56,404 bases of DNA, taken from positions 1-56,404 of the forward strand of contig DASWJH010000076.1 of the NCBI GenBank assembly GCA_036397255.1, given 5' to 3'. The translations under genes and the position numbers were made by a program. Each line of letters opens with the position of its first letter. Within the stretch, counting starts at the first letter, position 1. Source of the DNA: Nitrospiria bacterium. Its GTDB lineage: Bacteria > Nitrospirota > Nitrospiria > DASWJH01. The notes beneath the pieces were generated by a model. That model saw only the letters and a list, made by a program, of their open reading frames with translations. It made no database searches and was not told where the DNA came from. Shown piece after piece: positions 1 to 56,404 of this stretch.

Positions 1-4
1 GGGG

Positions 5-61
5 CCTGGATTTCCGCTTTCCCCTGCCTGCAAGTGCCCGCCGGACAGACGGGTAATGACG
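5..61. repeat. interspersed palindromic repeat, copy 1 (imperfect)
   Basis: Starts with CCTGGATTTCCGC and ends with GGGTAATGACG. Between these lies the imperfect inverted element TGCCCGCCGGACAGACGGG. The same framework (CCTGGATTCC ... GGGAATGACGG) recurs at 103-157 and, in a short form, at 21873-21900. Such elements are typical intergenic repeats scattered through many bacterial chromosomes. They are non-coding, so the short open frame across them (34-288) is not treated as a gene. Confidence 0.6.
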
Positions 62-102
62 AAATTTACCCACTCACTTCCACGATGAGCCAGAAATTAA
101 AT

Positions 103-157
103 CCTGGATTCCTGCCTGCCGGACAGGCGGGCCCGATAAAATCACACGGGAATGACG
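103..157. repeat. interspersed palindromic repeat, copy 2
   Basis: Begins CCTGGATTCCTGCC and ends CGGGAATGACGG, with an internal hairpin of CCTGCC...GGCAGG type (CCTGCCGGACAGGCGGG). It lies 42 bp after copy 1 in the same orientation. The A-rich stretch that follows (about 165-240) contains repeated AAACAAG/AAACCA-type words but no recognisable gene. Confidence 0.6.
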
Positions 158-272
158 GCATTACAAAAAAAGATCAATTAGAAAAACGAAACAAACCAGA
201 AAAACAAGTTGAACCAGACAAACAAGACAAACCAAATAGGCAAGAGGAGGGAAGGGGGGAATGTAGGAAGAT

Positions 273-318
273 AAAAAAACTCCGCTAACCCATTCATGGC
301 TGTTAGCGGAGTTTTTTT
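273..318 (-). terminator. bidirectional intrinsic terminator after tRNA-fMet
   Basis: A perfect 10-bp stem (CTCCGCTAAC at 280-289 with GTTAGCGGAG at 302-311) has a 12-nt loop. It is flanked by seven A residues on the left and about seven T residues on the right, so it can terminate transcription from both sides. On the minus strand it lies about 36 nt after the tRNA 3' end and would close that transcript. On the plus strand it would end whatever enters from the left edge. Confidence 0.85.
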
Positions 319-347
319 AGAAGAAACAGGATATGGAAAAATACCGT

Positions 348-424
<77 letters not shown>

Positions 425-430
425 CTATGG

Positions 431-460
431 ATGCTAACACTGACCTATTTTTGGTGTCAA
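431..460 (-). promoter_or_regulatory. promoter for tRNA-fMet
   Basis: On the minus strand a perfect -35 TTGACA (455-460) is followed by an 18-bp spacer and TAGCAT (431-436, 4 of 6 matches). A start 6-7 nt beyond the -10 box falls at or next to the first base of the tRNA (424), leaving little or no 5' leader. This is inferred from sequence; no start site has been measured. Confidence 0.6.
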
Positions 461-515
461 GCTTTTTCTGAAGGATTGCCTTTAAAAAGAATAACATATG
501 TTCAATTTGCGTTTC

Positions 516-1958
516 CTATTTTGCAAGGGAACCTACCCCTACCCCGGAAATTAGATATTTCAAATCTTCATCATCAAAGGTAATCCCTAACCCCCCAAAA
601 GGAGTGCTTAATTCCGGGTTCATCAGATTGTCCCACCCGCCTTGAATGAACACATATTTAAAAAAACTATAGCTCAAGGTTGTTTTCAATCTGGGATTGG
701 GCATTTGGGGATCCTCGCTGTCTACATCCCAAAGATCGAGACTTACCCGTAATCGCTTATCAAAGAGTTGATAATCCGCACCCCCACCAAATGTATTTTC
801 CATCAACCCTAACCTGAGGTCTACTCCATAAAACCTTTTACCGAAAAGAAGATTGAATTTAATTTTGTTGGATACTTCTAAATTGGTGATTGTGGTTGTC
901 ACACCACCTACAGTGGTCACGTTGGTGGTTTCCCTGAATCTTCCCCGGGGATCATCTGTAACTTCTAAAAGATAGAATTTATCCTCGCTGGGTTGAAGTT
1001 TAAGTGAGAAATATCCTTTGTTCTTTTTTTCTGAAAACTGGTATTCATGGCGGAATCCAATGACGGTTTTGAATCGTTCGAAACGTTGGACGGCATTTCC
1101 GAGTCCTTCCAATGTGGTGTTCAGGTTTTCGTAGGCCTTATCGTCGGAAAATAGTTTGCCAATGGTGCCTTCCCCCTCCTCAACTCGCTTGGTGATTTTT
1201 TTAAGGTTTTCTAAACTTTTTTCAAGATTGTCATATACCCCTTCTTCCGTAAGGAGTTTCCCGAGGGTTCCCTCTCCCTTCTCCAATCGCGCGACCACTT
1301 TGTTGAGACTTTCAACCAGTTTTGGGGTTTCTTCCTTAACAAAGGAGGAGAACTCCTCAAAATTATCCATTGTTTTTGAAAATGCCTCTTTGTTTTCTTT
1401 GAGTGTGAGGTTTAGGGTTTTGCTTAATTCCCGTATGTTGGCCACAATGTCCTTGAGTGACTCTTTACCCGGTTTGTTTCCGAGCACTTCCCGGAAGGTG
1501 GAGGTTACCATTTTGATATCCTCAGCAATAGCACTGAATTGTTCGATCAGTTTGTCTAAATCGGCTGCTTTTGCACTCTGCTCCATTTGATCCTGGTCTT
1601 GGAGGAATTCTGCTTCTTCCCCTGGGATAATCTCCAAATATTTCTCCCCTAACAGCCCCTCAGCCCGGAGAACCGCTTTTGCCCCGCGCCGGATTTGTAT
1701 TTCGGGTTTTATTCTTATAAGGACTCGGGCCTTTCCATCGGAAAGATTGATTTGTTCTACCTTTCCGACTTCTACACCCGCAATCCTAACGGGGGATTTA
1801 ATATCCAATCCTGCGGCGGAATCCAATAAGGCCTTGATTTCATACCCCTCGGGTTTTCCCCATTTAAAATTACCAATGGTGAAGGTCATGTAGGTGAGGA
1901 AGATGATGCCTAATATGACCGCTAGTCCAACTTTTGCTTCCGTGGTGAATTTTCCCAC
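516..1958 (-). CDS. mlaD: MCE-family lipid transport protein MlaD, long form with C-terminal beta-rich domain
   Basis: This is the periplasmic substrate-binding subunit of the Mla ABC system, which moves phospholipids between the inner and outer membranes. Residues 9-29 form one membrane anchor. Residues 38-115 are the MCE domain (LLDSAAGL, VRIAGVEVGKV, LRAEGLLGEKYLEI). Residues 125-292 are helical and hold a tandem motif (KGEGTLGKLL near 228 and EGEGTIGKLF near 261). Residues 295-480 are rich in alternating polar/hydrophobic strands and end in a strand-like segment, suggesting an outer-membrane barrel. At 480 aa it is far longer than E. coli MlaD (about 183 aa). The start is GTG at 1958. It is the last gene of the mlaE-mlaF-mlaD operon. 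The barrel assignment is inference; the MCE assignment is secure. Confidence 0.9.
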   Translation of the reverse strand: MGKFTTEAKVGLAVILGIIFLTYMTFTIGNFKWGKPEGYEIKALLDSAAGLDIKSPVRIAGVEVGKVEQINLSDGKARVLIRIKPEIQIRRGAKAVLRAEGLLGEKYLEIIPGEEAEFLQDQDQMEQSAKAADLDKLIEQFSAIAEDIKMVTSTFREVLGNKPGKESLKDIVANIRELSKTLNLTLKENKEAFSKTMDNFEEFSSFVKEETPKLVESLNKVVARLEKGEGTLGKLLTEEGVYDNLEKSLENLKKITKRVEEGEGTIGKLFSDDKAYENLNTTLEGLGNAVQRFERFKTVIGFRHEYQFSEKKNKGYFSLKLQPSEDKFYLLEVTDDPRGRFRETTNVTTVGGVTTTITNLEVSNKIKFNLLFGKRFYGVDLRLGLMENTFGGGADYQLFDKRLRVSLDLWDVDSEDPQMPNPRLKTTLSYSFFKYVFIQGGWDNLMNPELSTPFGGLGITFDDEDLKYLISGVGVGSLAK

Positions 1959-1984
1959 TCGGGCACTAACCCCCTAGAAAGGTT

Positions 1985-2731
1985 TTAGTTTGCTGTAATC
2001 GGTCCAATTGCGCTTCCGGTGACAAATTGATGAACAATTGGGTTTTTGCTCTCCCTTATTTCCTCTGGAGTTCCAGTTTCCTCGATCTTTCCCAAATAGA
2101 GCATGGCGATCCGATCTGCAATTTTATAGGCACTGACCATATCATGGGTAATGGCAATGGAGGTGATTTTCAGTTGCTCTTTGAGTTTAATAATGAGTTC
2201 ATTGATGACATCGGCCATGATTGGGTCCAACCCGGTGGTGGGTTCGTCATATAGTAAAATTCGGGGTTCTGCCGCAATGGCCCGGGCAAGACCGACCCGT
2301 TTTTTCATTCCCCCCGAGAGTTCTGAAGGCATTAAGTTCTCAACGTCCTTTAAACCCACCATGGCGAGTTTCTCCTTGGCAATGGTTTTGATCTCGGTAT
2401 CGTTCAGAGTCCCGTGCTGCTTGAGACTAAATCCTACGTTTTCCCAAACCATCAGGGAATCGAATAATGCGGCATATTGAAAAAGCATTCCAAATTTTCT
2501 TCGGAGGGTGTTAAGGCGTTTATCGTCCAACCGGGAGACATCTTCCCCTTCAACTATTATTTTTCCTTTGTCCGGGGTGAGGAGGCCGATGATGTGTTTT
2601 AAAAGTACACTTTTACCCGAACCACTTCCCCCGATGATGACCATGGTTTCCCCTTCGCGGATGTCCAGGTTGGCACCCTGAAGGACAGGTTTATGGTTAA
2701 AGGATTTATAAACCTCCTGAACTTGGATCAT
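1985..2731 (-). CDS. mlaF: Mla-type ABC transporter ATP-binding protein
   Basis: Cytoplasmic ATPase that powers the MlaE/MlaD lipid transporter. In the 250-aa frame read from 2737, Walker A is GGSGSGKS (36-43), the ABC signature is LSGGM (140-144), Walker B is ILLYDEP (about 160-166), and the switch histidine lies in ITHDM. Length is normal for MlaF. The frame can be read from a TTG at 2737, but the ATG at 2731 (protein begins MIQVQEVY) is a better start and gives 248 aa. It lies 20 bp after mlaE and 26 bp before mlaD, all on the same strand. Confidence 0.93.
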   Translation of the reverse strand: MIQVQEVYKSFNHKPVLQGANLDIREGETMVIIGGSGSGKSVLLKHIIGLLTPDKGKIIVEGEDVSRLDDKRLNTLRRKFGMLFQYAALFDSLMVWENVGFSLKQHGTLNDTEIKTIAKEKLAMVGLKDVENLMPSELSGGMKKRVGLARAIAAEPRILLYDEPTTGLDPIMADVINELIIKLKEQLKITSIAITHDMVSAYKIADRIAMLYLGKIEETGTPEEIRESKNPIVHQFVTGSAIGPITAN

Positions 2732-2751
2732 CTGCAACGGTGGTTTACCCC

Positions 2752-3519
2752 CTAAAAAAGAATGGCAGTCAGGAAATAGTCAGAGATTAATATCAGCATG
2801 GAGGAAATGACGACTGCGCCAGTGGTGGCTCGGCCCACCCCCTCAGCCCCTCCTTCGGTGTTAAACCCTTTGTAACAGCTAATGGTAGAAATAATCAGCC
2901 CAAACACCAGGGCCTTGAGGATCCCTCCATAGATATCCCCCAATTCCAGGAAGTCAGTGGTGCGCCGAAGGTAGATGGTGGGATTGACATCCAAGACCTG
3001 AACGGAGACAAAATACCCTCCCGTGATCCCGATAAGGTCTGAAAAAATCGTTAAAACGGGAAGCATGATTATGGCAGAAATAACTCTGGGAACAATTAGG
3101 TATTTGATTGGATTCACGGCCATGGTGGTAAGGGCATCTACCTGTTCGGTGACTTTCATGGTTCCTAATTCCGCGGCCATGGATGCCCCGGCCCGTCCGG
3201 CAACAATTAGGCCCGTTAAAACAGGTCCCAGTTCCCGTGTCATGGAGAGGGCCACCACAGTTCCCACCAAACTCTCGGCGTTAAACCGCCTAAATCCATT
3301 GTAACTTTGAAGGGCCAAGACCATTCCGGTGGAGATGGCCGTAATTAAAACCACCGGGATGGAATTTACCCCGATATTCTCCATCTGCTTGATGATCAAA
3401 CGTAAATTTAAAGGAGGGATAAAGCTTAGGCGGAGGGAATCCCAAAAAAGTCTTGAGATTCGACCGATTTCTTCAAAGAAAAAAGAGGTTTGGGCTCCAA
3501 GGAGCTCAAGCCAGTGCAT
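2752..3519 (-). CDS. mlaE: Mla-type ABC transporter permease
   Basis: Inner-membrane permease of the phospholipid transporter (MlaE/YrbE family). It has the family's usual length (255 aa), about five or six hydrophobic segments, and the characteristic stretch ELGPVLTGLIVAGRAGASMAAELGTM around residues 95-120. The ATG at 3519 is preceded by AAAGGA at a 4-5 nt distance. It is first in the operon mlaE-mlaF-mlaD. No mlaC or mlaB gene is seen here, which fits a system whose MlaD itself might reach the outer membrane. Confidence 0.93.
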   Translation of the reverse strand: MHWLELLGAQTSFFFEEIGRISRLFWDSLRLSFIPPLNLRLIIKQMENIGVNSIPVVLITAISTGMVLALQSYNGFRRFNAESLVGTVVALSMTRELGPVLTGLIVAGRAGASMAAELGTMKVTEQVDALTTMAVNPIKYLIVPRVISAIIMLPVLTIFSDLIGITGGYFVSVQVLDVNPTIYLRRTTDFLELGDIYGGILKALVFGLIISTISCYKGFNTEGGAEGVGRATTGAVVISSMLILISDYFLTAILF

Positions 3520-3918
3520 GATGTCCTTTACTCATTCCGGTTCCAGACCCCGAAAAGTTGGCTTGAATTGTTCTCTTGCAATGGATTATGATTTCTTCTA
3601 ACCAATAGGGGTTTCCCAAGGTAAGATATATTTTAGGAAAACATTAGACACCATTTATGGATTGAATTCAATGAAAAGTTAAAATCCCAGAGGGAGTAAG
3701 TGATTGAAAAGGGGAGAGAAGTGGGGTTTAATACCCCGTTGACAAAGGGTTCGGGTTGGTGCTAAATTAAACTCAGTTTTCCCGTCGTGTTTCCCTCATC
3801 AGGTTGACAAAACGAATCAGTTCGAATATCCATAACTATATTAGAATTTTGGTCTTTTTTTTTAATCATTGGCTCCTTAATTTGAGATAGAACCCATAAG
3901 GCCTCAAGAGGATAGCGT
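3520..3918. other. divergent intergenic region (mlaE / bifunctional nuclease)
   Basis: About 400 bp without a gene. Two exact TTGACA boxes face right (3739-3744 and 3804-3809), but neither has a good -10 partner. The best are CTAAAT/TAAATT after the first, and TATCCA 17 bp after the second. I see no convincing promoter for mlaE on the minus strand and no RNA gene. Confidence 0.4.
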
Positions 3919-4374
3919 ATGTTCACCCAAATGAAAGTCCGAGGTTTGATGTTTGATCCCTACAACAATGCTTATATTGTCATTTTAAGGGATGAGGAAA
4001 ATGTAGAGGTTTTGCCCATTTGGGTAGGAAAATCAGAGGCAAATGCCATTAGTTTGGCCCTTGAAGGTGTTTTTTCACCCCGCCCTATGACCCATGATCT
4101 CATCAAAAATATCCTAGATTCCTTGAATGCCAAGGTGATCAGTATTGTTGTGACGGATCTAAAGGAAAGCACCTATTTTGCCAAAATTCACCTCATGTTT
4201 AATGATTCAGAATTTTCAATAGATTCAAGGCCTAGTGACGCAATTGCGCTTGCTTTAAGGGCGGATGTCCCCATATTTGCCACGGAGGAGGTGATTAAGA
4301 AACACAGTTCCGAAGACCTTGACCGTTGGCTTGACAACCTCCGGCCTGAGGATTTTGGAAAATACGATGCTTAG
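3919..4374 (+). CDS. bifunctional nuclease (BFN/DUF151) domain protein, first copy
   Basis: A 151-aa single-domain protein of the BFN/DUF151 family, whose plant founder has been reported to have RNase and DNase activity. The conserved blocks are LPIWVGKSEANAI (about 32-44), PRPMTHDLIKNIL (about 54-66) and IDSRPSDAIALALR (about 101-114). The ATG follows AGAGGA at a 6-nt spacing. It is one of two BFN genes in a three-gene group with a JAMM protein (4424-4936) between them. Bacterial function is not established, so the nuclease role is only a family expectation. Confidence 0.88.
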   Translation: MFTQMKVRGLMFDPYNNAYIVILRDEENVEVLPIWVGKSEANAISLALEGVFSPRPMTHDLIKNILDSLNAKVISIVVTDLKESTYFAKIHLMFNDSEFSIDSRPSDAIALALRADVPIFATEEVIKKHSSEDLDRWLDNLRPEDFGKYDA

Positions 4375-4423
4375 GGTAGTATTTTAATTGATGAAAACAC
4401 CATCCAAACCCTGAAGCCTGGAG

Positions 4424-4936
4424 ATGCAAGTATATTTAAATGAAAATGTTTTTGTTGGGTTGGTTCTGTCCTCAGTGGAGGTCTATAAGAAGGAATGCTT
4501 TGGCCTTTTGCTGGGATACCGGACCCCTGAAAAATTTATTGTCGAACACGCCATTCCATACCAGAGCGTTCGGCGGGGCCATAATTGGACTGAACTAAGA
4601 AGCGATAAATGGAAAATTATTCAAGAAATTTTAAAAAACTTTCCCAAGCTGGATGTTATCGGAGACTTTCATTCCCATACGATGTATCGGGATATTAAGG
4701 CCCATGTTTCGTTAAGTAAAGATGATATTCACTATATGGAGGCTCATGAACTTCAAGTGGTTATAGCGGTGAATGAGAATAAAAGGACCCAAGAATGGTC
4801 TTATAATGCAGATAAAACCATTTCAGGGTCCATTGACCAATTTCATTTTAAAATCGCCGCCTATTATTTTCTCAATGGGGATAAGCAAGTCCAAAGACCT
4901 AGAATGGGAGAAATCGTCTGTCCCTTTGCCATTTGA
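4424..4936 (+). CDS. JAMM/MPN-domain metallopeptidase-like protein
   Basis: This 170-aa protein shows a JAMM zinc site: an upstream Glu in KECFGLLLGY (about residue 24), then DFHSHT (HxH, about 81-86), then SKDD (S-x-x-D) about ten residues on. In this fold those residues bind zinc and position the catalytic water in isopeptidases (deubiquitinase-like, RadC-like and sulfur-carrier-processing enzymes). No other domain and no signal peptide are visible. It lies 49 bp after one BFN gene and about 150 bp before the other, same strand. The true substrate is unknown. The spacing between HxH and SxxD is longer than in the classical motif, so activity is likely but not certain. Confidence 0.72.
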   Translation: MQVYLNENVFVGLVLSSVEVYKKECFGLLLGYRTPEKFIVEHAIPYQSVRRGHNWTELRSDKWKIIQEILKNFPKLDVIGDFHSHTMYRDIKAHVSLSKDDIHYMEAHELQVVIAVNENKRTQEWSYNADKTISGSIDQFHFKIAAYYFLNGDKQVQRPRMGEIVCPFAI

Positions 4937-5089
4937 TTTCAGAGGGAGAGAGGGTTTGTGTTTGCCCATCCTTCCTGAGTGTTTTTGAATTTTTACGTTT
5001 TCTTTCAAATTGAAATAGCGGTAGACTTGTTTTGGATTAAATCGTGATACTTATTCAGAAAGAAATTTTTGAGAATGAGAGAGGAAATA

Positions 5090-5536
5090 ATGGAAATTAA
5101 ATTTAAGGTTTCAGGGGTCCTTTCTGACAAAGCTGAAGAGCAAATTGTTGTTTTAAAGGATGAGAAAAATCAGGAAACGTTTACCTTTTGGGTGGGGCCC
5201 GCGGAAGGAGATGCCATCCGCTTTGTGTTGGACCGTGTAAACCCTTCCCGTCCGATGAGTCATGACCTGCTTGGCAATTTATTAGATCAGTTTTCAATTA
5301 AGGTCTCAAAGGTGGTTATCCACGATATGAAGAATGCCACTTACTTTGCTCGTATTTACTTGACCAATAAAGTAGGAGGAGAATTAGTCATTGATTCGAG
5401 GCCCAGTGATGCCATTGCCCTTGCCTTGCGAACCCATTCACCCATTTTTGTTGATTCCGAAGTGCTAAAAAAAGGGAACCGTGACAGCATTGATGGATTG
5501 CTTGAGAAGTATAATGTGAATAAGCTTGAGGGTTAA
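5090..5536 (+). CDS. bifunctional nuclease (BFN/DUF151) domain protein, second copy
   Basis: Paralogue of the protein at 3919-4374, with the same blocks: FWVGPAEGDAI, SRPMSHDLLGNLL and IDSRPSDAIALALR. The frame extends upstream to a TTG at 5069 and an ATG at 5075. The ATG at 5090 (protein MEIKFKVSG) has GAGG at a 5-nt spacing and matches the length of the first copy, giving 148 aa. The two copies are clearly diverged, so the duplication is old. It is followed about 30 bp later by the promoter of the thiamine operon. Confidence 0.86.
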   Translation: MEIKFKVSGVLSDKAEEQIVVLKDEKNQETFTFWVGPAEGDAIRFVLDRVNPSRPMSHDLLGNLLDQFSIKVSKVVIHDMKNATYFARIYLTNKVGGELVIDSRPSDAIALALRTHSPIFVDSEVLKKGNRDSIDGLLEKYNVNKLEG

Positions 5537-5565
5537 AATATAAATTTTGAGAGGGTAAATCCCTA

Positions 5566-5595
5566 TTGACAAGAGGGAAATAGCTTTACTATACT
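5566..5595 (+). promoter_or_regulatory. sigma-70-type promoter of the thiC operon
   Basis: TTGACA (5566-5571), 18-bp spacer, TATACT (5590-5595, 5 of 6 matches). The expected start site, about 5602, coincides with the 5' edge of the TPP riboswitch, which supports the assignment. Confidence 0.85.
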
Positions 5596-5602
5596 GAGTC
5601 TT

Positions 5603-5695
5603 ACGTTTACAGGGGTGCCAACCGGCTGAGAGCCCTAAGAGACAAAGGGGCAACCCATCGAACCTGACCTGGATAATGCCAGCGGAGGGATGAAT
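5603..5695 (+). promoter_or_regulatory. TPP riboswitch (THI element)
   Basis: The leader carries the conserved TPP aptamer words in order: GGGGTGCC, CTGAGAG, then ACCCATCGAACCTGA, CTGGATAATGCCAG and CGGAGGGA. Thiamine pyrophosphate binding would fold the aptamer. The terminator at 5711-5748 directly after it implies control by premature transcription termination of thiC-thi4, so the operon would be on only when thiamine is scarce. Aptamer identity is secure; the switching mode is inferred from the neighbouring hairpin. Confidence 0.96.
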
Positions 5696-5710
5696 GAATA
5701 AAGGAGTCCC

Positions 5711-5748
5711 AAAAAAACCGCACCACCAGGAGGGTGCGGTTTTTTTTT
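5711..5748 (+). terminator. intrinsic terminator of the TPP riboswitch expression platform
   Basis: CCGCACC (5718-5724) pairs with GGTGCGG (5733-5739), extended by A/T pairs, with an 8-nt loop and a run of nine or so T residues. It starts 16 bp after the aptamer core and ends 86 bp before the thiC start codon, as expected for a riboswitch-controlled attenuator. Confidence 0.9.
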
Positions 5749-5797
5749 GAAGAAAGATGCAATAGAAGGTTTTATCCCTTGGGGTCAACCCGAATGA

Positions 5798-7756
<1,959 letters not shown>

Positions 7757-7772
7757 ACGATCGGGTAGCAAC

Positions 7773-8582
7773 ATGGCTGAAAAAAATAAAAGAAGAGAGA
7801 TAGCGGGTTTGCGGGAAACTGATGTCACACGTCAAATCGCCAAAAGCTATTTTGAACAGTTCGACCGTTTGATCGAGAGTGATGTGATTGTTATTGGAGG
7901 GGGTCCCTCAGGGTTGATTTGTGCCCGGGATCTGGCCCTTTCCGGATTCCATGTGGTTCTGATTGAACAAATGGCTCACCTGGGCGGTGGCTTTTGGTCC
8001 GGAGGGTATCTAATGACCAAAGCAGCCATTGCCGCCCCCGCACAAGAAATCCTTTTAAAGTTAGGGGTGGATTGTCAGGAAAAGGCGAAAGACCTGTATA
8101 TTGTAGAGGCACCCCATGCCTGTGCAAAATTAATCGGGGCGGCTTATGATGCCGGGGTTCGGGTGATGAACCTTACCAAGGTGGTTGATTTAGTGGTTCG
8201 GGGAAAAACCCCATCGGTTCAGGGGGCGGTGGTCAATTGGTGGCCGGTGGAAGCGGCTGGGCATGATACGGTTCATGTGGATCCGATTGCTTTAGAGACA
8301 AAGATAGTGGTTGATGCCACCGGTCATGATGCCGTTGCCCTTCAGTATTTATCAAAGCGTGGACTGTTTCAAGAGGTCCCTGGAAACGGAGCCATGTGGG
8401 TGGCGGAATCAGAAGAACAGGTGATGCAAAAAACCGGTGAAGTATTCCCCAATCTTTTTGTGATAGGCCTTGCGGTGGCTGCCGTTTATGGAACCCCCCG
8501 GATGGGTCCTGCATTCGGATCCATGCTTCTTTCCGGCCGAAAAGGTGCGGACCTGGTCAAAAAAAAGCTCCTTCAAAAGTAA
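7773..8582 (+). CDS. thi4: sulfide-dependent thiazole synthase (Thi4 family, His-type active site)
   Basis: Makes the thiazole half of thiamine (ADP-thiazole) from NAD and glycine. The N-terminal dinucleotide-binding motif is VIGGGPSG (40-47), and the C-terminal block is RMGPAFGSMLLSG. In yeast Thi4 a cysteine (Cys205) before the M-D-P motif donates sulfur and inactivates the enzyme. Here the equivalent position is His168 in TVHVDP, as in methanogen Thi4 enzymes that use free sulfide catalytically. Length is 269 aa, typical of the archaeal/bacterial type. It sits 17 bp after thiC under the same riboswitch, so it would replace the ThiG/ThiS/ThiH route. No thiG, thiS or thiE is seen in this window. 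Confidence 0.93.
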   Translation: MAEKNKRREIAGLRETDVTRQIAKSYFEQFDRLIESDVIVIGGGPSGLICARDLALSGFHVVLIEQMAHLGGGFWSGGYLMTKAAIAAPAQEILLKLGVDCQEKAKDLYIVEAPHACAKLIGAAYDAGVRVMNLTKVVDLVVRGKTPSVQGAVVNWWPVEAAGHDTVHVDPIALETKIVVDATGHDAVALQYLSKRGLFQEVPGNGAMWVAESEEQVMQKTGEVFPNLFVIGLAVAAVYGTPRMGPAFGSMLLSGRKGADLVKKKLLQK

Positions 8583-8641
8583 CTCCACTTATTTGGGACC
8601 ATCCCAAAAAATAAAAATTTTATAGAAGTGATCGTTTAGAA

Positions 8642-9295
8642 ATGATTGAACCGGTTAGGCCGTTTTGTCCCCTCTGTTTTTGTGAGCAGATCTTTCCCCT
8701 TTCCCCCATTGATTTAAAAATCTACTTTCGATGTGAGGTCTGTGGACTTACCTTTTTATCTCCAGAGTTTTATCTGACCCCGGAAGCACAGAGATCCCGT
8801 TATGAAACCCATCAAAACAGTCCTTTCGATTCTCGATACCGGGAGTTTCTCAGTCGAATGACTGATTTCTTGATTCCCAAGCTGTTACCCGGGTGGGTAG
8901 GGCTTGATTATGGTTGTGGGCCAGGGCCTACCCTTTCGGTTATGTTGGAAGAAAAGGGATTCCAAATGAAAATTTATGACCCCTATTTTTTCCCCCAGAC
9001 CGATGTATTGACTGGGATCTATAATTTTATTACCTGCACGGAGACAGTGGAGCATTTCTTCCGGCCTGGAGATGAATTGGGCCGTTTGAACCAGCTTCTG
9101 CGAAAAGGGGGTTGGCTGGGAATAATGACCGAATTTTTAACCCCCGATCAACCTTTTCATTCATGGTGGTACCGCTTGGACCCCACCCACATTTGCTTTT
9201 GGAGTCGAGAAACAATGGTTTGGATTGCCCATCGGTTTGGATGGAACGTGGAATTTCCCAGAAAATCAGTTGCCTTGTTTCAAAAAGGGGTGTGA
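8642..9295 (+). CDS. class I SAM-dependent methyltransferase with N-terminal zinc ribbon
   Basis: A 217-aa protein. The SAM-binding motif I is GLDYGCGPG (about 87-95), followed by a Rossmann-like fold typical of the type 11/12 methyltransferases. The first 35 residues hold Cys9, Cys12, Cys31 and Cys34 in a CxxC...CxxC zinc-ribbon pattern. The pattern TCTETVEHF after the core (about 138) is the usual post-motif region. The substrate is unknown. It lies 60 bp after thi4, so it could belong to the same transcript, but nothing ties it to thiamine. Confidence 0.82.
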   Translation: MIEPVRPFCPLCFCEQIFPLSPIDLKIYFRCEVCGLTFLSPEFYLTPEAQRSRYETHQNSPFDSRYREFLSRMTDFLIPKLLPGWVGLDYGCGPGPTLSVMLEEKGFQMKIYDPYFFPQTDVLTGIYNFITCTETVEHFFRPGDELGRLNQLLRKGGWLGIMTEFLTPDQPFHSWWYRLDPTHICFWSRETMVWIAHRFGWNVEFPRKSVALFQKGV

Positions 9296-9334
9296 GCCTC
9301 CCGTTCCTGAAATTCAACTCTAAATTCCAAAAAT

Positions 9335-9364
9335 TTGACATATTTTAAAATTCAACGCTATACT
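9335..9364 (+). promoter_or_regulatory. promoter upstream of the DUF1015 gene
   Basis: TTGACA (9335-9340), 18-bp spacer, TATACT (9359-9364): the same two hexamers and spacing as the thiC promoter. The start codon of the next gene is about 100 bp downstream. Confidence 0.82.
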
Positions 9365-9470
9365 TTAACCCCGATTATAGAAATTCATCCGTTGTTCGAC
9401 GGAATGGGTTTGATCCATTTTTCATTTTTTGAAGAAGATTTTTTTTTGAATCTATAGGAGGAATTTTTAA

Positions 9471-10712
9471 ATGCCTGTCATTCGACCCTTCCCGGGTTTA
9501 CGACCTAAACCAGAGTATACAAGCCAAGTGATTGCACCTCCCTATGATGTGGTGACCTCCAAAGAAGCCCGTTTTCTTGCTTCCAGTAAGCCGTGGAGTT
9601 TTCTTCATATTTCACGGCCGGAAATCGATCTTCCCCCAACAACGGATCCTTATTCTCCTGAGGTATATGCGAAAGCCAAAGAAAATTTTCAAAGGCAAAT
9701 AGATCAGGGGATACTTCAAAAAGATGCAGGGGCCTATTATTACCTTTATCGGCTGATCATGGGATCCCATTCTCAAACCGGACTGGTTGCGGTTTCCTCG
9801 GTTGCAGCCTATGAAAAAAACTTGATTCGTAAACATGAATTTACCCGTCCCGATAAGGAAGATGACCGCGTTCGACAGATCGATAGCCTCAATGCACAGA
9901 CAGGCCCGGTGTTTTTAACCTATAAACATTCCCATGCCATTGATGGTTTAATCGAGATGGAGACCCAGGGAATCCCCATGGTGGATGTTACGGGGGAGAA
10001 TGGGGTTCGCCATCTCTTGTGGATCGTGAAGGATCGGTCTACCATTGAGAATTTGAATCGGGCTTTCGATCATGTGGCCTTTTTGTATATAGCCGATGGG
10101 CATCACCGTTCCGCAGCGGCGGGCCGGGTGGCCTCCCTGCGGCGAAAAAGAAATCCAAATCACACAGGTGAGGAGGCCTATAATTTTTTTCTTTCCGTTA
10201 TTTTTCCGGACAATCAAATGAAGATTCTGGATTATAATCGGGTGGTGAAAGATTTATATGGTTTGACCCCAAATGTTTTTTTAAAAAAAATAAGAGAGGG
10301 TTTTTCTATTCAACCGGAAACCGTTCCGGTTAAACCCGCACAGTCCAAGGAATTTGGGATGTATCTTCCTGGGCAATGGTATCGCTTGGTGATTAAACCC
10401 GGAAAAATTAAAATGGGTGATCCTGTCAAACGGTTGGATGTGAGTGTGCTGGCCGACCATTTAATTTCTCCCATTTTAAGGGTATCGGATCCCCGAAGGG
10501 ATAAACGGATTGATTTTGTGGGAGGAATTAGAGGCCTTCAAGAATTGCAGCGCCGTGTAGACAGCGGTGAAATGGCTGTGGCGTTTTCACTGTTTCCTAC
10601 TACCCTGTCAGATCTCATGGCCGTGGCGGATGCGGGGGAGGTCATGCCTCCCAAATCAACTTGGTTTGAGCCTAAACTGGCGGATGGAATGGTTTCCCAC
10701 CTTTTGGAATAA
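9471..10712 (+). CDS. DUF1015 family protein
   Basis: A 413-aa cytoplasmic protein of the DUF1015 family (COG4198), which has no agreed function. Family marks seen are the N-terminal IRPFPGLRP, IAPPYDVV (21-28) and the signature IADGHHRSAAAGR (about 207-219). The DGHHR box resembles the catalytic motif of ParB/sulfiredoxin-fold nucleotide-using enzymes such as SerK and SbnI, so an ATP- or ADP-dependent kinase-like role is possible, but that is inference. A strong AGGAGG lies 9 nt before the ATG. It has its own promoter (9335-9364) and is followed 44 bp later by a broken zntB-like gene. Confidence 0.85.
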   Translation: MPVIRPFPGLRPKPEYTSQVIAPPYDVVTSKEARFLASSKPWSFLHISRPEIDLPPTTDPYSPEVYAKAKENFQRQIDQGILQKDAGAYYYLYRLIMGSHSQTGLVAVSSVAAYEKNLIRKHEFTRPDKEDDRVRQIDSLNAQTGPVFLTYKHSHAIDGLIEMETQGIPMVDVTGENGVRHLLWIVKDRSTIENLNRAFDHVAFLYIADGHHRSAAAGRVASLRRKRNPNHTGEEAYNFFLSVIFPDNQMKILDYNRVVKDLYGLTPNVFLKKIREGFSIQPETVPVKPAQSKEFGMYLPGQWYRLVIKPGKIKMGDPVKRLDVSVLADHLISPILRVSDPRRDKRIDFVGGIRGLQELQRRVDSGEMAVAFSLFPTTLSDLMAVADAGEVMPPKSTWFEPKLADGMVSHLLE

Positions 10713-10756
10713 TTAACTTTCTGGATGGGGGTCTTTCCATTCAGACAGCGGGGGTC

Positions 10757-11731
10757 ATGATGCTAAAAACCGGTCTTATCTTAGCCTATGTTTTAGATGG
10801 GAAAGGGGGGGGGAGAAAAATTGGATGGGAGGAGATTAACCAGTGGAAATCCGCTGATGGGATTCTTTGGGTTCATTTGGATTATTCACAAGAGGATTCC
10901 CGACAATGGGGGACTCCGCACAGCGGGGTTTCCGAATTGGTGATGGAAACTTTGTTGGCAGAGGAGACAAGACCCAGAACAGTGGCTTTTCAAAATGGTC
11001 TTTTAATTTGCTTGAGAGGGGTTAATAATAACCCAGGGGCGGAGCCAGAAGATATGGTGTCTATCCGAATTTGGATTGATCCTATTCGGATTATTACTTC
11101 CCGAAAAAGGCGCTTACTTTCCATTCAGGATTTGTCAGAAAGCCTGGATCGAGGGGACGGACCCCGTACCCCGGGTGAGTTTCTGTTTTTCATATCCGAC
11201 CGCTTGGTGGATCGAATGCACCAGGTGGTGGAAGAAATCGAGGAGAGGGTGGATCAATTGGAGGAAACGATTTTGATTTCTGAGAGTCACAAATTACGCT
11301 CCCAGCTTGCTGACATTCGGCGGGAAACCATACTGTTATGACGGTATTTGGCCCCCCAAAGGGAGGCCATGGCCCGTTTACAAATAGAACGTGTGGATTG
11401 GCTAACTGATTTAGACAAAATTCAATTAAGAGAAATTACGGATAAAGTAACCCGGTATGTTGAAGATTTGGATTCGATCAAGGACCGAGCTTCTGTCGCA
11501 CATGAAGAATTGGCCAGCCGTCTCTCGGAGATTTTAAACAATAGGATGTATATTCTTTCGGTTGTGGGCGGTTTATTTCTACCTTTGGGTTTTTTAACCG
11601 GGCTGCTCGGAATCAATGTGGGAGGCATTCCATGGGCAGATAATCCCTTGGGTTTTAGCATTGTCTTACTGGGCGTATTCATCATTATTTTGGGTCAATT
11701 TTTGTTCTTTAAGATGAAAAACTGGTTTTAG
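10757..11731 (+). pseudogene. zntB: ZntB-like CorA-family metal transporter interrupted by one in-frame TGA
   Basis: Two frames in the same phase, 10757-11341 (194 aa) and 11342-11731, together match the ZntB/CorA family. The first holds the cytoplasmic funnel. The second carries the helix RYLAPQREAMARL, two C-terminal membrane segments, and the pore motif GINVGG, the ZntB-like equivalent of CorA's GMN. They are separated by a single TGA (11339-11341), exactly where E. coli ZntB has an arginine (LRRYMAPQR), so CGA-to-TGA explains the break. The read-through length of about 324 residues matches ZntB (327). It could be a recent nonsense mutation, a sequencing error or, less likely, read-through. 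No cysteine is expected there, so selenocysteine is unlikely. Confidence 0.85.
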
Positions 11732-12021
11732 TTTTTACCGGATTGATGGGAGAAAAAATGTAGCGAGATTTACCGGAGGGTGCCTAGGGTGCGAAATCAG
11801 GGTTTGATCCCTTCTAAGATTGAAAAATCTGTGGAAACAGTGACCTTTAGTATTTAGAAGTAATAAAGTTGATTCTCTTATCTTAAATCCGCCCCCTGCC
11901 CGATCAGCCTTGGGGGGAAATTTTCAATCTATTTCTTTTCAGGTGGGTTTATTGCCCAAAAGAAGTAATCACTCTGAGGAGGGTTGGGAAGGGGTTTCAA
12001 TTATCCAATAAACCATTTGGG
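11732..12021. other. intergenic region after zntB
   Basis: About 290 bp between convergent genes. I see no terminator hairpin with a T-run, no RNA gene and no recognisable protein remnant. Confidence 0.4.
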
Positions 12022-13179
12022 TTAAGTACACCCTTTTTCAAATCGTTTTTTGGCTTCCATGGAATCAATGGCTTTTCGGACGGCATTCCCTGCTTCTTTT
12101 AAGTTATTTACCCGCTGTAGGCTGTGAAGCAAAATGGCTCCGGTATATACCCAACTGTCCCGGGTGGGGCCCGCTTTTCCGTCCAATGCTTCTAACCCCT
12201 GTATGGCGCAGGCTTCACTCCAGTTCTCTGAACGGGTCGTCCTCTCATCTTCATTCTCAGAAACAGAACCTTGGTGTTGGGAAAAGGGAACAGATCGAAT
12301 ATTCGAATCAATCTCAACTTCCTTGGGATCCCATTTGAATTCCTGCGTCTCTTCTTCCTTGTTGTAAAATGTTCCCACTGCCGGAGAATTTAATGGTGGA
12401 ACAATTCCTCCCTCCACTCCCCGGATCACCAGGGCGGAATCGTATCCTGCAAAGCGGGCCATTAGGGGTAAGAGGCGTTTGTAGTCCTGGTGGACGTATC
12501 CAATCACCAGGTGGTTGGTTTGTTGTGCCCGGATCGGGCCGCATAGCTTTTCTAAAGTAGATAGACAAGGACGCTTAACAATTAATCGGCGAAGTTCGAC
12601 CAGACGGTGCAGGGGGGGACAAAACATTTTTTGATCGATATAAGCCCATCCAATTTGAGGGTCGGCAATGCGGGAGGCCGCTTGGCGCGATGTGAGATCA
12701 ATTTTTGCCCCCGCCGCAGATAAAATTTGGTGATGGGTGATTCCAAATTTAGGTCCCATCTGATGACACCCGTGGGAGACGGTAGGAACTCCGCAAGCCG
12801 CAAGGATGGGCGGAAGGAACGGGGAAGCGGGCATATGGCGGTTAAAACCGTCATAGGGATCGGCTAGCTCAACCAGTTCCGGAATGGGTGCAGTGGAGGC
12901 CCGAGTGGCCTGCCGTAAAGCTTTTAAAATCCCTCGATTTTCCTCATCCGTTTCTCTCTTCATCCTCAAAGCGATGAGAAAAACCGCTGCTTGTACGTTA
13001 GAAACAAGCCCTTCCAATATTAACGTCATGCCATCTAGGGCTTCCTCCAGGGTCAAATCTTTGCTGAGTTCGGGCCCTGTGGCAATACGCTTGAGATAAT
13101 CGGCGATCCGTTCTTCAGGAGAGGAGTTTTTTTGAATGGGCATCTTTGGTGGTTTCTCTCTAGGAATAAGAGAGATCAT
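12022..13179 (-). CDS. TrpD2/YbiB-like anthranilate phosphoribosyltransferase-family protein
   Basis: A 385-aa protein with the TrpD fold: a helical N-terminal domain (LTLEEALDGMTLILEG, AAVFLIALRMK about 42-75), then a nucleoside phosphorylase-like alpha/beta domain starting near SFL/GVPTVSHGCHQMGPKFG. The phosphate-binding loop is HGCHQMG rather than the KHGN and GSAD of true TrpD, which matches TrpD2/YbiB proteins; those bind nucleic acid and are not tryptophan enzymes. No trp genes lie nearby. Start is uncertain: ATG at 13179 or at 13143 (MPIQKNSS); neither has a good Shine-Dalgarno. Divergent from the aldehyde dehydrogenase gene. Confidence 0.75.
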   Translation of the reverse strand: MISLIPREKPPKMPIQKNSSPEERIADYLKRIATGPELSKDLTLEEALDGMTLILEGLVSNVQAAVFLIALRMKRETDEENRGILKALRQATRASTAPIPELVELADPYDGFNRHMPASPFLPPILAACGVPTVSHGCHQMGPKFGITHHQILSAAGAKIDLTSRQAASRIADPQIGWAYIDQKMFCPPLHRLVELRRLIVKRPCLSTLEKLCGPIRAQQTNHLVIGYVHQDYKRLLPLMARFAGYDSALVIRGVEGGIVPPLNSPAVGTFYNKEEETQEFKWDPKEVEIDSNIRSVPFSQHQGSVSENEDERTTRSENWSEACAIQGLEALDGKAGPTRDSWVYTGAILLHSLQRVNNLKEAGNAVRKAIDSMEAKKRFEKGCT

Positions 13180-13220
13180 AACATAAAGATGAATCGGGGG
13201 GCAAAAAGGGAGAGGGGTCC

Positions 13221-13248
13221 TTGTGATTTTGATTCAATAGGCTATAAT
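13221..13248 (+). promoter_or_regulatory. promoter of the aldehyde dehydrogenase gene
   Basis: TTGTGA (13221-13226), 16-bp spacer, perfect TATAAT (13243-13248). The predicted transcript start, about 13255, lies just upstream of the AAGGAGG that serves the ATG at 13284. Confidence 0.7.
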
Positions 13249-13283
13249 GAATAGGGTTGTTACGGGGTAAAAGGAGGAAGGCA

Positions 13284-14786
13284 ATGGGTCTCAAATTTAA
13301 AAATTTTATCAATGGGAAATGGGTGCAGGCATCATCGGGTGAAGTTTTTGAAAGTGTTAACCCAGCCACGCGTGAAGTGGTGGGGGTTGTGCCTCGATCG
13401 GGTCCAGCCGATGTGGATCAAGCGGTTTCCGCCGCAAGAGAAGCTTTTCAAAAGTGGCATCTTTTTCCAGCTCCGAAAAGAGGAGAAATCCTCTATCGGG
13501 CAGGTGAGCTTTTGATCCGTCACAAAGAAGAGTTAGCGAAGCTCATGACCCGTGAAATGGGAAAAGTATTGATGGAGGCCATGGGGGATGTTCAGGAAGC
13601 CATTGATATGACCTATTTTATGGCGGGTGAGGGACGCCGGCTTTCCGGGGAAACGGTTCCTTCGGAGAATCACAACAAAGATGCAAAGTCCGTTCGGGTT
13701 TCAATTGGGGTTTTCGGGCTGATTACCCCCTGGAATTTTCCCATTGCCATCCCTTCTTGGAAAATATGTCCTGCCCTGGTATGCGGAAATACCGTGGTTT
13801 TTAAACCCTCCAGTGAAACCCCTGTTTGTGCCGCCCGATTTGTTGAAATCCTCAATGAAGCCGGTTTACCCAAGGGGGTTTTGAATTTGGTTCAGGGGAC
13901 CGGACGGCAGGTTGGTGAAAATTTAGTAAAACATCCCAAAGTGGATGGGATCTCTTTTACGGGGTCTTCTAATACGGGGGAGAGCATAGAGGTGCTTTGT
14001 GCCAACCAGCATAAGCCCCTTTCAACCGAAACCGGGGGGAAGAATGTCATTATTGTGATGGATGATGCCGATCTGGACCTCGCTGTTGAAGGGGCCATAT
14101 GGGGAGGGTTTGGAACCACCGGTCAGCGGTGCACGGCGGCCAGTCGTGTGGTGGTTCATGCCCCCGTTTATTCCAGGTTTTTAAAAAAATTTAAGGAAGC
14201 TGCCAAGGGTCTTAAATTGGGCGACGGGCTTCAAAAATCAACCCATGTGGGTCCGGTGGTCAATGAAGCCCAGTTTGAAAAGGTCCTTTCTTATATCGAG
14301 ATAGGGAAAAAAGAAGGGGCTCAGGTGGTCTTAGGAGGAAAACCATTCAAGGCAAGAGGCGCTTTAGCCCGTGGGTTTTTTATTGAACCGACGATTTTCG
14401 GCGATGTCCATCCAAAAATGAGGATAGCCCAAGAAGAGATTTTCGGTCCAGTGGTTTCGGTGTTAAAAGCCCGAAATCTGGTAGATGGCATTAGAATTGC
14501 GAACCAGGTCGAATATGGTCTTTCATCCGCCATCTTTTCCCAGAATGTGAACCGGACAGCGGTAGCCGAAAGGGATTTGGATACCGGCTTAATTTATATT
14601 AACGCGTCGACCATTGGGGCCGAAATTCAACTTCCGTTTGGGGGAACAAAAAGAACGGGAATTGGGCCTCGAGAGGCCGGAGGACGTGGCGGGGCCCTTG
14701 ATCATTTTACCAAATGGAAAGTCATTTATAGGGATTTTAGTGGAAAACTCCAACGGGCTCAGATTGATCCGGTAGGAGACGGATAA
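13284..14786 (+). CDS. NAD(P)-dependent aldehyde dehydrogenase
   Basis: Oxidises an aldehyde to the acid. All ALDH marks are present: LITPWNFP, the general base in STETGGKN (Glu249) and the catalytic cysteine in GQRCTA (Cys283), with the FTGS cofactor loop (about 225). The frame opens at 13257, but the ATG at 13284 follows AAGGAGGAAGG and gives 500 aa, the normal family size. The exact substrate is not set by sequence; succinic- or aminoadipic-semialdehyde types are possible. A class III aminotransferase and an agmatinase nearby (16272-18588, opposite strand) would fit amine or polyamine breakdown. Confidence 0.92.
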   Translation: MGLKFKNFINGKWVQASSGEVFESVNPATREVVGVVPRSGPADVDQAVSAAREAFQKWHLFPAPKRGEILYRAGELLIRHKEELAKLMTREMGKVLMEAMGDVQEAIDMTYFMAGEGRRLSGETVPSENHNKDAKSVRVSIGVFGLITPWNFPIAIPSWKICPALVCGNTVVFKPSSETPVCAARFVEILNEAGLPKGVLNLVQGTGRQVGENLVKHPKVDGISFTGSSNTGESIEVLCANQHKPLSTETGGKNVIIVMDDADLDLAVEGAIWGGFGTTGQRCTAASRVVVHAPVYSRFLKKFKEAAKGLKLGDGLQKSTHVGPVVNEAQFEKVLSYIEIGKKEGAQVVLGGKPFKARGALARGFFIEPTIFGDVHPKMRIAQEEIFGPVVSVLKARNLVDGIRIANQVEYGLSSAIFSQNVNRTAVAERDLDTGLIYINASTIGAEIQLPFGGTKRTGIGPREAGGRGGALDHFTKWKVIYRDFSGKLQRAQIDPVGDG

Positions 14787-14821
14787 TGTTTTTTATTTTT
14801 TAAAAAAAGAAAAAGAGGTGT

Positions 14822-15847
14822 TTAACGTGTTTTTTTCTTTTGGAGGATTTGACCCACCTCTTTCCAATCCGAAGCAGAGATCGGTCCGGTGGTTTTTATT
14901 TTGGAATCTCTTTCATTTTCTTCTCTCTTTCCGATATGAATGGAAGAGATTCCTTCATCAGAAAGTTTTTGCGCCTCTTCCCATGAATCCGTAACCAACA
15001 CATCAAGCCTTTTCCAACCTTCCTGTTTCCATTTTTTTACCTTTTGAAGGACCCCTGTGGTTCCCCCCTTTACATGAATTAAAGGCGCATCCGGAAATGC
15101 AAAGGTCTCAAACCATTTTTTCTGTTGTTCAAAAACCAAAGGCACTCCTTGGGTGAAATATACAAAAGAAATCTTTTTTTCGAGTTCAGTTAGAACTTCG
15201 GCCGCGTGGGGTCTTGCCGGCGGTAAAAGGGTGTTCCCCAATCCGGGAATGGGGATCGGAGAAGTGGGTTGCTCCAACATGAGGGAGGATGTCAAAACCA
15301 AAACAATGGGGTCGGTAAGATTGAAAGCCTCTACCAAAAATTCCGCTGGAAGGGCCCGGTATCTGGAATCCACCAACTGTACCTGAATGGTATGGAGGCC
15401 CCGGGAAAGGGGTTTAATGGTTAAATTGGCTAATCCATTCCCGCCGGTCAATGTTAACCCTAGGGCTTCTCCATTTAACAAAAAGCGGATCCTTTCACCA
15501 CTGACGGGCCTTGTAATAAAGGGGATTTTCTCTCCAAAGAGGTGTACCTGAATTCTGGTATTTTGGTTGGCGGGAATTATGGTATCGGAGACCTGGAACC
15601 GGGCGGTAGGGGCCCCAAGGGAAATTTCAACCCCTGGGGGGATAAAAACTATTGTAATTAAAAGTAAAATTTGTATTTGGACCCGACCGAGTAGATTTTT
15701 CTTTAAAAGAAACTGAATAAATGGATGAAAAGTTCGTCCAATTGGGCGAGACTCACAAAAAGGTATTTTTGAAAGGAGGCAACTCATGAAACCGATTTCT
15801 CTGTTAGCTGTATTAGGATTTCTTTTTCTTGTTGGTTTGCCGGCCAC
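14822..15847 (-). CDS. exported protein with Ig-like domain and degenerate HAD/LNS2-like domain
   Basis: A 341-aa frame with one hydrophobic segment (about 57-72), then a beta-rich Ig-like region (about 84-175), then an alpha/beta domain with blocks FVYFTQGVPLVFE (about 228-240) and FPDAPLIHVKGG (251-262). These resemble the APP1/LNS2 phosphatidate phosphatase group of the HAD superfamily. The DxDxT nucleophile that should lie near 180-190 is missing (IVLVLTSSL), so catalysis looks lost. The start is uncertain: ATG at 15847 has GGAG five nt upstream; ATG at 15787 has none. Either overlaps the start of the divergent histidine-rich gene. The HAD resemblance is my inference from short motifs. 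Confidence 0.55.
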   Translation of the reverse strand: MAGKPTRKRNPNTANREIGFMSCLLSKIPFCESRPIGRTFHPFIQFLLKKNLLGRVQIQILLLITIVFIPPGVEISLGAPTARFQVSDTIIPANQNTRIQVHLFGEKIPFITRPVSGERIRFLLNGEALGLTLTGGNGLANLTIKPLSRGLHTIQVQLVDSRYRALPAEFLVEAFNLTDPIVLVLTSSLMLEQPTSPIPIPGLGNTLLPPARPHAAEVLTELEKKISFVYFTQGVPLVFEQQKKWFETFAFPDAPLIHVKGGTTGVLQKVKKWKQEGWKRLDVLVTDSWEEAQKLSDEGISSIHIGKREENERDSKIKTTGPISASDWKEVGQILQKKKTR

Positions 15848-16181
15848 AGGCTCCGCTTATGATGAGGACCGACCGAGGGGCCAGGTTCACGGGTCCATTA
15901 TTATTGGAAGTGAATCCCCATTCTACGCCTCTGGGCAGGTCTATGGGGTTTACCCTTTCTATGTTTTACCAGGCCTTGGTATTCAATTTCAATACGGAGA
16001 TTATTCACGGCAACATCTTCACAGAGGACACCACGGGCGCCATCAACGTCCTCAGCTTCACAATGGAGGCCATCACCGCAGAGCCCATTGGCAGCAACAC
16101 CCCGGGGGGCATGACCGCCATTTTGATAGGAAGGACCGTGGTCATACGAAAAAACACCAGCGGCGTTTCGGATCCCACTAG
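15786..16181 (+). CDS. small secreted histidine-rich protein
   Basis: A 131-aa protein with a clear Sec signal peptide (MKPISLLAVLGFLFLVGL...GSA, cut near residue 24). A short mid-region of about 50 residues is rich in Gly, Tyr and Phe. The tail, from about residue 75, has about 15 histidines among 57 residues, mixed with Arg and Gly. The ATG has AGGAGG seven nt upstream, so translation is well supported. The histidine tail suggests binding of Ni, Zn, Cu or Co in the periplasm or outside the cell. I do not recognise a family. The start overlaps the 5' end of the gene on the other strand. Confidence 0.75.
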   Translation: MKPISLLAVLGFLFLVGLPATGSAYDEDRPRGQVHGSIIIGSESPFYASGQVYGVYPFYVLPGLGIQFQYGDYSRQHLHRGHHGRHQRPQLHNGGHHRRAHWQQHPGGHDRHFDRKDRGHTKKHQRRFGSH

Positions 16182-16271
16182 ATTTTTCATTATAAATGAA
16201 ACGGAAAAGGTTTCCAAGACAATTTCTTAAGAATCGTCAGGTAAGGAATTTTGGGGGGGAGATGGAAGGGG

Positions 16272-17609
16272 TTACCCTTCTATTTCCCTGATGGTTTCAT
16301 CAAGGATCGTAAGGACGGAATGGCAATCTTGTTCTTTCACAATGAGAGAGGGGGAGAGTCTCAAGGTGTTGGATCCACATCCCAAAGTCAATAAACCCTT
16401 CTCAAAGCAAGTTTGGACCACTTGGTTTCTTTCTGCGACGGCGGGTTCTTTGGTTTGCCGATCTTTAACCAATTCAACCCCGATCATTAACCCTCTGCCT
16501 CGCACATCTCCGATGAGGGGATGATTTTCCATTAATTTCTTTAAATCCTCTAAAAGAATGCTTCCCACCCGTTCCGCATTTTGAACCAACTCTTCCTCAA
16601 GCAATTGGATGGTGGCTAGAGAAGCCTCACAGGAGATGGGATTTCCCCCGAAGGTGTTGGCGTGAGATCCGGAAACCCAATTACTAATTTTCGCTTTGGC
16701 GATCATGGCGCCTAAGGGGAGGCCCGAGGCAATGCCCTTTGCCAGGGTGATGATATCGGGAATCACTCCTTTTTCATAATCCGTGGCAAACATTCGCCCG
16801 GTCCGCCCCATTCCGGTCTGAATTTCATCGACGACTAACAAAATCCCGTAACGATGGGCTAATTCCTGAAGCCGTTTCAAATATCCCGGGGGGGGAACAA
16901 TGTATCCCCCTTCGCCTTGGATGGGTTCCACAAAAATGGCGGCCACTTCCTCGGGGGGAACGGCTTTTGGAAAGAGTTCTTCCTCTATCCATTGGACACA
17001 ATAGAAATTGCAACTGTCCGGCGTCAGTCCATAAACGCATCGATAACAGTAGGCGTAGGGAACTTGGGTCACCCCAGGCAAAAGGGGGGAGAACCCCTTT
17101 CGGTGTATTTGTTTGCTTCCCGAAATGGAAAGAGAGCCAAAGGTCCTCCCATGAAAACCTCCGATAAAGGATAAAAAAAGCGGACGTTGGGTATGATACC
17201 GGGCCAATTTCATAGCCGCTTCGTTGGCCTCCGTTCCTGAGTTTGTAAAAAAAACTCTTTTGTCCTGATTTCCTGGTGTAATTTCTTTGAGTTTTTCAGC
17301 CAGTTTAATTTGGGAGGGGTAATAAAAATCAGTGCCCGACATGTGTATTAATTGTTTAGCCTGTTGGATGATGGCTTCTACAATTTTTGGGTGACAATGT
17401 CCGGTGGCGTTAACTGCAATTCCTGCTGTGAAATCCAAATAGCGGTTTCCATCTATATCGGTCAACGTCATCCCCGTGGCTTCTTTTACCACCAATGGAT
17501 AAGAGCGGGTATAAGAGGGGGAGACGCTTTTTTCATCTCGCTTTATCCAATGCCGGGCCTTTGGACCCGGTGGGGACTGCCCTGTTTTATTTTTTTTCCG
17601 TGGACTCAT
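16272..17609 (-). CDS. class III PLP-dependent aminotransferase (GabT / acetylornithine type)
   Basis: A 445-aa enzyme that moves an amino group from an omega-amino donor to 2-oxoglutarate or similar. The PLP lysine lies in LAKGIASGLPLGA. The phosphate-binding block SGTEANEAAMKLAR and VVDEIQTGMGRTG are intact. An inserted cysteine-rich segment, YCYRCVYGLTPDSC (about 174-187), is typical of the archaeal-type subgroup that includes 4-aminobutyrate aminotransferases and broad-range amino-acid racemases, so the exact reaction is open. ATG with AGGAG four nt upstream. It lies 58 bp after the agmatinase gene on the same strand. Confidence 0.85.
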   Translation of the reverse strand: MSPRKKNKTGQSPPGPKARHWIKRDEKSVSPSYTRSYPLVVKEATGMTLTDIDGNRYLDFTAGIAVNATGHCHPKIVEAIIQQAKQLIHMSGTDFYYPSQIKLAEKLKEITPGNQDKRVFFTNSGTEANEAAMKLARYHTQRPLFLSFIGGFHGRTFGSLSISGSKQIHRKGFSPLLPGVTQVPYAYCYRCVYGLTPDSCNFYCVQWIEEELFPKAVPPEEVAAIFVEPIQGEGGYIVPPPGYLKRLQELAHRYGILLVVDEIQTGMGRTGRMFATDYEKGVIPDIITLAKGIASGLPLGAMIAKAKISNWVSGSHANTFGGNPISCEASLATIQLLEEELVQNAERVGSILLEDLKKLMENHPLIGDVRGRGLMIGVELVKDRQTKEPAVAERNQVVQTCFEKGLLTLGCGSNTLRLSPSLIVKEQDCHSVLTILDETIREIEG

Positions 17610-17667
17610 GGGACTCCTTCCTCAATAGGTTGGTAGAGTCTCTCATAACAATAAAAAAGTCCTGCTA

Positions 17668-18588
17668 CTATTTTCCCTCCAGGAAGATTCTTTCCTGGCG
17701 TTGAATTTTTTTATAAACCACCCCAAAAATTTCCATAATGATTTTTAATGCGGCAAAACTGGTAATATCGCTGTTATCTAAAGGGGGGGAAACCTCCACC
17801 AGATCAGCCCCCACGATGGGCAGGGCGTCCAGTTGTCGAATGAGGCGAATGACATCCCGAGTGGATAAGCCCCCGGCCTCGGGAATCCCGGTCCCTGGGG
17901 CAAAGGCCGGGTCTAAAACATCGATATCAATAGATAGGTACAAATGGTCAACCCCATGGAGATGTTCCATTATTTCTTTGCCAATTTCGCGGCTTCCTCT
18001 TTCCAAGATTTCTTCGGTTGAAAAATATTTCAATTGATGCGTATCGATAAACCGTAATCCCTCGGGTTCAAAGCAGCGTGTTCCAACCAGGACCACATCT
18101 TTGGGATCCACTTTGGGTAGTTCGAGGGCTCTACGAAGAGGACAGGCATGGGAATAGCGGGATCCTTCAAAAACATCCGAAAGGTCGGTATGGGCATCAA
18201 AAAAGAGGATTCCGATCCGGCCTTGGGATAAACGGTCAAGGGTTTTAAAAATAGGAATGGAAATAGAGTGGTCTCCCCCAAGTGTCAAAACAAAGGATTG
18301 AGAAAATAAGTCTGAAAGGACTTTTTCAGCATTGGAAAAGGTGGTTTCCGGATCAAGTGAGACCGTTACGTTTCCTAAATCGTGAATGATTAGGCTTTTT
18401 AGGTTCTCACCTGTTTCCAGGGTAGGCGGAATATATTGAGAGATTTCCCGAATCCGATCGGGGCCCAGGGAGGCCCCTTTCCGATAGCAGACAGAATGGT
18501 CATATGGAATTCCAAGAATATGGATATGGGGGTTGCCTTTTTTTTCTTGGCGGTTAAGGCCTGCCCAAAATTTTTCCCTTTGATCCAT
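17668..18588 (-). CDS. speB: agmatinase / arginase-family ureohydrolase
   Basis: Hydrolyses a guanidino compound (agmatine to putrescine plus urea in SpeB). The manganese ligands are all in place: GGDHSIS, DAHTDLSD and SIDIDVLDPAFAPGTG. Length 306 aa fits SpeB, which is usually about 300 aa. The arginase/formiminoglutamase family is hard to split by eye, so agmatinase is the most likely but not certain. It sits between the patatin gene and the class III aminotransferase, same strand, so agmatine or putrescine catabolism is a reasonable role. Confidence 0.86.
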   Translation of the reverse strand: MDQREKFWAGLNRQEKKGNPHIHILGIPYDHSVCYRKGASLGPDRIREISQYIPPTLETGENLKSLIIHDLGNVTVSLDPETTFSNAEKVLSDLFSQSFVLTLGGDHSISIPIFKTLDRLSQGRIGILFFDAHTDLSDVFEGSRYSHACPLRRALELPKVDPKDVVLVGTRCFEPEGLRFIDTHQLKYFSTEEILERGSREIGKEIMEHLHGVDHLYLSIDIDVLDPAFAPGTGIPEAGGLSTRDVIRLIRQLDALPIVGADLVEVSPPLDNSDITSFAALKIIMEIFGVVYKKIQRQERIFLEGK

Positions 18589-18660
18589 GCAGCATTACCC
18601 TTGACGTTTTCCTGAACACAGTGTCTTTTTTTGAAGAACCCATTCCCTTCATTCCTGTTT

Positions 18661-19467
18661 TTATTGAGATGATTTTATTTTTTCCTTAATTTCGTCTATT
18701 TTTTGTTCCGCCGCCTTCCGTCCCCGGTCAATTAGCAAACGGCCTTTGTGTAAATCGATTAGCGAAATTCCTTTTGCGTCCACCTCAATGACCACATTTG
18801 CGAACTGTTTTTCCATTAAAGCATTTCTCCTTGCCATGAGTGCGACAAAATGAATGGCAATTTGAAGCATATTGTCCAAACGGGCGGTTTCCATTGCATT
18901 ACAATTGACGTCCACCGCAACCACGAAAGGAGCCTTCAGAGTTTCCTTTACGGTGAGAACGGGTAATTGGCTGGTTGCTCCTCCATCCACCAGAAGGTGT
19001 CCATTGATTTCTGTTGGAGTAAAGATGACAGGAAGACTACAACTGGCTTGAACGGCCTTGGCGACCGATCCTTTGGTTAAAACCACTTTCTCACCATTTC
19101 TTAAATTGCTGGCTACCACGGCCAAGGGGATTTTGGATTGTTCAAAAACCATGTCGTTAATCATATTGCGAACAAACCGGTATATTTTTTCACTTGAAAT
19201 TAACCCACGCCGTGGGATAGTGGCTTTGACCATATCCCTCCATTTCATGGTCGTGGCCATCTTTTTCATTTCCTGCAAATCCACTACGCCAGAGGCAAAA
19301 AGGGCGGCAATAATACTTCCGGCGCTGGTTCCTGCAATGGCTCCTACTCTAATCCCTTCTTGTTCCAGAACTTCCAGCACGCCGATTTGAGCCAGGCACC
19401 GAGCGGCTCCCCCGCCGAGGGCCAGACCCACAGAAAGATATGAGTTTTGGGTCCCTGTTTTTAACAT
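18661..19467 (-). CDS. patatin-like phospholipase
   Basis: Lipid acyl hydrolase with a Ser-Asp dyad. From the ATG at 19467, the oxyanion loop GGGAAR lies near 18-23, the nucleophile GTSAG has Ser48, and the catalytic Asp161 is in DGGATSQLPV. Length is 268 aa; this is the small bacterial RssA/YlbK-like type. The frame extends to a TTG at 19482, but the ATG at 19467 is directly preceded by GGAGAAGG, so I chose it. No signal peptide, so cytoplasmic or peripheral. Part of the gdh-CDF-patatin-speB-aminotransferase string. Confidence 0.88.
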   Translation of the reverse strand: MLKTGTQNSYLSVGLALGGGAARCLAQIGVLEVLEQEGIRVGAIAGTSAGSIIAALFASGVVDLQEMKKMATTMKWRDMVKATIPRRGLISSEKIYRFVRNMINDMVFEQSKIPLAVVASNLRNGEKVVLTKGSVAKAVQASCSLPVIFTPTEINGHLLVDGGATSQLPVLTVKETLKAPFVVAVDVNCNAMETARLDNMLQIAIHFVALMARRNALMEKQFANVVIEVDAKGISLIDLHKGRLLIDRGRKAAEQKIDEIKEKIKSSQ

Positions 19468-19554
19468 TACACCTTCTCCCAAAATTGTCCAGGAGAAGCC
19501 TTTAATTTTGCGGTAGGACCCGATGGGGATTCAAGTCGCTTATGCAAAATTTTC

Positions 19555-20514
19555 TTACTGGGTTTGGGGTTCATTGATTTCAAACTGAATGGCGGTATGG
19601 CCAATTTTAAATTCCTGACAGAGGAGAAGATTGATTTTTTTTAGTAGATTCCTCGTCTCACTGAGATGAACATCCTGTGTGGCCACATGAGCGCTTAGAG
19701 CATACATACCCGAGGTAAGGGTCCACACATGAACGTCATGGACATCATAAACACCCTCTATTTCTTGCACGCTGTCAATTAACCCTTTAATGTTCAGTTC
19801 TTTTGGGGTGGCTTCTAAAAGAATGTGAACAGAATCATTCATTAGCCGAATGGACCAAACCAAAATGATCACACAGATCATAATACTCAATAGGGGGTCT
19901 ACCTGAACCCACCCTTTGTAATATATAATGATGGCGCCTATCACCACGGCGACAGAAGAAAAGGTATCACCAATAATATGTAGAAAGGCCGATCGGACAT
20001 TGAGACTTCCATTAAATGAACCACTTAGAATTACTGCGGTCAAAATATTAACCATCAGGCCCAAAAGAGCAATGAAAAACATGGGGAGGCTTTCGATGGT
20101 TTGGGGGTTGAGAAACCGATAGTAAGCATGATAGGAAATCCAGCCGGTGATTAGAAAAAGGGTTATCCCATTGAAAAGGGCCGCTAGAATTTCAAGACGA
20201 TAAAAACCGAAGGTTTTTTGTTCCGTAGGAGGACGATTGGTATACACCAATGCCATCAGGCTCACTCCCAACGCCAAAAAGTGGGTCAACATATGGCCCG
20301 CATCACTCAAAAGGGCCAGACTGTTGGTCAGAAAACCTCCTACAAACTCAACGACCATGGTGACGCCGGTTAAGATACAGGCCAGGAGTAATCTCTTTTG
20401 TTCTCCCTGTCTGGAGGGATGAAGGTAGGTTAAGGGAAAGGTGTCATGTTCGTGGGGATGCCCTAAATCAGCATCGCAGTGGTGTTGATGGGGATGAAAG
20501 GTGTCCATTACCAT
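19555..20514 (-). CDS. cation diffusion facilitator (CzcD/ZitB-like) metal exporter
   Basis: Proton-coupled efflux of Zn, Co, Cd or similar ions across the inner membrane. Six membrane segments follow a cytoplasmic N-terminus rich in histidine (HPHQHH ... HPHEH). The paired metal-site motifs are SDAGHMLTH in helix II and HIIGDTFSS in helix V. The C-terminal domain (about 240-319) is the cytoplasmic dimer domain. The frame opens further upstream (20571), overlapping gdh. The ATG at 20514, 11 bp after the gdh stop, gives 319 aa and fits translational coupling. Function by family is strong; metal specificity is unknown. Confidence 0.88.
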   Translation of the reverse strand: MVMDTFHPHQHHCDADLGHPHEHDTFPLTYLHPSRQGEQKRLLLACILTGVTMVVEFVGGFLTNSLALLSDAGHMLTHFLALGVSLMALVYTNRPPTEQKTFGFYRLEILAALFNGITLFLITGWISYHAYYRFLNPQTIESLPMFFIALLGLMVNILTAVILSGSFNGSLNVRSAFLHIIGDTFSSVAVVIGAIIIYYKGWVQVDPLLSIMICVIILVWSIRLMNDSVHILLEATPKELNIKGLIDSVQEIEGVYDVHDVHVWTLTSGMYALSAHVATQDVHLSETRNLLKKINLLLCQEFKIGHTAIQFEINEPQTQ

Positions 20515-20524
20515 ATCATGGTGT

Positions 20525-21790
20525 TTAGGGATAAAGCCCCCTGGCGATGTGAGCCTTAGCAATTTTATCAATACCTTGCATCAAAGCTCCCATTCGTATA
20601 CTCACTTTATTGGCCGTTGCACAGGCAAGAACCTGGTGAAAGGCTGTTGAAATTATTTCGTGGAGTTTTTTGTTAATCTCTTTTTCATTCCAGAAATAAT
20701 TTTGCAAATCTTGTATCCATTCAAAATAAGAAACCGTGACGCCTCCGGCATTGGCCAGAATATCCGGAATAATAAAGACTCCTTTGTCCGTTAGAATATG
20801 ATCCGCTTCTAAAGTGGTGGGGCCGTTTGCACCTTCTGCGAGAACCTTGCAGCGGATATTTTTTGCATTAAGGCCGGTGATTTGCTCGGAAAGGGCAGAG
20901 GGGATCAGAACAGTGCAATCTAAGGTTAGCAATTCTTCGTTTTTGATTCTCTCGGAATTAGGAAATCCTTCAAGCGTTTGGTGCAAGGCCTTGTATTGTA
21001 TTACTTGTTCAATGTTCAAACCCTTAGGGTTATAAATTCCTCCTTTAGAATCACTCACCGAAATGACTTTTACTTCCCGTTTTTGAAGGAGCCGGGCGGC
21101 ATTGGTCCCTACATTTCCAAAGCCCTGAATCACCGCAGTGGATTGAGCGGGAGAAATGTTGAGATGCTCTAAAGCTTCTAAAACCGTGTAAACAACGCCC
21201 CGTCCGGTGGCTTCTTCCCTTCCCTTAGATCCCCCAATGACAATGGGTTTCCCGGTCACTACGCCCGGAACAGCAAATCCCTTTTGCTGGCTGTAGGTAT
21301 CCATCATCCAACCCATGATTTGTTCATTGGTTCCTACGTCGGGGGCAGGAATATCACGGTCCGGTCCTATCCATAAAACGATTTCAGAAGTATAACGCCG
21401 TGTTAAACGTTGAAGTTCGTTTTGGGATAATTCCTTTGGATTACAATTCACTCCCCCTTTTGCCCCTCCATAGGGAAGGCCCACAAGGGCACATTTCCAA
21501 GTCATCCACATGGCCAAGGCAGCGATTTCACCTAAGTTAACCTCCGGATGAAAACGGATTCCTCCCTTCGAAGGACCTAAGGAGCTGTCATGTTGAACTC
21601 GGTAACCCTGAAAAACATGAACGCCTCCGTGGTCCATTCTGACCGGGACACTGACCACTAAGGAGCGTTGGGGGGTTTTAAAACGTTCTCTGAGATTGGG
21701 GTCTAGTTTTAAGTGTTCAGCTGCCTCTTCAAATTGGGCAACAGCCATCCTATAGGTGGGTGTTTGGAATTCATTGAAAGGTTTTTGCAT
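20525..21790 (-). CDS. gdhA: glutamate dehydrogenase (Glu/Leu/Phe/Val dehydrogenase family)
   Basis: Interconverts glutamate with 2-oxoglutarate and ammonia, cytoplasmic. Length 421 aa, hexameric bacterial/archaeal type. The substrate-binding GGAKGGVNCNP with its catalytic lysine, the Rossmann motif GFGNVGTNAA, and the conserved block LAEGANGPTT are present. It is the promoter-proximal gene of a same-strand group (CDF, patatin, agmatinase, aminotransferase), so it could recycle the glutamate produced by the aminotransferase. Promoter is not clear: a TATAAA-like box lies close upstream, but the -35 is poor. Confidence 0.93.
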   Translation of the reverse strand: MQKPFNEFQTPTYRMAVAQFEEAAEHLKLDPNLRERFKTPQRSLVVSVPVRMDHGGVHVFQGYRVQHDSSLGPSKGGIRFHPEVNLGEIAALAMWMTWKCALVGLPYGGAKGGVNCNPKELSQNELQRLTRRYTSEIVLWIGPDRDIPAPDVGTNEQIMGWMMDTYSQQKGFAVPGVVTGKPIVIGGSKGREEATGRGVVYTVLEALEHLNISPAQSTAVIQGFGNVGTNAARLLQKREVKVISVSDSKGGIYNPKGLNIEQVIQYKALHQTLEGFPNSERIKNEELLTLDCTVLIPSALSEQITGLNAKNIRCKVLAEGANGPTTLEADHILTDKGVFIIPDILANAGGVTVSYFEWIQDLQNYFWNEKEINKKLHEIISTAFHQVLACATANKVSIRMGALMQGIDKIAKAHIARGLYP

Positions 21791-21872
21791 TTTTAGCTCG
21801 AAATTTGACTCTTTATAAAATTAGCCTTGGAAGGACTCAGCGTTTTTCCCGGAAAAACCTTGAAAAACCTAA

Positions 21873-21900
21873 GACCGTCATTCCCGCGCAAGCGGGAATC
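21873..21900. repeat. short interspersed palindromic repeat
   Basis: GTCATTCCCGCGCAAGCGGGAATC carries an inverted repeat (ATTCCCGC / GCGGGAAT). Its reverse complement matches the ends of the repeats at 5-61 and 103-157 (GATTCCCGC ... GGGAATGACGG). It may be the minimal unit of the same family. Confidence 0.65.
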
Positions 21901-22255
21901 AAGAGGTTTTAAAAAAAACCTGAAAGGACTCGGGTAGAAAATTAATGGCGATTTACAGGTTTAGAAATAAAGAATTGTTTCAGTCATTTATGGCTTTTTT
22001 GGCAATCTTGAGTATACCATATAAAGGGCTAAAAACAAGGTTTGAGACCCTTCTAAAGGGGTGTACTTGGGTGCCCATGGGTTTCTTTTTTGGCAGGACT
22101 TCGGTTGACTGACTATGGAAGATAAAAGCCGGTATATTTTTTTTTCAACTTTCACCTACGAGTCCTGAAAAAAATATGACATCAGAATTGATTATTACGG
22201 AAAGAAACTAGCGGGTCCGCCACCAATTAGTGGAAAAATCTATAAATCTACTCTC
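21901..22255. other. intergenic region between gdhA and trmL
   Basis: About 355 bp after the repeat at 21873-21900. AT-rich. I see no gene, no RNA and no strong promoter; scattered TATA-like words only. Confidence 0.35.
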
Positions 22256-22720
22256 TTACTGCCCTCCTGTAAATCCATGCTGACGCCATGCTTCATAGCT
22301 TATAATAGCAACCGCATTGGATAGATTTAAGGTGCGACTAGCAGGCTGCATCGGAATTCTTATGCAATTACTTGGATCTAGGCTCTGAAGCACAGGGGGT
22401 GGCAATCCCGAGGTTTCAGAACCAAAGAGCAACACATCACCGTGCTTATACTCTACTTGATTAAAGTGACGGTTTCCTTTTGTAGTACACGCAAGAATCC
22501 TACACCCAGGTATACTCTGTACAAATTGCTCGTAATCGGCATGCCTGACAACATTCGTTAAATCGTGGTAATCTAAGCCTGCCCGATGAAGCTGTTTATC
22601 CTCCAGATCAAAGCCTAGGGGCTCTATCAAGTGTAAACGGCAACCGATATTAGCGGTCAATCGAATTATATTTCCGGTATTAGGAGCAATACATGGCTCA
22701 TGGAGAGCAATTTCGAACAT
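22256..22720 (-). CDS. trmL: tRNA (cytidine(34)-2'-O)-methyltransferase TrmL (SPOUT family)
   Basis: Methylates the ribose of the wobble base in leucine tRNAs using SAM. The protein starts [20 protein letters not shown], the classical TrmL N-terminus. Knot-region motifs are present: [10 protein letters not shown] and [18 protein letters not shown]. Length is 154 aa from the ATG at 22720; a TTG two codons upstream is less likely. The flanking DNA is unusually AT-rich with no close neighbours, so it is probably its own unit. Confidence 0.95.
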
Positions 22721-23033
22721 CGACAAAGCTGAATCCTTTGGTGAATATTTGAGGGAATAATATATAGTACAGGATGCAATCTTTTATGAAATATTTTGAG
22801 GTTAGAAGTTTGAGGGACAAAAAGTCGATCACAAGCCCTGAAAAGCTTATTTACTGCGGGCTCACTAACTTCGTACTAAAATTTTCGCTTAATTCAGGCT
22901 CGCTTAAATCATTTATTATACGGTTTCTGGATAACACCATTATTGTACGGGTATCCAGAAAACCCAGCATTTTTAATTTACAATAGGAATCTATGCATTT
23001 TCGTATAGATTGTCAAATGAGAACCACAGGAAG
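22721..23033. other. AT-rich intergenic region upstream of trmL
   Basis: About 310 bp. A plus-strand frame of 70 aa (22774-22986) has no Shine-Dalgarno and no recognisable sequence; I do not call it. A weak hairpin (AATCTAT 22988-22994 / ATAGATT 23005-23011) lies just past the cspA terminator. Confidence 0.35.
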
Positions 23034-23069
23034 AAAAAAAGCCCCAATTTGGATATCCAGATTGAGGCT
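23034..23069 (-). terminator. intrinsic terminator of cspA
   Basis: On the minus strand AGCCTCAAT ... ATTGGGGCT form the outer stem and TGGATATCCA the inner part, followed by a run of about seven T residues. It starts 28 bp after the cspA stop codon. Confidence 0.82.
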
Positions 23070-23096
23070 CAATCTTACTAAATTATAAAACTTTAA

Positions 23097-23297
23097 TTAT
23101 AATTTAGAAACCTTTACCGCCTGTGGACCTTTCGGACCATCTGTGACCTCAAATTCGACTCCCTGTCCCTCATCGAGAGACTTGAAGCCATCACCCTGGA
23201 TTTCTGAAAAGTGCACAAATACGTCATTACCACTCTCCTGGGAAATAAAACCATATCCCTTACTAGCGTTAAACCACTTGACATTACCTTTTGCCAT
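23097..23297 (-). CDS. cspA: cold-shock protein, CspA family
   Basis: A 66-aa single cold-shock domain that binds single-stranded RNA/DNA. RNP1 is KGYGFI (13-18) and RNP2 is VFVHFS (26-31). The start is preceded by a perfect AGGAGGTGA. Family members act as RNA chaperones and are induced by cold, or are constitutive, so the exact role cannot be read. It has its own promoter (23440-23469), a leader of about 135 nt with a terminator-like hairpin (23352-23391), and a terminator at 23034-23069. Confidence 0.97.
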
Positions 23298-23351
23298 CTA
23301 GTTGTTCACCTCCTTTCATCTCCTGTTGGACTGTGGAACTATTTAAGGCAT

Positions 23352-23391
23352 AAAAAAACCGCAGGGCCTTGTTTCTCCAAAGCAACTGCGG
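23352..23391 (-). terminator. terminator-like hairpin inside the cspA 5' leader (possible attenuator)
   Basis: On the minus strand CCGCAG ... CTGCGG (outer stem), with GCTTTG/CAAGGC as an inner stem, precedes a seven-T run. It ends 54 nt before the cspA start codon and lies inside the leader predicted from the promoter at 23440-23469. It has the form of a complete intrinsic terminator, so it could control read-through. Alternatively it only ends transcripts coming from the gene at 23769-24356. Confidence 0.7.
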
Positions 23392-23439
23392 CATGACTCT
23401 CACTCATTCCTTACAGATTTTCCCTAACAAAGCGGGAGA

Positions 23440-23469
23440 ATTATGTCATCTTACCAAGTGGTCTGTCAA
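23440..23469 (-). promoter_or_regulatory. cspA promoter
   Basis: On the minus strand TTGACA (23464-23469), 18-bp spacer, CATAAT (23440-23445, 5 of 6 matches). The start would be near 23433, giving a leader of about 135 nt before the cspA ATG, similar in scale to the long leaders of E. coli cold-shock mRNAs. Confidence 0.8.
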
Positions 23470-23768
23470 GGTATTTTCCAATAATTCATGGTCTGAAGCC
23501 TTTTACTTGGAGGTGGAATCCATTTCGTAATCATGTTACGAGGTGCGTATTTACATTTGAAATATGCACTTTTTTCACTTACCCGATAAATGCAGCTTTC
23601 AGGAAGGGAGAGTTGAAGACTCCACCTAGAAAAACCCAGGGAGGCAAAGCTCTAAATAAAAGATTATCGAGGGTGATCTACCCTGCAACCCAATCCCTTC
23701 AGTCTCGCCCCTGTGCTCCAAAAAAAAACCTTATGTCATAGGATTTAAAATCGGTGCTTCCCTAGGTT
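23470..23768. other. intergenic region between the secreted-protein gene and cspA promoter
   Basis: About 300 bp between the stop of the gene at 23769 and the cspA promoter. I see no gene or RNA, and no terminator closer to the upstream gene than 23391. Confidence 0.35.
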
Positions 23769-24356
23769 TCAGAACATCTTATTGGGATCTTGATAAATCA
23801 TAAGATGTGCATACGGAGTATCTTCCCACATGATATAGGTACCCCCATTGTTTGGAAGCGTTGGAAGCTTAACTGTTTTTTTGTCAAAGGGCCAAAAAAC
23901 CATCCAATGGGGTGGCTCCTCCACTGCTTTCGCTCCTGGTTCCTTCTTATTAAGAATCTTTCCATCTTTTTCAAAATGCCACCCTCCCTTAGCCATATAA
24001 GAAATTCCCGGGATCGAGTTGGTCGGTTTCGGAGCACCGCTGGACAAATCACTGACCCACTGCCAAGATGCCGGGTCGGCACAGATCGGGTCAGGCTCTG
24101 GCAGGCCAGAAAGGTCCGGTAGGCACGTAAATCCGTTGGTCCCCTTCTTGACTTCCATGAGTTTCCCATCTTCTCCGGAGACCATAATGGTTGCATCCTT
24201 TGAAATCTGGACAGGGGCAGCACTCAGGGCAAGCTTTATCAGTTCTTCCTTGGACATGCTCTTGATGCGGTTTTCGTTCTTCGTTCCTGCGAATGACAAA
24301 AGAGCAATACTTAAGGCTGATACTGCGAAACAAAGGGAAATTGTATACCGTTTCAT
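23769..24356 (-). CDS. secreted protein of unknown function
   Basis: A 195-aa protein with a Sec signal peptide (MKRYTISLCFAVSALSIALLSFA). The mature part holds a block that I recognise only as a conserved theme of hypothetical secreted proteins: KDATIMV, GTNGFTCLPD, DPICADPASW, GISYMAKGGW and PPHWMVFWPF. The two cysteines (GFTC and PIC) could form a disulfide. There is no CxxCH, so it is not a c-type cytochrome. The ATG at 24356 follows AGGAGG at six nt; a second ATG six bp upstream overlaps that site and is unlikely. Own promoter at 24474-24503. Confidence 0.75.
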   Translation of the reverse strand: MKRYTISLCFAVSALSIALLSFAGTKNENRIKSMSKEELIKLALSAAPVQISKDATIMVSGEDGKLMEVKKGTNGFTCLPDLSGLPEPDPICADPASWQWVSDLSSGAPKPTNSIPGISYMAKGGWHFEKDGKILNKKEPGAKAVEEPPHWMVFWPFDKKTVKLPTLPNNGGTYIMWEDTPYAHLMIYQDPNKMF

Positions 24357-24473
24357 GACCATCCTCCTATTTGAAAGTAATCTCTAAGTTTTTAGTTTGA
24401 AAAACCCGAATAGAACCGATAAACAGGGTTCGAGTTTAATTTTTCTAAAAAAAACTCCCAATGAGAAGCGGTT

Positions 24474-24503
24474 AAAATATCTCCATTGCTACAATTTTGT
24501 CAA
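24474..24503 (-). promoter_or_regulatory. promoter of the secreted-protein gene
   Basis: On the minus strand TTGACA (24498-24503), 18-bp spacer, TATTTT (24474-24479, 4 of 6). The leader would be about 110 nt. The rest of the intergenic stretch to 24832 holds nothing I recognise. Confidence 0.6.
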
Positions 24504-24832
24504 GAAGTCTGCGGTGACACCGTTTTTACTGATATCTCCTATTGGTGACATTTCTGGTTTGATAAACCCTGTTATCCAATAGGGCCCCGAAAATACTAAG
24601 TGTAGATCCCAGAAAGAGTCAATCCATTGGATGAAAAGATTAGGTTTATGTTTGTTAAAAGGTAATCGGTTACCAGAAAATATGTTTTATTGAAAGGCTA
24701 GACTCAGAAATCTCGCCTTCAGGAAGTACCCCACTTTTTCCCAATATTGTTGGGTAGTGAAAGCCTTTTTTCTATACCCCTATGAGTTTTGTGGAGGTTT
24801 TTGGGCTTTAGAAATAAATTTTAGAAATTATT
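24504..24832. other. intergenic region after the ferredoxin-reductase-like gene
   Basis: About 330 bp; no gene, RNA or clear terminator seen. A 66-aa plus-strand frame that overlaps the end of the reductase gene has no support. Confidence 0.35.
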
Positions 24833-25537
24833 TTAAACTGATTGTTCAAAATGAATATGGTCTACCGAGAGGCCCAAATCGGTTAGTATGGTTCTCACCT
24901 CTTTTACCATTTTGGGTAGGCCGCAAATATAGGCTTCTTTGTCTTCTGGAAGCTTGATACACTCCATTAGTTTTTCCTGAACATACCCTACCTCTCCTTG
25001 CCAATTTTTGGGCTTGCTCACCACTGGGATGAAATGAAAATTGGGATGATGTTTTTGAAGTTCTTCAAACTCATGATGATAGAGGATTTCATTTTCATGC
25101 CTGACACCAAAAAATAGCCATACCTCCTTTTTAAAGCTTTTTTGAAAAAGAGAGAAAATCATACTTCGAATCGGGGCAATTCCTGTTCCGGTTGCAGCAA
25201 AAAGGAGGTCAGATGATCCAGGGTTTTTTAATGTAAAACGGCCATACGGCCCTTCTAATTTTATTGTTTCCCCTCCCGAAATCTCATGAAAAAATTCTGA
25301 AACCCTTCCCCCATGGGTCCGTTTCATGCAGAACTCCACATAACCGGTATTGACAGGAGAGGATGCGATCGAAAGGGGTACCCGAATTTCCCCATCTCCA
25401 TTGGGAATGTAAAGATTCATAAACTGCCCTGCCTGAAAGGTAAAGTTTTTTTCTTCTGAAATTTTAAGGAAAAAATTTCTTACGGAGGGGGTCAATTCTG
25501 AAATATGATCAAAAGTGGCTTTCAAGATTTTGGCCAT
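24833..25537 (-). CDS. FAD/NAD(P)-binding oxidoreductase (ferredoxin-NADP reductase superfamily)
   Basis: A 234-aa flavoprotein reductase: FAD domain with the RVPLSIASS motif (about 54-62; RxxS variant of RxYS), phosphate-binding loop GETIKLEGPYG, then the NAD(P) domain with GTGIAPIRSMI (about 117-127) and terminal block CGLPKMV (about 204-210). There is no 2Fe-2S domain attached, so it needs a separate partner, for example a ferredoxin or heme protein. Partner unknown. Divergent from the siroheme gene, with a candidate promoter at 25576-25605. Confidence 0.85.
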   Translation of the reverse strand: MAKILKATFDHISELTPSVRNFFLKISEEKNFTFQAGQFMNLYIPNGDGEIRVPLSIASSPVNTGYVEFCMKRTHGGRVSEFFHEISGGETIKLEGPYGRFTLKNPGSSDLLFAATGTGIAPIRSMIFSLFQKSFKKEVWLFFGVRHENEILYHHEFEELQKHHPNFHFIPVVSKPKNWQGEVGYVQEKLMECIKLPEDKEAYICGLPKMVKEVRTILTDLGLSVDHIHFEQSV

Positions 25538-25575
25538 GGATACTTTAACTCGCGGAAAGGGGGCTCAGAAAAAAC

Positions 25576-25605
25576 ACTATACAATAGTCTTGTTTGCCCA
25601 GGCAA
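25576..25605 (-). promoter_or_regulatory. candidate promoter of the ferredoxin-reductase-like gene
   Basis: On the minus strand TTGCCT (25600-25605), 18-bp spacer, TATAGT (25576-25581, 5 of 6). Predicted leader of about 30 nt. Weaker -35 than the others. Confidence 0.5.
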
Positions 25606-25662
25606 CCCTTCCCCATTCCCCTAAAAATATGCTAGCATGATGGAAAATTTCGTTAGAAAATC

Positions 25663-26307
25663 ATGTTGACCACATTTCCAATTCATATCAATCTCCAGAA
25701 TCGGCAATGCCTGATTATTGGAGGAGGGGCAATCGCGGTTCGCCGGGCCCGCCAGCTCCTAACCGCAGGAGCAAGAATCTCTTTAGTCCATCCACGGAGG
25801 CCCGCGGCCTTGAAGGTTCCCATTCAAAATGGGTTAATCCGGTTTTATCCCCGCTCTTTTAGATCGGGGGATACCCGGGGAATGATTTTGGTGATGAATA
25901 CCTTCAATTCAAAACCCAAATTTTCCCGAGCCCTTTTCAATTTGGCATTGAGGAGGGGTTTTTTACTGAATTCCCATGACCAACCCCAATTCTCAACCTT
26001 TATCATGCCTGCTCTTATACAAAGAGGGAGCCTTCAAATTGGGATTTCATCCAGCGGCATGAGTCCGTCACTTTCGAAGCGCTTAAAGGAGGATTTGGAA
26101 AAGATGTTTGATCATGAGTTTGACCAATTTTTCCAATGGGTTGCTAGCAGTAGATTGAAGATTATTAAGAACCATTCTTTTAAGAGAAACCGGTATCCCG
26201 GTATTCAGGAGCTTATTCAGGGTTTTAAAGTATCAGGGAAAATTCAGTATCCCAAAGGGTGGGAAAAAAAGGTCCTGCCCAATTTATTGAAGGGGCCCAA
26301 TCATTGA
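25663..26307 (+). CDS. precorrin-2 dehydrogenase / sirohydrochlorin ferrochelatase (CysG N-terminal / Met8 type)
   Basis: A 214-aa protein that oxidises precorrin-2 with NAD and may insert iron to form siroheme, the cofactor of nitrite and sulfite reductases. The NAD motif GGGAIAVRRA (21-30) is intact. The motif SPSLSKRLKEDLE (about 137-149) is typical. It lacks the C-terminal SAM-dependent uroporphyrinogen methyltransferase half found in full CysG, so that activity must be encoded elsewhere. It is followed after 13 bp by a small thiamine-binding protein gene. Confidence 0.9.
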   Translation: MLTTFPIHINLQNRQCLIIGGGAIAVRRARQLLTAGARISLVHPRRPAALKVPIQNGLIRFYPRSFRSGDTRGMILVMNTFNSKPKFSRALFNLALRRGFLLNSHDQPQFSTFIMPALIQRGSLQIGISSSGMSPSLSKRLKEDLEKMFDHEFDQFFQWVASSRLKIIKNHSFKRNRYPGIQELIQGFKVSGKIQYPKGWEKKVLPNLLKGPNH

Positions 26308-26320
26308 GGGGAGGTGTTTT

Positions 26321-26629
26321 GTGGTACTTTTAGAGTTTAGTATGTCCCCGTTAACAAAGGGGGAAAGTGTCAGTTCCTATGTTTCTCGGTCGTTGGAAAT
26401 CATAGATCAAAGCGGTTTGGATTACCGGTTAAATCCCATGGGTACAGTCATTGAAGGGGAATGGGAGGAGGTGTTTGCGGTGGTTCAAGCGTGTTTTGAA
26501 CGGATGAGTCAAGACTGTGACCGGATTTCTACCGTGATCAAGGTGGATTATCGTAAAGGAGCGAAGGGGCGTCTCATTTCCAAAATGGAGAGTGTTGAAA
26601 AAACGCTGGGAAAAAACTTAAAAAAATAA
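26321..26629 (+). CDS. MTH1187/YqgV family thiamine-binding protein
   Basis: A 102-aa ferredoxin-like-fold protein of the DUF77 / MTH1187 family, some members of which bind thiamine or HMP. Marks: EFSMSPLTKGESVSSYV at the N-terminus, the YRLNPMGTVIEGEW block (about 39-52), and RISTVIKVDYRKG. The start is GTG at 26321, with GGGGAGG about seven nt upstream. It lies 13 bp after the siroheme gene. The link to thiamine is indirect but matches the active thiamine operon at 5834-8582. Confidence 0.88.
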   Translation: MVLLEFSMSPLTKGESVSSYVSRSLEIIDQSGLDYRLNPMGTVIEGEWEEVFAVVQACFERMSQDCDRISTVIKVDYRKGAKGRLISKMESVEKTLGKNLKK

Positions 26630-26733
26630 AGCGTAAAAAAAATGTCAGGAAGTATATTAGCACCAAATTAGTTGGATGAGATACCGGTCTTTTTCAATTG
26701 AGGTGATAATTTTTTTTTATAAAAGGAGAAAAC

Positions 26734-27087
26734 ATGGAAATTCGGAATATCATTGAAATGATGGCTTTTTCAAAAGAAAAAATGAAAAAGGTTGGGCTTT
26801 TTAGCACTCCCCGGTTTTTTTGCGATCTTTATTGTTTTGAACCTGGCCAGGAACAAAAGCCACATGTCCATGATGGGGAAGATAAAGTCTATTGCGTTCT
26901 TGAAGGAGAAGGAACATTCCGAATCGGAGGTGAGGTAAAAAACCTTTCTCAAAACATGGTCACATTAGCCCCTTCCGGAATTGAGCACGGAGTCCGAAAC
27001 GAGGGAAAAAGTAGGTTGGTTTTAATTGTCTTTATGTCCCCAAACAGTCATTTCCAGGAAGGAAAGGGCCATGGACATACCCATTAA
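26734..27087 (+). CDS. cupin-domain protein
   Basis: A 117-aa single cupin barrel. The metal ligands are in KPHVHDGEDKVYCVLEGEG (His-x-His and downstream Glu/Asp) and the second motif in SGIEHGVRN (His). Ends with a His-containing tail GHGHTH. The substrate is not known; it could be a small enzyme or sensor. SD AAAGGAG lies seven nt upstream of the ATG. Convergent with nadA, only 4 bp away. Confidence 0.82.
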   Translation: MEIRNIIEMMAFSKEKMKKVGLFSTPRFFCDLYCFEPGQEQKPHVHDGEDKVYCVLEGEGTFRIGGEVKNLSQNMVTLAPSGIEHGVRNEGKSRLVLIVFMSPNSHFQEGKGHGHTH

Positions 27088-27091
27088 GGGA

Positions 27092-28195
27092 TTAAGAGTT
27101 GAGGAGCATCCGGTCTAGGGCTTTTTTTGCAAAACTTTTGGTGGGTTCAGGAACCCGAATTTGGTTCACCACTTGACCTTCCAATAAATTCTCCAACGCC
27201 CACAAAAGGTGAGGAGGGTCAATGCGGTACATGGTGGAACACATGCACACCGTTGGAGAAAGGAAGAAAATTTCCTTGTCAGGGCATTCTTCTTTCAAAC
27301 GGTTGACCAGGTTAAGCTCTGTTCCAATGGCCCATTTTGAACCGGATGGGGCTTTTTGAACGGTTTGGATGATTACTTCGGTGGAACCGGACAGGTCCGA
27401 TAGGTCAACTACCTCCTGGCGGCATTCGGGATGGGAAATGATTTTGATGTTGGGATATTTCTCACGGAATTGAAGGACATGTTGGGGAAGAAAGACCTGA
27501 TGAACGCTGCAGAATCCGTACCAAAGAATAATCTTTGCCTTTAAAATAGCATCCTCTGAGTTTCCTCCCAGATCCTCATCCGGATTCCAAAGTATGATTT
27601 CCTCATCTTTAAAACCAATTTTTTTGGCTGTATTTCGGCCTAAGTGTTGATCCGGAAAAAATAGAACCTTCCCTCTTTGGTTTAAACCCCATTGCAACAC
27701 TTTTTCCGAATTCGACGAAGTACAGACAATCCCCCCTTCTTGGCCACAAAACGCTTTTAAGTCCGCTGAAGAATTAATATAGGTGATTGGCGTAACTGGG
27801 GAGGGGCCTAATAGATCCGATAGGTCCTCCCATGCCACCTGAACTCTCATCACATCGGCCATATCTGCCATGGAACAGCCTGCGGAAAGGTCGGGAAGAA
27901 TCACCTTTTGATGAGATTGACTTAAGATATCTGCAGTTTCAGCCATAAAATGAACCCCGCAGAAAACAATATACTCTGTTTCTTTTTGCTCTGCCCCGAT
28001 GCGAGCAAGTTTTAATGAATCCCCTCTCACATCTGAGTATCGAATAACCTCATCGCGTTGGTAATGATGTCCCAAAATAAGAACTTGATTTCCCAAGCGG
28101 TGTTTGGCCTGTGAAAGGCGCTGGGCCATTTCTTCCGGGGGAAGATGGGTGTATTCCGTATTTAGATCCCGTCTTGGTAAAACACCTTGTGTCAT
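27092..28195 (-). CDS. nadA: quinolinate synthase NadA
   Basis: Condenses iminoaspartate with DHAP to quinolinate for NAD synthesis, using a [4Fe-4S] cluster. Family blocks: LGHHYQRDEVI, VFCGVHFMAETAD, SAGCSMADM, CTSSNSEKVLQW, SHPECRQEVV and FLSPTVCMCSTM. These include the three cluster-ligand cysteines. Length 367 aa is normal. The ATG has AAGGA six nt upstream. A strong promoter region lies at 28227-28259. Neither nadB nor nadC is nearby. Confidence 0.97.
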   Translation of the reverse strand: MTQGVLPRRDLNTEYTHLPPEEMAQRLSQAKHRLGNQVLILGHHYQRDEVIRYSDVRGDSLKLARIGAEQKETEYIVFCGVHFMAETADILSQSHQKVILPDLSAGCSMADMADVMRVQVAWEDLSDLLGPSPVTPITYINSSADLKAFCGQEGGIVCTSSNSEKVLQWGLNQRGKVLFFPDQHLGRNTAKKIGFKDEEIILWNPDEDLGGNSEDAILKAKIILWYGFCSVHQVFLPQHVLQFREKYPNIKIISHPECRQEVVDLSDLSGSTEVIIQTVQKAPSGSKWAIGTELNLVNRLKEECPDKEIFFLSPTVCMCSTMYRIDPPHLLWALENLLEGQVVNQIRVPEPTKSFAKKALDRMLLNS

Positions 28196-28226
28196 TTGTC
28201 ATCCTTACCTAGTAGATTTCACTCGG

Positions 28227-28259
28227 ATTATACTAAAGGGCCTTGAATTCCCTTGTCAA
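28227..28259 (-). promoter_or_regulatory. nadA promoter
   Basis: On the minus strand TTGACA (28254-28259) is followed by TAGTAT (28230-28235) at an 18-bp spacer. A perfect TATAAT (28227-28232) overlaps it at a 21-bp spacer. The 18-bp partner fits the pattern elsewhere in this window. Confidence 0.6.
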
Positions 28260-28341
28260 GGATTGTTCTGTTCCCTTTTTCCATTATCCAAGGGTATAAA
28301 AGTGTTTGGGGTGGTTTTTCCTATGGATCATGGACTCCGTC

Positions 28342-29409
28342 CTAGGAACGGATTCCCAGTTCGGTTTTTAGATGAGCAAAATCCACTCTTTCCCGAACGA
28401 GCCTTTTTGCCCGTTCCACCTTACTGGTTGTCCGAATCCGAACTTTTCCCAACATATTTTCAAATTTCTCAACAACGGTTAATGTATCTTCCTTGACTAA
28501 CAGAATTGGAACCCCAACGCTTCGGGCCTTGTCTAAAATCATATCGGGAGGCATTTGGTCTCCGGTTAAAACCAAGCAACGTGTGGACGTGTCCAGAGCG
28601 GCCAGTTGAATGTCTGCCCTGGATCCACCTGTAATGACTGCTTTATGATGAATTTTTCGAAAGTAATTTAAAGCATTTTCTACACTCATTGCCCCGATAG
28701 TAAAGGTTTCGATGGTATCTTCCATCTTTTCTTCACAACAAAGCACCGAGCCTCCTAGGATTTCATGAAGTTGTTTAATGGTCATTGAACTGAGGAGCCG
28801 ATCAAAAGGACAAATTCCTAAAAGATGAATTTGATGCCTTTTTAAAAAGGTGGTGGCGGTTTCCAGTACCTCCTCGATCCTGTGGGAGGAGACACGATTT
28901 AAAACCACACCCACTAATCGATCTTTAAGAATTTCCTTCATCGAGAGGATGTCATCAAAGGTTTCCTCCTCCTTATAGGGATTGACCAAAATGACTTTTA
29001 AGTCCAACTGCTGAATGATTTGAATTCCAGATATTCCCAGAAAGGCCCCGAAGTGAAAACGCCCATTCCCGCCCACGAGTACTAAATCTTTCTCTTCTCC
29101 TACCCGTGTATAAGCTTCCTGAATTTTTTTCAATAAACCCAGCTCTTTTCCCTTTAAACCTTGAGAAATCAAATCCGGGGTGAGGACCACAGGGCAAATA
29201 GAGTCCAGGGGTTCCTCCAGACCTAAAGCTTCCTTTAAATAAAGGGCATCTCCATCCGTAAGAATGCCTTTTACCAAAGTGGGGGTTCGACCCACCGGTT
29301 TAAAATATCCAATCCGGACGCCCTCTTCGCGGAAGTGGTTGCCTAAACCTAAACATAAAATTGTTTTTCCAGAATATGGGACCGTTGACCCGATGTATAG
29401 ACCTGGCAT
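28342..29409 (-). CDS. P-loop (BioD-like) and DRTGG-domain protein
   Basis: A 355-aa cytoplasmic protein. The N-terminus has a nucleotide-binding loop GSTVPYSGKT (7-16), as in BioD/CobQ-like NTPases and in the N-terminal half of long phosphotransacetylases (Pta). From about residue 210 there is a DRTGG domain (KAVITGGSRADIQLAAL near 254-270). The phosphotransacetylase catalytic domain is absent. Function is unproven: a regulator or sensor of acetyl-phosphate metabolism is possible. Upstream of nadA on the same strand, but nadA has its own promoter. Confidence 0.75.
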   Translation of the reverse strand: MPGLYIGSTVPYSGKTILCLGLGNHFREEGVRIGYFKPVGRTPTLVKGILTDGDALYLKEALGLEEPLDSICPVVLTPDLISQGLKGKELGLLKKIQEAYTRVGEEKDLVLVGGNGRFHFGAFLGISGIQIIQQLDLKVILVNPYKEEETFDDILSMKEILKDRLVGVVLNRVSSHRIEEVLETATTFLKRHQIHLLGICPFDRLLSSMTIKQLHEILGGSVLCCEEKMEDTIETFTIGAMSVENALNYFRKIHHKAVITGGSRADIQLAALDTSTRCLVLTGDQMPPDMILDKARSVGVPILLVKEDTLTVVEKFENMLGKVRIRTTSKVERAKRLVRERVDFAHLKTELGIRS

Positions 29410-29532
29410 CGAAAACCCAATAAAAAAAAATGATGAAATAATCCTTCCAAGGAGAGAAAGATATTATAGGGTATTCAAGAAACTAAGTAAAGGAAAGAAA
29501 TGAAAGAAATGGGCGAGGAAAAGACGGAGGTT

Positions 29533-30804
29533 TTATCCCTTTGGGGTGAAAGGAATAACCCTATTCCTTCCTGAATCCTTTGCTTCATACAGGGCTTTAT
29601 CTGCCATATGGATGATCTCGTCCATGGATCTGGCGTCTGAAGGGAATGAAGCAACACCCCCACTGATGGAAATGCATCCCAAGGGCTGTTTTTCTTTATA
29701 TAGAAAATCTTCGGTTGAAACGATTCTTCGAATATTTTCTGCATAACTCAAAGCTTGATCCTTATGGGTGTTGGGGAGCAAAACAATAAATTCTTCTCCA
29801 CCGTATCGGGCAACAATCGATGTCCCGCGTGTATTCACCTGAATCAATGATGCCATTTTTTTAAGCAATTCATCCCCTGCCTGGTGACCATTTTGGTCAT
29901 TGTATTTTTTAAAATGATCGATGTCGAATAAGAATATGGAGCATTCAAAATTGTAATTGATACATTTCAAGGATTCATCCATGACCCGTTCCTGAAAATA
30001 CCTCCGGTTATATAATTTGGTTAAGGGGTCGATACGGGCAGTGAGTTGCGCATTATCGAGGCGCTGGGCATTTTCAAGAGATATGGCCGCCAAATCGGCT
30101 ACGGTGGCCAAAAAGGTGCGGTGGTTTTGGTCGGGTTGTTTAATTCTTCCAACGCTTAAAACCCCGTGAAGCTGGTCTTTGAATCGAATAGGCGCACAAA
30201 GGTCAATGGCTAGGGGTTCAATCTTTGAACCGATTTTTCCCATGAATTGAGGATTAAATTTAAAGTCTTGTTCGGTCAATACTATATTGACCTCTCCGGT
30301 TACCCCTATTCGTCCCTCCCCCAAGGCAAAAGAGAGATGGCTAAATTTCCCTTTTTTTAACCCATAGGCCAAGGAGAGCGTTAGGCGTTTTTCATCAGGG
30401 TTGTAGAGAAAAAGGCAAATTTGCCCCGCGTTAATGAGGTCATGGGCCAAACGGACGATTGAGGAAGTGACCTCCCCCACGGTAAGATTGGAAGAGAGGC
30501 GTTTTACGGCTTCTGGAAGCGTAATGAAGAGTTGAAGATAACGTCTATTTTGCTCGCTGAGTTGTTCAATTTGCCCCTGTAAGGACCGGCGGGCATTTTT
30601 TTCTTCACTCAGACGTGAATCTACCCGTTCTTTTTCATTTAATATGATTTTTCCTTTTCGGGATCCCGCCCAAAACCCAATGAATAAAGTAATGAAAAAA
30701 ATCAAGATAAAAACGAGGAAAAATGTGTTGGGGAATCCTTGGAAATTTAAATTTAGAATTCCTTCCAATTTTTGAATCGGTCCCATTATTCCGAAGGACT
30801 CCAA
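29533..30804 (-). CDS. membrane-anchored GAF-GGDEF diguanylate cyclase
   Basis: Makes the second messenger c-di-GMP from two GTP. One transmembrane helix (about 26-46), a coiled coil (50-90), a GAF domain (about 100-245) and a GGDEF domain (about 255-423) with an active GGEEF (335-339). The inhibitory I-site (RxxD five residues before GGEEF) is replaced by RGTS, so feedback inhibition is probably weak. The reading frame starts with TTG at 30804; ATG at 30786 is an alternative. It is next to the EAL protein on the same strand, suggesting matched synthesis and breakdown. Confidence 0.9.
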   Translation of the reverse strand: MESFGIMGPIQKLEGILNLNFQGFPNTFFLVFILIFFITLFIGFWAGSRKGKIILNEKERVDSRLSEEKNARRSLQGQIEQLSEQNRRYLQLFITLPEAVKRLSSNLTVGEVTSSIVRLAHDLINAGQICLFLYNPDEKRLTLSLAYGLKKGKFSHLSFALGEGRIGVTGEVNIVLTEQDFKFNPQFMGKIGSKIEPLAIDLCAPIRFKDQLHGVLSVGRIKQPDQNHRTFLATVADLAAISLENAQRLDNAQLTARIDPLTKLYNRRYFQERVMDESLKCINYNFECSIFLFDIDHFKKYNDQNGHQAGDELLKKMASLIQVNTRGTSIVARYGGEEFIVLLPNTHKDQALSYAENIRRIVSTEDFLYKEKQPLGCISISGGVASFPSDARSMDEIIHMADKALYEAKDSGRNRVIPFTPKG

Positions 30805-30953
30805 AAAACAACCCCTAAAAAAAACGGCTTTCCTGTTAAATCAAAATTCAAATTAATTTTTATCTCTCATCAAATTTGGAGTGATGTTTCACACCCTTAG
30901 GATTTTTCTCTTTTGGAAAATTTTAAAAAAAGGTCAATGAAATGGTCTTTCTT

Positions 30954-32228
30954 TCACTCTGGGGGGCTACTGGGTCTGCCCAATAAAAACCCCTGCCCCA
31001 GGGGAATCCCCAGTTTTTTTACAGTTTCTAACTCTTCTTTGGTTTCAATTCCTTCGGCTATAATTATGGCGTTCATGCTTCCCGCGAAAGAGATCATTGC
31101 TTTGGTCATTTCCTGCTTTAGGAGGTTACGGTCAATTCCACGGACCATTGAGATATCCAATTTCAAAAAGTCAGGTTGAAGTTCTACAATGGCCTCCAAA
31201 CTGGAATACCCTGCCCCCGTATCATCCACCGCAATTGAAAAACCAAGGTCTGAATAATAGGCCATGGCTTCACGGAAGACGGGATAATTATTGATGGCTT
31301 CCCGTTCGGAAATTTCCATGACCACGTTGTTGGGTATCCTTTTGATGTCTTCCAGGAAATCCCGCAAATAGGCCCCTTTAAATTCAGGGTCATGAATGGT
31401 TGTCGGCAAACAATTGATAAATACCTTGGCCTTTTGATCCAGTCGAGCCGCATGAATGAGCCCCTTTCTTCGGCAGATGCGATCGAGTTCAAAAATAAGC
31501 CCAACCTCCCTCGCGATATCGAATAGAAAATAGGGATTTTCATATTCTGTTCCTTCAGGACCTCGGCTTAATGCCTCGTATCCCATGACCTTGTTGGTAT
31601 TTAATTCGACAATCGGTTGAAAAACAATTTTGATTTCTTCTTTAATGATGAGTTCCTGGAGTTTCTCTTTGTTTCGGATTTCCCCCTTAAATTTTTGAAA
31701 TTTGGCCATTGTTTTTGAATCTTCAATGAGCCGTTCGATTAACCGCTCTTCTTGAATCAAAGGGTTATAGATGACAATCGCGTGACCCACCGTGATATTG
31801 GGTCGTCCTTTTAAATACTGGAAGACATCTTTAAAAATCTTTTCGTTGAGGTCCTTCGTTACCCGCTCACTTAATCCTTCTAAATCCGTTGAAAAAAATT
31901 TCTTTTCATTCCTTTTTTTAGATAGAAAAATGAAGAATTGATCGCCACCAGGGTGGTTGACTGTCAAAATGTCATCTTTTCGGATACCATTGCCCTGTAA
32001 ATCGATTAGTTTTTGATTCAAAAGATCAATAATATCTTGATAAATTTTCTTTCCGAACGCTTTTTCGATTCGATTCAGATGGCTTGCATCGACCATCAAT
32101 AGAGCGAGGGCCTGATTTTCCAGCAATATTTCTTTTATCCTGGGTATTTCAGAATGGTAAGGGGGAATTTTGGGTTTTTGGCTTTGGTTCACAAAGTGGG
32201 TGGGGTTTTTTGAGGGATGAATACTCAT
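30954..32228 (-). CDS. EAL-domain c-di-GMP phosphodiesterase with degenerate GGDEF-like N-terminus
   Basis: A 424-aa protein with no membrane segment. Residues 35-150 form a GGDEF-like domain with PGGDQF (93-98); this degenerate signature is likely a regulatory, not catalytic, domain. Residues 190-424 form an EAL domain with all key features: EAL (218-220), the NCLP asparagine, ISERE, DDTGAGYSS, LKLD, EGIET and GQGF. It should therefore hydrolyse c-di-GMP. It lies 150 bp upstream of the diguanylate cyclase gene on the same strand. Confidence 0.9.
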   Translation of the reverse strand: MSIHPSKNPTHFVNQSQKPKIPPYHSEIPRIKEILLENQALALLMVDASHLNRIEKAFGKKIYQDIIDLLNQKLIDLQGNGIRKDDILTVNHPGGDQFFIFLSKKRNEKKFFSTDLEGLSERVTKDLNEKIFKDVFQYLKGRPNITVGHAIVIYNPLIQEERLIERLIEDSKTMAKFQKFKGEIRNKEKLQELIIKEEIKIVFQPIVELNTNKVMGYEALSRGPEGTEYENPYFLFDIAREVGLIFELDRICRRKGLIHAARLDQKAKVFINCLPTTIHDPEFKGAYLRDFLEDIKRIPNNVVMEISEREAINNYPVFREAMAYYSDLGFSIAVDDTGAGYSSLEAIVELQPDFLKLDISMVRGIDRNLLKQEMTKAMISFAGSMNAIIIAEGIETKEELETVKKLGIPLGQGFLLGRPSSPPE

Positions 32229-32435
32229 AGGAATTCTCTATGGTTTTTAGTTGCTCTTTCTTTTACTTAAAAGTATCAAATTTTCTCAAATTGTCTATTT
32301 CTTTAGATGGTTAGGAAATTTGAATTTGGGGGAAAATCAATTGTGGGGGAGAAAAACGGGTTCTATTTTAAAAACAGTATGTTACGCAGATAGAAATGGG
32401 TTGATCGGGTGCCAAAGATGGGAGTGAAGAGGACA

Positions 32436-32762
32436 CTAACCCCAAAGATTGTCAGGAACTTTTAACCGGTCAACCGGTTTTCCTTTTCCAATGTGTTCTT
32501 CCATAATTTCTTTAACATCAGCTTGGGTTACTTTTTGATACCAAGTCCCATCGGGATAGACGATGACTATGGGGCCTAGCTGACAGGGGCCGGTACAGGT
32601 TGATCCGGTAATAAGAACCTGATCAAAAAGTTCAAGGTTCTGCATTTCCTCGTAAAACTGCATCATGACATCAGAACCTCCTTTTTCTCCACAGGACCCG
32701 CGAGGATGACCTGAAGGACGGGAGTTAGTGCAAACGATCACATGATATTTAGGTTTCGGCAT
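32436..32762 (-). CDS. [2Fe-2S] ferredoxin, thioredoxin-like fold
   Basis: A 108-aa small electron carrier. Cysteines occur in the thioredoxin-like ferredoxin spacing: Cys11 in IVCTNSRP, Cys24 in GSCGEKGG, then GSTCTGPCQLGP (Cys56 and Cys60), which hold one 2Fe-2S cluster. A clear Shine-Dalgarno (GAGGAAAGAG) and promoter (32813-32842) are present. The redox partner is not known; the reductase at 24833-25537 is a candidate only by type. Confidence 0.9.
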   Translation of the reverse strand: MPKPKYHVIVCTNSRPSGHPRGSCGEKGGSDVMMQFYEEMQNLELFDQVLITGSTCTGPCQLGPIVIVYPDGTWYQKVTQADVKEIMEEHIGKGKPVDRLKVPDNLWG

Positions 32763-32812
32763 CTTTCTCTTTCCTCTTCCAAATTCTATGGTTTATCAAC
32801 GAAGTGCAATAA

Positions 32813-32842
32813 ACGATAGCGGATCTGTGGGATGCCTGTCAA
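32813..32842 (-). promoter_or_regulatory. promoter of the ferredoxin gene
   Basis: On the minus strand TTGACA (32837-32842), 18-bp spacer, TATCGT (32813-32818, 4 of 6). Leader about 45 nt. The remaining stretch 32843-33083 holds no recognisable gene. Confidence 0.6.
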
Positions 32843-33083
32843 CCCAAAATTGACTCTTCCCGGGCTTTCGTTCCCTGTAAAAAAACCCCTTCTCAAACCC
32901 CAACCAAAACTGAATGGAATGGGAAGCGGCCCCCGGGGTTTTTCGAAAAATCATTCCCCGTAAACCCTTTACCCATGGTTTTTGTGATGTTGGGAATCCA
33001 AACTCCGGAAGTCGCTTTCACCTCTTTTTAAAAGGTCTTTTTTCTTTTTCACTTGCCTGGAAAGAAGGCAAAGATCTTTTATT

Positions 33084-33111
33084 TTAAAATTCTCAAAGAG
33101 ACCTCTTTAAG
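33084..33111 (-). terminator. intrinsic terminator-like hairpin after the cytochrome c gene
   Basis: On the minus strand CTTAAAGAG (33103-33111) pairs with CTCTTTGAG (33092-33100) over nine positions, including one G-T, with a very short loop, followed by AATTTT. It begins 3 nt after the stop codon. The short T-run makes it a weak but plausible terminator. Confidence 0.5.
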
Positions 33112-33114
33112 GTT

Positions 33115-33561
33115 TTATTTTGAAACGCCGAGGCTTCCTTCAAAAAGGATGGCCAGCCATGCCTCATCCTCTGAAATAATGGCAGGGGTGTAGGAAATCA
33201 TTCCGGTACCCGGGCTTCCATTTTTGACCACCCAAAACATTTCTCCCTCGGTCCGAATGGTGTGAAATTCAGGGTTGGTAAAATTTCGCGGGGAGGGACT
33301 TAAAGCAGCCCCTGCGGGGCCATCTCCTTTTCCTTCATTTCCGTGGCATGTAAAACAGGTTCCTTTTCCAAGATAAATTTCCTTTCCCTTTGCAATATTT
33401 TCTGGTGTGGGTTGGAAAGGGTTTTTTAATGCTTTTGCCGCTACCAGTTGATCGACTGGCACTCTTGTTTTGGAAAGGTCAAATTCTTCTGCAGTGGAAA
33501 TACTCAACCCGAAGGTAAGGGTTAGGGCGACTATCAAACCGCTTGATAAAAGGTGCTTCAT
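33115..33561 (-). CDS. periplasmic monoheme c-type cytochrome
   Basis: A 148-aa protein with a Sec signal peptide (MKHLLSSGLIVALTLTFGLSIS). The heme motif is C69-F-T-C72-H73 (GTCFTCHGN); the distal ligand is probably Met121 in GTGMISYTP. These make a class I cytochrome c or cytochrome c-like electron carrier. The frame continues upstream to 33618, but the ATG at 33561 follows AGGAGG and the signal peptide starts there. Maturation by the Ccm system encoded at 49458-56404 is expected. The electron-transfer partner is unknown. Confidence 0.92.
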   Translation of the reverse strand: MKHLLSSGLIVALTLTFGLSISTAEEFDLSKTRVPVDQLVAAKALKNPFQPTPENIAKGKEIYLGKGTCFTCHGNEGKGDGPAGAALSPSPRNFTNPEFHTIRTEGEMFWVVKNGSPGTGMISYTPAIISEDEAWLAILFEGSLGVSK

Positions 33562-33801
33562 CGAGAACCTCCTTATCTGAATGTTAATTTTTTTTTGGGA
33601 ACGTGATAAGATTTCCAACCCTATTAGACGGGAGGCTTTTTATTTTATTCAAATTTTCAAAGGCTGATTTTTAGGTCAAATGGAAAAGGGGAAGTTATTC
33701 TTTTAGAAAAAAAATGGCTTCGGGTTGGAAGTCTACAGCGCGTGCTCCGAGGAGTTCCTCCAGGTAGTGGATTTTGCCTTTTTCTCCCTGGACTGGTTTT
33801 C
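33562..33801. other. intergenic region upstream of the cytochrome c gene
   Basis: About 240 bp divergent spacer, plus the leader to 33928. I see no convincing promoter for the cytochrome gene. An 80-aa minus-strand frame (33695-33937) lies across the opposing promoter and gene start and is not called. Confidence 0.35.
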
Positions 33802-33831
33802 TTGACAGTGTGGGGACGGGTGAGATATATT
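33802..33831 (+). promoter_or_regulatory. promoter of the tlpA-ccdA-protease operon
   Basis: TTGACA (33802-33807), 18-bp spacer, TATATT (33826-33831, 5 of 6). The leader to the tlpA start would be about 90 nt. Confidence 0.78.
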
Positions 33832-33928
33832 TGACTGTACTCTTAATTTCTAAAAAAATAAGCCGTAACTTTTTAATTTTAAAGAGAAATCCAGTTACTA
33901 TATAAGGCCCTCTGAACATGTTTGAGAA

Positions 33929-34519
33929 ATGTTTCAACCTCTTCGGTTTGTGGTGAATCTAAAAACGGCTTTTCCCTCTACGGGTCTCCTCATTGGTTCT
34001 TTTGCCATCCTTGTTTTATTAGGGTGCAGCCAGGTTGATGAAGCCCAAGAAAATGGGGAAGGCGTGCAAACAAGTGTGGCCAAAGCCACCATTGGGTACC
34101 CGGCTCCAGATTTTACCTTGTTGGATGTGGATGGGAAATCAGTCTCATTATCCGACAATAGGGGAAGGGTTCTTTTGGTCAATTTTTGGGCCACCTGGTG
34201 TACACCCTGTCGTGTGGAGATGCCCTCCATGGAAACCCTTTACCGGCAGTTTAGCCGGGAGGAATTTGAAATTCTGAGTGTCTCCAGTGATTTTGAGGGA
34301 GCGGCGGTGGTCAAACCTTTTATGAGGTCCTACCAACTGACCTTCCCGGCCCTGATTGATAATGATTTTGAGGTGAGTAATTTATACCAGGTCCGTTCCA
34401 TTCCCGCGACTTATATTATTGATCAGGAAGGGGTTATTACTCATCGATATTTTGGGGCGAAGGTATGGAATGATGAGGCCTCTAAAGAAATCATTCGCAA
34501 ATTGATCCAATCGGGTTAA
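33929..34519 (+). CDS. TlpA-like thioredoxin-fold lipoprotein
   Basis: A 196-aa periplasmic reductant or redox protein. A hydrophobic stretch with lipobox LLGC (Cys33) makes it a lipoprotein. From about residue 55 it is TlpA/ResA-like, with the active site WATWCTPC (Cys91, Cys94) and the cis-Pro region SIPATY. It lies 1 bp from ccdA, the inner-membrane reductant supplier, so it probably receives electrons from CcdA to reduce periplasmic disulfides such as apocytochrome c thiols. The exact target is not fixed by sequence. Confidence 0.88.
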   Translation: MFQPLRFVVNLKTAFPSTGLLIGSFAILVLLGCSQVDEAQENGEGVQTSVAKATIGYPAPDFTLLDVDGKSVSLSDNRGRVLLVNFWATWCTPCRVEMPSMETLYRQFSREEFEILSVSSDFEGAAVVKPFMRSYQLTFPALIDNDFEVSNLYQVRSIPATYIIDQEGVITHRYFGAKVWNDEASKEIIRKLIQSG

Positions 34520-34520
34520 A

Positions 34521-35264
34521 ATGGATTATTCACCATCCATATCTTATCTCGTTGCCTTTTGGGCGGGGTTTTTGTCCTTTGTTTCTCCATGCGTCCTTCC
34601 CCTGGTTCCTTCCTATATTTCCTATATAACGGGGATTTCCATCGAAGAATTGGTTTCAAGAGAAGAGAGGGATCACCATAAGTGGTTAGCCTTGAAAAAC
34701 GCTACCATGTTTATTTTAGGATTTTCGATGGTCTTTATTTTTTTTGGGGCCTCCGCCACGGTGGTGGGCCAACTGTTCCTGACCTATCAGGACGTTTTAA
34801 GAAAGGTTGGGGGGGCCATTGTCATTTTATTTGGTCTTTATACCATTGGTTTTTTAAAGTTTCGTTTCTTAATGCAAGAAAAACGCTTTCATTTTCAAGA
34901 AAAACCTGCAGGGTATTTTGGGTCTCTTCTAGTGGGGGTCGCCTTTGCGGCTGGATGGACCCCCTGTGTGGGTCCGATTTTAGGGACCATTCTCTTTATG
35001 GCGAGTGATGCGGAATCAGTCAGCACTGGCGTTCAACTGTTGGCGGCTTATTCTTTGGGTTTGGGTATTCCACTTTTGGCCATTGCTTTCGGCATTCATT
35101 CCTTCCTCAACTATTTCAAACAACTGAACAAATATATGGGAACCATTTCAGCTGTAAGCGGTGTTTTTCTGATTGTCATTGGGTTAATGATTTTTACCAA
35201 CTCCTTCGCTCTTTTTACCGCTTTTTTACAAAAAAACGGCATTGGATGGGATTTAACCCTTTAA
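34521..35264 (+). CDS. ccdA: cytochrome c biogenesis protein CcdA (DsbD-like membrane electron carrier)
   Basis: A 247-aa inner-membrane protein with six membrane segments. The paired catalytic cysteines are in FVSPCVLPLVPSY (Cys24) and GWTPCVGP (Cys149). It passes electrons from cytoplasmic thioredoxin across the membrane to periplasmic thioredoxin-fold proteins. It is next to the TlpA-like lipoprotein (33929-34519), and CcmG in this window (54518-55075) is another expected target. The ATG is 2 bp after the tlpA stop, suggesting translational coupling. Confidence 0.94.
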   Translation: MDYSPSISYLVAFWAGFLSFVSPCVLPLVPSYISYITGISIEELVSREERDHHKWLALKNATMFILGFSMVFIFFGASATVVGQLFLTYQDVLRKVGGAIVILFGLYTIGFLKFRFLMQEKRFHFQEKPAGYFGSLLVGVAFAAGWTPCVGPILGTILFMASDAESVSTGVQLLAAYSLGLGIPLLAIAFGIHSFLNYFKQLNKYMGTISAVSGVFLIVIGLMIFTNSFALFTAFLQKNGIGWDLTL

Positions 35265-35300
35265 TCCAATTCACTTTTTTCAATCCATCGTAATTTTTCC

Positions 35301-36362
35301 ATGACCTCGATTTGGTTTCCAGCTATGGTGATGCTCCTGGTTCTCTTTTCGGGGTGTAGCACCAAATTTCCCAATATTAAATCACCGGATCCTGCCTCTT
35401 TTTCCTTTGTCGGGCTGGTCAAAAAGGAAAGTCCTTCCGTGGTCAATATTAATACCCTCAGAGAGACCCTCGATGGGGATTTCTTTCAGGAGTCCCCTTT
35501 CCAAGATCTCAAAGAAAATATTCCTCTACCACAGGAAAAACAAAGCCTGGGCTCCGGGTTTATCATTGATCCATCAGGGTTCATTTTAACCAATTATCAT
35601 GTAATTGAAGGGGCCGATCAGATTTGGGTCCGGCTTTTTAATGAGGAGGAGGTCGAGGCCCGTGTGGTGGGCCTGGATAAAACCACGGATGTGGCCCTGA
35701 TCAAAATTGATTATGGGATGGATCTTTCATCTGCACGTATGGGGGATTCCGATAAATTGGAGGTAGGGGAATGGGTCGTCGCCATTGGCAATCCCTTTGG
35801 GTTAGCCCAAACGGTGACTGTTGGGATTGTGAGCGCAAAAGGCCGGGTTTTGGGATCGGGCCCATATGATAATTTTATCCAAACGGACGCCTCCATAAAT
35901 CCGGGAAATAGTGGGGGTCCCCTTTTTAATAAACAGGGGGAAGTCATTGGCATCAACACAGCCATTAATACCTCCGGTTACGGAATCGGGTTTGCCATCC
36001 CCATTACCATGGTGACAAAAATCCTTTCTCATTTACAAACCAACGGGAAGGTCACCAGGGGTTGGTTGGGAATTGTCGTCCATGAGGTCGAGGTGGATCA
36101 TTTTCGGTCCATGGGGGCCAGGGACCCTAAGGGAGCCCTTGTGACGGATGTCATGGAGGAGGGGCCAGCCGACCGAGGGGGAATTCAAATCGGAGATATT
36201 ATACTGGAATTCGATGGTAAAACCATTTTCAAGGCGAATGAACTGCCACCCCTGGTAGCGGATACGCCGGCCCAGAAGGAAATTCAGATCAAAGTGTTGC
36301 GGGAGGGGGTGGAAAAAAAAATTAATCTACACGTTGGGAAAAAAGAAGGAGACCGTCCTTAA
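35301..36362 (+). CDS. DegP/DegS-like serine protease lipoprotein with PDZ domain
   Basis: A 353-aa S1C (HtrA-family) protease. The triad residues are visible: His100 in TNYHVIEG, Asp130 in TTDVALIKI and Ser204 in NPGNSGGPL. A single PDZ domain occupies about 245-345 (GWLGIVVHEV ... GDIILEFDGKTI). The N-terminus ends in a lipobox (FSGC, Cys19), so it is lipid-anchored rather than soluble. Role: periplasmic quality control or signalled proteolysis, as in DegS. It lies 36 bp after ccdA. No Shine-Dalgarno is seen, so the start is tentative. Confidence 0.9.
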   Translation: MTSIWFPAMVMLLVLFSGCSTKFPNIKSPDPASFSFVGLVKKESPSVVNINTLRETLDGDFFQESPFQDLKENIPLPQEKQSLGSGFIIDPSGFILTNYHVIEGADQIWVRLFNEEEVEARVVGLDKTTDVALIKIDYGMDLSSARMGDSDKLEVGEWVVAIGNPFGLAQTVTVGIVSAKGRVLGSGPYDNFIQTDASINPGNSGGPLFNKQGEVIGINTAINTSGYGIGFAIPITMVTKILSHLQTNGKVTRGWLGIVVHEVEVDHFRSMGARDPKGALVTDVMEEGPADRGGIQIGDIILEFDGKTIFKANELPPLVADTPAQKEIQIKVLREGVEKKINLHVGKKEGDRP

Positions 36363-36394
36363 ACCATTTCTCTTGAATAACGGTTCCAAGGGAT

Positions 36395-36724
36395 TTATTC
36401 TAATTTTAAGTCCTCAAATTGTTCTTCAAGACTATCGATAATGGACCTGGTTTTCTTGCAGAGGTTAATGTCTCGCATCTGCTGTTCCGCCTTCATTTGA
36501 AAGAGTTCATGCGATATGTTAATAGCGGCGAGAATGGCCAGTTTGGACGGTGTGGGAACTTTGGTGTTGGCCGCGACCATTTTCATCTTCTCATCTACAA
36601 AGTCCGCAAGGACTGACATATACTGATCATCGGCCTCCCCCTTGATCGCATAGGTCTGGCCATAGATTTTTACTTCCATTTGTCCATTGGTTTTTTCTTT
36701 TCCAACGTTCATGGCATCCCTCAT
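36395..36724 (-). CDS. zapA: cell division protein ZapA
   Basis: A 109-aa FtsZ-ring-associated protein. The N-terminal fold (VKIYGQTYAIKGEADDQYMSVLADFVDEKM) and C-terminal coiled coil (LAILAAINISHELFQMKAEQQ) are typical. It overlaps the upstream gene by four bases (ATGA at 36721-36724), so the two are translationally coupled. It helps to bundle FtsZ filaments at mid-cell. Convergent with the serine-protease gene. Confidence 0.92.
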   Translation of the reverse strand: MRDAMNVGKEKTNGQMEVKIYGQTYAIKGEADDQYMSVLADFVDEKMKMVAANTKVPTPSKLAILAAINISHELFQMKAEQQMRDINLCKKTRSIIDSLEEQFEDLKLE

Positions 36725-36942
36725 TTGATCAAGCTTAATTCTCCCAACAATCTTTCCACTTTTGAACGGACTTTTCTTCTTTCGTCATCCAGTTCTAGGA
36801 ATTCTTTTTCACGCCGAGAAAGTTTATGATCCAACTCTCTGACCTGGCCCAGCAGTTGAGCCCGTTCCTCTTTTAATTGTTTGACGACCTCAATAATTTT
36901 CTTAACCCTTCCCTCCAGGCACTCTAAATCGTCTTGAACCAT
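36721..36942 (-). CDS. small coiled-coil protein, ZapB-like
   Basis: A 73-aa, fully helical, charged heptad-repeat protein (EVVKQLKEERAQLLGQVREL). The reading frame extends to a GTG at 36984. The ATG at 36942 has AGGAG at a six-nt spacing, and the promoter at 36988-37015 would start transcription near 36981, downstream of that GTG. It is coupled by a four-base overlap to zapA, and its length and heptads match ZapB-like division factors. Similarity is by structure only, so the name is a suggestion. Confidence 0.75.
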   Translation of the reverse strand: MVQDDLECLEGRVKKIIEVVKQLKEERAQLLGQVRELDHKLSRREKEFLELDDERRKVRSKVERLLGELSLIK

Positions 36943-36987
36943 TCCATACTCCTGGGATGAGGTTGAAAGGTAGACTCGATCCACCTG

Positions 36988-37015
36988 ATTTTATTCCTGT
37001 TTTCAAAAATGTCAA
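36988..37015 (-). promoter_or_regulatory. promoter of the zapB-zapA unit
   Basis: On the minus strand TTGACA (37010-37015), 16-bp spacer, TAAAAT (36988-36993, 5 of 6). It supports the ATG at 36942 as the start of the first gene. Confidence 0.7.
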
Positions 37016-37057
37016 GAAATTTTCGGCCCAAGGCCCATTTTTTCTAGGATGGACTCT

Positions 37058-37558
37058 CTAACGGATCAAATAAACCATATGGGGCAACTCGGGAAGAACC
37101 AACCTAGCCATGGCTAATTGAACCGCATTCTCCGATCCCGGAAGCGAGAAAATCAATTTCCCTTGGAACACCCCGGCTGTGGCGCGGCTGAGCATGGCGG
37201 GGGATCCTATGGATTGAAAACTTAGAAAACGAAAAAGCTCCCCAAAACCGTCCAATTCTTTTTCTAAAATTTCCTGAACCACCTCAAAGGTTGAATCTTT
37301 TTTGGAAATGCCCGTTCCCCCTGTGATAATAACCCCTTCTGTTTCGGGGTCTTTCAGGATTTTGATAATGGTTTCTTTGATTGAAACGGGGTGATCTTTA
37401 ACGATGGCATATTGGGTGACTTTGTGCCCATTTTCCTTGAGCAATTTTTTAATTAAAGCCCCGCTGGCGTCCGTTTCCGTGTTCCGGGTATCACTGACAG
37501 TCATGACAGCGCAACTGATTTGTTTGGGAGCTTTATCTTTATGGTCTAAATGGGCCAT
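37058..37558 (-). CDS. moaB: molybdenum cofactor biosynthesis protein MoaB/MogA family
   Basis: A 166-aa molybdopterin-binding protein. MoaB/MogA adenylylates molybdopterin before metal insertion. Motifs: VMTVSDTRN (about 18-27), IITGGTGISKKDST (about 76-89) and LPGSENAVQLAM (about 139-150). It lies 3 bp after the stop of the ABC exporter gene (37562-39286), same strand, and probably shares its transcript. No other moa or moe gene is in this window. Confidence 0.92.
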   Translation of the reverse strand: MAHLDHKDKAPKQISCAVMTVSDTRNTETDASGALIKKLLKENGHKVTQYAIVKDHPVSIKETIIKILKDPETEGVIITGGTGISKKDSTFEVVQEILEKELDGFGELFRFLSFQSIGSPAMLSRATAGVFQGKLIFSLPGSENAVQLAMARLVLPELPHMVYLIR

Positions 37559-37561
37559 GGT

Positions 37562-39286
37562 TTAGATTTGGAATTGGGCTTCATACAGGAGAGAATAAAG
37601 GCCGTTTCCCAGTAATAATTGTTCGTGATTTCCTTGTTCAACCAATTTTCCCTGATCGATCACCAAAATTTTATCCACATATTTTAGGGTAGACAATCGA
37701 TGTGCAATAATCAGGGTGGTCCGATTCTGGGTCAGCGCAAAAAGGGCGTCTTGAATTTTGGACTCGGTTTCAGTGTCAATATTTGAGGTGGCTTCGTCAA
37801 AAATGATAATGGGTGGATCTTTAAGCAACGCTCGGGCAATGGCAATCCGTTGTTTTTGGCCGACTGAAAGTTTTACCCCTCTTTCACCAATCCATGTGGA
37901 ATAGCCCTCCGGAAGTTCTTGGATAAAATCGTGGGCGTGTGCCGCTTCCGCCGCTTCACGCACCTCTTTTTCAGATGCAGAAAGATGACCATACAGGATA
38001 TTTTCGAGTACGGTTCCGTTAAAAAGGAAGGGTTCCTGGGAAACCAGGGCCATTTGATCTCTGAGGTACCCTAACCGGAATTGACGAATATCCATCCCGT
38101 CAATGGCGATCCGCCCGCGATCAATATCATAAAAACGCATCAGCAATTTTATCAATGTGCTTTTGCCTCCTCCACTGGGCCCCACAAAAGCGAGTTTTTC
38201 CCCCGGTTGAGCTTCAAAATCAATGTTTTGTATAGTGGGGGTATCTATGCGATATTGAAATGAAACCCTGGTGAATTGAATGTGTCCTTGGGCCTTCATT
38301 TTTGGAGAAATAGCGTTGGGTGGGTCATTAATTTCCGGTTGTGAATCGATGATTTCAAAAACTCTTTCTCCCGCTGCTAACGCGTGTTGTAGCATATGAT
38401 TGATGGTATGGATTTGGTTTATTGGGGTATAAAAAAGAGTTAGATAGGTAAGGAAAGCCACCAACCCCCCCACTGTTAATTCCTGAGCAAGGACCTGGTG
38501 GGTCCCCACCCACAGAACCAGTAATGTCCCTAAAGATCCTAAAAGAATCATTCCGGGGGAGTAAAGGGACCACCATTTGGCCACCTCTAAATTACTCTGA
38601 CAATAGGATTGGTTTTTAGTATTGAACCGCTGAATTTCATAAGGGCCTCGGTGGAAACTCATGGTTTCACGGATTCCAGAAAGGCTATCCTGTAGGAGGG
38701 CATTGAGTTGAGCGGATTTTTCCCGGATGATTTGGTAGAGCTTGTGTATTCGTTTTGTAAAAAAGAAAGCTGAGACAACAAGAATGGGAATGGGCATTAA
38801 AGCAATTAAAGCCAATTTCCAGCTCATGAAAAATAGGGCGATGGTAATCCCGCACAGTGTGAGAAGGGCCATCACCAAGTTTTCAATGCCATCTATAAAA
38901 ACCCGTTCCACATTATTGACATCGTTGATGACGCGAGACATGATTTCTCCTGTGGACCGATTTTCAAAATAACGAAGGGAAAGACCTTGTAGACACCGAT
39001 AAACATGGTCCCTTAAATCAAAAATAACTTTTTGTTCCAGTGTATTATTGAGCCGGATCCGGATCATGGCACATAGGTTTTTAATTAAAAACGTTCCTAG
39101 GAGAGCCATCAAAATCCACGGAAGAAGTGATTGATTCTTCCCTTGGATGACATCATCAATGGTTATTTTTATAAGCCACGGGGGAAGGAGGTCCGCCAGG
39201 GTAACCCCCACAGCAAAGAGGAGGATCAAAGCTGCCAATGTCTTATACGGTTTGAGGTATTGTGTGACTCGGATAAGAGATTTCAA
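37562..39286 (-). CDS. ABC exporter, MsbA/lipid A or multidrug type
   Basis: A 574-aa half-transporter with six membrane helices (residues 1-310) and a C-terminal ATPase domain (about 335-574). Walker A is GPSGGGKST, signature LSVGQKQRIAIARAL (slightly changed from LSGGQ), Walker B IIIFDEAT. This fits MsbA-like lipid flippases or multidrug exporters. Substrate is not clear. It lies next to moaB and about 140 bp from the def gene. Confidence 0.85.
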   Translation of the reverse strand: MKSLIRVTQYLKPYKTLAALILLFAVGVTLADLLPPWLIKITIDDVIQGKNQSLLPWILMALLGTFLIKNLCAMIRIRLNNTLEQKVIFDLRDHVYRCLQGLSLRYFENRSTGEIMSRVINDVNNVERVFIDGIENLVMALLTLCGITIALFFMSWKLALIALMPIPILVVSAFFFTKRIHKLYQIIREKSAQLNALLQDSLSGIRETMSFHRGPYEIQRFNTKNQSYCQSNLEVAKWWSLYSPGMILLGSLGTLLVLWVGTHQVLAQELTVGGLVAFLTYLTLFYTPINQIHTINHMLQHALAAGERVFEIIDSQPEINDPPNAISPKMKAQGHIQFTRVSFQYRIDTPTIQNIDFEAQPGEKLAFVGPSGGGKSTLIKLLMRFYDIDRGRIAIDGMDIRQFRLGYLRDQMALVSQEPFLFNGTVLENILYGHLSASEKEVREAAEAAHAHDFIQELPEGYSTWIGERGVKLSVGQKQRIAIARALLKDPPIIIFDEATSNIDTETESKIQDALFALTQNRTTLIIAHRLSTLKYVDKILVIDQGKLVEQGNHEQLLLGNGLYSLLYEAQFQI

Positions 39287-39423
39287 CAGGGTATCCTAAT
39301 CATTATCTTTTGTAGGGTTTGAACCGCTTTCGTTTGGTCACACCTTTTTGAAACTGGGGACCCGATTATTTTTTTAATTTTTTGGGAAAATTTAAATGAT
39401 TGACACAACTAGACCGGAAGCAT

Positions 39424-39972
39424 TCAGGCAACCGGAATGGCTTCCTTCACCCAGAAGGTCTCAAATTCATTAAGATGTGTTAAGGTAGAAAAATCCCTCA
39501 TTCGATCAATGAAAACCGTCGCATGAAGGTGGTCAATTTCATGTTGAAGAACCCGGGCTAGAAAATCATGGGCTTCCAATTGAACCTCTTTTCCAATCCG
39601 GTCTAGGGCCTTGAGTTTGATGTGTTGAGAACGTGGGACCATCCCCCGCAGGTTATCCAGGCTTAGGCAGCCTTCCCATCCTTCTACCTTTTCTTCCGAC
39701 AGATAGGTAAATTCAGGATTAACTAGGACCATAAACGGAATGACATCCGCATCAGGATAGCGGTTATTTTCCTCAAAACCAAGTACTACAATTTGTTTGG
39801 AGCAGAAAACCTGAGGGGCCGCCAGACCCACGCCATCCTCAATTTTCATGGTTTCAATCATGTCATCAATCAATTTTTGTGTTTCTGGCTTTTCCAGTTC
39901 TTCTCGAGAGACCGGGTCCGCTTTCCTACGAAGAATGGGGTTGCCCAATTTTGCAATCTTTAAATTTGCCAT
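39424..39972 (-). CDS. def: peptide deformylase
   Basis: Removes the formyl group from nascent proteins. All three motifs are present: GVGLAAPQV, EGCLSL and HEIDHL; the Cys and two His are the metal ligands. Length 182 aa. The reading frame continues to a GTG at 39990, but the ATG at 39972 follows AAGGAG at nine nt. A promoter is at 40015-40044. It complements the initiator tRNA at 348-424. Confidence 0.97.
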   Translation of the reverse strand: MANLKIAKLGNPILRRKADPVSREELEKPETQKLIDDMIETMKIEDGVGLAAPQVFCSKQIVVLGFEENNRYPDADVIPFMVLVNPEFTYLSEEKVEGWEGCLSLDNLRGMVPRSQHIKLKALDRIGKEVQLEAHDFLARVLQHEIDHLHATVFIDRMRDFSTLTHLNEFETFWVKEAIPVA

Positions 39973-40014
39973 AATGAAATTCTCCTTCACCCCTGGTGGC
40001 CTGTATATCGTTCA

Positions 40015-40044
40015 TTTATAACATATAATTCTAGATGAGGGCAA
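40015..40044 (-). promoter_or_regulatory. def promoter
   Basis: On the minus strand TTGCCC (40039-40044), 18-bp spacer, TATAAA (40015-40020, 5 of 6). Leader of about 35 nt. The rest of the divergent region (40045-40267) is AT-rich and shows no gene. Confidence 0.6.
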
Positions 40045-40267
40045 GGGGTTCCTTCCAACAAAAATGCTATAACTCTTTGAATGAATTGTAGTCTTTGTTC
40101 TAAGGGTGGGATGGCTTAAATTTCCCCTCCTTTTAATTCCCTATTAAACCGTTAAACTTTTGAGTTTTTCTGTTCTTATTAAGAAATGAATTTATTTTTG
40201 TGGATAAAACCTTTTTGATTTGATGAATTATAAAAAAAAGATTTATTTTCAACTATTCGCTTTCTCA

Positions 40268-40296
40268 TTGACTGGGTTGGGATTCTTTGTTATTCT
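40268..40296 (+). promoter_or_regulatory. candidate promoter of the transketolase genes
   Basis: TTGACT (40268-40273), 17-bp spacer, TATTCT (40291-40296, 4 of 6). The expected leader to the start at 40362 is about 60 nt. Confidence 0.55.
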
Positions 40297-40361
40297 TTCA
40301 CCGTTTTTTTATAGAAGGTTCACCCCTTAAACAATAATTTTTAATTCACGGTGATTTTTCC

Positions 40362-41186
40362 ATGCAAGTTTCAGAGATTGGAGAACTCAAAAAGATAGCA
40401 CTCACCTTAAGGCAAGATATTGTGAAAATGACGACTGCCGCTGGATCCGGTCATCCCAGCACTTCACTCTCTGTCGTAGAAATTTTAACGGCACTATATT
40501 TTAACACGATGCGGCACGACCCCAAAAATCCCCTGTGGGATGATCGGGACCGTTTCGTTTTAAGTAAAGGGCATGGGGCGCCAGCCCTTTACTCTGCCAT
40601 GGCGCGTTCGGGGTATTTCCCGCTGGAACAATTAATGACCCTTCGCCAATTTAAAAGCCCTCTCCAAGGGCATCCTGAGAGACAACGCTTGCCCGGAATT
40701 GAGGCTTCATCGGGTTCATTGGGGCAAGGTCTTTCCATCGGCATTGGAATGGCTCTAGCCGCCCGTTTGGATGGGAAAGATTTCCATACCTATGTGGTTA
40801 TGGGTGATGGGGAAATGGATGAGGGCCAAATTTGGGAGGCTGCCATGTTTGCTTCTCATTACCAGTTAGATAATTTGACCGGGATCCTGGATCGAAATGG
40901 GCAACAACAGGATGGTTGGTCCAAGGATGTGATGAATACGGAACCCCTGGTGGATAAATGGGAGGCCTTTGGATGGAATGTTCTTGATATTGACGGACAT
41001 GATATTCAACAGGTCTTGAATGCCTTAGGGGAGGCTAAAAGAAAAAAAGGAAAACCCACCATTTTAATTGCAAGAACGGTGAAAGGGAAGGGGGTTTCTC
41101 TTCTTGAAAATAATACGAGCTTCCATGGGGTTCCTCTCAATCCAGAGCAGATGGAAAAGGCCCTTTTGGAGTTAACCCAGGTATGA
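40362..41186 (+). CDS. transketolase, N-terminal subunit (split form)
   Basis: First half of a split transketolase of the pentose phosphate and Calvin pathways. The thiamine pyrophosphate motif GDGEMDEGQIWEAAMFASHYQLDN (about 146-169) and the substrate site GSGHPSTSLS are present. Length 274 aa, as in other split enzymes; the C-terminal subunit follows with a four-base overlap. Together they make the active TPP-binding site. It depends on the thiamine pathway encoded at 5834-8582. Confidence 0.95.
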   Translation: MQVSEIGELKKIALTLRQDIVKMTTAAGSGHPSTSLSVVEILTALYFNTMRHDPKNPLWDDRDRFVLSKGHGAPALYSAMARSGYFPLEQLMTLRQFKSPLQGHPERQRLPGIEASSGSLGQGLSIGIGMALAARLDGKDFHTYVVMGDGEMDEGQIWEAAMFASHYQLDNLTGILDRNGQQQDGWSKDVMNTEPLVDKWEAFGWNVLDIDGHDIQQVLNALGEAKRKKGKPTILIARTVKGKGVSLLENNTSFHGVPLNPEQMEKALLELTQV

Positions 41187-42151
41187 AGACTTCTCGCGTT
41201 GAAAAAAAAATGGGGGCTGCGACCCGTGACGCTTATGGTCAAGCCCTTGTTGAGGTTGGAAGGAACAACCCCAACATTGTAGTTTTGGATGGGGACGTCT
41301 CAGGTTCGACCAAGAGTAAGGCATTTGCAAAAGAGTTTCCAAAACGGTTTTTTAATTTTGGAATTGCCGAGGCGAATATGGTTTCTGCCGCTGCGGGGTT
41401 GGCCAGTTGCGGAAAGATCCCCTTTGCATCCAGTTTTGCAGCTTTTTTGGTGAATAAAAGTTTTGAACAGCTTCGAATGTCGATTGCCAACCCCTGTTTA
41501 AATGTTAAACTTTGCGGATCTCATAGCGGAATTAGCTTGGGACCGGATGGTGCCTCTCAAATGGCCATAGAAGATATCTCCTTGATATGTTCTCTTCCAA
41601 AATTCGTGGTACTGGTTCCGGCAGATGAAGTGGCCGCAAAGGCGTTGGTCCATCAAGCGGCCACCTATGATGGACCGGTTTATATTCGAACCAGCCGGTC
41701 CAGTTCCCCTTTAATCTATTCCAGTGGAGAATCCTTTATAATTGGTCAAGCAAAGGTTCTTCGGGAGGGACGGGATGTGACCGTCATCGGTACGGGATTG
41801 CTAGTGTGGGAGGCCTTGGAGGTTGCCCAAATCTATGAGGCCAAGGGGATTCATATTCGTGTCATTGATGTCCATACGGTGAAGCCCATTGATGAGGAGG
41901 CCATTATTGCCGCTGCCAGGGAGACCGGGGCCATTGTCACCGCCGAAGAGCACCTGACGGTGGGTGGGTTGGGAAGCCGAGTGGCTGAAGTCGTGGTTCG
42001 AAACCATCCCGTGCCCATGGAGTTTATCGGCGTTCACGAAACCTATGCGGAATCAGGAAAACCTCATGAGCTCTTTGAACGGTATGGATTAACCTCCAAC
42101 CATATCAACCGGGCCATTGATCGGGTTTTAAAAAGAAAAAGCGGAAAATAA
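41183..42151 (+). CDS. transketolase, C-terminal subunit (split form)
   Basis: Second half of split transketolase: a pyrimidine-binding domain with GIAEANMVSAAAGLAS (about 56-71), GPDGASQMAIEDI (about 117-129), and the C-terminal domain with TAEEHLTVGGLGS. Length 322 aa. Starts inside the last four bases of the previous gene (ATGA), so the two subunits are made in a fixed ratio. A transketolase-like split is common in archaea and several deep-branching bacteria. Confidence 0.95.
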   Translation: MKTSRVEKKMGAATRDAYGQALVEVGRNNPNIVVLDGDVSGSTKSKAFAKEFPKRFFNFGIAEANMVSAAAGLASCGKIPFASSFAAFLVNKSFEQLRMSIANPCLNVKLCGSHSGISLGPDGASQMAIEDISLICSLPKFVVLVPADEVAAKALVHQAATYDGPVYIRTSRSSSPLIYSSGESFIIGQAKVLREGRDVTVIGTGLLVWEALEVAQIYEAKGIHIRVIDVHTVKPIDEEAIIAAARETGAIVTAEEHLTVGGLGSRVAEVVVRNHPVPMEFIGVHETYAESGKPHELFERYGLTSNHINRAIDRVLKRKSGK

Positions 42152-42173
42152 CCTTCCTTTTTATTTCTCGCCA

Positions 42174-43052
42174 TTATTTTACATAGATTAGTTCAACAAC
42201 GGAATCGGTAGGAACCATGTGCCGGGAGAGCCCCAGCTTTTTTGGAGGGATACCCAGGGCTAACCCAATAAGTTGAGGAAGGTGTAGGATGGGAATCCCC
42301 AGGGGGGTTTGTACGCATTTTGAAGCGCGGTCCTGGTAGATATCAAGGCTCATATGGCACAAAGGGCAGGGTGTCACCAATAATTGTGCGCCTTTTTCTT
42401 TAGCTTCTTTAAGATTTTTTCCTGCCATGGCCGTGGCGATTTCCTCCCGCTCAAGAATGACAGGGAATCCACAGCAACGGGTTCGTCCATCATATTCAAT
42501 GGGTTCACCCCCCAACGCAATAATCAGTTTCTCTAAAGAAACCGGGTTGGTGGGGTCATCATATCCCAGGGTGCCAGATGGCCGAAGTAAATAACAACCA
42601 TAAAAGGGGGCGATTCGAATATGGGTGAGAGGAGTCTTTACCTTCTTTTTCAAATTGTCTAAGCCGAATTCCTCAATCAAAGCCCATAGAAGGTGTTTGA
42701 CTTTTACATCCCCCTGGTAGGAGCCTTCCTCTTTTCCTAAACGAGAATTGACCCGGGTCATCAAAGCTTTATCTTGGCAAAGCTCCTTGTTTGCTTTTGC
42801 CATGACCCCTTGGCACGTACTGCAAATCGTTAAAAGGTTCAGGCCTAGTCGTTCCGCCTGGGCAAACGTGCGGGCGTTAATGGTTTGGGCCAGCTCTGGG
42901 TCTGCTTCACTAATCACCCCTGCACCGCAGCAGGCTGCATCGGTTAATTCGATTAGTTCGATTCCTAAGCATTCAGCGACTTCGGCCGTAGCCTGGTAGA
43001 GTTCGGGGCAGGCTCCCTTTGCCGCACACCCGGTATAATAAGCAAATTTCAC
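42174..43052 (-). CDS. HdrB-like / SdhE-like cysteine-rich (CCG-domain) subunit
   Basis: A 292-aa protein with two CCG motifs (CCGAGV near 42 and CCGFPV near 199) and matching C-x-x-C elements (CSTCQG and CPLCHM), the pattern of heterodisulfide reductase subunit B, which holds a non-cubane iron-sulfur cluster pair. In bacteria and archaea such proteins act as subunit E or C of unusual succinate or fumarate reductases. It starts with GTG overlapping the stop of the SdhB-like gene by four bases. No membrane helix, so attachment is peripheral. Confidence 0.88.
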   Translation of the reverse strand: MKFAYYTGCAAKGACPELYQATAEVAECLGIELIELTDAACCGAGVISEADPELAQTINARTFAQAERLGLNLLTICSTCQGVMAKANKELCQDKALMTRVNSRLGKEEGSYQGDVKVKHLLWALIEEFGLDNLKKKVKTPLTHIRIAPFYGCYLLRPSGTLGYDDPTNPVSLEKLIIALGGEPIEYDGRTRCCGFPVILEREEIATAMAGKNLKEAKEKGAQLLVTPCPLCHMSLDIYQDRASKCVQTPLGIPILHLPQLIGLALGIPPKKLGLSRHMVPTDSVVELIYVK

Positions 43053-44008
43053 TGTCTTTCCTCTCGCATTTTAAAAATTTCTTTAATTTTTAAAATGCCA
43101 CGGATCGGTTTTTTAAACGGAGAAGGGGATTTTCCCTTAAATAACATTTTGAATGCCAAAGGTACCACCTTGATCAATTGTACAGGTTTGTTGAATAGCA
43201 TTTTAAGCGGCATGAGGGTTTCATTTAATTTTCCCTCATGTCGAACGATGTTTGAAAAAACGGTAATATGTTTTGCGCCTAAATGATTACTCTTTCCCTT
43301 GGAAAGGGCCATTCGTCTCATTCGAATAATGGCCTCCATGGGCTGAACATCCTTTGGGCACACTTCCACACAGAAGTTGCACCTGACACAGTCCCAAATA
43401 CCATTGTCGTTCATTAAATGGTCCAGTCGCTCTTCCTTTTTCTCTTCGCGAGGATCAGCCATAAAACGATAAGCCTTTGCCAAAGCGGCCGGGCCTAGAA
43501 AGCCTTCGGATACCTCCAGAGATGTACAAGCGGAAACACACGCCCCGCACAGAATACAAGAATCCACATTGTGGAATTGATTCATTTCTTTTGGGAGGAT
43601 TGCCAGTTCCTTTTCCGGATAGGCAGTGCTGGAGGTGGAGGGATTTTCTAACCAGGGGGTAATGTCCCGGACTTTTTCCCAAAACGGTTGCATATCCACC
43701 GCCAGGTCTTTCAGTACGGGCATGTTTTTCATCGGTCCAACTTTCAAGGCATTGTACCGCTCCCATTCTTCATTAATTTGTGTTTTACATGCCAATTTTT
43801 CTTGCCCATTGATCACCATGGAGCAAGACCCACAAATGGCACTCCGGCAGGAGCAACGAAAAGTCAGGGTCCCATCGGTCTCTTGTTTAAGGCGGATCAG
43901 AGCGTCCAGAACCGTCATTCCCCGGTTAATATTGATTCTGTAGTCTTTAAAATAGGGATGTGTGTCGGCTTCGGGGTTAAATTTTTCAACTTCTAAAACG
44001 ATTCTCAA
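43049..44008 (-). CDS. SdhB/TfrB-like iron-sulfur subunit
   Basis: A 319-aa electron-transfer subunit. The N-terminal domain has a [2Fe-2S] site (Cys54, 59, 62 and 74, as in SCREGICGSC). Two further cluster motifs follow: CILCGACVSAC (Cys151, 154, 157, 161) and CVRCNFCVEVCP (Cys207, 210, 213, 217). Both have a full set of four cysteines, unlike the 3Fe-4S motif of classical SdhB. With the HdrB-like partner this fits a thiol:fumarate reductase or non-classical succinate dehydrogenase. The flavoprotein subunit (SdhA/TfrA) is not in this window. The start is TTG at 44008. Confidence 0.88.
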   Translation of the reverse strand: MRIVLEVEKFNPEADTHPYFKDYRININRGMTVLDALIRLKQETDGTLTFRCSCRSAICGSCSMVINGQEKLACKTQINEEWERYNALKVGPMKNMPVLKDLAVDMQPFWEKVRDITPWLENPSTSSTAYPEKELAILPKEMNQFHNVDSCILCGACVSACTSLEVSEGFLGPAALAKAYRFMADPREEKKEERLDHLMNDNGIWDCVRCNFCVEVCPKDVQPMEAIIRMRRMALSKGKSNHLGAKHITVFSNIVRHEGKLNETLMPLKMLFNKPVQLIKVVPLAFKMLFKGKSPSPFKKPIRGILKIKEIFKMREERQ

Positions 44009-44126
44009 AGGTTTGCCTTCATCCTGTTAGGACATTTTTGGTTTAAAAAAACTCTCTGGAGCCCCGAAGGCCTTCGTGATTTTGGGTTTTAGTTTCTCAT
44101 TCAGGGAAATAAAAAAGATTGTTTAA

Positions 44127-44155
44127 AATATAACCGATACGGTGGGTGGCGTCAA
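44127..44155 (-). promoter_or_regulatory. promoter of the sdhB-hdrB-like pair
   Basis: On the minus strand TTGACG (44150-44155), 17-bp spacer, TATATT (44127-44132, 5 of 6). Leader of about 115 nt. Confidence 0.7.
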
Positions 44156-44205
44156 TAAAGGGATGGTGGTAAAAAAGTCGCTCACCTCTTTGATATTGGG
44201 GGAAT

Positions 44206-44796
44206 TTATTTATTGCTTTTAATCAGCTCTAAGAACTCCAGGCGCGCTTTGTGATCCGTTCTGAAGGTTCCTAACATGGAACTGGTGACTGCCCTTGTGT
44301 TTTGTTTTTCAACTCCCCGCATCATCATGCAAAGGTGTTGGGCTTCCATGACAACCGCTACCCCAGAGGGAAGGATTTTCTCTTTAATTACTTCTGCAAT
44401 TTGACAAGTGAGTCGTTCCTGAACTTGCAATCTCCGACTAAATACTTCCACCAGGCGTGGAAGTTTACTCAGCCCGATCACTTTTTGGTTCGGTGTATAA
44501 GCGACATGGCATTTCCCAAAGAAAGGAAGAAGATGGTGTTCACACAGGCTATAAAAATCGATATCTTTAACAATAATCATTTCATCGTATTCAATCGGAA
44601 AAAGGGCATCATTTAATATCTCATCCACATTCTGATGGTACCCATTTGTAAATGCCTTCAGGGCCTTTTCTACCCGTTCAGGTGTTTTTAATAATCCATT
44701 CCGGGAAGGGTCTTCCCCAACCATGAGAAGAAGCTTTTCAATGAGATCCCGAATACGGGTATCTTTTTCCTCAATACTCGCCTGTTCAATTTCCAT
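44206..44796 (-). CDS. folE: GTP cyclohydrolase I (FolE)
   Basis: First step of tetrahydrofolate synthesis: GTP to dihydroneopterin triphosphate. Zinc ligands are in [10 protein letters not shown] and [12 protein letters not shown]. Also [15 protein letters not shown] near the N-terminus. The reading frame continues to 44841, but the ATG at 44796 has GGGGGAG seven nt upstream and gives 196 aa, close to the norm. Divergent from the MBL-fold gene, with its own promoter (44837-44866). Confidence 0.97.
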
Positions 44797-44836
44797 GGAG
44801 TGACTCCCCCAAAAAAGAGGTTTTTCAAACAGAAAA

Positions 44837-44866
44837 ATCATATCATGCGAAAAAAGCCCAGGTCAA
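44837..44866 (-). promoter_or_regulatory. folE promoter
   Basis: On the minus strand TTGACC (44861-44866), 18-bp spacer, TATGAT (44837-44842, 5 of 6). Leader of about 35 nt. Its -35 lies only 26 bp from the -35 of the divergent promoter at 44893-44922. Confidence 0.75.
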
Positions 44867-44892
44867 ACAAAAGGTTTTAGAACCGGTGGGGT

Positions 44893-44922
44893 TTGACAGT
44901 CTGTTTCTAAATTGGTTAGAAT
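44893..44922 (+). promoter_or_regulatory. promoter of the MBL-hem-ccm gene string
   Basis: TTGACA (44893-44898), 18-bp spacer, TAGAAT (44917-44922, 5 of 6). The next start codon is at 44953, so the leader is about 25 nt. No comparable promoter is seen within the following 11 kb. Confidence 0.78.
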
Positions 44923-44952
44923 GCGAATTCTTAATTTTTAAAGGCCAGTTTC

Positions 44953-45561
44953 GTGAGAGAAATTTCCAAAGGAATATTGGAATGGTCTTGGTTTTCACAA
45001 GAAAAAGCCATTGATTTTAATGGTCACCTTTTGATGGAAAACGGAGAAGGGTGTTTAATCGATCCGCCTTCCTTTTCACTCCAAGAGCAGGAAATCCTTC
45101 AAAAAAAGAAATTTCATGCAATTTTGATTACGAATCGAGACCATGTCCGCGAGGCGGAACTTTCCCGGACCCTTTTTAAAGCTCCGGTCATGGGGCCCGA
45201 GGCCGATGCCCCTTTTGTAGATATCAAGGTGGACCAAACCTTTCGAGATGGGGACCGTCTTCCAGGGGGAATTGAGGTGATTTCTATTCATCACGGAAAA
45301 TCACCCGGAGAGTCCGCTTTATGGTTTCCGGGGAGTGGGGGTGTTTTGGTCTTGGGCGATGCCCTTATTGGAAAACCCAAAGGGGAATTGAATTTACTTC
45401 CCGCTGAAAAGTTCTCCGATCGGAAAAGGGCCATTGACGGTTTGCGTGTTTTTTTAAGGTTTGATTTTGAAATGGTGTTGGTGGGGGATGGAGAATCGGT
45501 TTTAAGAAATGGGAAAAAGGCGGTTGAAAACTTTTTTGCTCGGGAAGGATTTGATGTTTAA
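44953..45561 (+). CDS. metallo-beta-lactamase-fold protein with degenerate metal site
   Basis: A 202-aa protein with an MBL-like fold: the beginning FNGHLLMENGEGCLIDPP (about 23-40), a TNRDHVREAE block (about 60-69) in place of the HxHxDH metal motif, ISIHHGKSPGESALWF (about 109-124) and LVLGDALIGK (about 131-140). Two of the histidines expected in HxHxDH are changed to Asn and Arg, so zinc binding is probably partial or lost. It starts with GTG. It is the first gene of a string leading to hemE-hemH-hemY. Function unknown; no direct heme role is shown. Confidence 0.72.
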   Translation: MREISKGILEWSWFSQEKAIDFNGHLLMENGEGCLIDPPSFSLQEQEILQKKKFHAILITNRDHVREAELSRTLFKAPVMGPEADAPFVDIKVDQTFRDGDRLPGGIEVISIHHGKSPGESALWFPGSGGVLVLGDALIGKPKGELNLLPAEKFSDRKRAIDGLRVFLRFDFEMVLVGDGESVLRNGKKAVENFFAREGFDV

Positions 45562-45593
45562 CGTTTAATGAACCGAGTCATCGGGGGGAATGA

Positions 45594-46631
45594 ATGTTAA
45601 AAAATGAACTGTTTTTAAAAGCCTGTCGCCGAGAGGGGGTGGATCAAACCCCTGTTTGGATTATGCGGCAAGCGGGCCGGTATATGAAGGAATACAGAGA
45701 GTTGCGTAAAAAAGTGGATTTCCTGACCCTTTGCAAAACCCCCGAGCTGGCCCTGGAAGCCTCCATGTTACCCGTGGAGATTTTAAAAATTGATGCTGCT
45801 ATCCTTTTTTCGGATATTTTAATTCCTGTTGAGGCCATGGGGATGGATTTGAGTTTCACCGATAGTGGTCCTGTTTTGGGGAATCCTATACAAAATGAAG
45901 AGCAGGTGGAATCTTTAACCGTTCCTTTGGTGGAAGAGAAGCTGTTTTTTGTTTTCGATGCCATCCGCCTGATTCAAAAAACCTTAGAAGGTCGCCTTCC
46001 TCTTCTTGGGTTTTCCGGAGCCCCTTATACGTTGGCAACCTATATGGTTGAGGGTCGGACGTCCTCAAACTTTTACAAAATCAAAAAATTGCTTTTTAGC
46101 CGGCCAGACCTTGTTCATACACTTTTTAAAAAACTGACCGAAACGGTTACGAGATACCTCCAATTACAAATTAGAGCCGGTGTTCAGGCTGTACAACTTT
46201 TTGATACCTGGGCGGGAACCCTCTCTCCGGAGACCTATCGGGAATTTGCCCTTCCCTATACCCAACAAATTGTTGAGAGCCTTCGCCCCGAAGGCGTTCC
46301 CATTATCCTTTATGTCAATGGTGGCGGGGGCCTTTTGGAACTCATGGCCGGGTCTGGGGTGGATGTGGTGAGCATTGATTGGCGAGTGGATATAAAGGAG
46401 GCCAAAGAAAGAATTGGCAGCCGAGTTTGTCTTCAGGGAAACCTTGATCCCTGTTTTTTATACGGTAACCCTGCGAATATCCGGCGGGAAGTGAAAAGAA
46501 TTCTGGAAGGTTTTGGTCGTGGAAACGGCCATATTTTTAATTTAGGTCATGGCATTCTTCCCGATACTCCGGTAGAAAATGCGATTGCTCTGGTTGAAGC
46601 GGTTCATGAAGAAAGTCGGTGTTTTCATTAG
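45594..46631 (+). CDS. hemE: uroporphyrinogen decarboxylase
   Basis: Converts uroporphyrinogen III to coproporphyrinogen III in heme synthesis. The family blocks are PVWIMRQAGRYMKEYR (near the N-terminus), GFSGAPYTLATYM, FDTWAGTLSP and NLGHGILPDTP. Length 345 aa is standard. It lies about 30 bp after the MBL-fold gene and is followed by hemH and hemY, in the hemEHY order known from Bacillus. Confidence 0.98.
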   Translation: MLKNELFLKACRREGVDQTPVWIMRQAGRYMKEYRELRKKVDFLTLCKTPELALEASMLPVEILKIDAAILFSDILIPVEAMGMDLSFTDSGPVLGNPIQNEEQVESLTVPLVEEKLFFVFDAIRLIQKTLEGRLPLLGFSGAPYTLATYMVEGRTSSNFYKIKKLLFSRPDLVHTLFKKLTETVTRYLQLQIRAGVQAVQLFDTWAGTLSPETYREFALPYTQQIVESLRPEGVPIILYVNGGGGLLELMAGSGVDVVSIDWRVDIKEAKERIGSRVCLQGNLDPCFLYGNPANIRREVKRILEGFGRGNGHIFNLGHGILPDTPVENAIALVEAVHEESRCFH

Positions 46632-46664
46632 TGTGTTTCCCACGGTTTAAGGTGTCATAATCCC

Positions 46665-47666
46665 ATGTCCAACACTGATATGCAACCGATTGGTGTGGTG
46701 TTGCTTAACCTCGGGGGCCCTGATTCCCTGGATGCTGTTGAACCCTTTCTTGTAAACCTTTTTTTAGATCCGGATATCCTTCCCTTTCCTTTTGGTCGTT
46801 TTGCTCGGTCCTTTTTAGCCCGTACCATTGCCCGAAGACGGGCAGAAAAGGTAAAAGAATACTATCGAAAAATCGGAGGGGGTTCTCCCATTTTCCCTTT
46901 GACCCGAAAGCAAGCGGAAGGGTTGGAGAAGGAGTTAAAATCCCAGGGTAATTTTAAAGTTTTAATTGCCATGCGTTATTGGCACCCGACCACCGAAGAG
47001 GCAATTGACCAAATGGGCAGGTTGAATTTAAAAAGGGTTGTTTTGCTGCCCTTGTATCCTCAATTTTCAACGGCCACCACGGAGTCTAGTTTTAAAGAGT
47101 TTGAGAGGGTTCGGAAAGAAAAAGGGGGAGAGAATTGGGAGGTTTTAAAAATTCCTCATTGGTACGACCATCCTTTGGTCATCGATTCATTGGTGCTTCA
47201 AATTAAAAATGCCCTTCAAAATATTCCAGTGTTGGAAAACCAACCGCTTCATATTGTTTTTTCCGCTCACGGGGTTCCGCTTCGTTTAATCCAAAAAGGG
47301 GATCCCTATCAAAATCAGATTGAAGAAAACGTGAGGTTGATTGGACAATCTTTGGGCGGGTCCTATCCGATCCACCTGTGTTATCAAAGCCGCGTGGGCC
47401 CTTTAAGATGGACGGGTCCTTCCACGGATGAAATGCTGAAAGACCTTGCGGCTCATGGGGTTAAAAACCTCCTGATGATTCCGATCAGTTTTGTCTCCGA
47501 CCATTCTGAAACGCTCTATGAAATGGATATTTTGTATCGGGACTTGGCGCACCAACTGGGAATCCATGGGTTTCATCGGATGCCTTCCCTTAACGATTCT
47601 CCAGCATTTATAAAAGCGCTATCTGGCATTGTGGTCGATTCTTGTCACTCGAACCGTTGGTTATGA
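46665..47666 (+). CDS. hemH: ferrochelatase
   Basis: Inserts iron into a porphyrin to make heme. The blocks GVVLLNLGGPDSLDAVEPFL, PLYPQFSTATTES, FSAHGVPL and PISFVSDHSETLYEMD are characteristic. Length 333 aa. Sequence alone does not show whether the substrate is protoporphyrin or coproporphyrin. It overlaps hemY by four bases. Confidence 0.97.
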   Translation: MSNTDMQPIGVVLLNLGGPDSLDAVEPFLVNLFLDPDILPFPFGRFARSFLARTIARRRAEKVKEYYRKIGGGSPIFPLTRKQAEGLEKELKSQGNFKVLIAMRYWHPTTEEAIDQMGRLNLKRVVLLPLYPQFSTATTESSFKEFERVRKEKGGENWEVLKIPHWYDHPLVIDSLVLQIKNALQNIPVLENQPLHIVFSAHGVPLRLIQKGDPYQNQIEENVRLIGQSLGGSYPIHLCYQSRVGPLRWTGPSTDEMLKDLAAHGVKNLLMIPISFVSDHSETLYEMDILYRDLAHQLGIHGFHRMPSLNDSPAFIKALSGIVVDSCHSNRWL

Positions 47667-49048
47667 AGGTTTCCCAGAAAACGGTTATTGTGGTGGGAGG
47701 GGGGATTTCCGGTCTTTCCATCGCTTATGGGTTAAGAAAATTGGGTCATTCTGTTCGTCTTTTGGAAAAAGAAAAAGTGCCCGGTGGGTTTGTGAAAAGT
47801 TATTTTCATGAGGGGTACCTGGTGGAAGCAGGCCCCAACAGTACCCTCGATCAGCATGAAGAGGTTCAAACACTATGTTCAGACTTAGGTTTGGATGAAA
47901 GCCGTATTCCGGGAAACCCCGTTTCCAAAAAAAGGTACCTGGTCAAAAATGGAAAGTTGATCGCTGTTCCTTTGGGTTTTGGGGCCTTTTTAAAGACGGA
48001 CCTTTGGAGTATGCGCGGAAAACTCCGGCTTTTGAAAGAACCCTTCGTCAAAAAAGGGGAAGAAAAAGACGAAAGTGTCGCATCCTTTTTTGAAAGACGA
48101 TTGGGCCGAGAAATGGTTGAGTATGGTATCGATCCGTTTGTTTCAGGAATATATGCAGGAGACCCTTGCCGGTTGTCTGTTCGAAGTACTTTCCCTCGAT
48201 TGTTTAATTTGGAGCAGGATTATGGGAGCTTGCTGAAGGGGGTTTTGTTCAAGGGAAAGAAAAAAAGAAAAGAGACCCAAAAAGGTCTTTTTTCTTTTAA
48301 AAGCGGGATGGGTGAACTCACCCAGGGTTTATCTCATTGGTTGGGAGAATCGGTTCAATCGGGCTGGGAGGTCAAGGAGTTAGATTATCAAAATAATCCT
48401 CCCAAAATAACGGTGAAAGGGGTAACCCAAAATCGAGGGGTGGCGTGCGATGGGGATGCAGTGGTTTTGGCTACCCCCGCTTATTGGACCTCCCATTTGA
48501 TCCATCCGTTATGCGTTTCACTTTCAGAACATCTGAAGGGTATTCACTATGCTCCCATAGCCATGGTTTTCTTGGGGTTTGATCGGACTGCCATTCAACA
48601 TCCGTTGGATGGGTTTGGTTGTTTGATTCCCTCCCGGGAAGGCTTTGACCTTTTGGGGTCACTTTGGAATTCGACCTTATTCCCGGGCCGTGCTCCCGAA
48701 GGTTGCATTGCCACCACTAATTTTCTGGGGGGTGCGAGAAAACCCGAAATTTTGGAAGCTTCCGATGAACAATTGATCGATATCGTGATCAAGGAGTTAA
48801 ACCAGTTGATTGGAGTTCAAAAAGCTCCTCAATTTTCGAAGGTGATCCGGTATCCTTATGCCATTCCACAATTTCAGTTGGGTTACACTGAAAAAATAAT
48901 TCAAATTGAAAAACGTTTAGAAGATTTTCCTGGAATTTTTCTTGGAGGAAATTTCCTGAAGGGTGTTTCAGTTGCTGATTGCATTTTAAACGGGCTTCAC
49001 CTTTCAAAAAAGGTTGATGCTTTTTTTGCAGTGAAGGATGGGGGTTGA
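47663..49048 (+). CDS. hemY: protoporphyrinogen / coproporphyrinogen oxidase (HemY type)
   Basis: FAD-dependent oxidase that removes six electrons from a porphyrinogen. The N-terminal FAD motif is GGGISGLSIAYGL (about 12-24). A C-terminal block, IFLGGNFLKGVSVADCI, is typical of HemY. Length 461 aa from the ATG at 47663, which overlaps the hemH stop (ATGA). The frame can be opened upstream, but this start is the natural one. In the hemEHY arrangement the enzyme may act on coproporphyrinogen III (CgoX role). Confidence 0.94.
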   Translation: MKVSQKTVIVVGGGISGLSIAYGLRKLGHSVRLLEKEKVPGGFVKSYFHEGYLVEAGPNSTLDQHEEVQTLCSDLGLDESRIPGNPVSKKRYLVKNGKLIAVPLGFGAFLKTDLWSMRGKLRLLKEPFVKKGEEKDESVASFFERRLGREMVEYGIDPFVSGIYAGDPCRLSVRSTFPRLFNLEQDYGSLLKGVLFKGKKKRKETQKGLFSFKSGMGELTQGLSHWLGESVQSGWEVKELDYQNNPPKITVKGVTQNRGVACDGDAVVLATPAYWTSHLIHPLCVSLSEHLKGIHYAPIAMVFLGFDRTAIQHPLDGFGCLIPSREGFDLLGSLWNSTLFPGRAPEGCIATTNFLGGARKPEILEASDEQLIDIVIKELNQLIGVQKAPQFSKVIRYPYAIPQFQLGYTEKIIQIEKRLEDFPGIFLGGNFLKGVSVADCILNGLHLSKKVDAFFAVKDGG

Positions 49049-49084
49049 TGTTTTTTAAAAAAAAAGGTTTTAAAGAAGGGGGAA

Positions 49085-49405
49085 ATGATGCCTCAGACAC
49101 TTACACGTTTTAGGAAACAGTTTCCAGAGGTCTGGAAAGCCTATGCCAATCTTCGGGATACCTGCACGGACACAGGACCTTTGGATGAAAAGACGGTGGA
49201 ACTCATTAAGGTGGGGATATCAGCGGCTTTGGGGCGTGAAGGGGGGCTCGTTGCCCATGTCTCCAGAGCGAGGAAGGCTGGTGCCAGCCCGGCTGAAACC
49301 TACCAGGCCATTCTTCAGGGCATGGGTTTGACCGGATTTCCAACTATTTTAGCCGCGTTCCAAGTGGTTCATGAAGTGTTCAAGAGGAAGAAAAGAACCA
49401 GGTGA
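49085..49405 (+). CDS. carboxymuconolactone decarboxylase (CMD/AhpD-like) family protein
   Basis: A 106-aa helical protein of the CMD family (FPEVWKAYANLRD, KTVELIKVGISAALG, HVSRARKAGASPAETYQAIL). The usual CxxC or ExxCxxxH pair is mostly absent: the first half of the active motif reads EGGLVAH, so the redox function of AhpD is unlikely and the role is uncertain. Two ATGs are in frame at 49085 and 49088; AAGGGGG lies 2 or 5 nt upstream. Placed between hemY and ccmA. Confidence 0.85.
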   Translation: MMPQTLTRFRKQFPEVWKAYANLRDTCTDTGPLDEKTVELIKVGISAALGREGGLVAHVSRARKAGASPAETYQAILQGMGLTGFPTILAAFQVVHEVFKRKKRTR

Positions 49406-49457
49406 TGGGCTAAGGGTCCATACCCTATAAACCAGGAAATTAAAAAAGGAGTTTTTT

Positions 49458-50135
49458 TTGAAGGCGGTTCAGGGGTTTCAAATTTCAAAGGGTTACCACC
49501 ATTTTCAGGTTCTGAGAGAGGTTTCTTTTGAGGTTGAAGAGGGGGAATGTTTTGCTTTGTTTGGCCCTAACGGAGCCGGAAAAACCACCCTTTTAAAAAT
49601 ATTATCAACGCTTCAACGTCCAACCTCCGGGACCTTTCAGATGATGGGGTTGGATGGGGTGAAAGACCGGGATAAAGTTCGAAATTTATTTTTACTCGTA
49701 GGGCATGGATCCTACCTTTATAATGAATTGGATGCCCTTGAAAATATAAATTTTTCTTTGGCTCTCAGGGGGATTTCCCGAACGGATCAAGAAGTAAAAA
49801 AGGCTTTGGATCGGGTGGATATCGGTCCATTTGCCAGATTTAAAGTGCGGGCATTTTCAGAGGGGATGAAAAAACGGTTGGCTATGGCCAAAACCATTTT
49901 GGTTCACCCCAAGGTTCTCCTGTTGGATGAGCCTTACTCTGCTTTGGATGAATCCGGGATGGGCCTTGTGAATCAATTTATGAAGGACATCACAGAACAG
50001 GGAACTGCAATTTTAATGACTACCCATAATCGAACGAAAACAGCCGAGGTAGCCCATCGGGCCGCCTGTCTTCAGCAAGGGGTAATGAAGGAAATTGCTG
50101 TTCAGGAGCTGGTGGAGGCCCATGAGCTTTTTTAG
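49458..50135 (+). CDS. ccmA: heme exporter ATPase CcmA
   Basis: ATP-binding subunit of the CcmABCD complex that loads heme on CcmE. Walker A GPNGAGKTT, signature FSEGMKKRLAMAK, Walker B LLLDEPYSALDE and TTHNRT are present. Length 225 aa. Starts with TTG at 49458, nine bases after AAAGGAG. It ends inside ccmB (14-bp overlap). Confidence 0.93.
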   Translation: MKAVQGFQISKGYHHFQVLREVSFEVEEGECFALFGPNGAGKTTLLKILSTLQRPTSGTFQMMGLDGVKDRDKVRNLFLLVGHGSYLYNELDALENINFSLALRGISRTDQEVKKALDRVDIGPFARFKVRAFSEGMKKRLAMAKTILVHPKVLLLDEPYSALDESGMGLVNQFMKDITEQGTAILMTTHNRTKTAEVAHRAACLQQGVMKEIAVQELVEAHELF

Positions 50136-50799
50136 AGTGGTCCGATGGGTCATCTGGAAGGATTTAATATGTGAGATTCGGGGGCGAGAAATGATCTCAT
50201 CCATGTTTTTCTTTGCCCTAATTGTTATTTTAATATTTAGTTTTAGCTTTTCCATGGACCAACAAATGGTAAAAAGCCTAATGGGTGGGATCATTTGGGT
50301 GGCCTTTGTTTTCACTGGCATTATCGGTTTGGGAAAGTCCTTTTTATCGGAGACCGAAAATGATTGTTTGGAATGTCTTCAAATGAGTCCTATCCCAAGA
50401 ACGGCAATCTACGTTGGAAAGTTGGTGAGCAATTTCTTTTTTATGTTAATTGTTGAGGTCATTTTATTTCCTTTGTTTGTGATCTTTTTTAATTTGGATG
50501 TGGTTGATAAAATTCCGATTCTCATGATAATATTTGTTCTGGGTTCTTTTGGGCTTTCCGCTCTTGGAACCCTTTTCTCCGCCATGACGGTTCAAATCCG
50601 GGCAAGGGAGGTTTTACTTCCCGTTCTTCTTTTGCCCCTGGCGGTTCCTTTAATTATTGGATCGGTAGAGGCAACAAGGGGTGTTCTCAGTACCGACCCT
50701 TTTTCGTTTTATAGGCATTGGATGGAATTGGTGGTTATTTTTGATGTGGTTTTTACAATTGTATCTTTTTGGGTTTTTGAGTTTATAATGGATTACTAA
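50122..50799 (+). CDS. ccmB: heme exporter membrane subunit CcmB
   Basis: A 225-aa integral membrane protein with six hydrophobic segments, starting MSFFRVVRWVIWKDL. The family block ETENDCLECLQMSPIPRTAIYVGKL (about 75-99) is present. The frame extends upstream, but the ATG at 50122 follows GGTGGAGG. It lies between ccmA and ccmC, as in standard Ccm operons. Confidence 0.92.
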   Translation: MSFFRVVRWVIWKDLICEIRGREMISSMFFFALIVILIFSFSFSMDQQMVKSLMGGIIWVAFVFTGIIGLGKSFLSETENDCLECLQMSPIPRTAIYVGKLVSNFFFMLIVEVILFPLFVIFFNLDVVDKIPILMIIFVLGSFGLSALGTLFSAMTVQIRAREVLLPVLLLPLAVPLIIGSVEATRGVLSTDPFSFYRHWMELVVIFDVVFTIVSFWVFEFIMDY

Positions 50800-50823
50800 A
50801 GCGGTTTTATTTTGGGGTGAAAC

Positions 50824-51540
50824 ATGATCATTGGTTTTTTTCGTCGATTTGAGGGATGGTTTGGGGTCTCAGGAGCCCTCTGCGTGTTAACCGGCCTTTA
50901 TCTGGCATTGGTCAGTTCACCCCCTGATTATTATCAAGGGGAGGTGGTTCGAATTATGTATGTTCATGTTCCCTTGGCCAAAACTTCATTATTGGCTTAT
51001 ACTACTCTTTTTTTTGGGAGCCTTTGGTATCTTTGGAAACGAGATCCAATGGTTGATAATATGTGTCGGGCAGCTGCGGGTATTGGTGTGCTTTTTACCG
51101 CTGGAGCCCTCATTACCGGCTCTATTTGGGCCAAACCCACCTGGAATACCTGGTGGACCTGGGATGCCCGGTTAATTTCTTTTTCGATTTTGTTACTCAT
51201 TCTGATGGGTTATTTGATGTTAAGGGCGTTTATGGATGATAAAGAAAAGGAAGCCCGGTATGCTGCCGTGTTTGCCATCGTGGGGTTTGTGGACCTTCCC
51301 ATCGTCTATTTTTCAGTGGAATGGTGGAGAACACTTCATCAACCCGCATCGGTTTCAATGAGAGGACTGAGTCTTTCTGCGGAAATATTTTTTCCATTAA
51401 CGATCATGGCGGTGGGTTTTTTATTCCTCTTTATTTATTTAATAAGCGTCCGGACTCAAATGATTTATTTGGAAGAACTTTTAGAGGCCAAACAGGGAAG
51501 TTTGTTAAATAAAGGGGGGGAAGTAATCAAAAGCGCGTGA
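50824..51540 (+). CDS. ccmC: heme-handling protein CcmC
   Basis: A 238-aa membrane protein of the heme-handling family (six helices). The tryptophan-rich WWD motif is in the segment IWAKPTWNTWWTWDARL (about 101-117); two likely heme-ligand histidines flank it (YVHVPLAK and the late HQPASVSM region). It loads heme onto CcmE and is the third gene of the ccm group, with a four-base overlap (GTGA) to the next gene. Confidence 0.95.
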   Translation: MIIGFFRRFEGWFGVSGALCVLTGLYLALVSSPPDYYQGEVVRIMYVHVPLAKTSLLAYTTLFFGSLWYLWKRDPMVDNMCRAAAGIGVLFTAGALITGSIWAKPTWNTWWTWDARLISFSILLLILMGYLMLRAFMDDKEKEARYAAVFAIVGFVDLPIVYFSVEWWRTLHQPASVSMRGLSLSAEIFFPLTIMAVGFLFLFIYLISVRTQMIYLEELLEAKQGSLLNKGGEVIKSA

Positions 51541-52028
51541 ACCTGTTCTATCTGCGATGGTTTATCATTTTTTTCGCTGGGGCTGTCATTGTTGGCTTTG
51601 GGGTCCAGCGGTATATTGATGAGGTGACCACCATCACTCCGAAAGAGGCTTTACAGCAAGAATCCGGGAAGGTCGTGAGGGTGATGGGGACTCTCCAAGG
51701 GGGCAGTCTTCTTCGGAATGTTTCGCCCAAAGAAACAACCTTTTTGCTCTCGGGAGAGGGGGTTGAGCTTCCCGTTCGCTATTCAGGGCCGCCTTCCGAT
51801 AGTCTAAGGGAACTAAAAACCTTGGTGGTCATTGGAAGTTGGAATCCTTCAGATCAGGAATTGAAATCACAGAGTTTAGGGTTGGTTCCAAATTATGGTT
51901 TTATTTCAGCCGCTTATATAGTTACATTTTTTCCAATGATTCTTTTTCTCTTTCATATGGAACGCAAGGTCCGGTTGTTGTATATTGAAATCAAAGAAGC
52001 CAAAGCCTACAAACCGGAGGAGAGGTGA
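51537..52028 (+). CDS. CcmE-like OB-fold protein with C-terminal CcmD-like helix
   Basis: A 163-aa protein. N-terminal membrane anchor (about 5-22), then a beta-rich segment (ESGKVVRVMGTLQGGSLL ... VELPVRYSGPPSD) resembling the CcmE OB domain, then a membrane helix and basic tail (FFPMILFLFHMERKVRLLYIEIKE) that resembles CcmD. The conserved His and Tyr of CcmE are absent, so covalent heme carriage is not expected. It occupies the place where ccmD would normally lie. I infer a CcmE-CcmD fusion or functional replacement. The start is GTG, overlapping ccmC. Confidence 0.7.
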   Translation: MNLFYLRWFIIFFAGAVIVGFGVQRYIDEVTTITPKEALQQESGKVVRVMGTLQGGSLLRNVSPKETTFLLSGEGVELPVRYSGPPSDSLRELKTLVVIGSWNPSDQELKSQSLGLVPNYGFISAAYIVTFFPMILFLFHMERKVRLLYIEIKEAKAYKPEER

Positions 52029-52029
52029 T

Positions 52030-52479
52030 TTGAGTAAGAATAAGCGATATGGCCTGATTATCAGCATGTTGATCGTTGGGGTAGCATTAGGGTACTTGGC
52101 GTTAGGGAATTTTGGAGAAAACCTGGTTTACTTTTTTACCCCCTCGGAAGTGATTGCCCTCTCCAAAGAATATTACGGTAAAAAGGTCAGAGTCGGAGGA
52201 ATGGTAGTGGAGGGCAGCCTAAAGGTGGTTCCCAATACACTCAAAATGACTTTTGAATTAACGGATGGTGAAAATCAAATTCCGGTGGCTTTTGAGGGAA
52301 TTCCCCCTGATTTGTTTAAGGAGGGCCAAGGGGCCGTGGTGGAAGGGTTTTGGGACACGGAGAAAACGTTTCGCTCTCATATGATCATGGCCAAACATTC
52401 CGAGGACTATATGCCCATTGAATTAAAACAAGCGGGGGTTCAATTGCCCAAAAAGGATTTTATTAAAACGCTTCAATAG
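52030..52479 (+). CDS. ccmE: cytochrome c maturation heme chaperone CcmE
   Basis: A 149-aa heme chaperone with one N-terminal membrane anchor (about 8-26) and an OB-fold domain. The covalent heme site is AKHSEDY: His123 with Tyr127, matching His130 and Tyr134 of E. coli CcmE. The reading frame extends upstream within the previous gene, but the TTG at 52030 lies directly after the previous stop (52028) with AGAGGTGA upstream. It carries heme from CcmC to CcmF. Confidence 0.93.
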   Translation: MSKNKRYGLIISMLIVGVALGYLALGNFGENLVYFFTPSEVIALSKEYYGKKVRVGGMVVEGSLKVVPNTLKMTFELTDGENQIPVAFEGIPPDLFKEGQGAVVEGFWDTEKTFRSHMIMAKHSEDYMPIELKQAGVQLPKKDFIKTLQ

Positions 52480-52574
52480 TCCTTAGTCCTTGGGCTTTTT
52501 TTCAAAAAAAAAAGGGTTGTTTTATTTGCCCTTTGGGTCTGGCCTTTATAAAGAGAGTTGGTTTTTAAAAATAT
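52480..52574 (+). other. spacer between ccmE and ccmF
   Basis: About 95 bp. A weak hairpin (AGTCC / GGGCT) with a T-run lies directly at the ccmE stop (52479-52506). It might reduce expression of the downstream genes, but it is not a strong terminator. The next gene is in the same direction. Confidence 0.35.
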
Positions 52575-54521
52575 ATGTTTGTTGATATTGGTAATTTTGC
52601 CGTTGTAACAGCGCTGGTTTTGTCTTTGGTGGGAATCGTAACACCCATCATTGGCCTCAAAACCAAAAACCCTGCCTGGGTCCAGGCCGGGCGACAAGCG
52701 GTTACCCTCATTTTCTTTCTGTTGTCCATCGGAATGATTTCTCTTGTTTTTGCCTTTGTAACAAGAGATTTTTCCGTGAAATATGTGATGGCCACCTCCA
52801 ACAGCCGGCTTCCTTGGTTTTACACCGTTGCGGCACTTTGGGGGGGGCATGAAGGCTCTTTATTACTTTGGGTTTGGATTTTGGCAACTTTTTGTACGGT
52901 GGCCGCATGGCTTCACTGGAGAACCCAACCCGCGATCATACCCTATCTTTTATCTATCCAGTCTTTGGTTATGTTTGGGTTCCTTTCGCTTATTGTATTT
53001 CTTTCTAACCCATTTGATCGAATCTTTCCGGTTCCACTAGAGGGAAAGGATTTAAATCCACTCCTTCAGGATCCTGCCATGGTGGTTCATCCGCCACTTC
53101 TTTATCTTGGATACGTTGGATTTTCCATTCCTTTTGCCTTTGCCATGGCGGCTCTTCTTTCAGGGCGTTTAGGAGAAGAATGGTTAAAGGTAACTCAACG
53201 ATGGACTCTTTTTGCTTGGTTTATGTTAACGGCCGGAATTATGATGGGGGGGTATTGGGCCTATTACGAGTTGGGGTGGGGGGGGTATTGGGGTTGGGAT
53301 CCCGTTGAGAACGCATCCTTCATGCCCTGGCTGGTGGGAACGGCCTTTCTTCATTCGGTCATGGTTCAAGAAAAACGAAAGATGTTTAAAGTTTGGAATA
53401 TCTTTTTAATTATTGTGACCTTCTCTCTTTCCTTAATCGGAACTTTCCTGGTCCGTAGTGGGGTTCTCTCTTCTGTACATACCTTTGCCACCGATCCAGG
53501 CCGGGGTCTTTATATTCTTGCCTTTTTAACGGTGATTTTGGGTTTTTCTTTTGGGACACTGATTCTGCGTTCCCATAAATTAAAAAGCGAGGTGGAGTTA
53601 GATTCGGTTGTTTCCAGGGAATCGATGTTTCTTTTTAATAACCTTTTTTTTCTCATTGCCATGGTTACGGTTTTTCTTGGAACGTTATACCCGCTTTTGG
53701 TTGAAACCCTTCAGGCCAGCAAGGTTTCGGTGGGGCCTCCTTACTATAATGCTGTTTTTATGCCCATTGCACTAGGATTGGTTTTATTAATGGGGATTGC
53801 CCCTTCAATTTCTTGGCGAAAGGCTTCGGGGGAAAATATCCGGAAAAACTTTTTGATTCCATCCCTTGTGGCCTTGGTGGGTTTAATCGTGGGTTGGGGA
53901 GTAGGGGTACGGAATGCCTACGCATTAGCGGGGGTCACTGTGGTAAGCTTTGTGGCGGCAACTATTTTTATTGATTTTGGGAAAGTCTCTTCCTTTTGGG
54001 CAAAGCGTAATCAGGTTCATTTTCTAAAGGGGTTGACCACTGCTTTTTCTAAAAATCAGCGCCGGTATGCAGGCTTAGTGACCCACTTTGGCGTCTTGGT
54101 CTTAATTATGGGAATCATCGCCTCCACTATCTATCAGACCGAAAAAGTGGTTCCTATGAAAATAGGTGATCAACTTCAGTTAAAGCAGTACACCCTGACC
54201 ATGGTGGATCTGCGGGAAGTACAAGGCCCAAACTGGACCGCCCAGGAGGGAGCTTTTGATGTATACCGGGGGGAGACTTTTATTACCACCCTGCATCCTC
54301 AAAAGCGGATTTATCCGGACTCCCAGACTCCCACTACGGAATCTGCAATTTATACCATACGCCTGGGCCACCTTTTTTTAACCATGCCGGAAATATCTCC
54401 TGAAGGGGTCATTGTGAGGGCGTTGGTTAACCCACTGGTTCTTTTGGTTTGGATAGGTGGGGGAATTATGGGTTTAGGCGTTTTATTGAATATTTTCCGG
54501 CCCAGAAGGGAGCCGACGTGA
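52575..54521 (+). CDS. ccmF: cytochrome c heme lyase subunit CcmF
   Basis: A 648-aa polytopic membrane protein (about 13-15 helices) that attaches heme to apocytochrome c. The WWD heme-handling motif is in GGYWGWDPVENASFMPWL (about 230-247). Also GGHEGSLLLWVW near residue 90. Length is typical for CcmF. It overlaps ccmG by four bases (GTGA). Confidence 0.97.
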   Translation: MFVDIGNFAVVTALVLSLVGIVTPIIGLKTKNPAWVQAGRQAVTLIFFLLSIGMISLVFAFVTRDFSVKYVMATSNSRLPWFYTVAALWGGHEGSLLLWVWILATFCTVAAWLHWRTQPAIIPYLLSIQSLVMFGFLSLIVFLSNPFDRIFPVPLEGKDLNPLLQDPAMVVHPPLLYLGYVGFSIPFAFAMAALLSGRLGEEWLKVTQRWTLFAWFMLTAGIMMGGYWAYYELGWGGYWGWDPVENASFMPWLVGTAFLHSVMVQEKRKMFKVWNIFLIIVTFSLSLIGTFLVRSGVLSSVHTFATDPGRGLYILAFLTVILGFSFGTLILRSHKLKSEVELDSVVSRESMFLFNNLFFLIAMVTVFLGTLYPLLVETLQASKVSVGPPYYNAVFMPIALGLVLLMGIAPSISWRKASGENIRKNFLIPSLVALVGLIVGWGVGVRNAYALAGVTVVSFVAATIFIDFGKVSSFWAKRNQVHFLKGLTTAFSKNQRRYAGLVTHFGVLVLIMGIIASTIYQTEKVVPMKIGDQLQLKQYTLTMVDLREVQGPNWTAQEGAFDVYRGETFITTLHPQKRIYPDSQTPTTESAIYTIRLGHLFLTMPEISPEGVIVRALVNPLVLLVWIGGGIMGLGVLLNIFRPRREPT

Positions 54522-55075
54522 TCCGTTTTTGGCATATTGTTTTGGTGGTTTGTTTTTTTGGTCTGATCACCCTTTTTTACAAAGGATTGTGGGGGGACCC
54601 TCGAAGTATTCCAACCATATTGGTTGGGACCCAAGCCCCAAATTTTTCAGGGCCGGAGGTGGGAACCGAAACGTCGATTTCTTTAAGTGATTATCAGGGA
54701 AAAGTTGTCATGGTCAACTTTTGGGCCTCCTGGTGTTTAGAATGTCGCTATGAGCATGAAAATCTTCTGGCTATTCAAGACCGGTTTGGAGGAAACCCGG
54801 ATTTTGTCATGCTCGGTATCAATTATCAGGACAAAGAAAAAGATGCCCTGGAATACCTTGGGATCCACGGAAGCAACTTCAGACATGTGCGGGATGTGAA
54901 GGGGGCTATTTCCATCGATTTTGGGGTTTATGGGGTTCCCGAAACGTTTGTGTTTGACCAACAAGGAATCATTCGTTTTAAGTTTGTGGGGCCCATTATG
55001 GGTGCTACCTATACCCACGTTGTTGAAAATGTTCTTCAACCCTTATTAAGAAAAGAAACTCCTTCCGTTTCATGA
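54518..55075 (+). CDS. ccmG: thiol:disulfide interchange protein CcmG (DsbE type)
   Basis: A 185-aa membrane-anchored thioredoxin (single N-terminal helix, then WASWCLEC, Cys73 and Cys76). Keeps apocytochrome c or CcmH thiols reduced for heme attachment. The active site is CLEC rather than the usual CxPC, with ECR following, which may alter redox potential. The GTG start lies inside the ccmF stop, AAGGGAG six nt upstream. CcdA (34521-35264) is the likely source of electrons. Confidence 0.93.
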   Translation: MIRFWHIVLVVCFFGLITLFYKGLWGDPRSIPTILVGTQAPNFSGPEVGTETSISLSDYQGKVVMVNFWASWCLECRYEHENLLAIQDRFGGNPDFVMLGINYQDKEKDALEYLGIHGSNFRHVRDVKGAISIDFGVYGVPETFVFDQQGIIRFKFVGPIMGATYTHVVENVLQPLLRKETPSVS

Positions 55076-55545
55076 TTTGGATCCTTCCTTTCATTATTTT
55101 TTCCTCTTTTACCTTTCCGATCGTATCGATGGGAAATGTGATTGATGAAAGAAAAATTGATCTTCAAGTCCGGGATTTAGCCAAAACCCTTCGCTGCGCG
55201 GTTTGTCAGAATGAGTCCATTTGGGAATCCAATGCAGAATTGGCCAAGCAGATGCGGGCGATTATTCGGGAGCGGTTGGAGAAAGGGGAATCTACCGAAG
55301 ACATTCGTGCCTATTTTTTAAGCCGGTATGGGGATTACATCCTTTTGAAACCTCAAAAAAAGGGTCTCAATTGGCTATTATGGGGTGGTCCATTCCTCCT
55401 TCTTTTGGTGGGTGGGGTGATTCTCTACCGAACCTTGGGGAAATGGGTTAGGGAGACCCAGAAAGAAAAGCCAGAAGGGGTTCCCTCTATCGATGAATCC
55501 TCACGCAAACGGATCGACCAGGAACTACGGAAATTCCGAGAATAA
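55072..55545 (+). CDS. ccmH: cytochrome c maturation protein CcmH
   Basis: A 157-aa protein. N-terminal signal-like segment, then the conserved LRCAVCQNESI motif (Cys42 and Cys45), which binds and reduces apocytochrome c, then a C-terminal membrane anchor (about 102-123). It overlaps ccmG by four bases. CcmI follows 14 bp later. Confidence 0.95.
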   Translation: MIWILPFIIFSSFTFPIVSMGNVIDERKIDLQVRDLAKTLRCAVCQNESIWESNAELAKQMRAIIRERLEKGESTEDIRAYFLSRYGDYILLKPQKKGLNWLLWGGPFLLLLVGGVILYRTLGKWVRETQKEKPEGVPSIDESSRKRIDQELRKFRE

Positions 55546-55559
55546 GGAGGGGAGGGTTC

Positions 55560-56404
55560 ATGTTTGTCATTGTAGTGGGTTCTCTGTTAGCCGGTACCGT
55601 TCTTTTTTTAGCCTACCCTTTTTTAAAGACCATTGAGGTGCAGGGGGACTTTATTCATGATCTTTCTGAAGATCAAGAAAAAATTGATTTAGAAATCGAA
55701 AAAGAATCCCTTCTTCATTCCCTATCCGAATTAGAAGATGAGAGGGTGCAGGGAAAATTTTCAGAAACTGATTATTTAAAATTAAAAGCCATCGATGAAT
55801 ATCGCTTCGCAAAAGTTCTCAACCGTCTGGATCAATTAACACCCCATTCTAAAACGGCTCCATTTGCCAAAAGTTCAAAAACACCCAATACCGCACCCGG
55901 TACGGGTTGGGCCTTTGCGGTTACCTTAGGTGTTTTGGTTATGGGGGGATCCGCGGGAATTTATTCTTTTTTACATTGGAAGGAAGGGCAAACCCGAAAT
56001 GCGGCTCAACCAATGGCCCAGGCTTCGATACCAGGCATGCCCAACCCTTTGGAAATGGTTGCCCGTTTAGAGGAGCGGTTAAAAGAGAACCCCAATGATC
56101 TCCAGGGACAAATTTTGGCGGGGCGCTCCTACCTGGCATTAAACCGGGTTGAGGAGGCAAAGAGGGCATGGGAAAAAGTGGTGGAATTGGATCCCAGAAA
56201 TCATGAAGCCCATTTTAATGTTGCAGTCATTCTCATTGAAACCGCTGAGACCGGCCAGCTGCCTAGCTATGAGAATGCCCTGACTCATTTGGAAAAGGCC
56301 TTGGTTAAATTTCCGAGGGAGCCCGCTCTTTTATGGTACAAAGGACTTGCTTTGGTACATCTTCAACGATTTTCAGAAGCCGATGAAAGTTGGACAACCG
56401 CTTT
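55560..56404 (+). CDS. ccmI: CcmI-like TPR protein (cut by window end)
   Basis: A reading frame of at least 281 codons runs off the right edge. N-terminal hydrophobic helix (about 1-20), a charged coiled segment (about 30-95; KESLLHSLSELEDERVQGK is the CcmI-type YxxALxEL-like part), a second membrane helix (about 117-137), and a TPR region from about residue 155 (LAGRSYLALNRVEEAKRAWEKVVELDP). CcmI captures apocytochrome c and hands it to CcmF/CcmH. Start ATG at 55560 follows a strong GGAGG. It is the last gene seen in this operon. Confidence 0.9.
   Translation, partial: MFVIVVGSLLAGTVLFLAYPFLKTIEVQGDFIHDLSEDQEKIDLEIEKESLLHSLSELEDERVQGKFSETDYLKLKAIDEYRFAKVLNRLDQLTPHSKTAPFAKSSKTPNTAPGTGWAFAVTLGVLVMGGSAGIYSFLHWKEGQTRNAAQPMAQASIPGMPNPLEMVARLEERLKENPNDLQGQILAGRSYLALNRVEEAKRAWEKVVELDPRNHEAHFNVAVILIETAETGQLPSYENALTHLEKALVKFPREPALLWYKGLALVHLQRFSEADESWTTA

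Follow-up and report, generated by a model that had tools for sequence, protein, structure and literature searches.

Which gene supplies CcmD in a System I operon whose place between ccmC and ccmE is taken by a second, CcmE-like gene? CcmD is needed for the release of holo-CcmE but is dispensable for its formation (PMC9084895, PMC6204919); its role has been called enigmatic (PMC6204919), and ccmD has been called universally present in bacterial genomes (PMC9084895). The question is raised by a contig of a Nitrospiria genome (3.35 Mb, 97.5% complete, 122 contigs). By the window we mean the whole stretch of DNA analyzed here, contig 76, with a length of 56,404 nucleotides. At its right end lies a System I operon in the order ccmA, ccmB, ccmC, the gene under study, ccmE, ccmF, a ccmG-like gene, ccmH and a ccmI-like gene. 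An earlier note, made from the sequence, had described the product of the gene under study as a second OB-like membrane protein that lacks the essential His and Tyr of CcmE and ends in a helix resembling CcmD.

The ccm operon of the window

The genes of the operon, all on the forward strand, are as follows.
49458..50135, +, ccmA (TIGR01189 over cut-off)
50095..50799, +, ccmB (Pfam CcmB, E 3e-38)
50824..51540, +, ccmC, predicted partner of the fusion protein (TIGR01191 over cut-off)
51537..52028, +, CcmE-like/CcmD-like fusion gene (163 codons, 163 amino acids, GTG start)
52030..52479, +, true ccmE, heme chaperone, TTG start (Pfam CcmE, E 1e-32)
52575..54521, +, ccmF (Pfam CcmF_C, E 2e-78)
54449..55075, +, ccmG-like thioredoxin (Pfam AhpC-TSA/Redoxin)
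55072..55545, +, ccmH (Pfam CcmH, E 7e-38)
55560..56402, +, ccmI-like TPR protein, truncated by the contig end (Pfam TPR families)

Judging from the sequence, ccmB probably begins at the in-frame ATG of position 50122. The GTG of the fusion gene overlaps the ccmC stop by 4 nt, and a single base separates the stop of the fusion gene from the TTG of the true ccmE. The true CcmE carries the HxxxY motif as HSEDY (H123/Y127), and CcmC retains the equivalents of D47, Q50, R55, H60 and H184. Before the operon, at 45594-49048, we assigned by reading uroporphyrinogen decarboxylase-like, ferrochelatase-like and protoporphyrinogen oxidase-like genes; since these heme-biosynthesis-like genes precede the ccm operon, heme synthesis and heme delivery appear to be encoded adjacently.

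The fusion gene across Nitrospirota

A search of 295 genomes of the phylum found 38 that match the fusion protein at E<=0.001, and in 35 of them, counting the window genome, both domains are encoded as one full-length protein. Three genomes of a group labelled f17 were rejected, as they contain cross-matches to true CcmE only and no fusion. The survey of related ccm operons that the earlier note had called for places the fusion gene in the position of ccmD in all 35 genomes: ccmC lies immediately upstream in 35/35, 16 of the first 30 sharing the 4-nt overlap, and ccmE follows within 183 nt in 33/35, at 1.1 kb in one locus (L024) and at ~1.9 kb in one genome (G081). Because these genomes are related, they do not stand for 35 independent events.

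A scan with the motif [PT]NYGF[IV]xxAY, a single pattern that would overlook divergent fusions, found 38 loci on contigs named Nitrospirota, Nitrospirae, Nitrospiria, Nitrospira, Nitrospirales, Manganitrophaceae or Manganitrophus. Among these motif loci, two (L080 and L082) come from metagenome bins labelled Nitrospinota, which may be mislabelled Nitrospirota or reflect a transfer. At a Nitrospirales locus (L094), a transposase-like ORF recognized by eye (L094:4573-5700, - strand) and a second small ORF (L094:5877-6281) stand between the fusion gene and ccmE and break up an operon that is elsewhere compact; the heme-ligand motif is present in the CcmE of this locus.

Anatomy of the fusion protein

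The window protein is divided as follows.
51549..51614, +, N-terminal membrane anchor of CcmE type, residues ~5-26 (AlphaFold2 helix 2-30; weakly constrained)
51615..51887, +, periplasmic OB domain, CcmE homologue without the heme tail, residues 27-117 (Pfam CcmE, hhalign, Foldseek)
51786..51818, +, CcmC-docking loop kept, residues 84-94, GPPSDSLRELK (D88/R91/E92 = E. coli CcmE D101/R104/E105)
51888..52025, +, CcmD-like part, residues 118-163, PNYGF..AY membrane helix and charged tail (profile comparison)

In the AlphaFold2 model (30 relatives in the alignment, pLDDT 87), a helix (residues 2-30) is followed by a five-strand barrel (46-115) and a further helix (120-157), and one membrane helix with a charged tail stands where CcmE has its heme-binding tail. 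Identity in at least 33 of the 35 fusion proteins is found at 24 residues. No histidine is conserved in the family, the best column having one in 15/35.

The barrel is a CcmE homologue. Pfam CcmE (PF03100) aligns residues 33-112 of the window protein with profile positions 5-86 of 99 (E 6.1e-9; 36.6 bits vs a cut-off of 24.6), and since the match ends at position 86 of 99, it supports the OB domain and leaves the heme-ligand end of the profile uncovered. The same profile matches 30/30 fusion relatives scanned (best E 7e-13), the comparison of the fusion barrel with true CcmE by hhalign gives 98% (E 2.7e-14), and the top PDB match of the model in Foldseek is 8ce8_E, E. coli CcmE in the CcmABCDE complex (E 2.0e-7). 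Alignment of model residues 1-117 with E. coli CcmE by VIA-align yields Z 11.9 and an rmsd of 3.2 over 114 residues; because many unrelated OB folds score equally high with the fusion model (Z 10-12), we judged CcmE identity by sequence, not by fold. These matches uphold the earlier assignment of a second OB-like membrane protein between ccmC and the true ccmE.

In E. coli, CcmE R73, D101 and E105 associate with CcmC D47, Q50 and R55, and the release of holo-CcmE is affected by CcmE R104 together with CcmC Q49 (PMC6204919). The D101 equivalent is acidic in all 35 fusion proteins (24 D, 11 E), the R104 equivalent is R in 35/35, the E105 equivalent is acidic in 34/35 (29 E, 5 D, 1 A), and the R73 equivalent is basic in 13/35 (0/34 among the own CcmEs of these genomes). 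CcmC D47, Q50 and R55 are present in 30/30 fusion genomes checked. The equivalents of F37, K129, H130 and Y134 occur in 0/35 fusion proteins vs all four in 34/34 own CcmEs, the 35th of which, in G081, sits outside the locus read and is not counted. The barrel also retains R61 and V110-type positions, which belong to the heme site formerly proposed for CcmE (PMC6204919). The fusion protein thus shares with CcmE the OB domain, the N-terminal anchor and the D101/R104/E105 docking residues, and is excluded from the functional CcmE class because the H/CxxxY ligand tail is absent in 35/35.

The absence of the essential His and Tyr noticed in the window protein therefore extends to the whole family, with one refinement. 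Residue 120 is Tyr in 32/35 and Phe in 3/35 fusion proteins, and in the profile alignment it falls on the Tyr17 position of E. coli CcmD; by this alignment, the near-invariant Y120 is part of the CcmD-like segment and distinct from the ligand of CcmE.

The C-terminal part as a remote relative of CcmD

E. coli CcmD binds CcmC only, and its Tyr17 adjoins a residue in the heme motif of CcmC with which it has coevolved (PMC9616876). We compared a profile of the C-termini of all 35 members with CcmD families by hhalign and obtained 94.9% with the CcmD of the f17 genomes, 72.6% with a short CcmD-like type, 95.0% with both pooled and 16.4% with standard CcmD (E. coli/Nitrospira type). A separate comparison gave 94.6% (E 7e-8) with f17 CcmD and 93.2% with a pooled CcmD set, and direct comparison with E. 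coli/Nitrospira-type CcmD gave 11-16% across runs. Controls with the CcmE N-terminus, the CcmC C-terminus, the fusion N-terminus and the fusion barrel were all <1%. Among themselves, the CcmD subfamilies score 2.9% (short vs standard type) and 57% (f17 vs standard). When columns were permuted against f17 CcmD, the highest scores were 15.8 in 60 class-preserving and 13.0 in 60 free permutations (best probability 5.3%), the real score being 36.9; against standard CcmD, 1/60 free permutations (18.3) matched the real score of 18.0. A genome-wide search with the C-terminal profile returned, in each of the three f17 genomes, a sole match, the ORF between ccmC and ccmE (E 0.011-0.024), and recovered no CcmD in the other 20 of the 23 unfused genomes searched.

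None of the 30 fusion members scanned reaches the Pfam CcmD cut-offs (PF04995, PF20077). At E<=1, PF04995 matches 10/30 members (best E 0.0051), CcmD_alt 2/30 and NdhL 4/30. PF20077 (CcmD_alt) aligns with residues 125-146 of the window protein under its cut-off, and has no match over cut-off in the 295 phylum genomes; f17 CcmD is likewise under the Pfam CcmD cut-off. Being under the curated cut-off, the C-terminal part is named CcmD-like here and kept outside the Pfam family. CcmD begins in the periplasm, crosses the membrane with a single helix and extends into the cytoplasm (PMC10457321), and the predicted C-terminal helix (120-157) together with the charges in the sequence agrees with this layout (one helix, N-out/C-in, charged cytoplasmic tail), the orientation being a prediction. 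By remote homology and position, the C-terminal part appears to be a distant relative of CcmD, connected through the f17 and short CcmD-like families. The resemblance proposed in the earlier note is thus real at the level of remote kinship, close to f17 CcmD (~95%) and faint when textbook CcmD is compared directly, whether pairwise or by profile (only 11-16%).

Separate ccmD genes and their complementary distribution

In the window genome, PF04995 finds nothing at E<=0.1 and PF20077 at E<=1 matches only inside the C-terminal helix of the fusion protein (E 0.44). The operon had been said to have no separate ccmD, and these two profiles found no standard ccmD anywhere in the genome; the OB match has likewise held up in structure prediction and profile comparison (30/30 relatives match CcmE), and the helix is CcmD-like.

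Across the phylum, true CcmE was counted at E<=5.1e-20, which gives 99/295 genomes (the other 21 of 120 matching genomes are partial or weak and were left out). Pfam CcmD is present in 50 of the 99, the fusion in 35, f17 CcmD in 3 and a CcmD-like ORF right after ccmC in 9, and the remaining two (L110 and L112), whose stretch was read without ccmC, were placed in no class. A separate CcmD or CcmD-like ORF is therefore found in 62/99 genomes, and the overlap between the fusion and Pfam-level CcmD is 0 genomes among the 99. The 50 Pfam-CcmD genomes are identical to those of the f2/f12 CcmE block.

The f17 CcmDs (3 genomes) have 53-55 residues, lie between ccmC and ccmE, and match PF04995 under its cut-off (E 0.0012-0.026). 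The CcmD-like ORFs of the other classes (9 genomes) encode 46-69 residues directly after ccmC; they are L052:911-1063 (-) and the ORFs after ccmC in L108, L109, L111 and L113-L117. Several of these short proteins contain ..GAYTxAWLGVSxYLY.., and since both Pfam CcmD cut-offs missed them, Pfam-based surveys would score their genomes ccmD-less. Weak PF04995 matches fall within the fusion C-terminus in G268, G240, G183 and G119 (E 0.02-0.08) and outside the fusion in some fusion genomes (strongest in G081, E 0.001), none of the latter over the cut-off.

A second CcmE-like match in Nitrospiraceae-like (f2) genomes (E 1e-4 to 3e-6) was considered as a divergent fusion and rejected. At four f2 loci it is a short OB protein that lies away from the ccm genes, has no C-terminal membrane helix and is unrelated to the fusion. 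These OB-fold-like proteins, each with a signal-like N-terminus and a weak CcmE profile match, are as follows.
L043:5917-6360, -, short OB-fold-like protein
L044:5855-6298, -, short OB-fold-like protein
L045:5854-6291, +, short OB-fold-like protein
L053:5772-6158, -, short OB-fold-like protein
They are found near a gene containing QYVNFAFYKVDPAWRRLP, which is putatively chlorite-dismutase-like.

Origin and selection

In a tree of 68 rows (30 fusion, 38 CcmE; a wrong-frame ORF, E_L047, was excluded) and 94 columns, a long branch supported at 100/100 sets the fusion barrels apart. This single clade fits one origin followed by inheritance. Among eight close genomes, the median dN/dS is 0.185 for the barrel and 0.196 for the CcmD part (28 pairs each), 0.068 for the own CcmE (21 pairs) and ~0.67 for the N-terminal anchor, the last being noisy (26 usable pairs). 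Both halves are under purifying selection, and the value for the barrel indicates that it is constrained and not decaying freely.

Discussion

We consider it likely that the gene encodes a CcmD fused at its periplasmic end to a degenerate CcmE, and that it stands in for ccmD in the genome and, most likely, for CcmD on CcmC. The two-domain anatomy, the synteny, the single origin, the distribution complementary to separate CcmD, the loss of the heme tail with the docking residues kept and the purifying selection form the basis of this reading. We infer its membrane topology, its binding to CcmC and its competition with CcmE as follows. An anchor helix with its N-terminus inside would lead into a CcmE-type OB barrel in the periplasm, from which the chain would enter the CcmD-like helix, running from out to in, and end in a charged cytoplasmic tail; the CcmD-like helix would substitute for the flexible, heme-carrying tail of CcmE. 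This helix would occupy the site of CcmD on CcmC, and because E. coli CcmD binds CcmC with Tyr17 adjoining the heme site where CcmE docks, the barrel would be held over the CcmC heme site. The CcmE helix is known to contact CcmB, and the CcmE barrel is predicted to move over the heme motif of CcmC (PMC10457321). Between cycles, the heme-inert barrel might fill the CcmE-docking surface of CcmC and, after heme attachment, help displace holo-CcmE, which is the release or reset role assigned to CcmD. That the barrel acts as a docked CcmE mimic, competing with CcmE and promoting the release of holo-CcmE, is a tentative proposal; it narrows the scaffold role suggested in the earlier note to a heme-inert mimic docked on CcmC. 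We are a little more doubtful of the idea of a tethered decoy, heme-dead and with a docking face, that would repeatedly bind CcmC and expel holo-CcmE, making release in this clade a matter of built-in competition.

The barrel might instead be a structural spacer, a relic that sets membrane topology while the C-terminal part alone works. The lost heme tail, the seemingly weak constraint on the N-terminal anchor and the stronger selection on the own CcmE (dN/dS 0.07 vs 0.19) would suit such a relic, but the barrel has the same dN/dS as the CcmD part (medians over 28 pairs), and the same residue stands at ten barrel positions (R48 to G100, with L90, R91 and K94 of the docking loop included) in 33-35 of 35 proteins. 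We therefore regard a mere spacer as unlikely. Less probable still is a second, specialized heme chaperone, whose barrel would bind heme non-covalently or relay it to particular cytochromes above a generic C-terminal anchor. Clear homology to CcmE and the retained R61 and V110-type heme-site positions speak for it; however, the equivalents of F37, K129, H130 and Y134 are absent in 35/35, a helix stands at the place of the mobile tail in the AlphaFold2 model, and the gene substitutes for ccmD instead of accompanying it.

We give equally little weight to a CcmE paralogue with an unrelated second membrane helix, in genomes where CcmD would be absent or undetected. Direct CcmD matches do fall under the curated cut-offs, with hhalign to standard CcmD at 11-16%, in favour of this reading; yet the 95% profile match to the f17 and short CcmD-like proteins comes with clean controls, the CcmD subfamilies are as distant from each other (2.9% for short vs standard), and both the operon slot and the complementary distribution point to CcmD.

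Compared with known systems, the fusion protein is like CcmD (PF04995, PF20077, E. coli CcmD) in its position between ccmC and ccmE, its one membrane helix with a charged tail, the aligned Tyr17 position (32/35 Tyr, the rest Phe) and, through f17 and the short CcmD-like proteins, a remote profile similarity. It differs from CcmD in the preceding membrane anchor and CcmE barrel, in falling under the Pfam cut-offs and in its ~160 residues; CcmD lengths range from 37 to 100 residues at the extremes (PMC12077264). With CcmE (PF03100; E. coli 1sr3/8ce8_E) it shares the membrane anchor and OB barrel, a Pfam domain over cut-off and the CcmC-docking loop, whereas it has no HxxxY heme tail, F37 or K129, ends in a CcmD-like helix and coexists with a complete CcmE. 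The E. coli CcmH-CcmI fusion (PMC3601427) is likewise a natural joining of two System I partners, but its domains are not described there as degenerate, whereas in the present fusion one of the two lacks its ligand, with a complete version of that partner encoded alongside. System I* with its CXXXY CcmE and the archaeal CcmABCEF also vary System I around CcmE and CcmD (PMC3601427, PMC9084895); they do so by a changed CcmE ligand or the lack of CcmD, unlike the present case, in which CcmE keeps an intact HxxxY motif and CcmD is part of a fusion. A table of PMC3601427 gives no known variant of CcmD, and an alignment of CcmD from 44 organisms includes Nitrospira among its classes (PMC12077264). 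In the open-licence literature searched, judged mostly by titles and the beginnings of abstracts, we found no description of a CcmE-CcmD fusion: the parts are known, and the combination of a CcmD-like part with a heme-dead CcmE is undescribed in that literature.

The fusion bears on how these genomes are annotated. Surveys of ccmD by Pfam cut-off will call fusion genomes ccmD-less, and their second 'CcmE' may be misannotated as a heme chaperone. In a bacterial lineage that includes Manganitrophus and several Nitrospirales, a fusion to a heme-dead CcmE that retains its docking face sits in the slot of CcmD. This fusion makes a physical link between CcmD and the docking of CcmE and offers a testable idea of CcmD-driven release. 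If the decoy reading is true, the release role of CcmD would be to clear or reset the site at the CcmC heme motif where CcmE docks.
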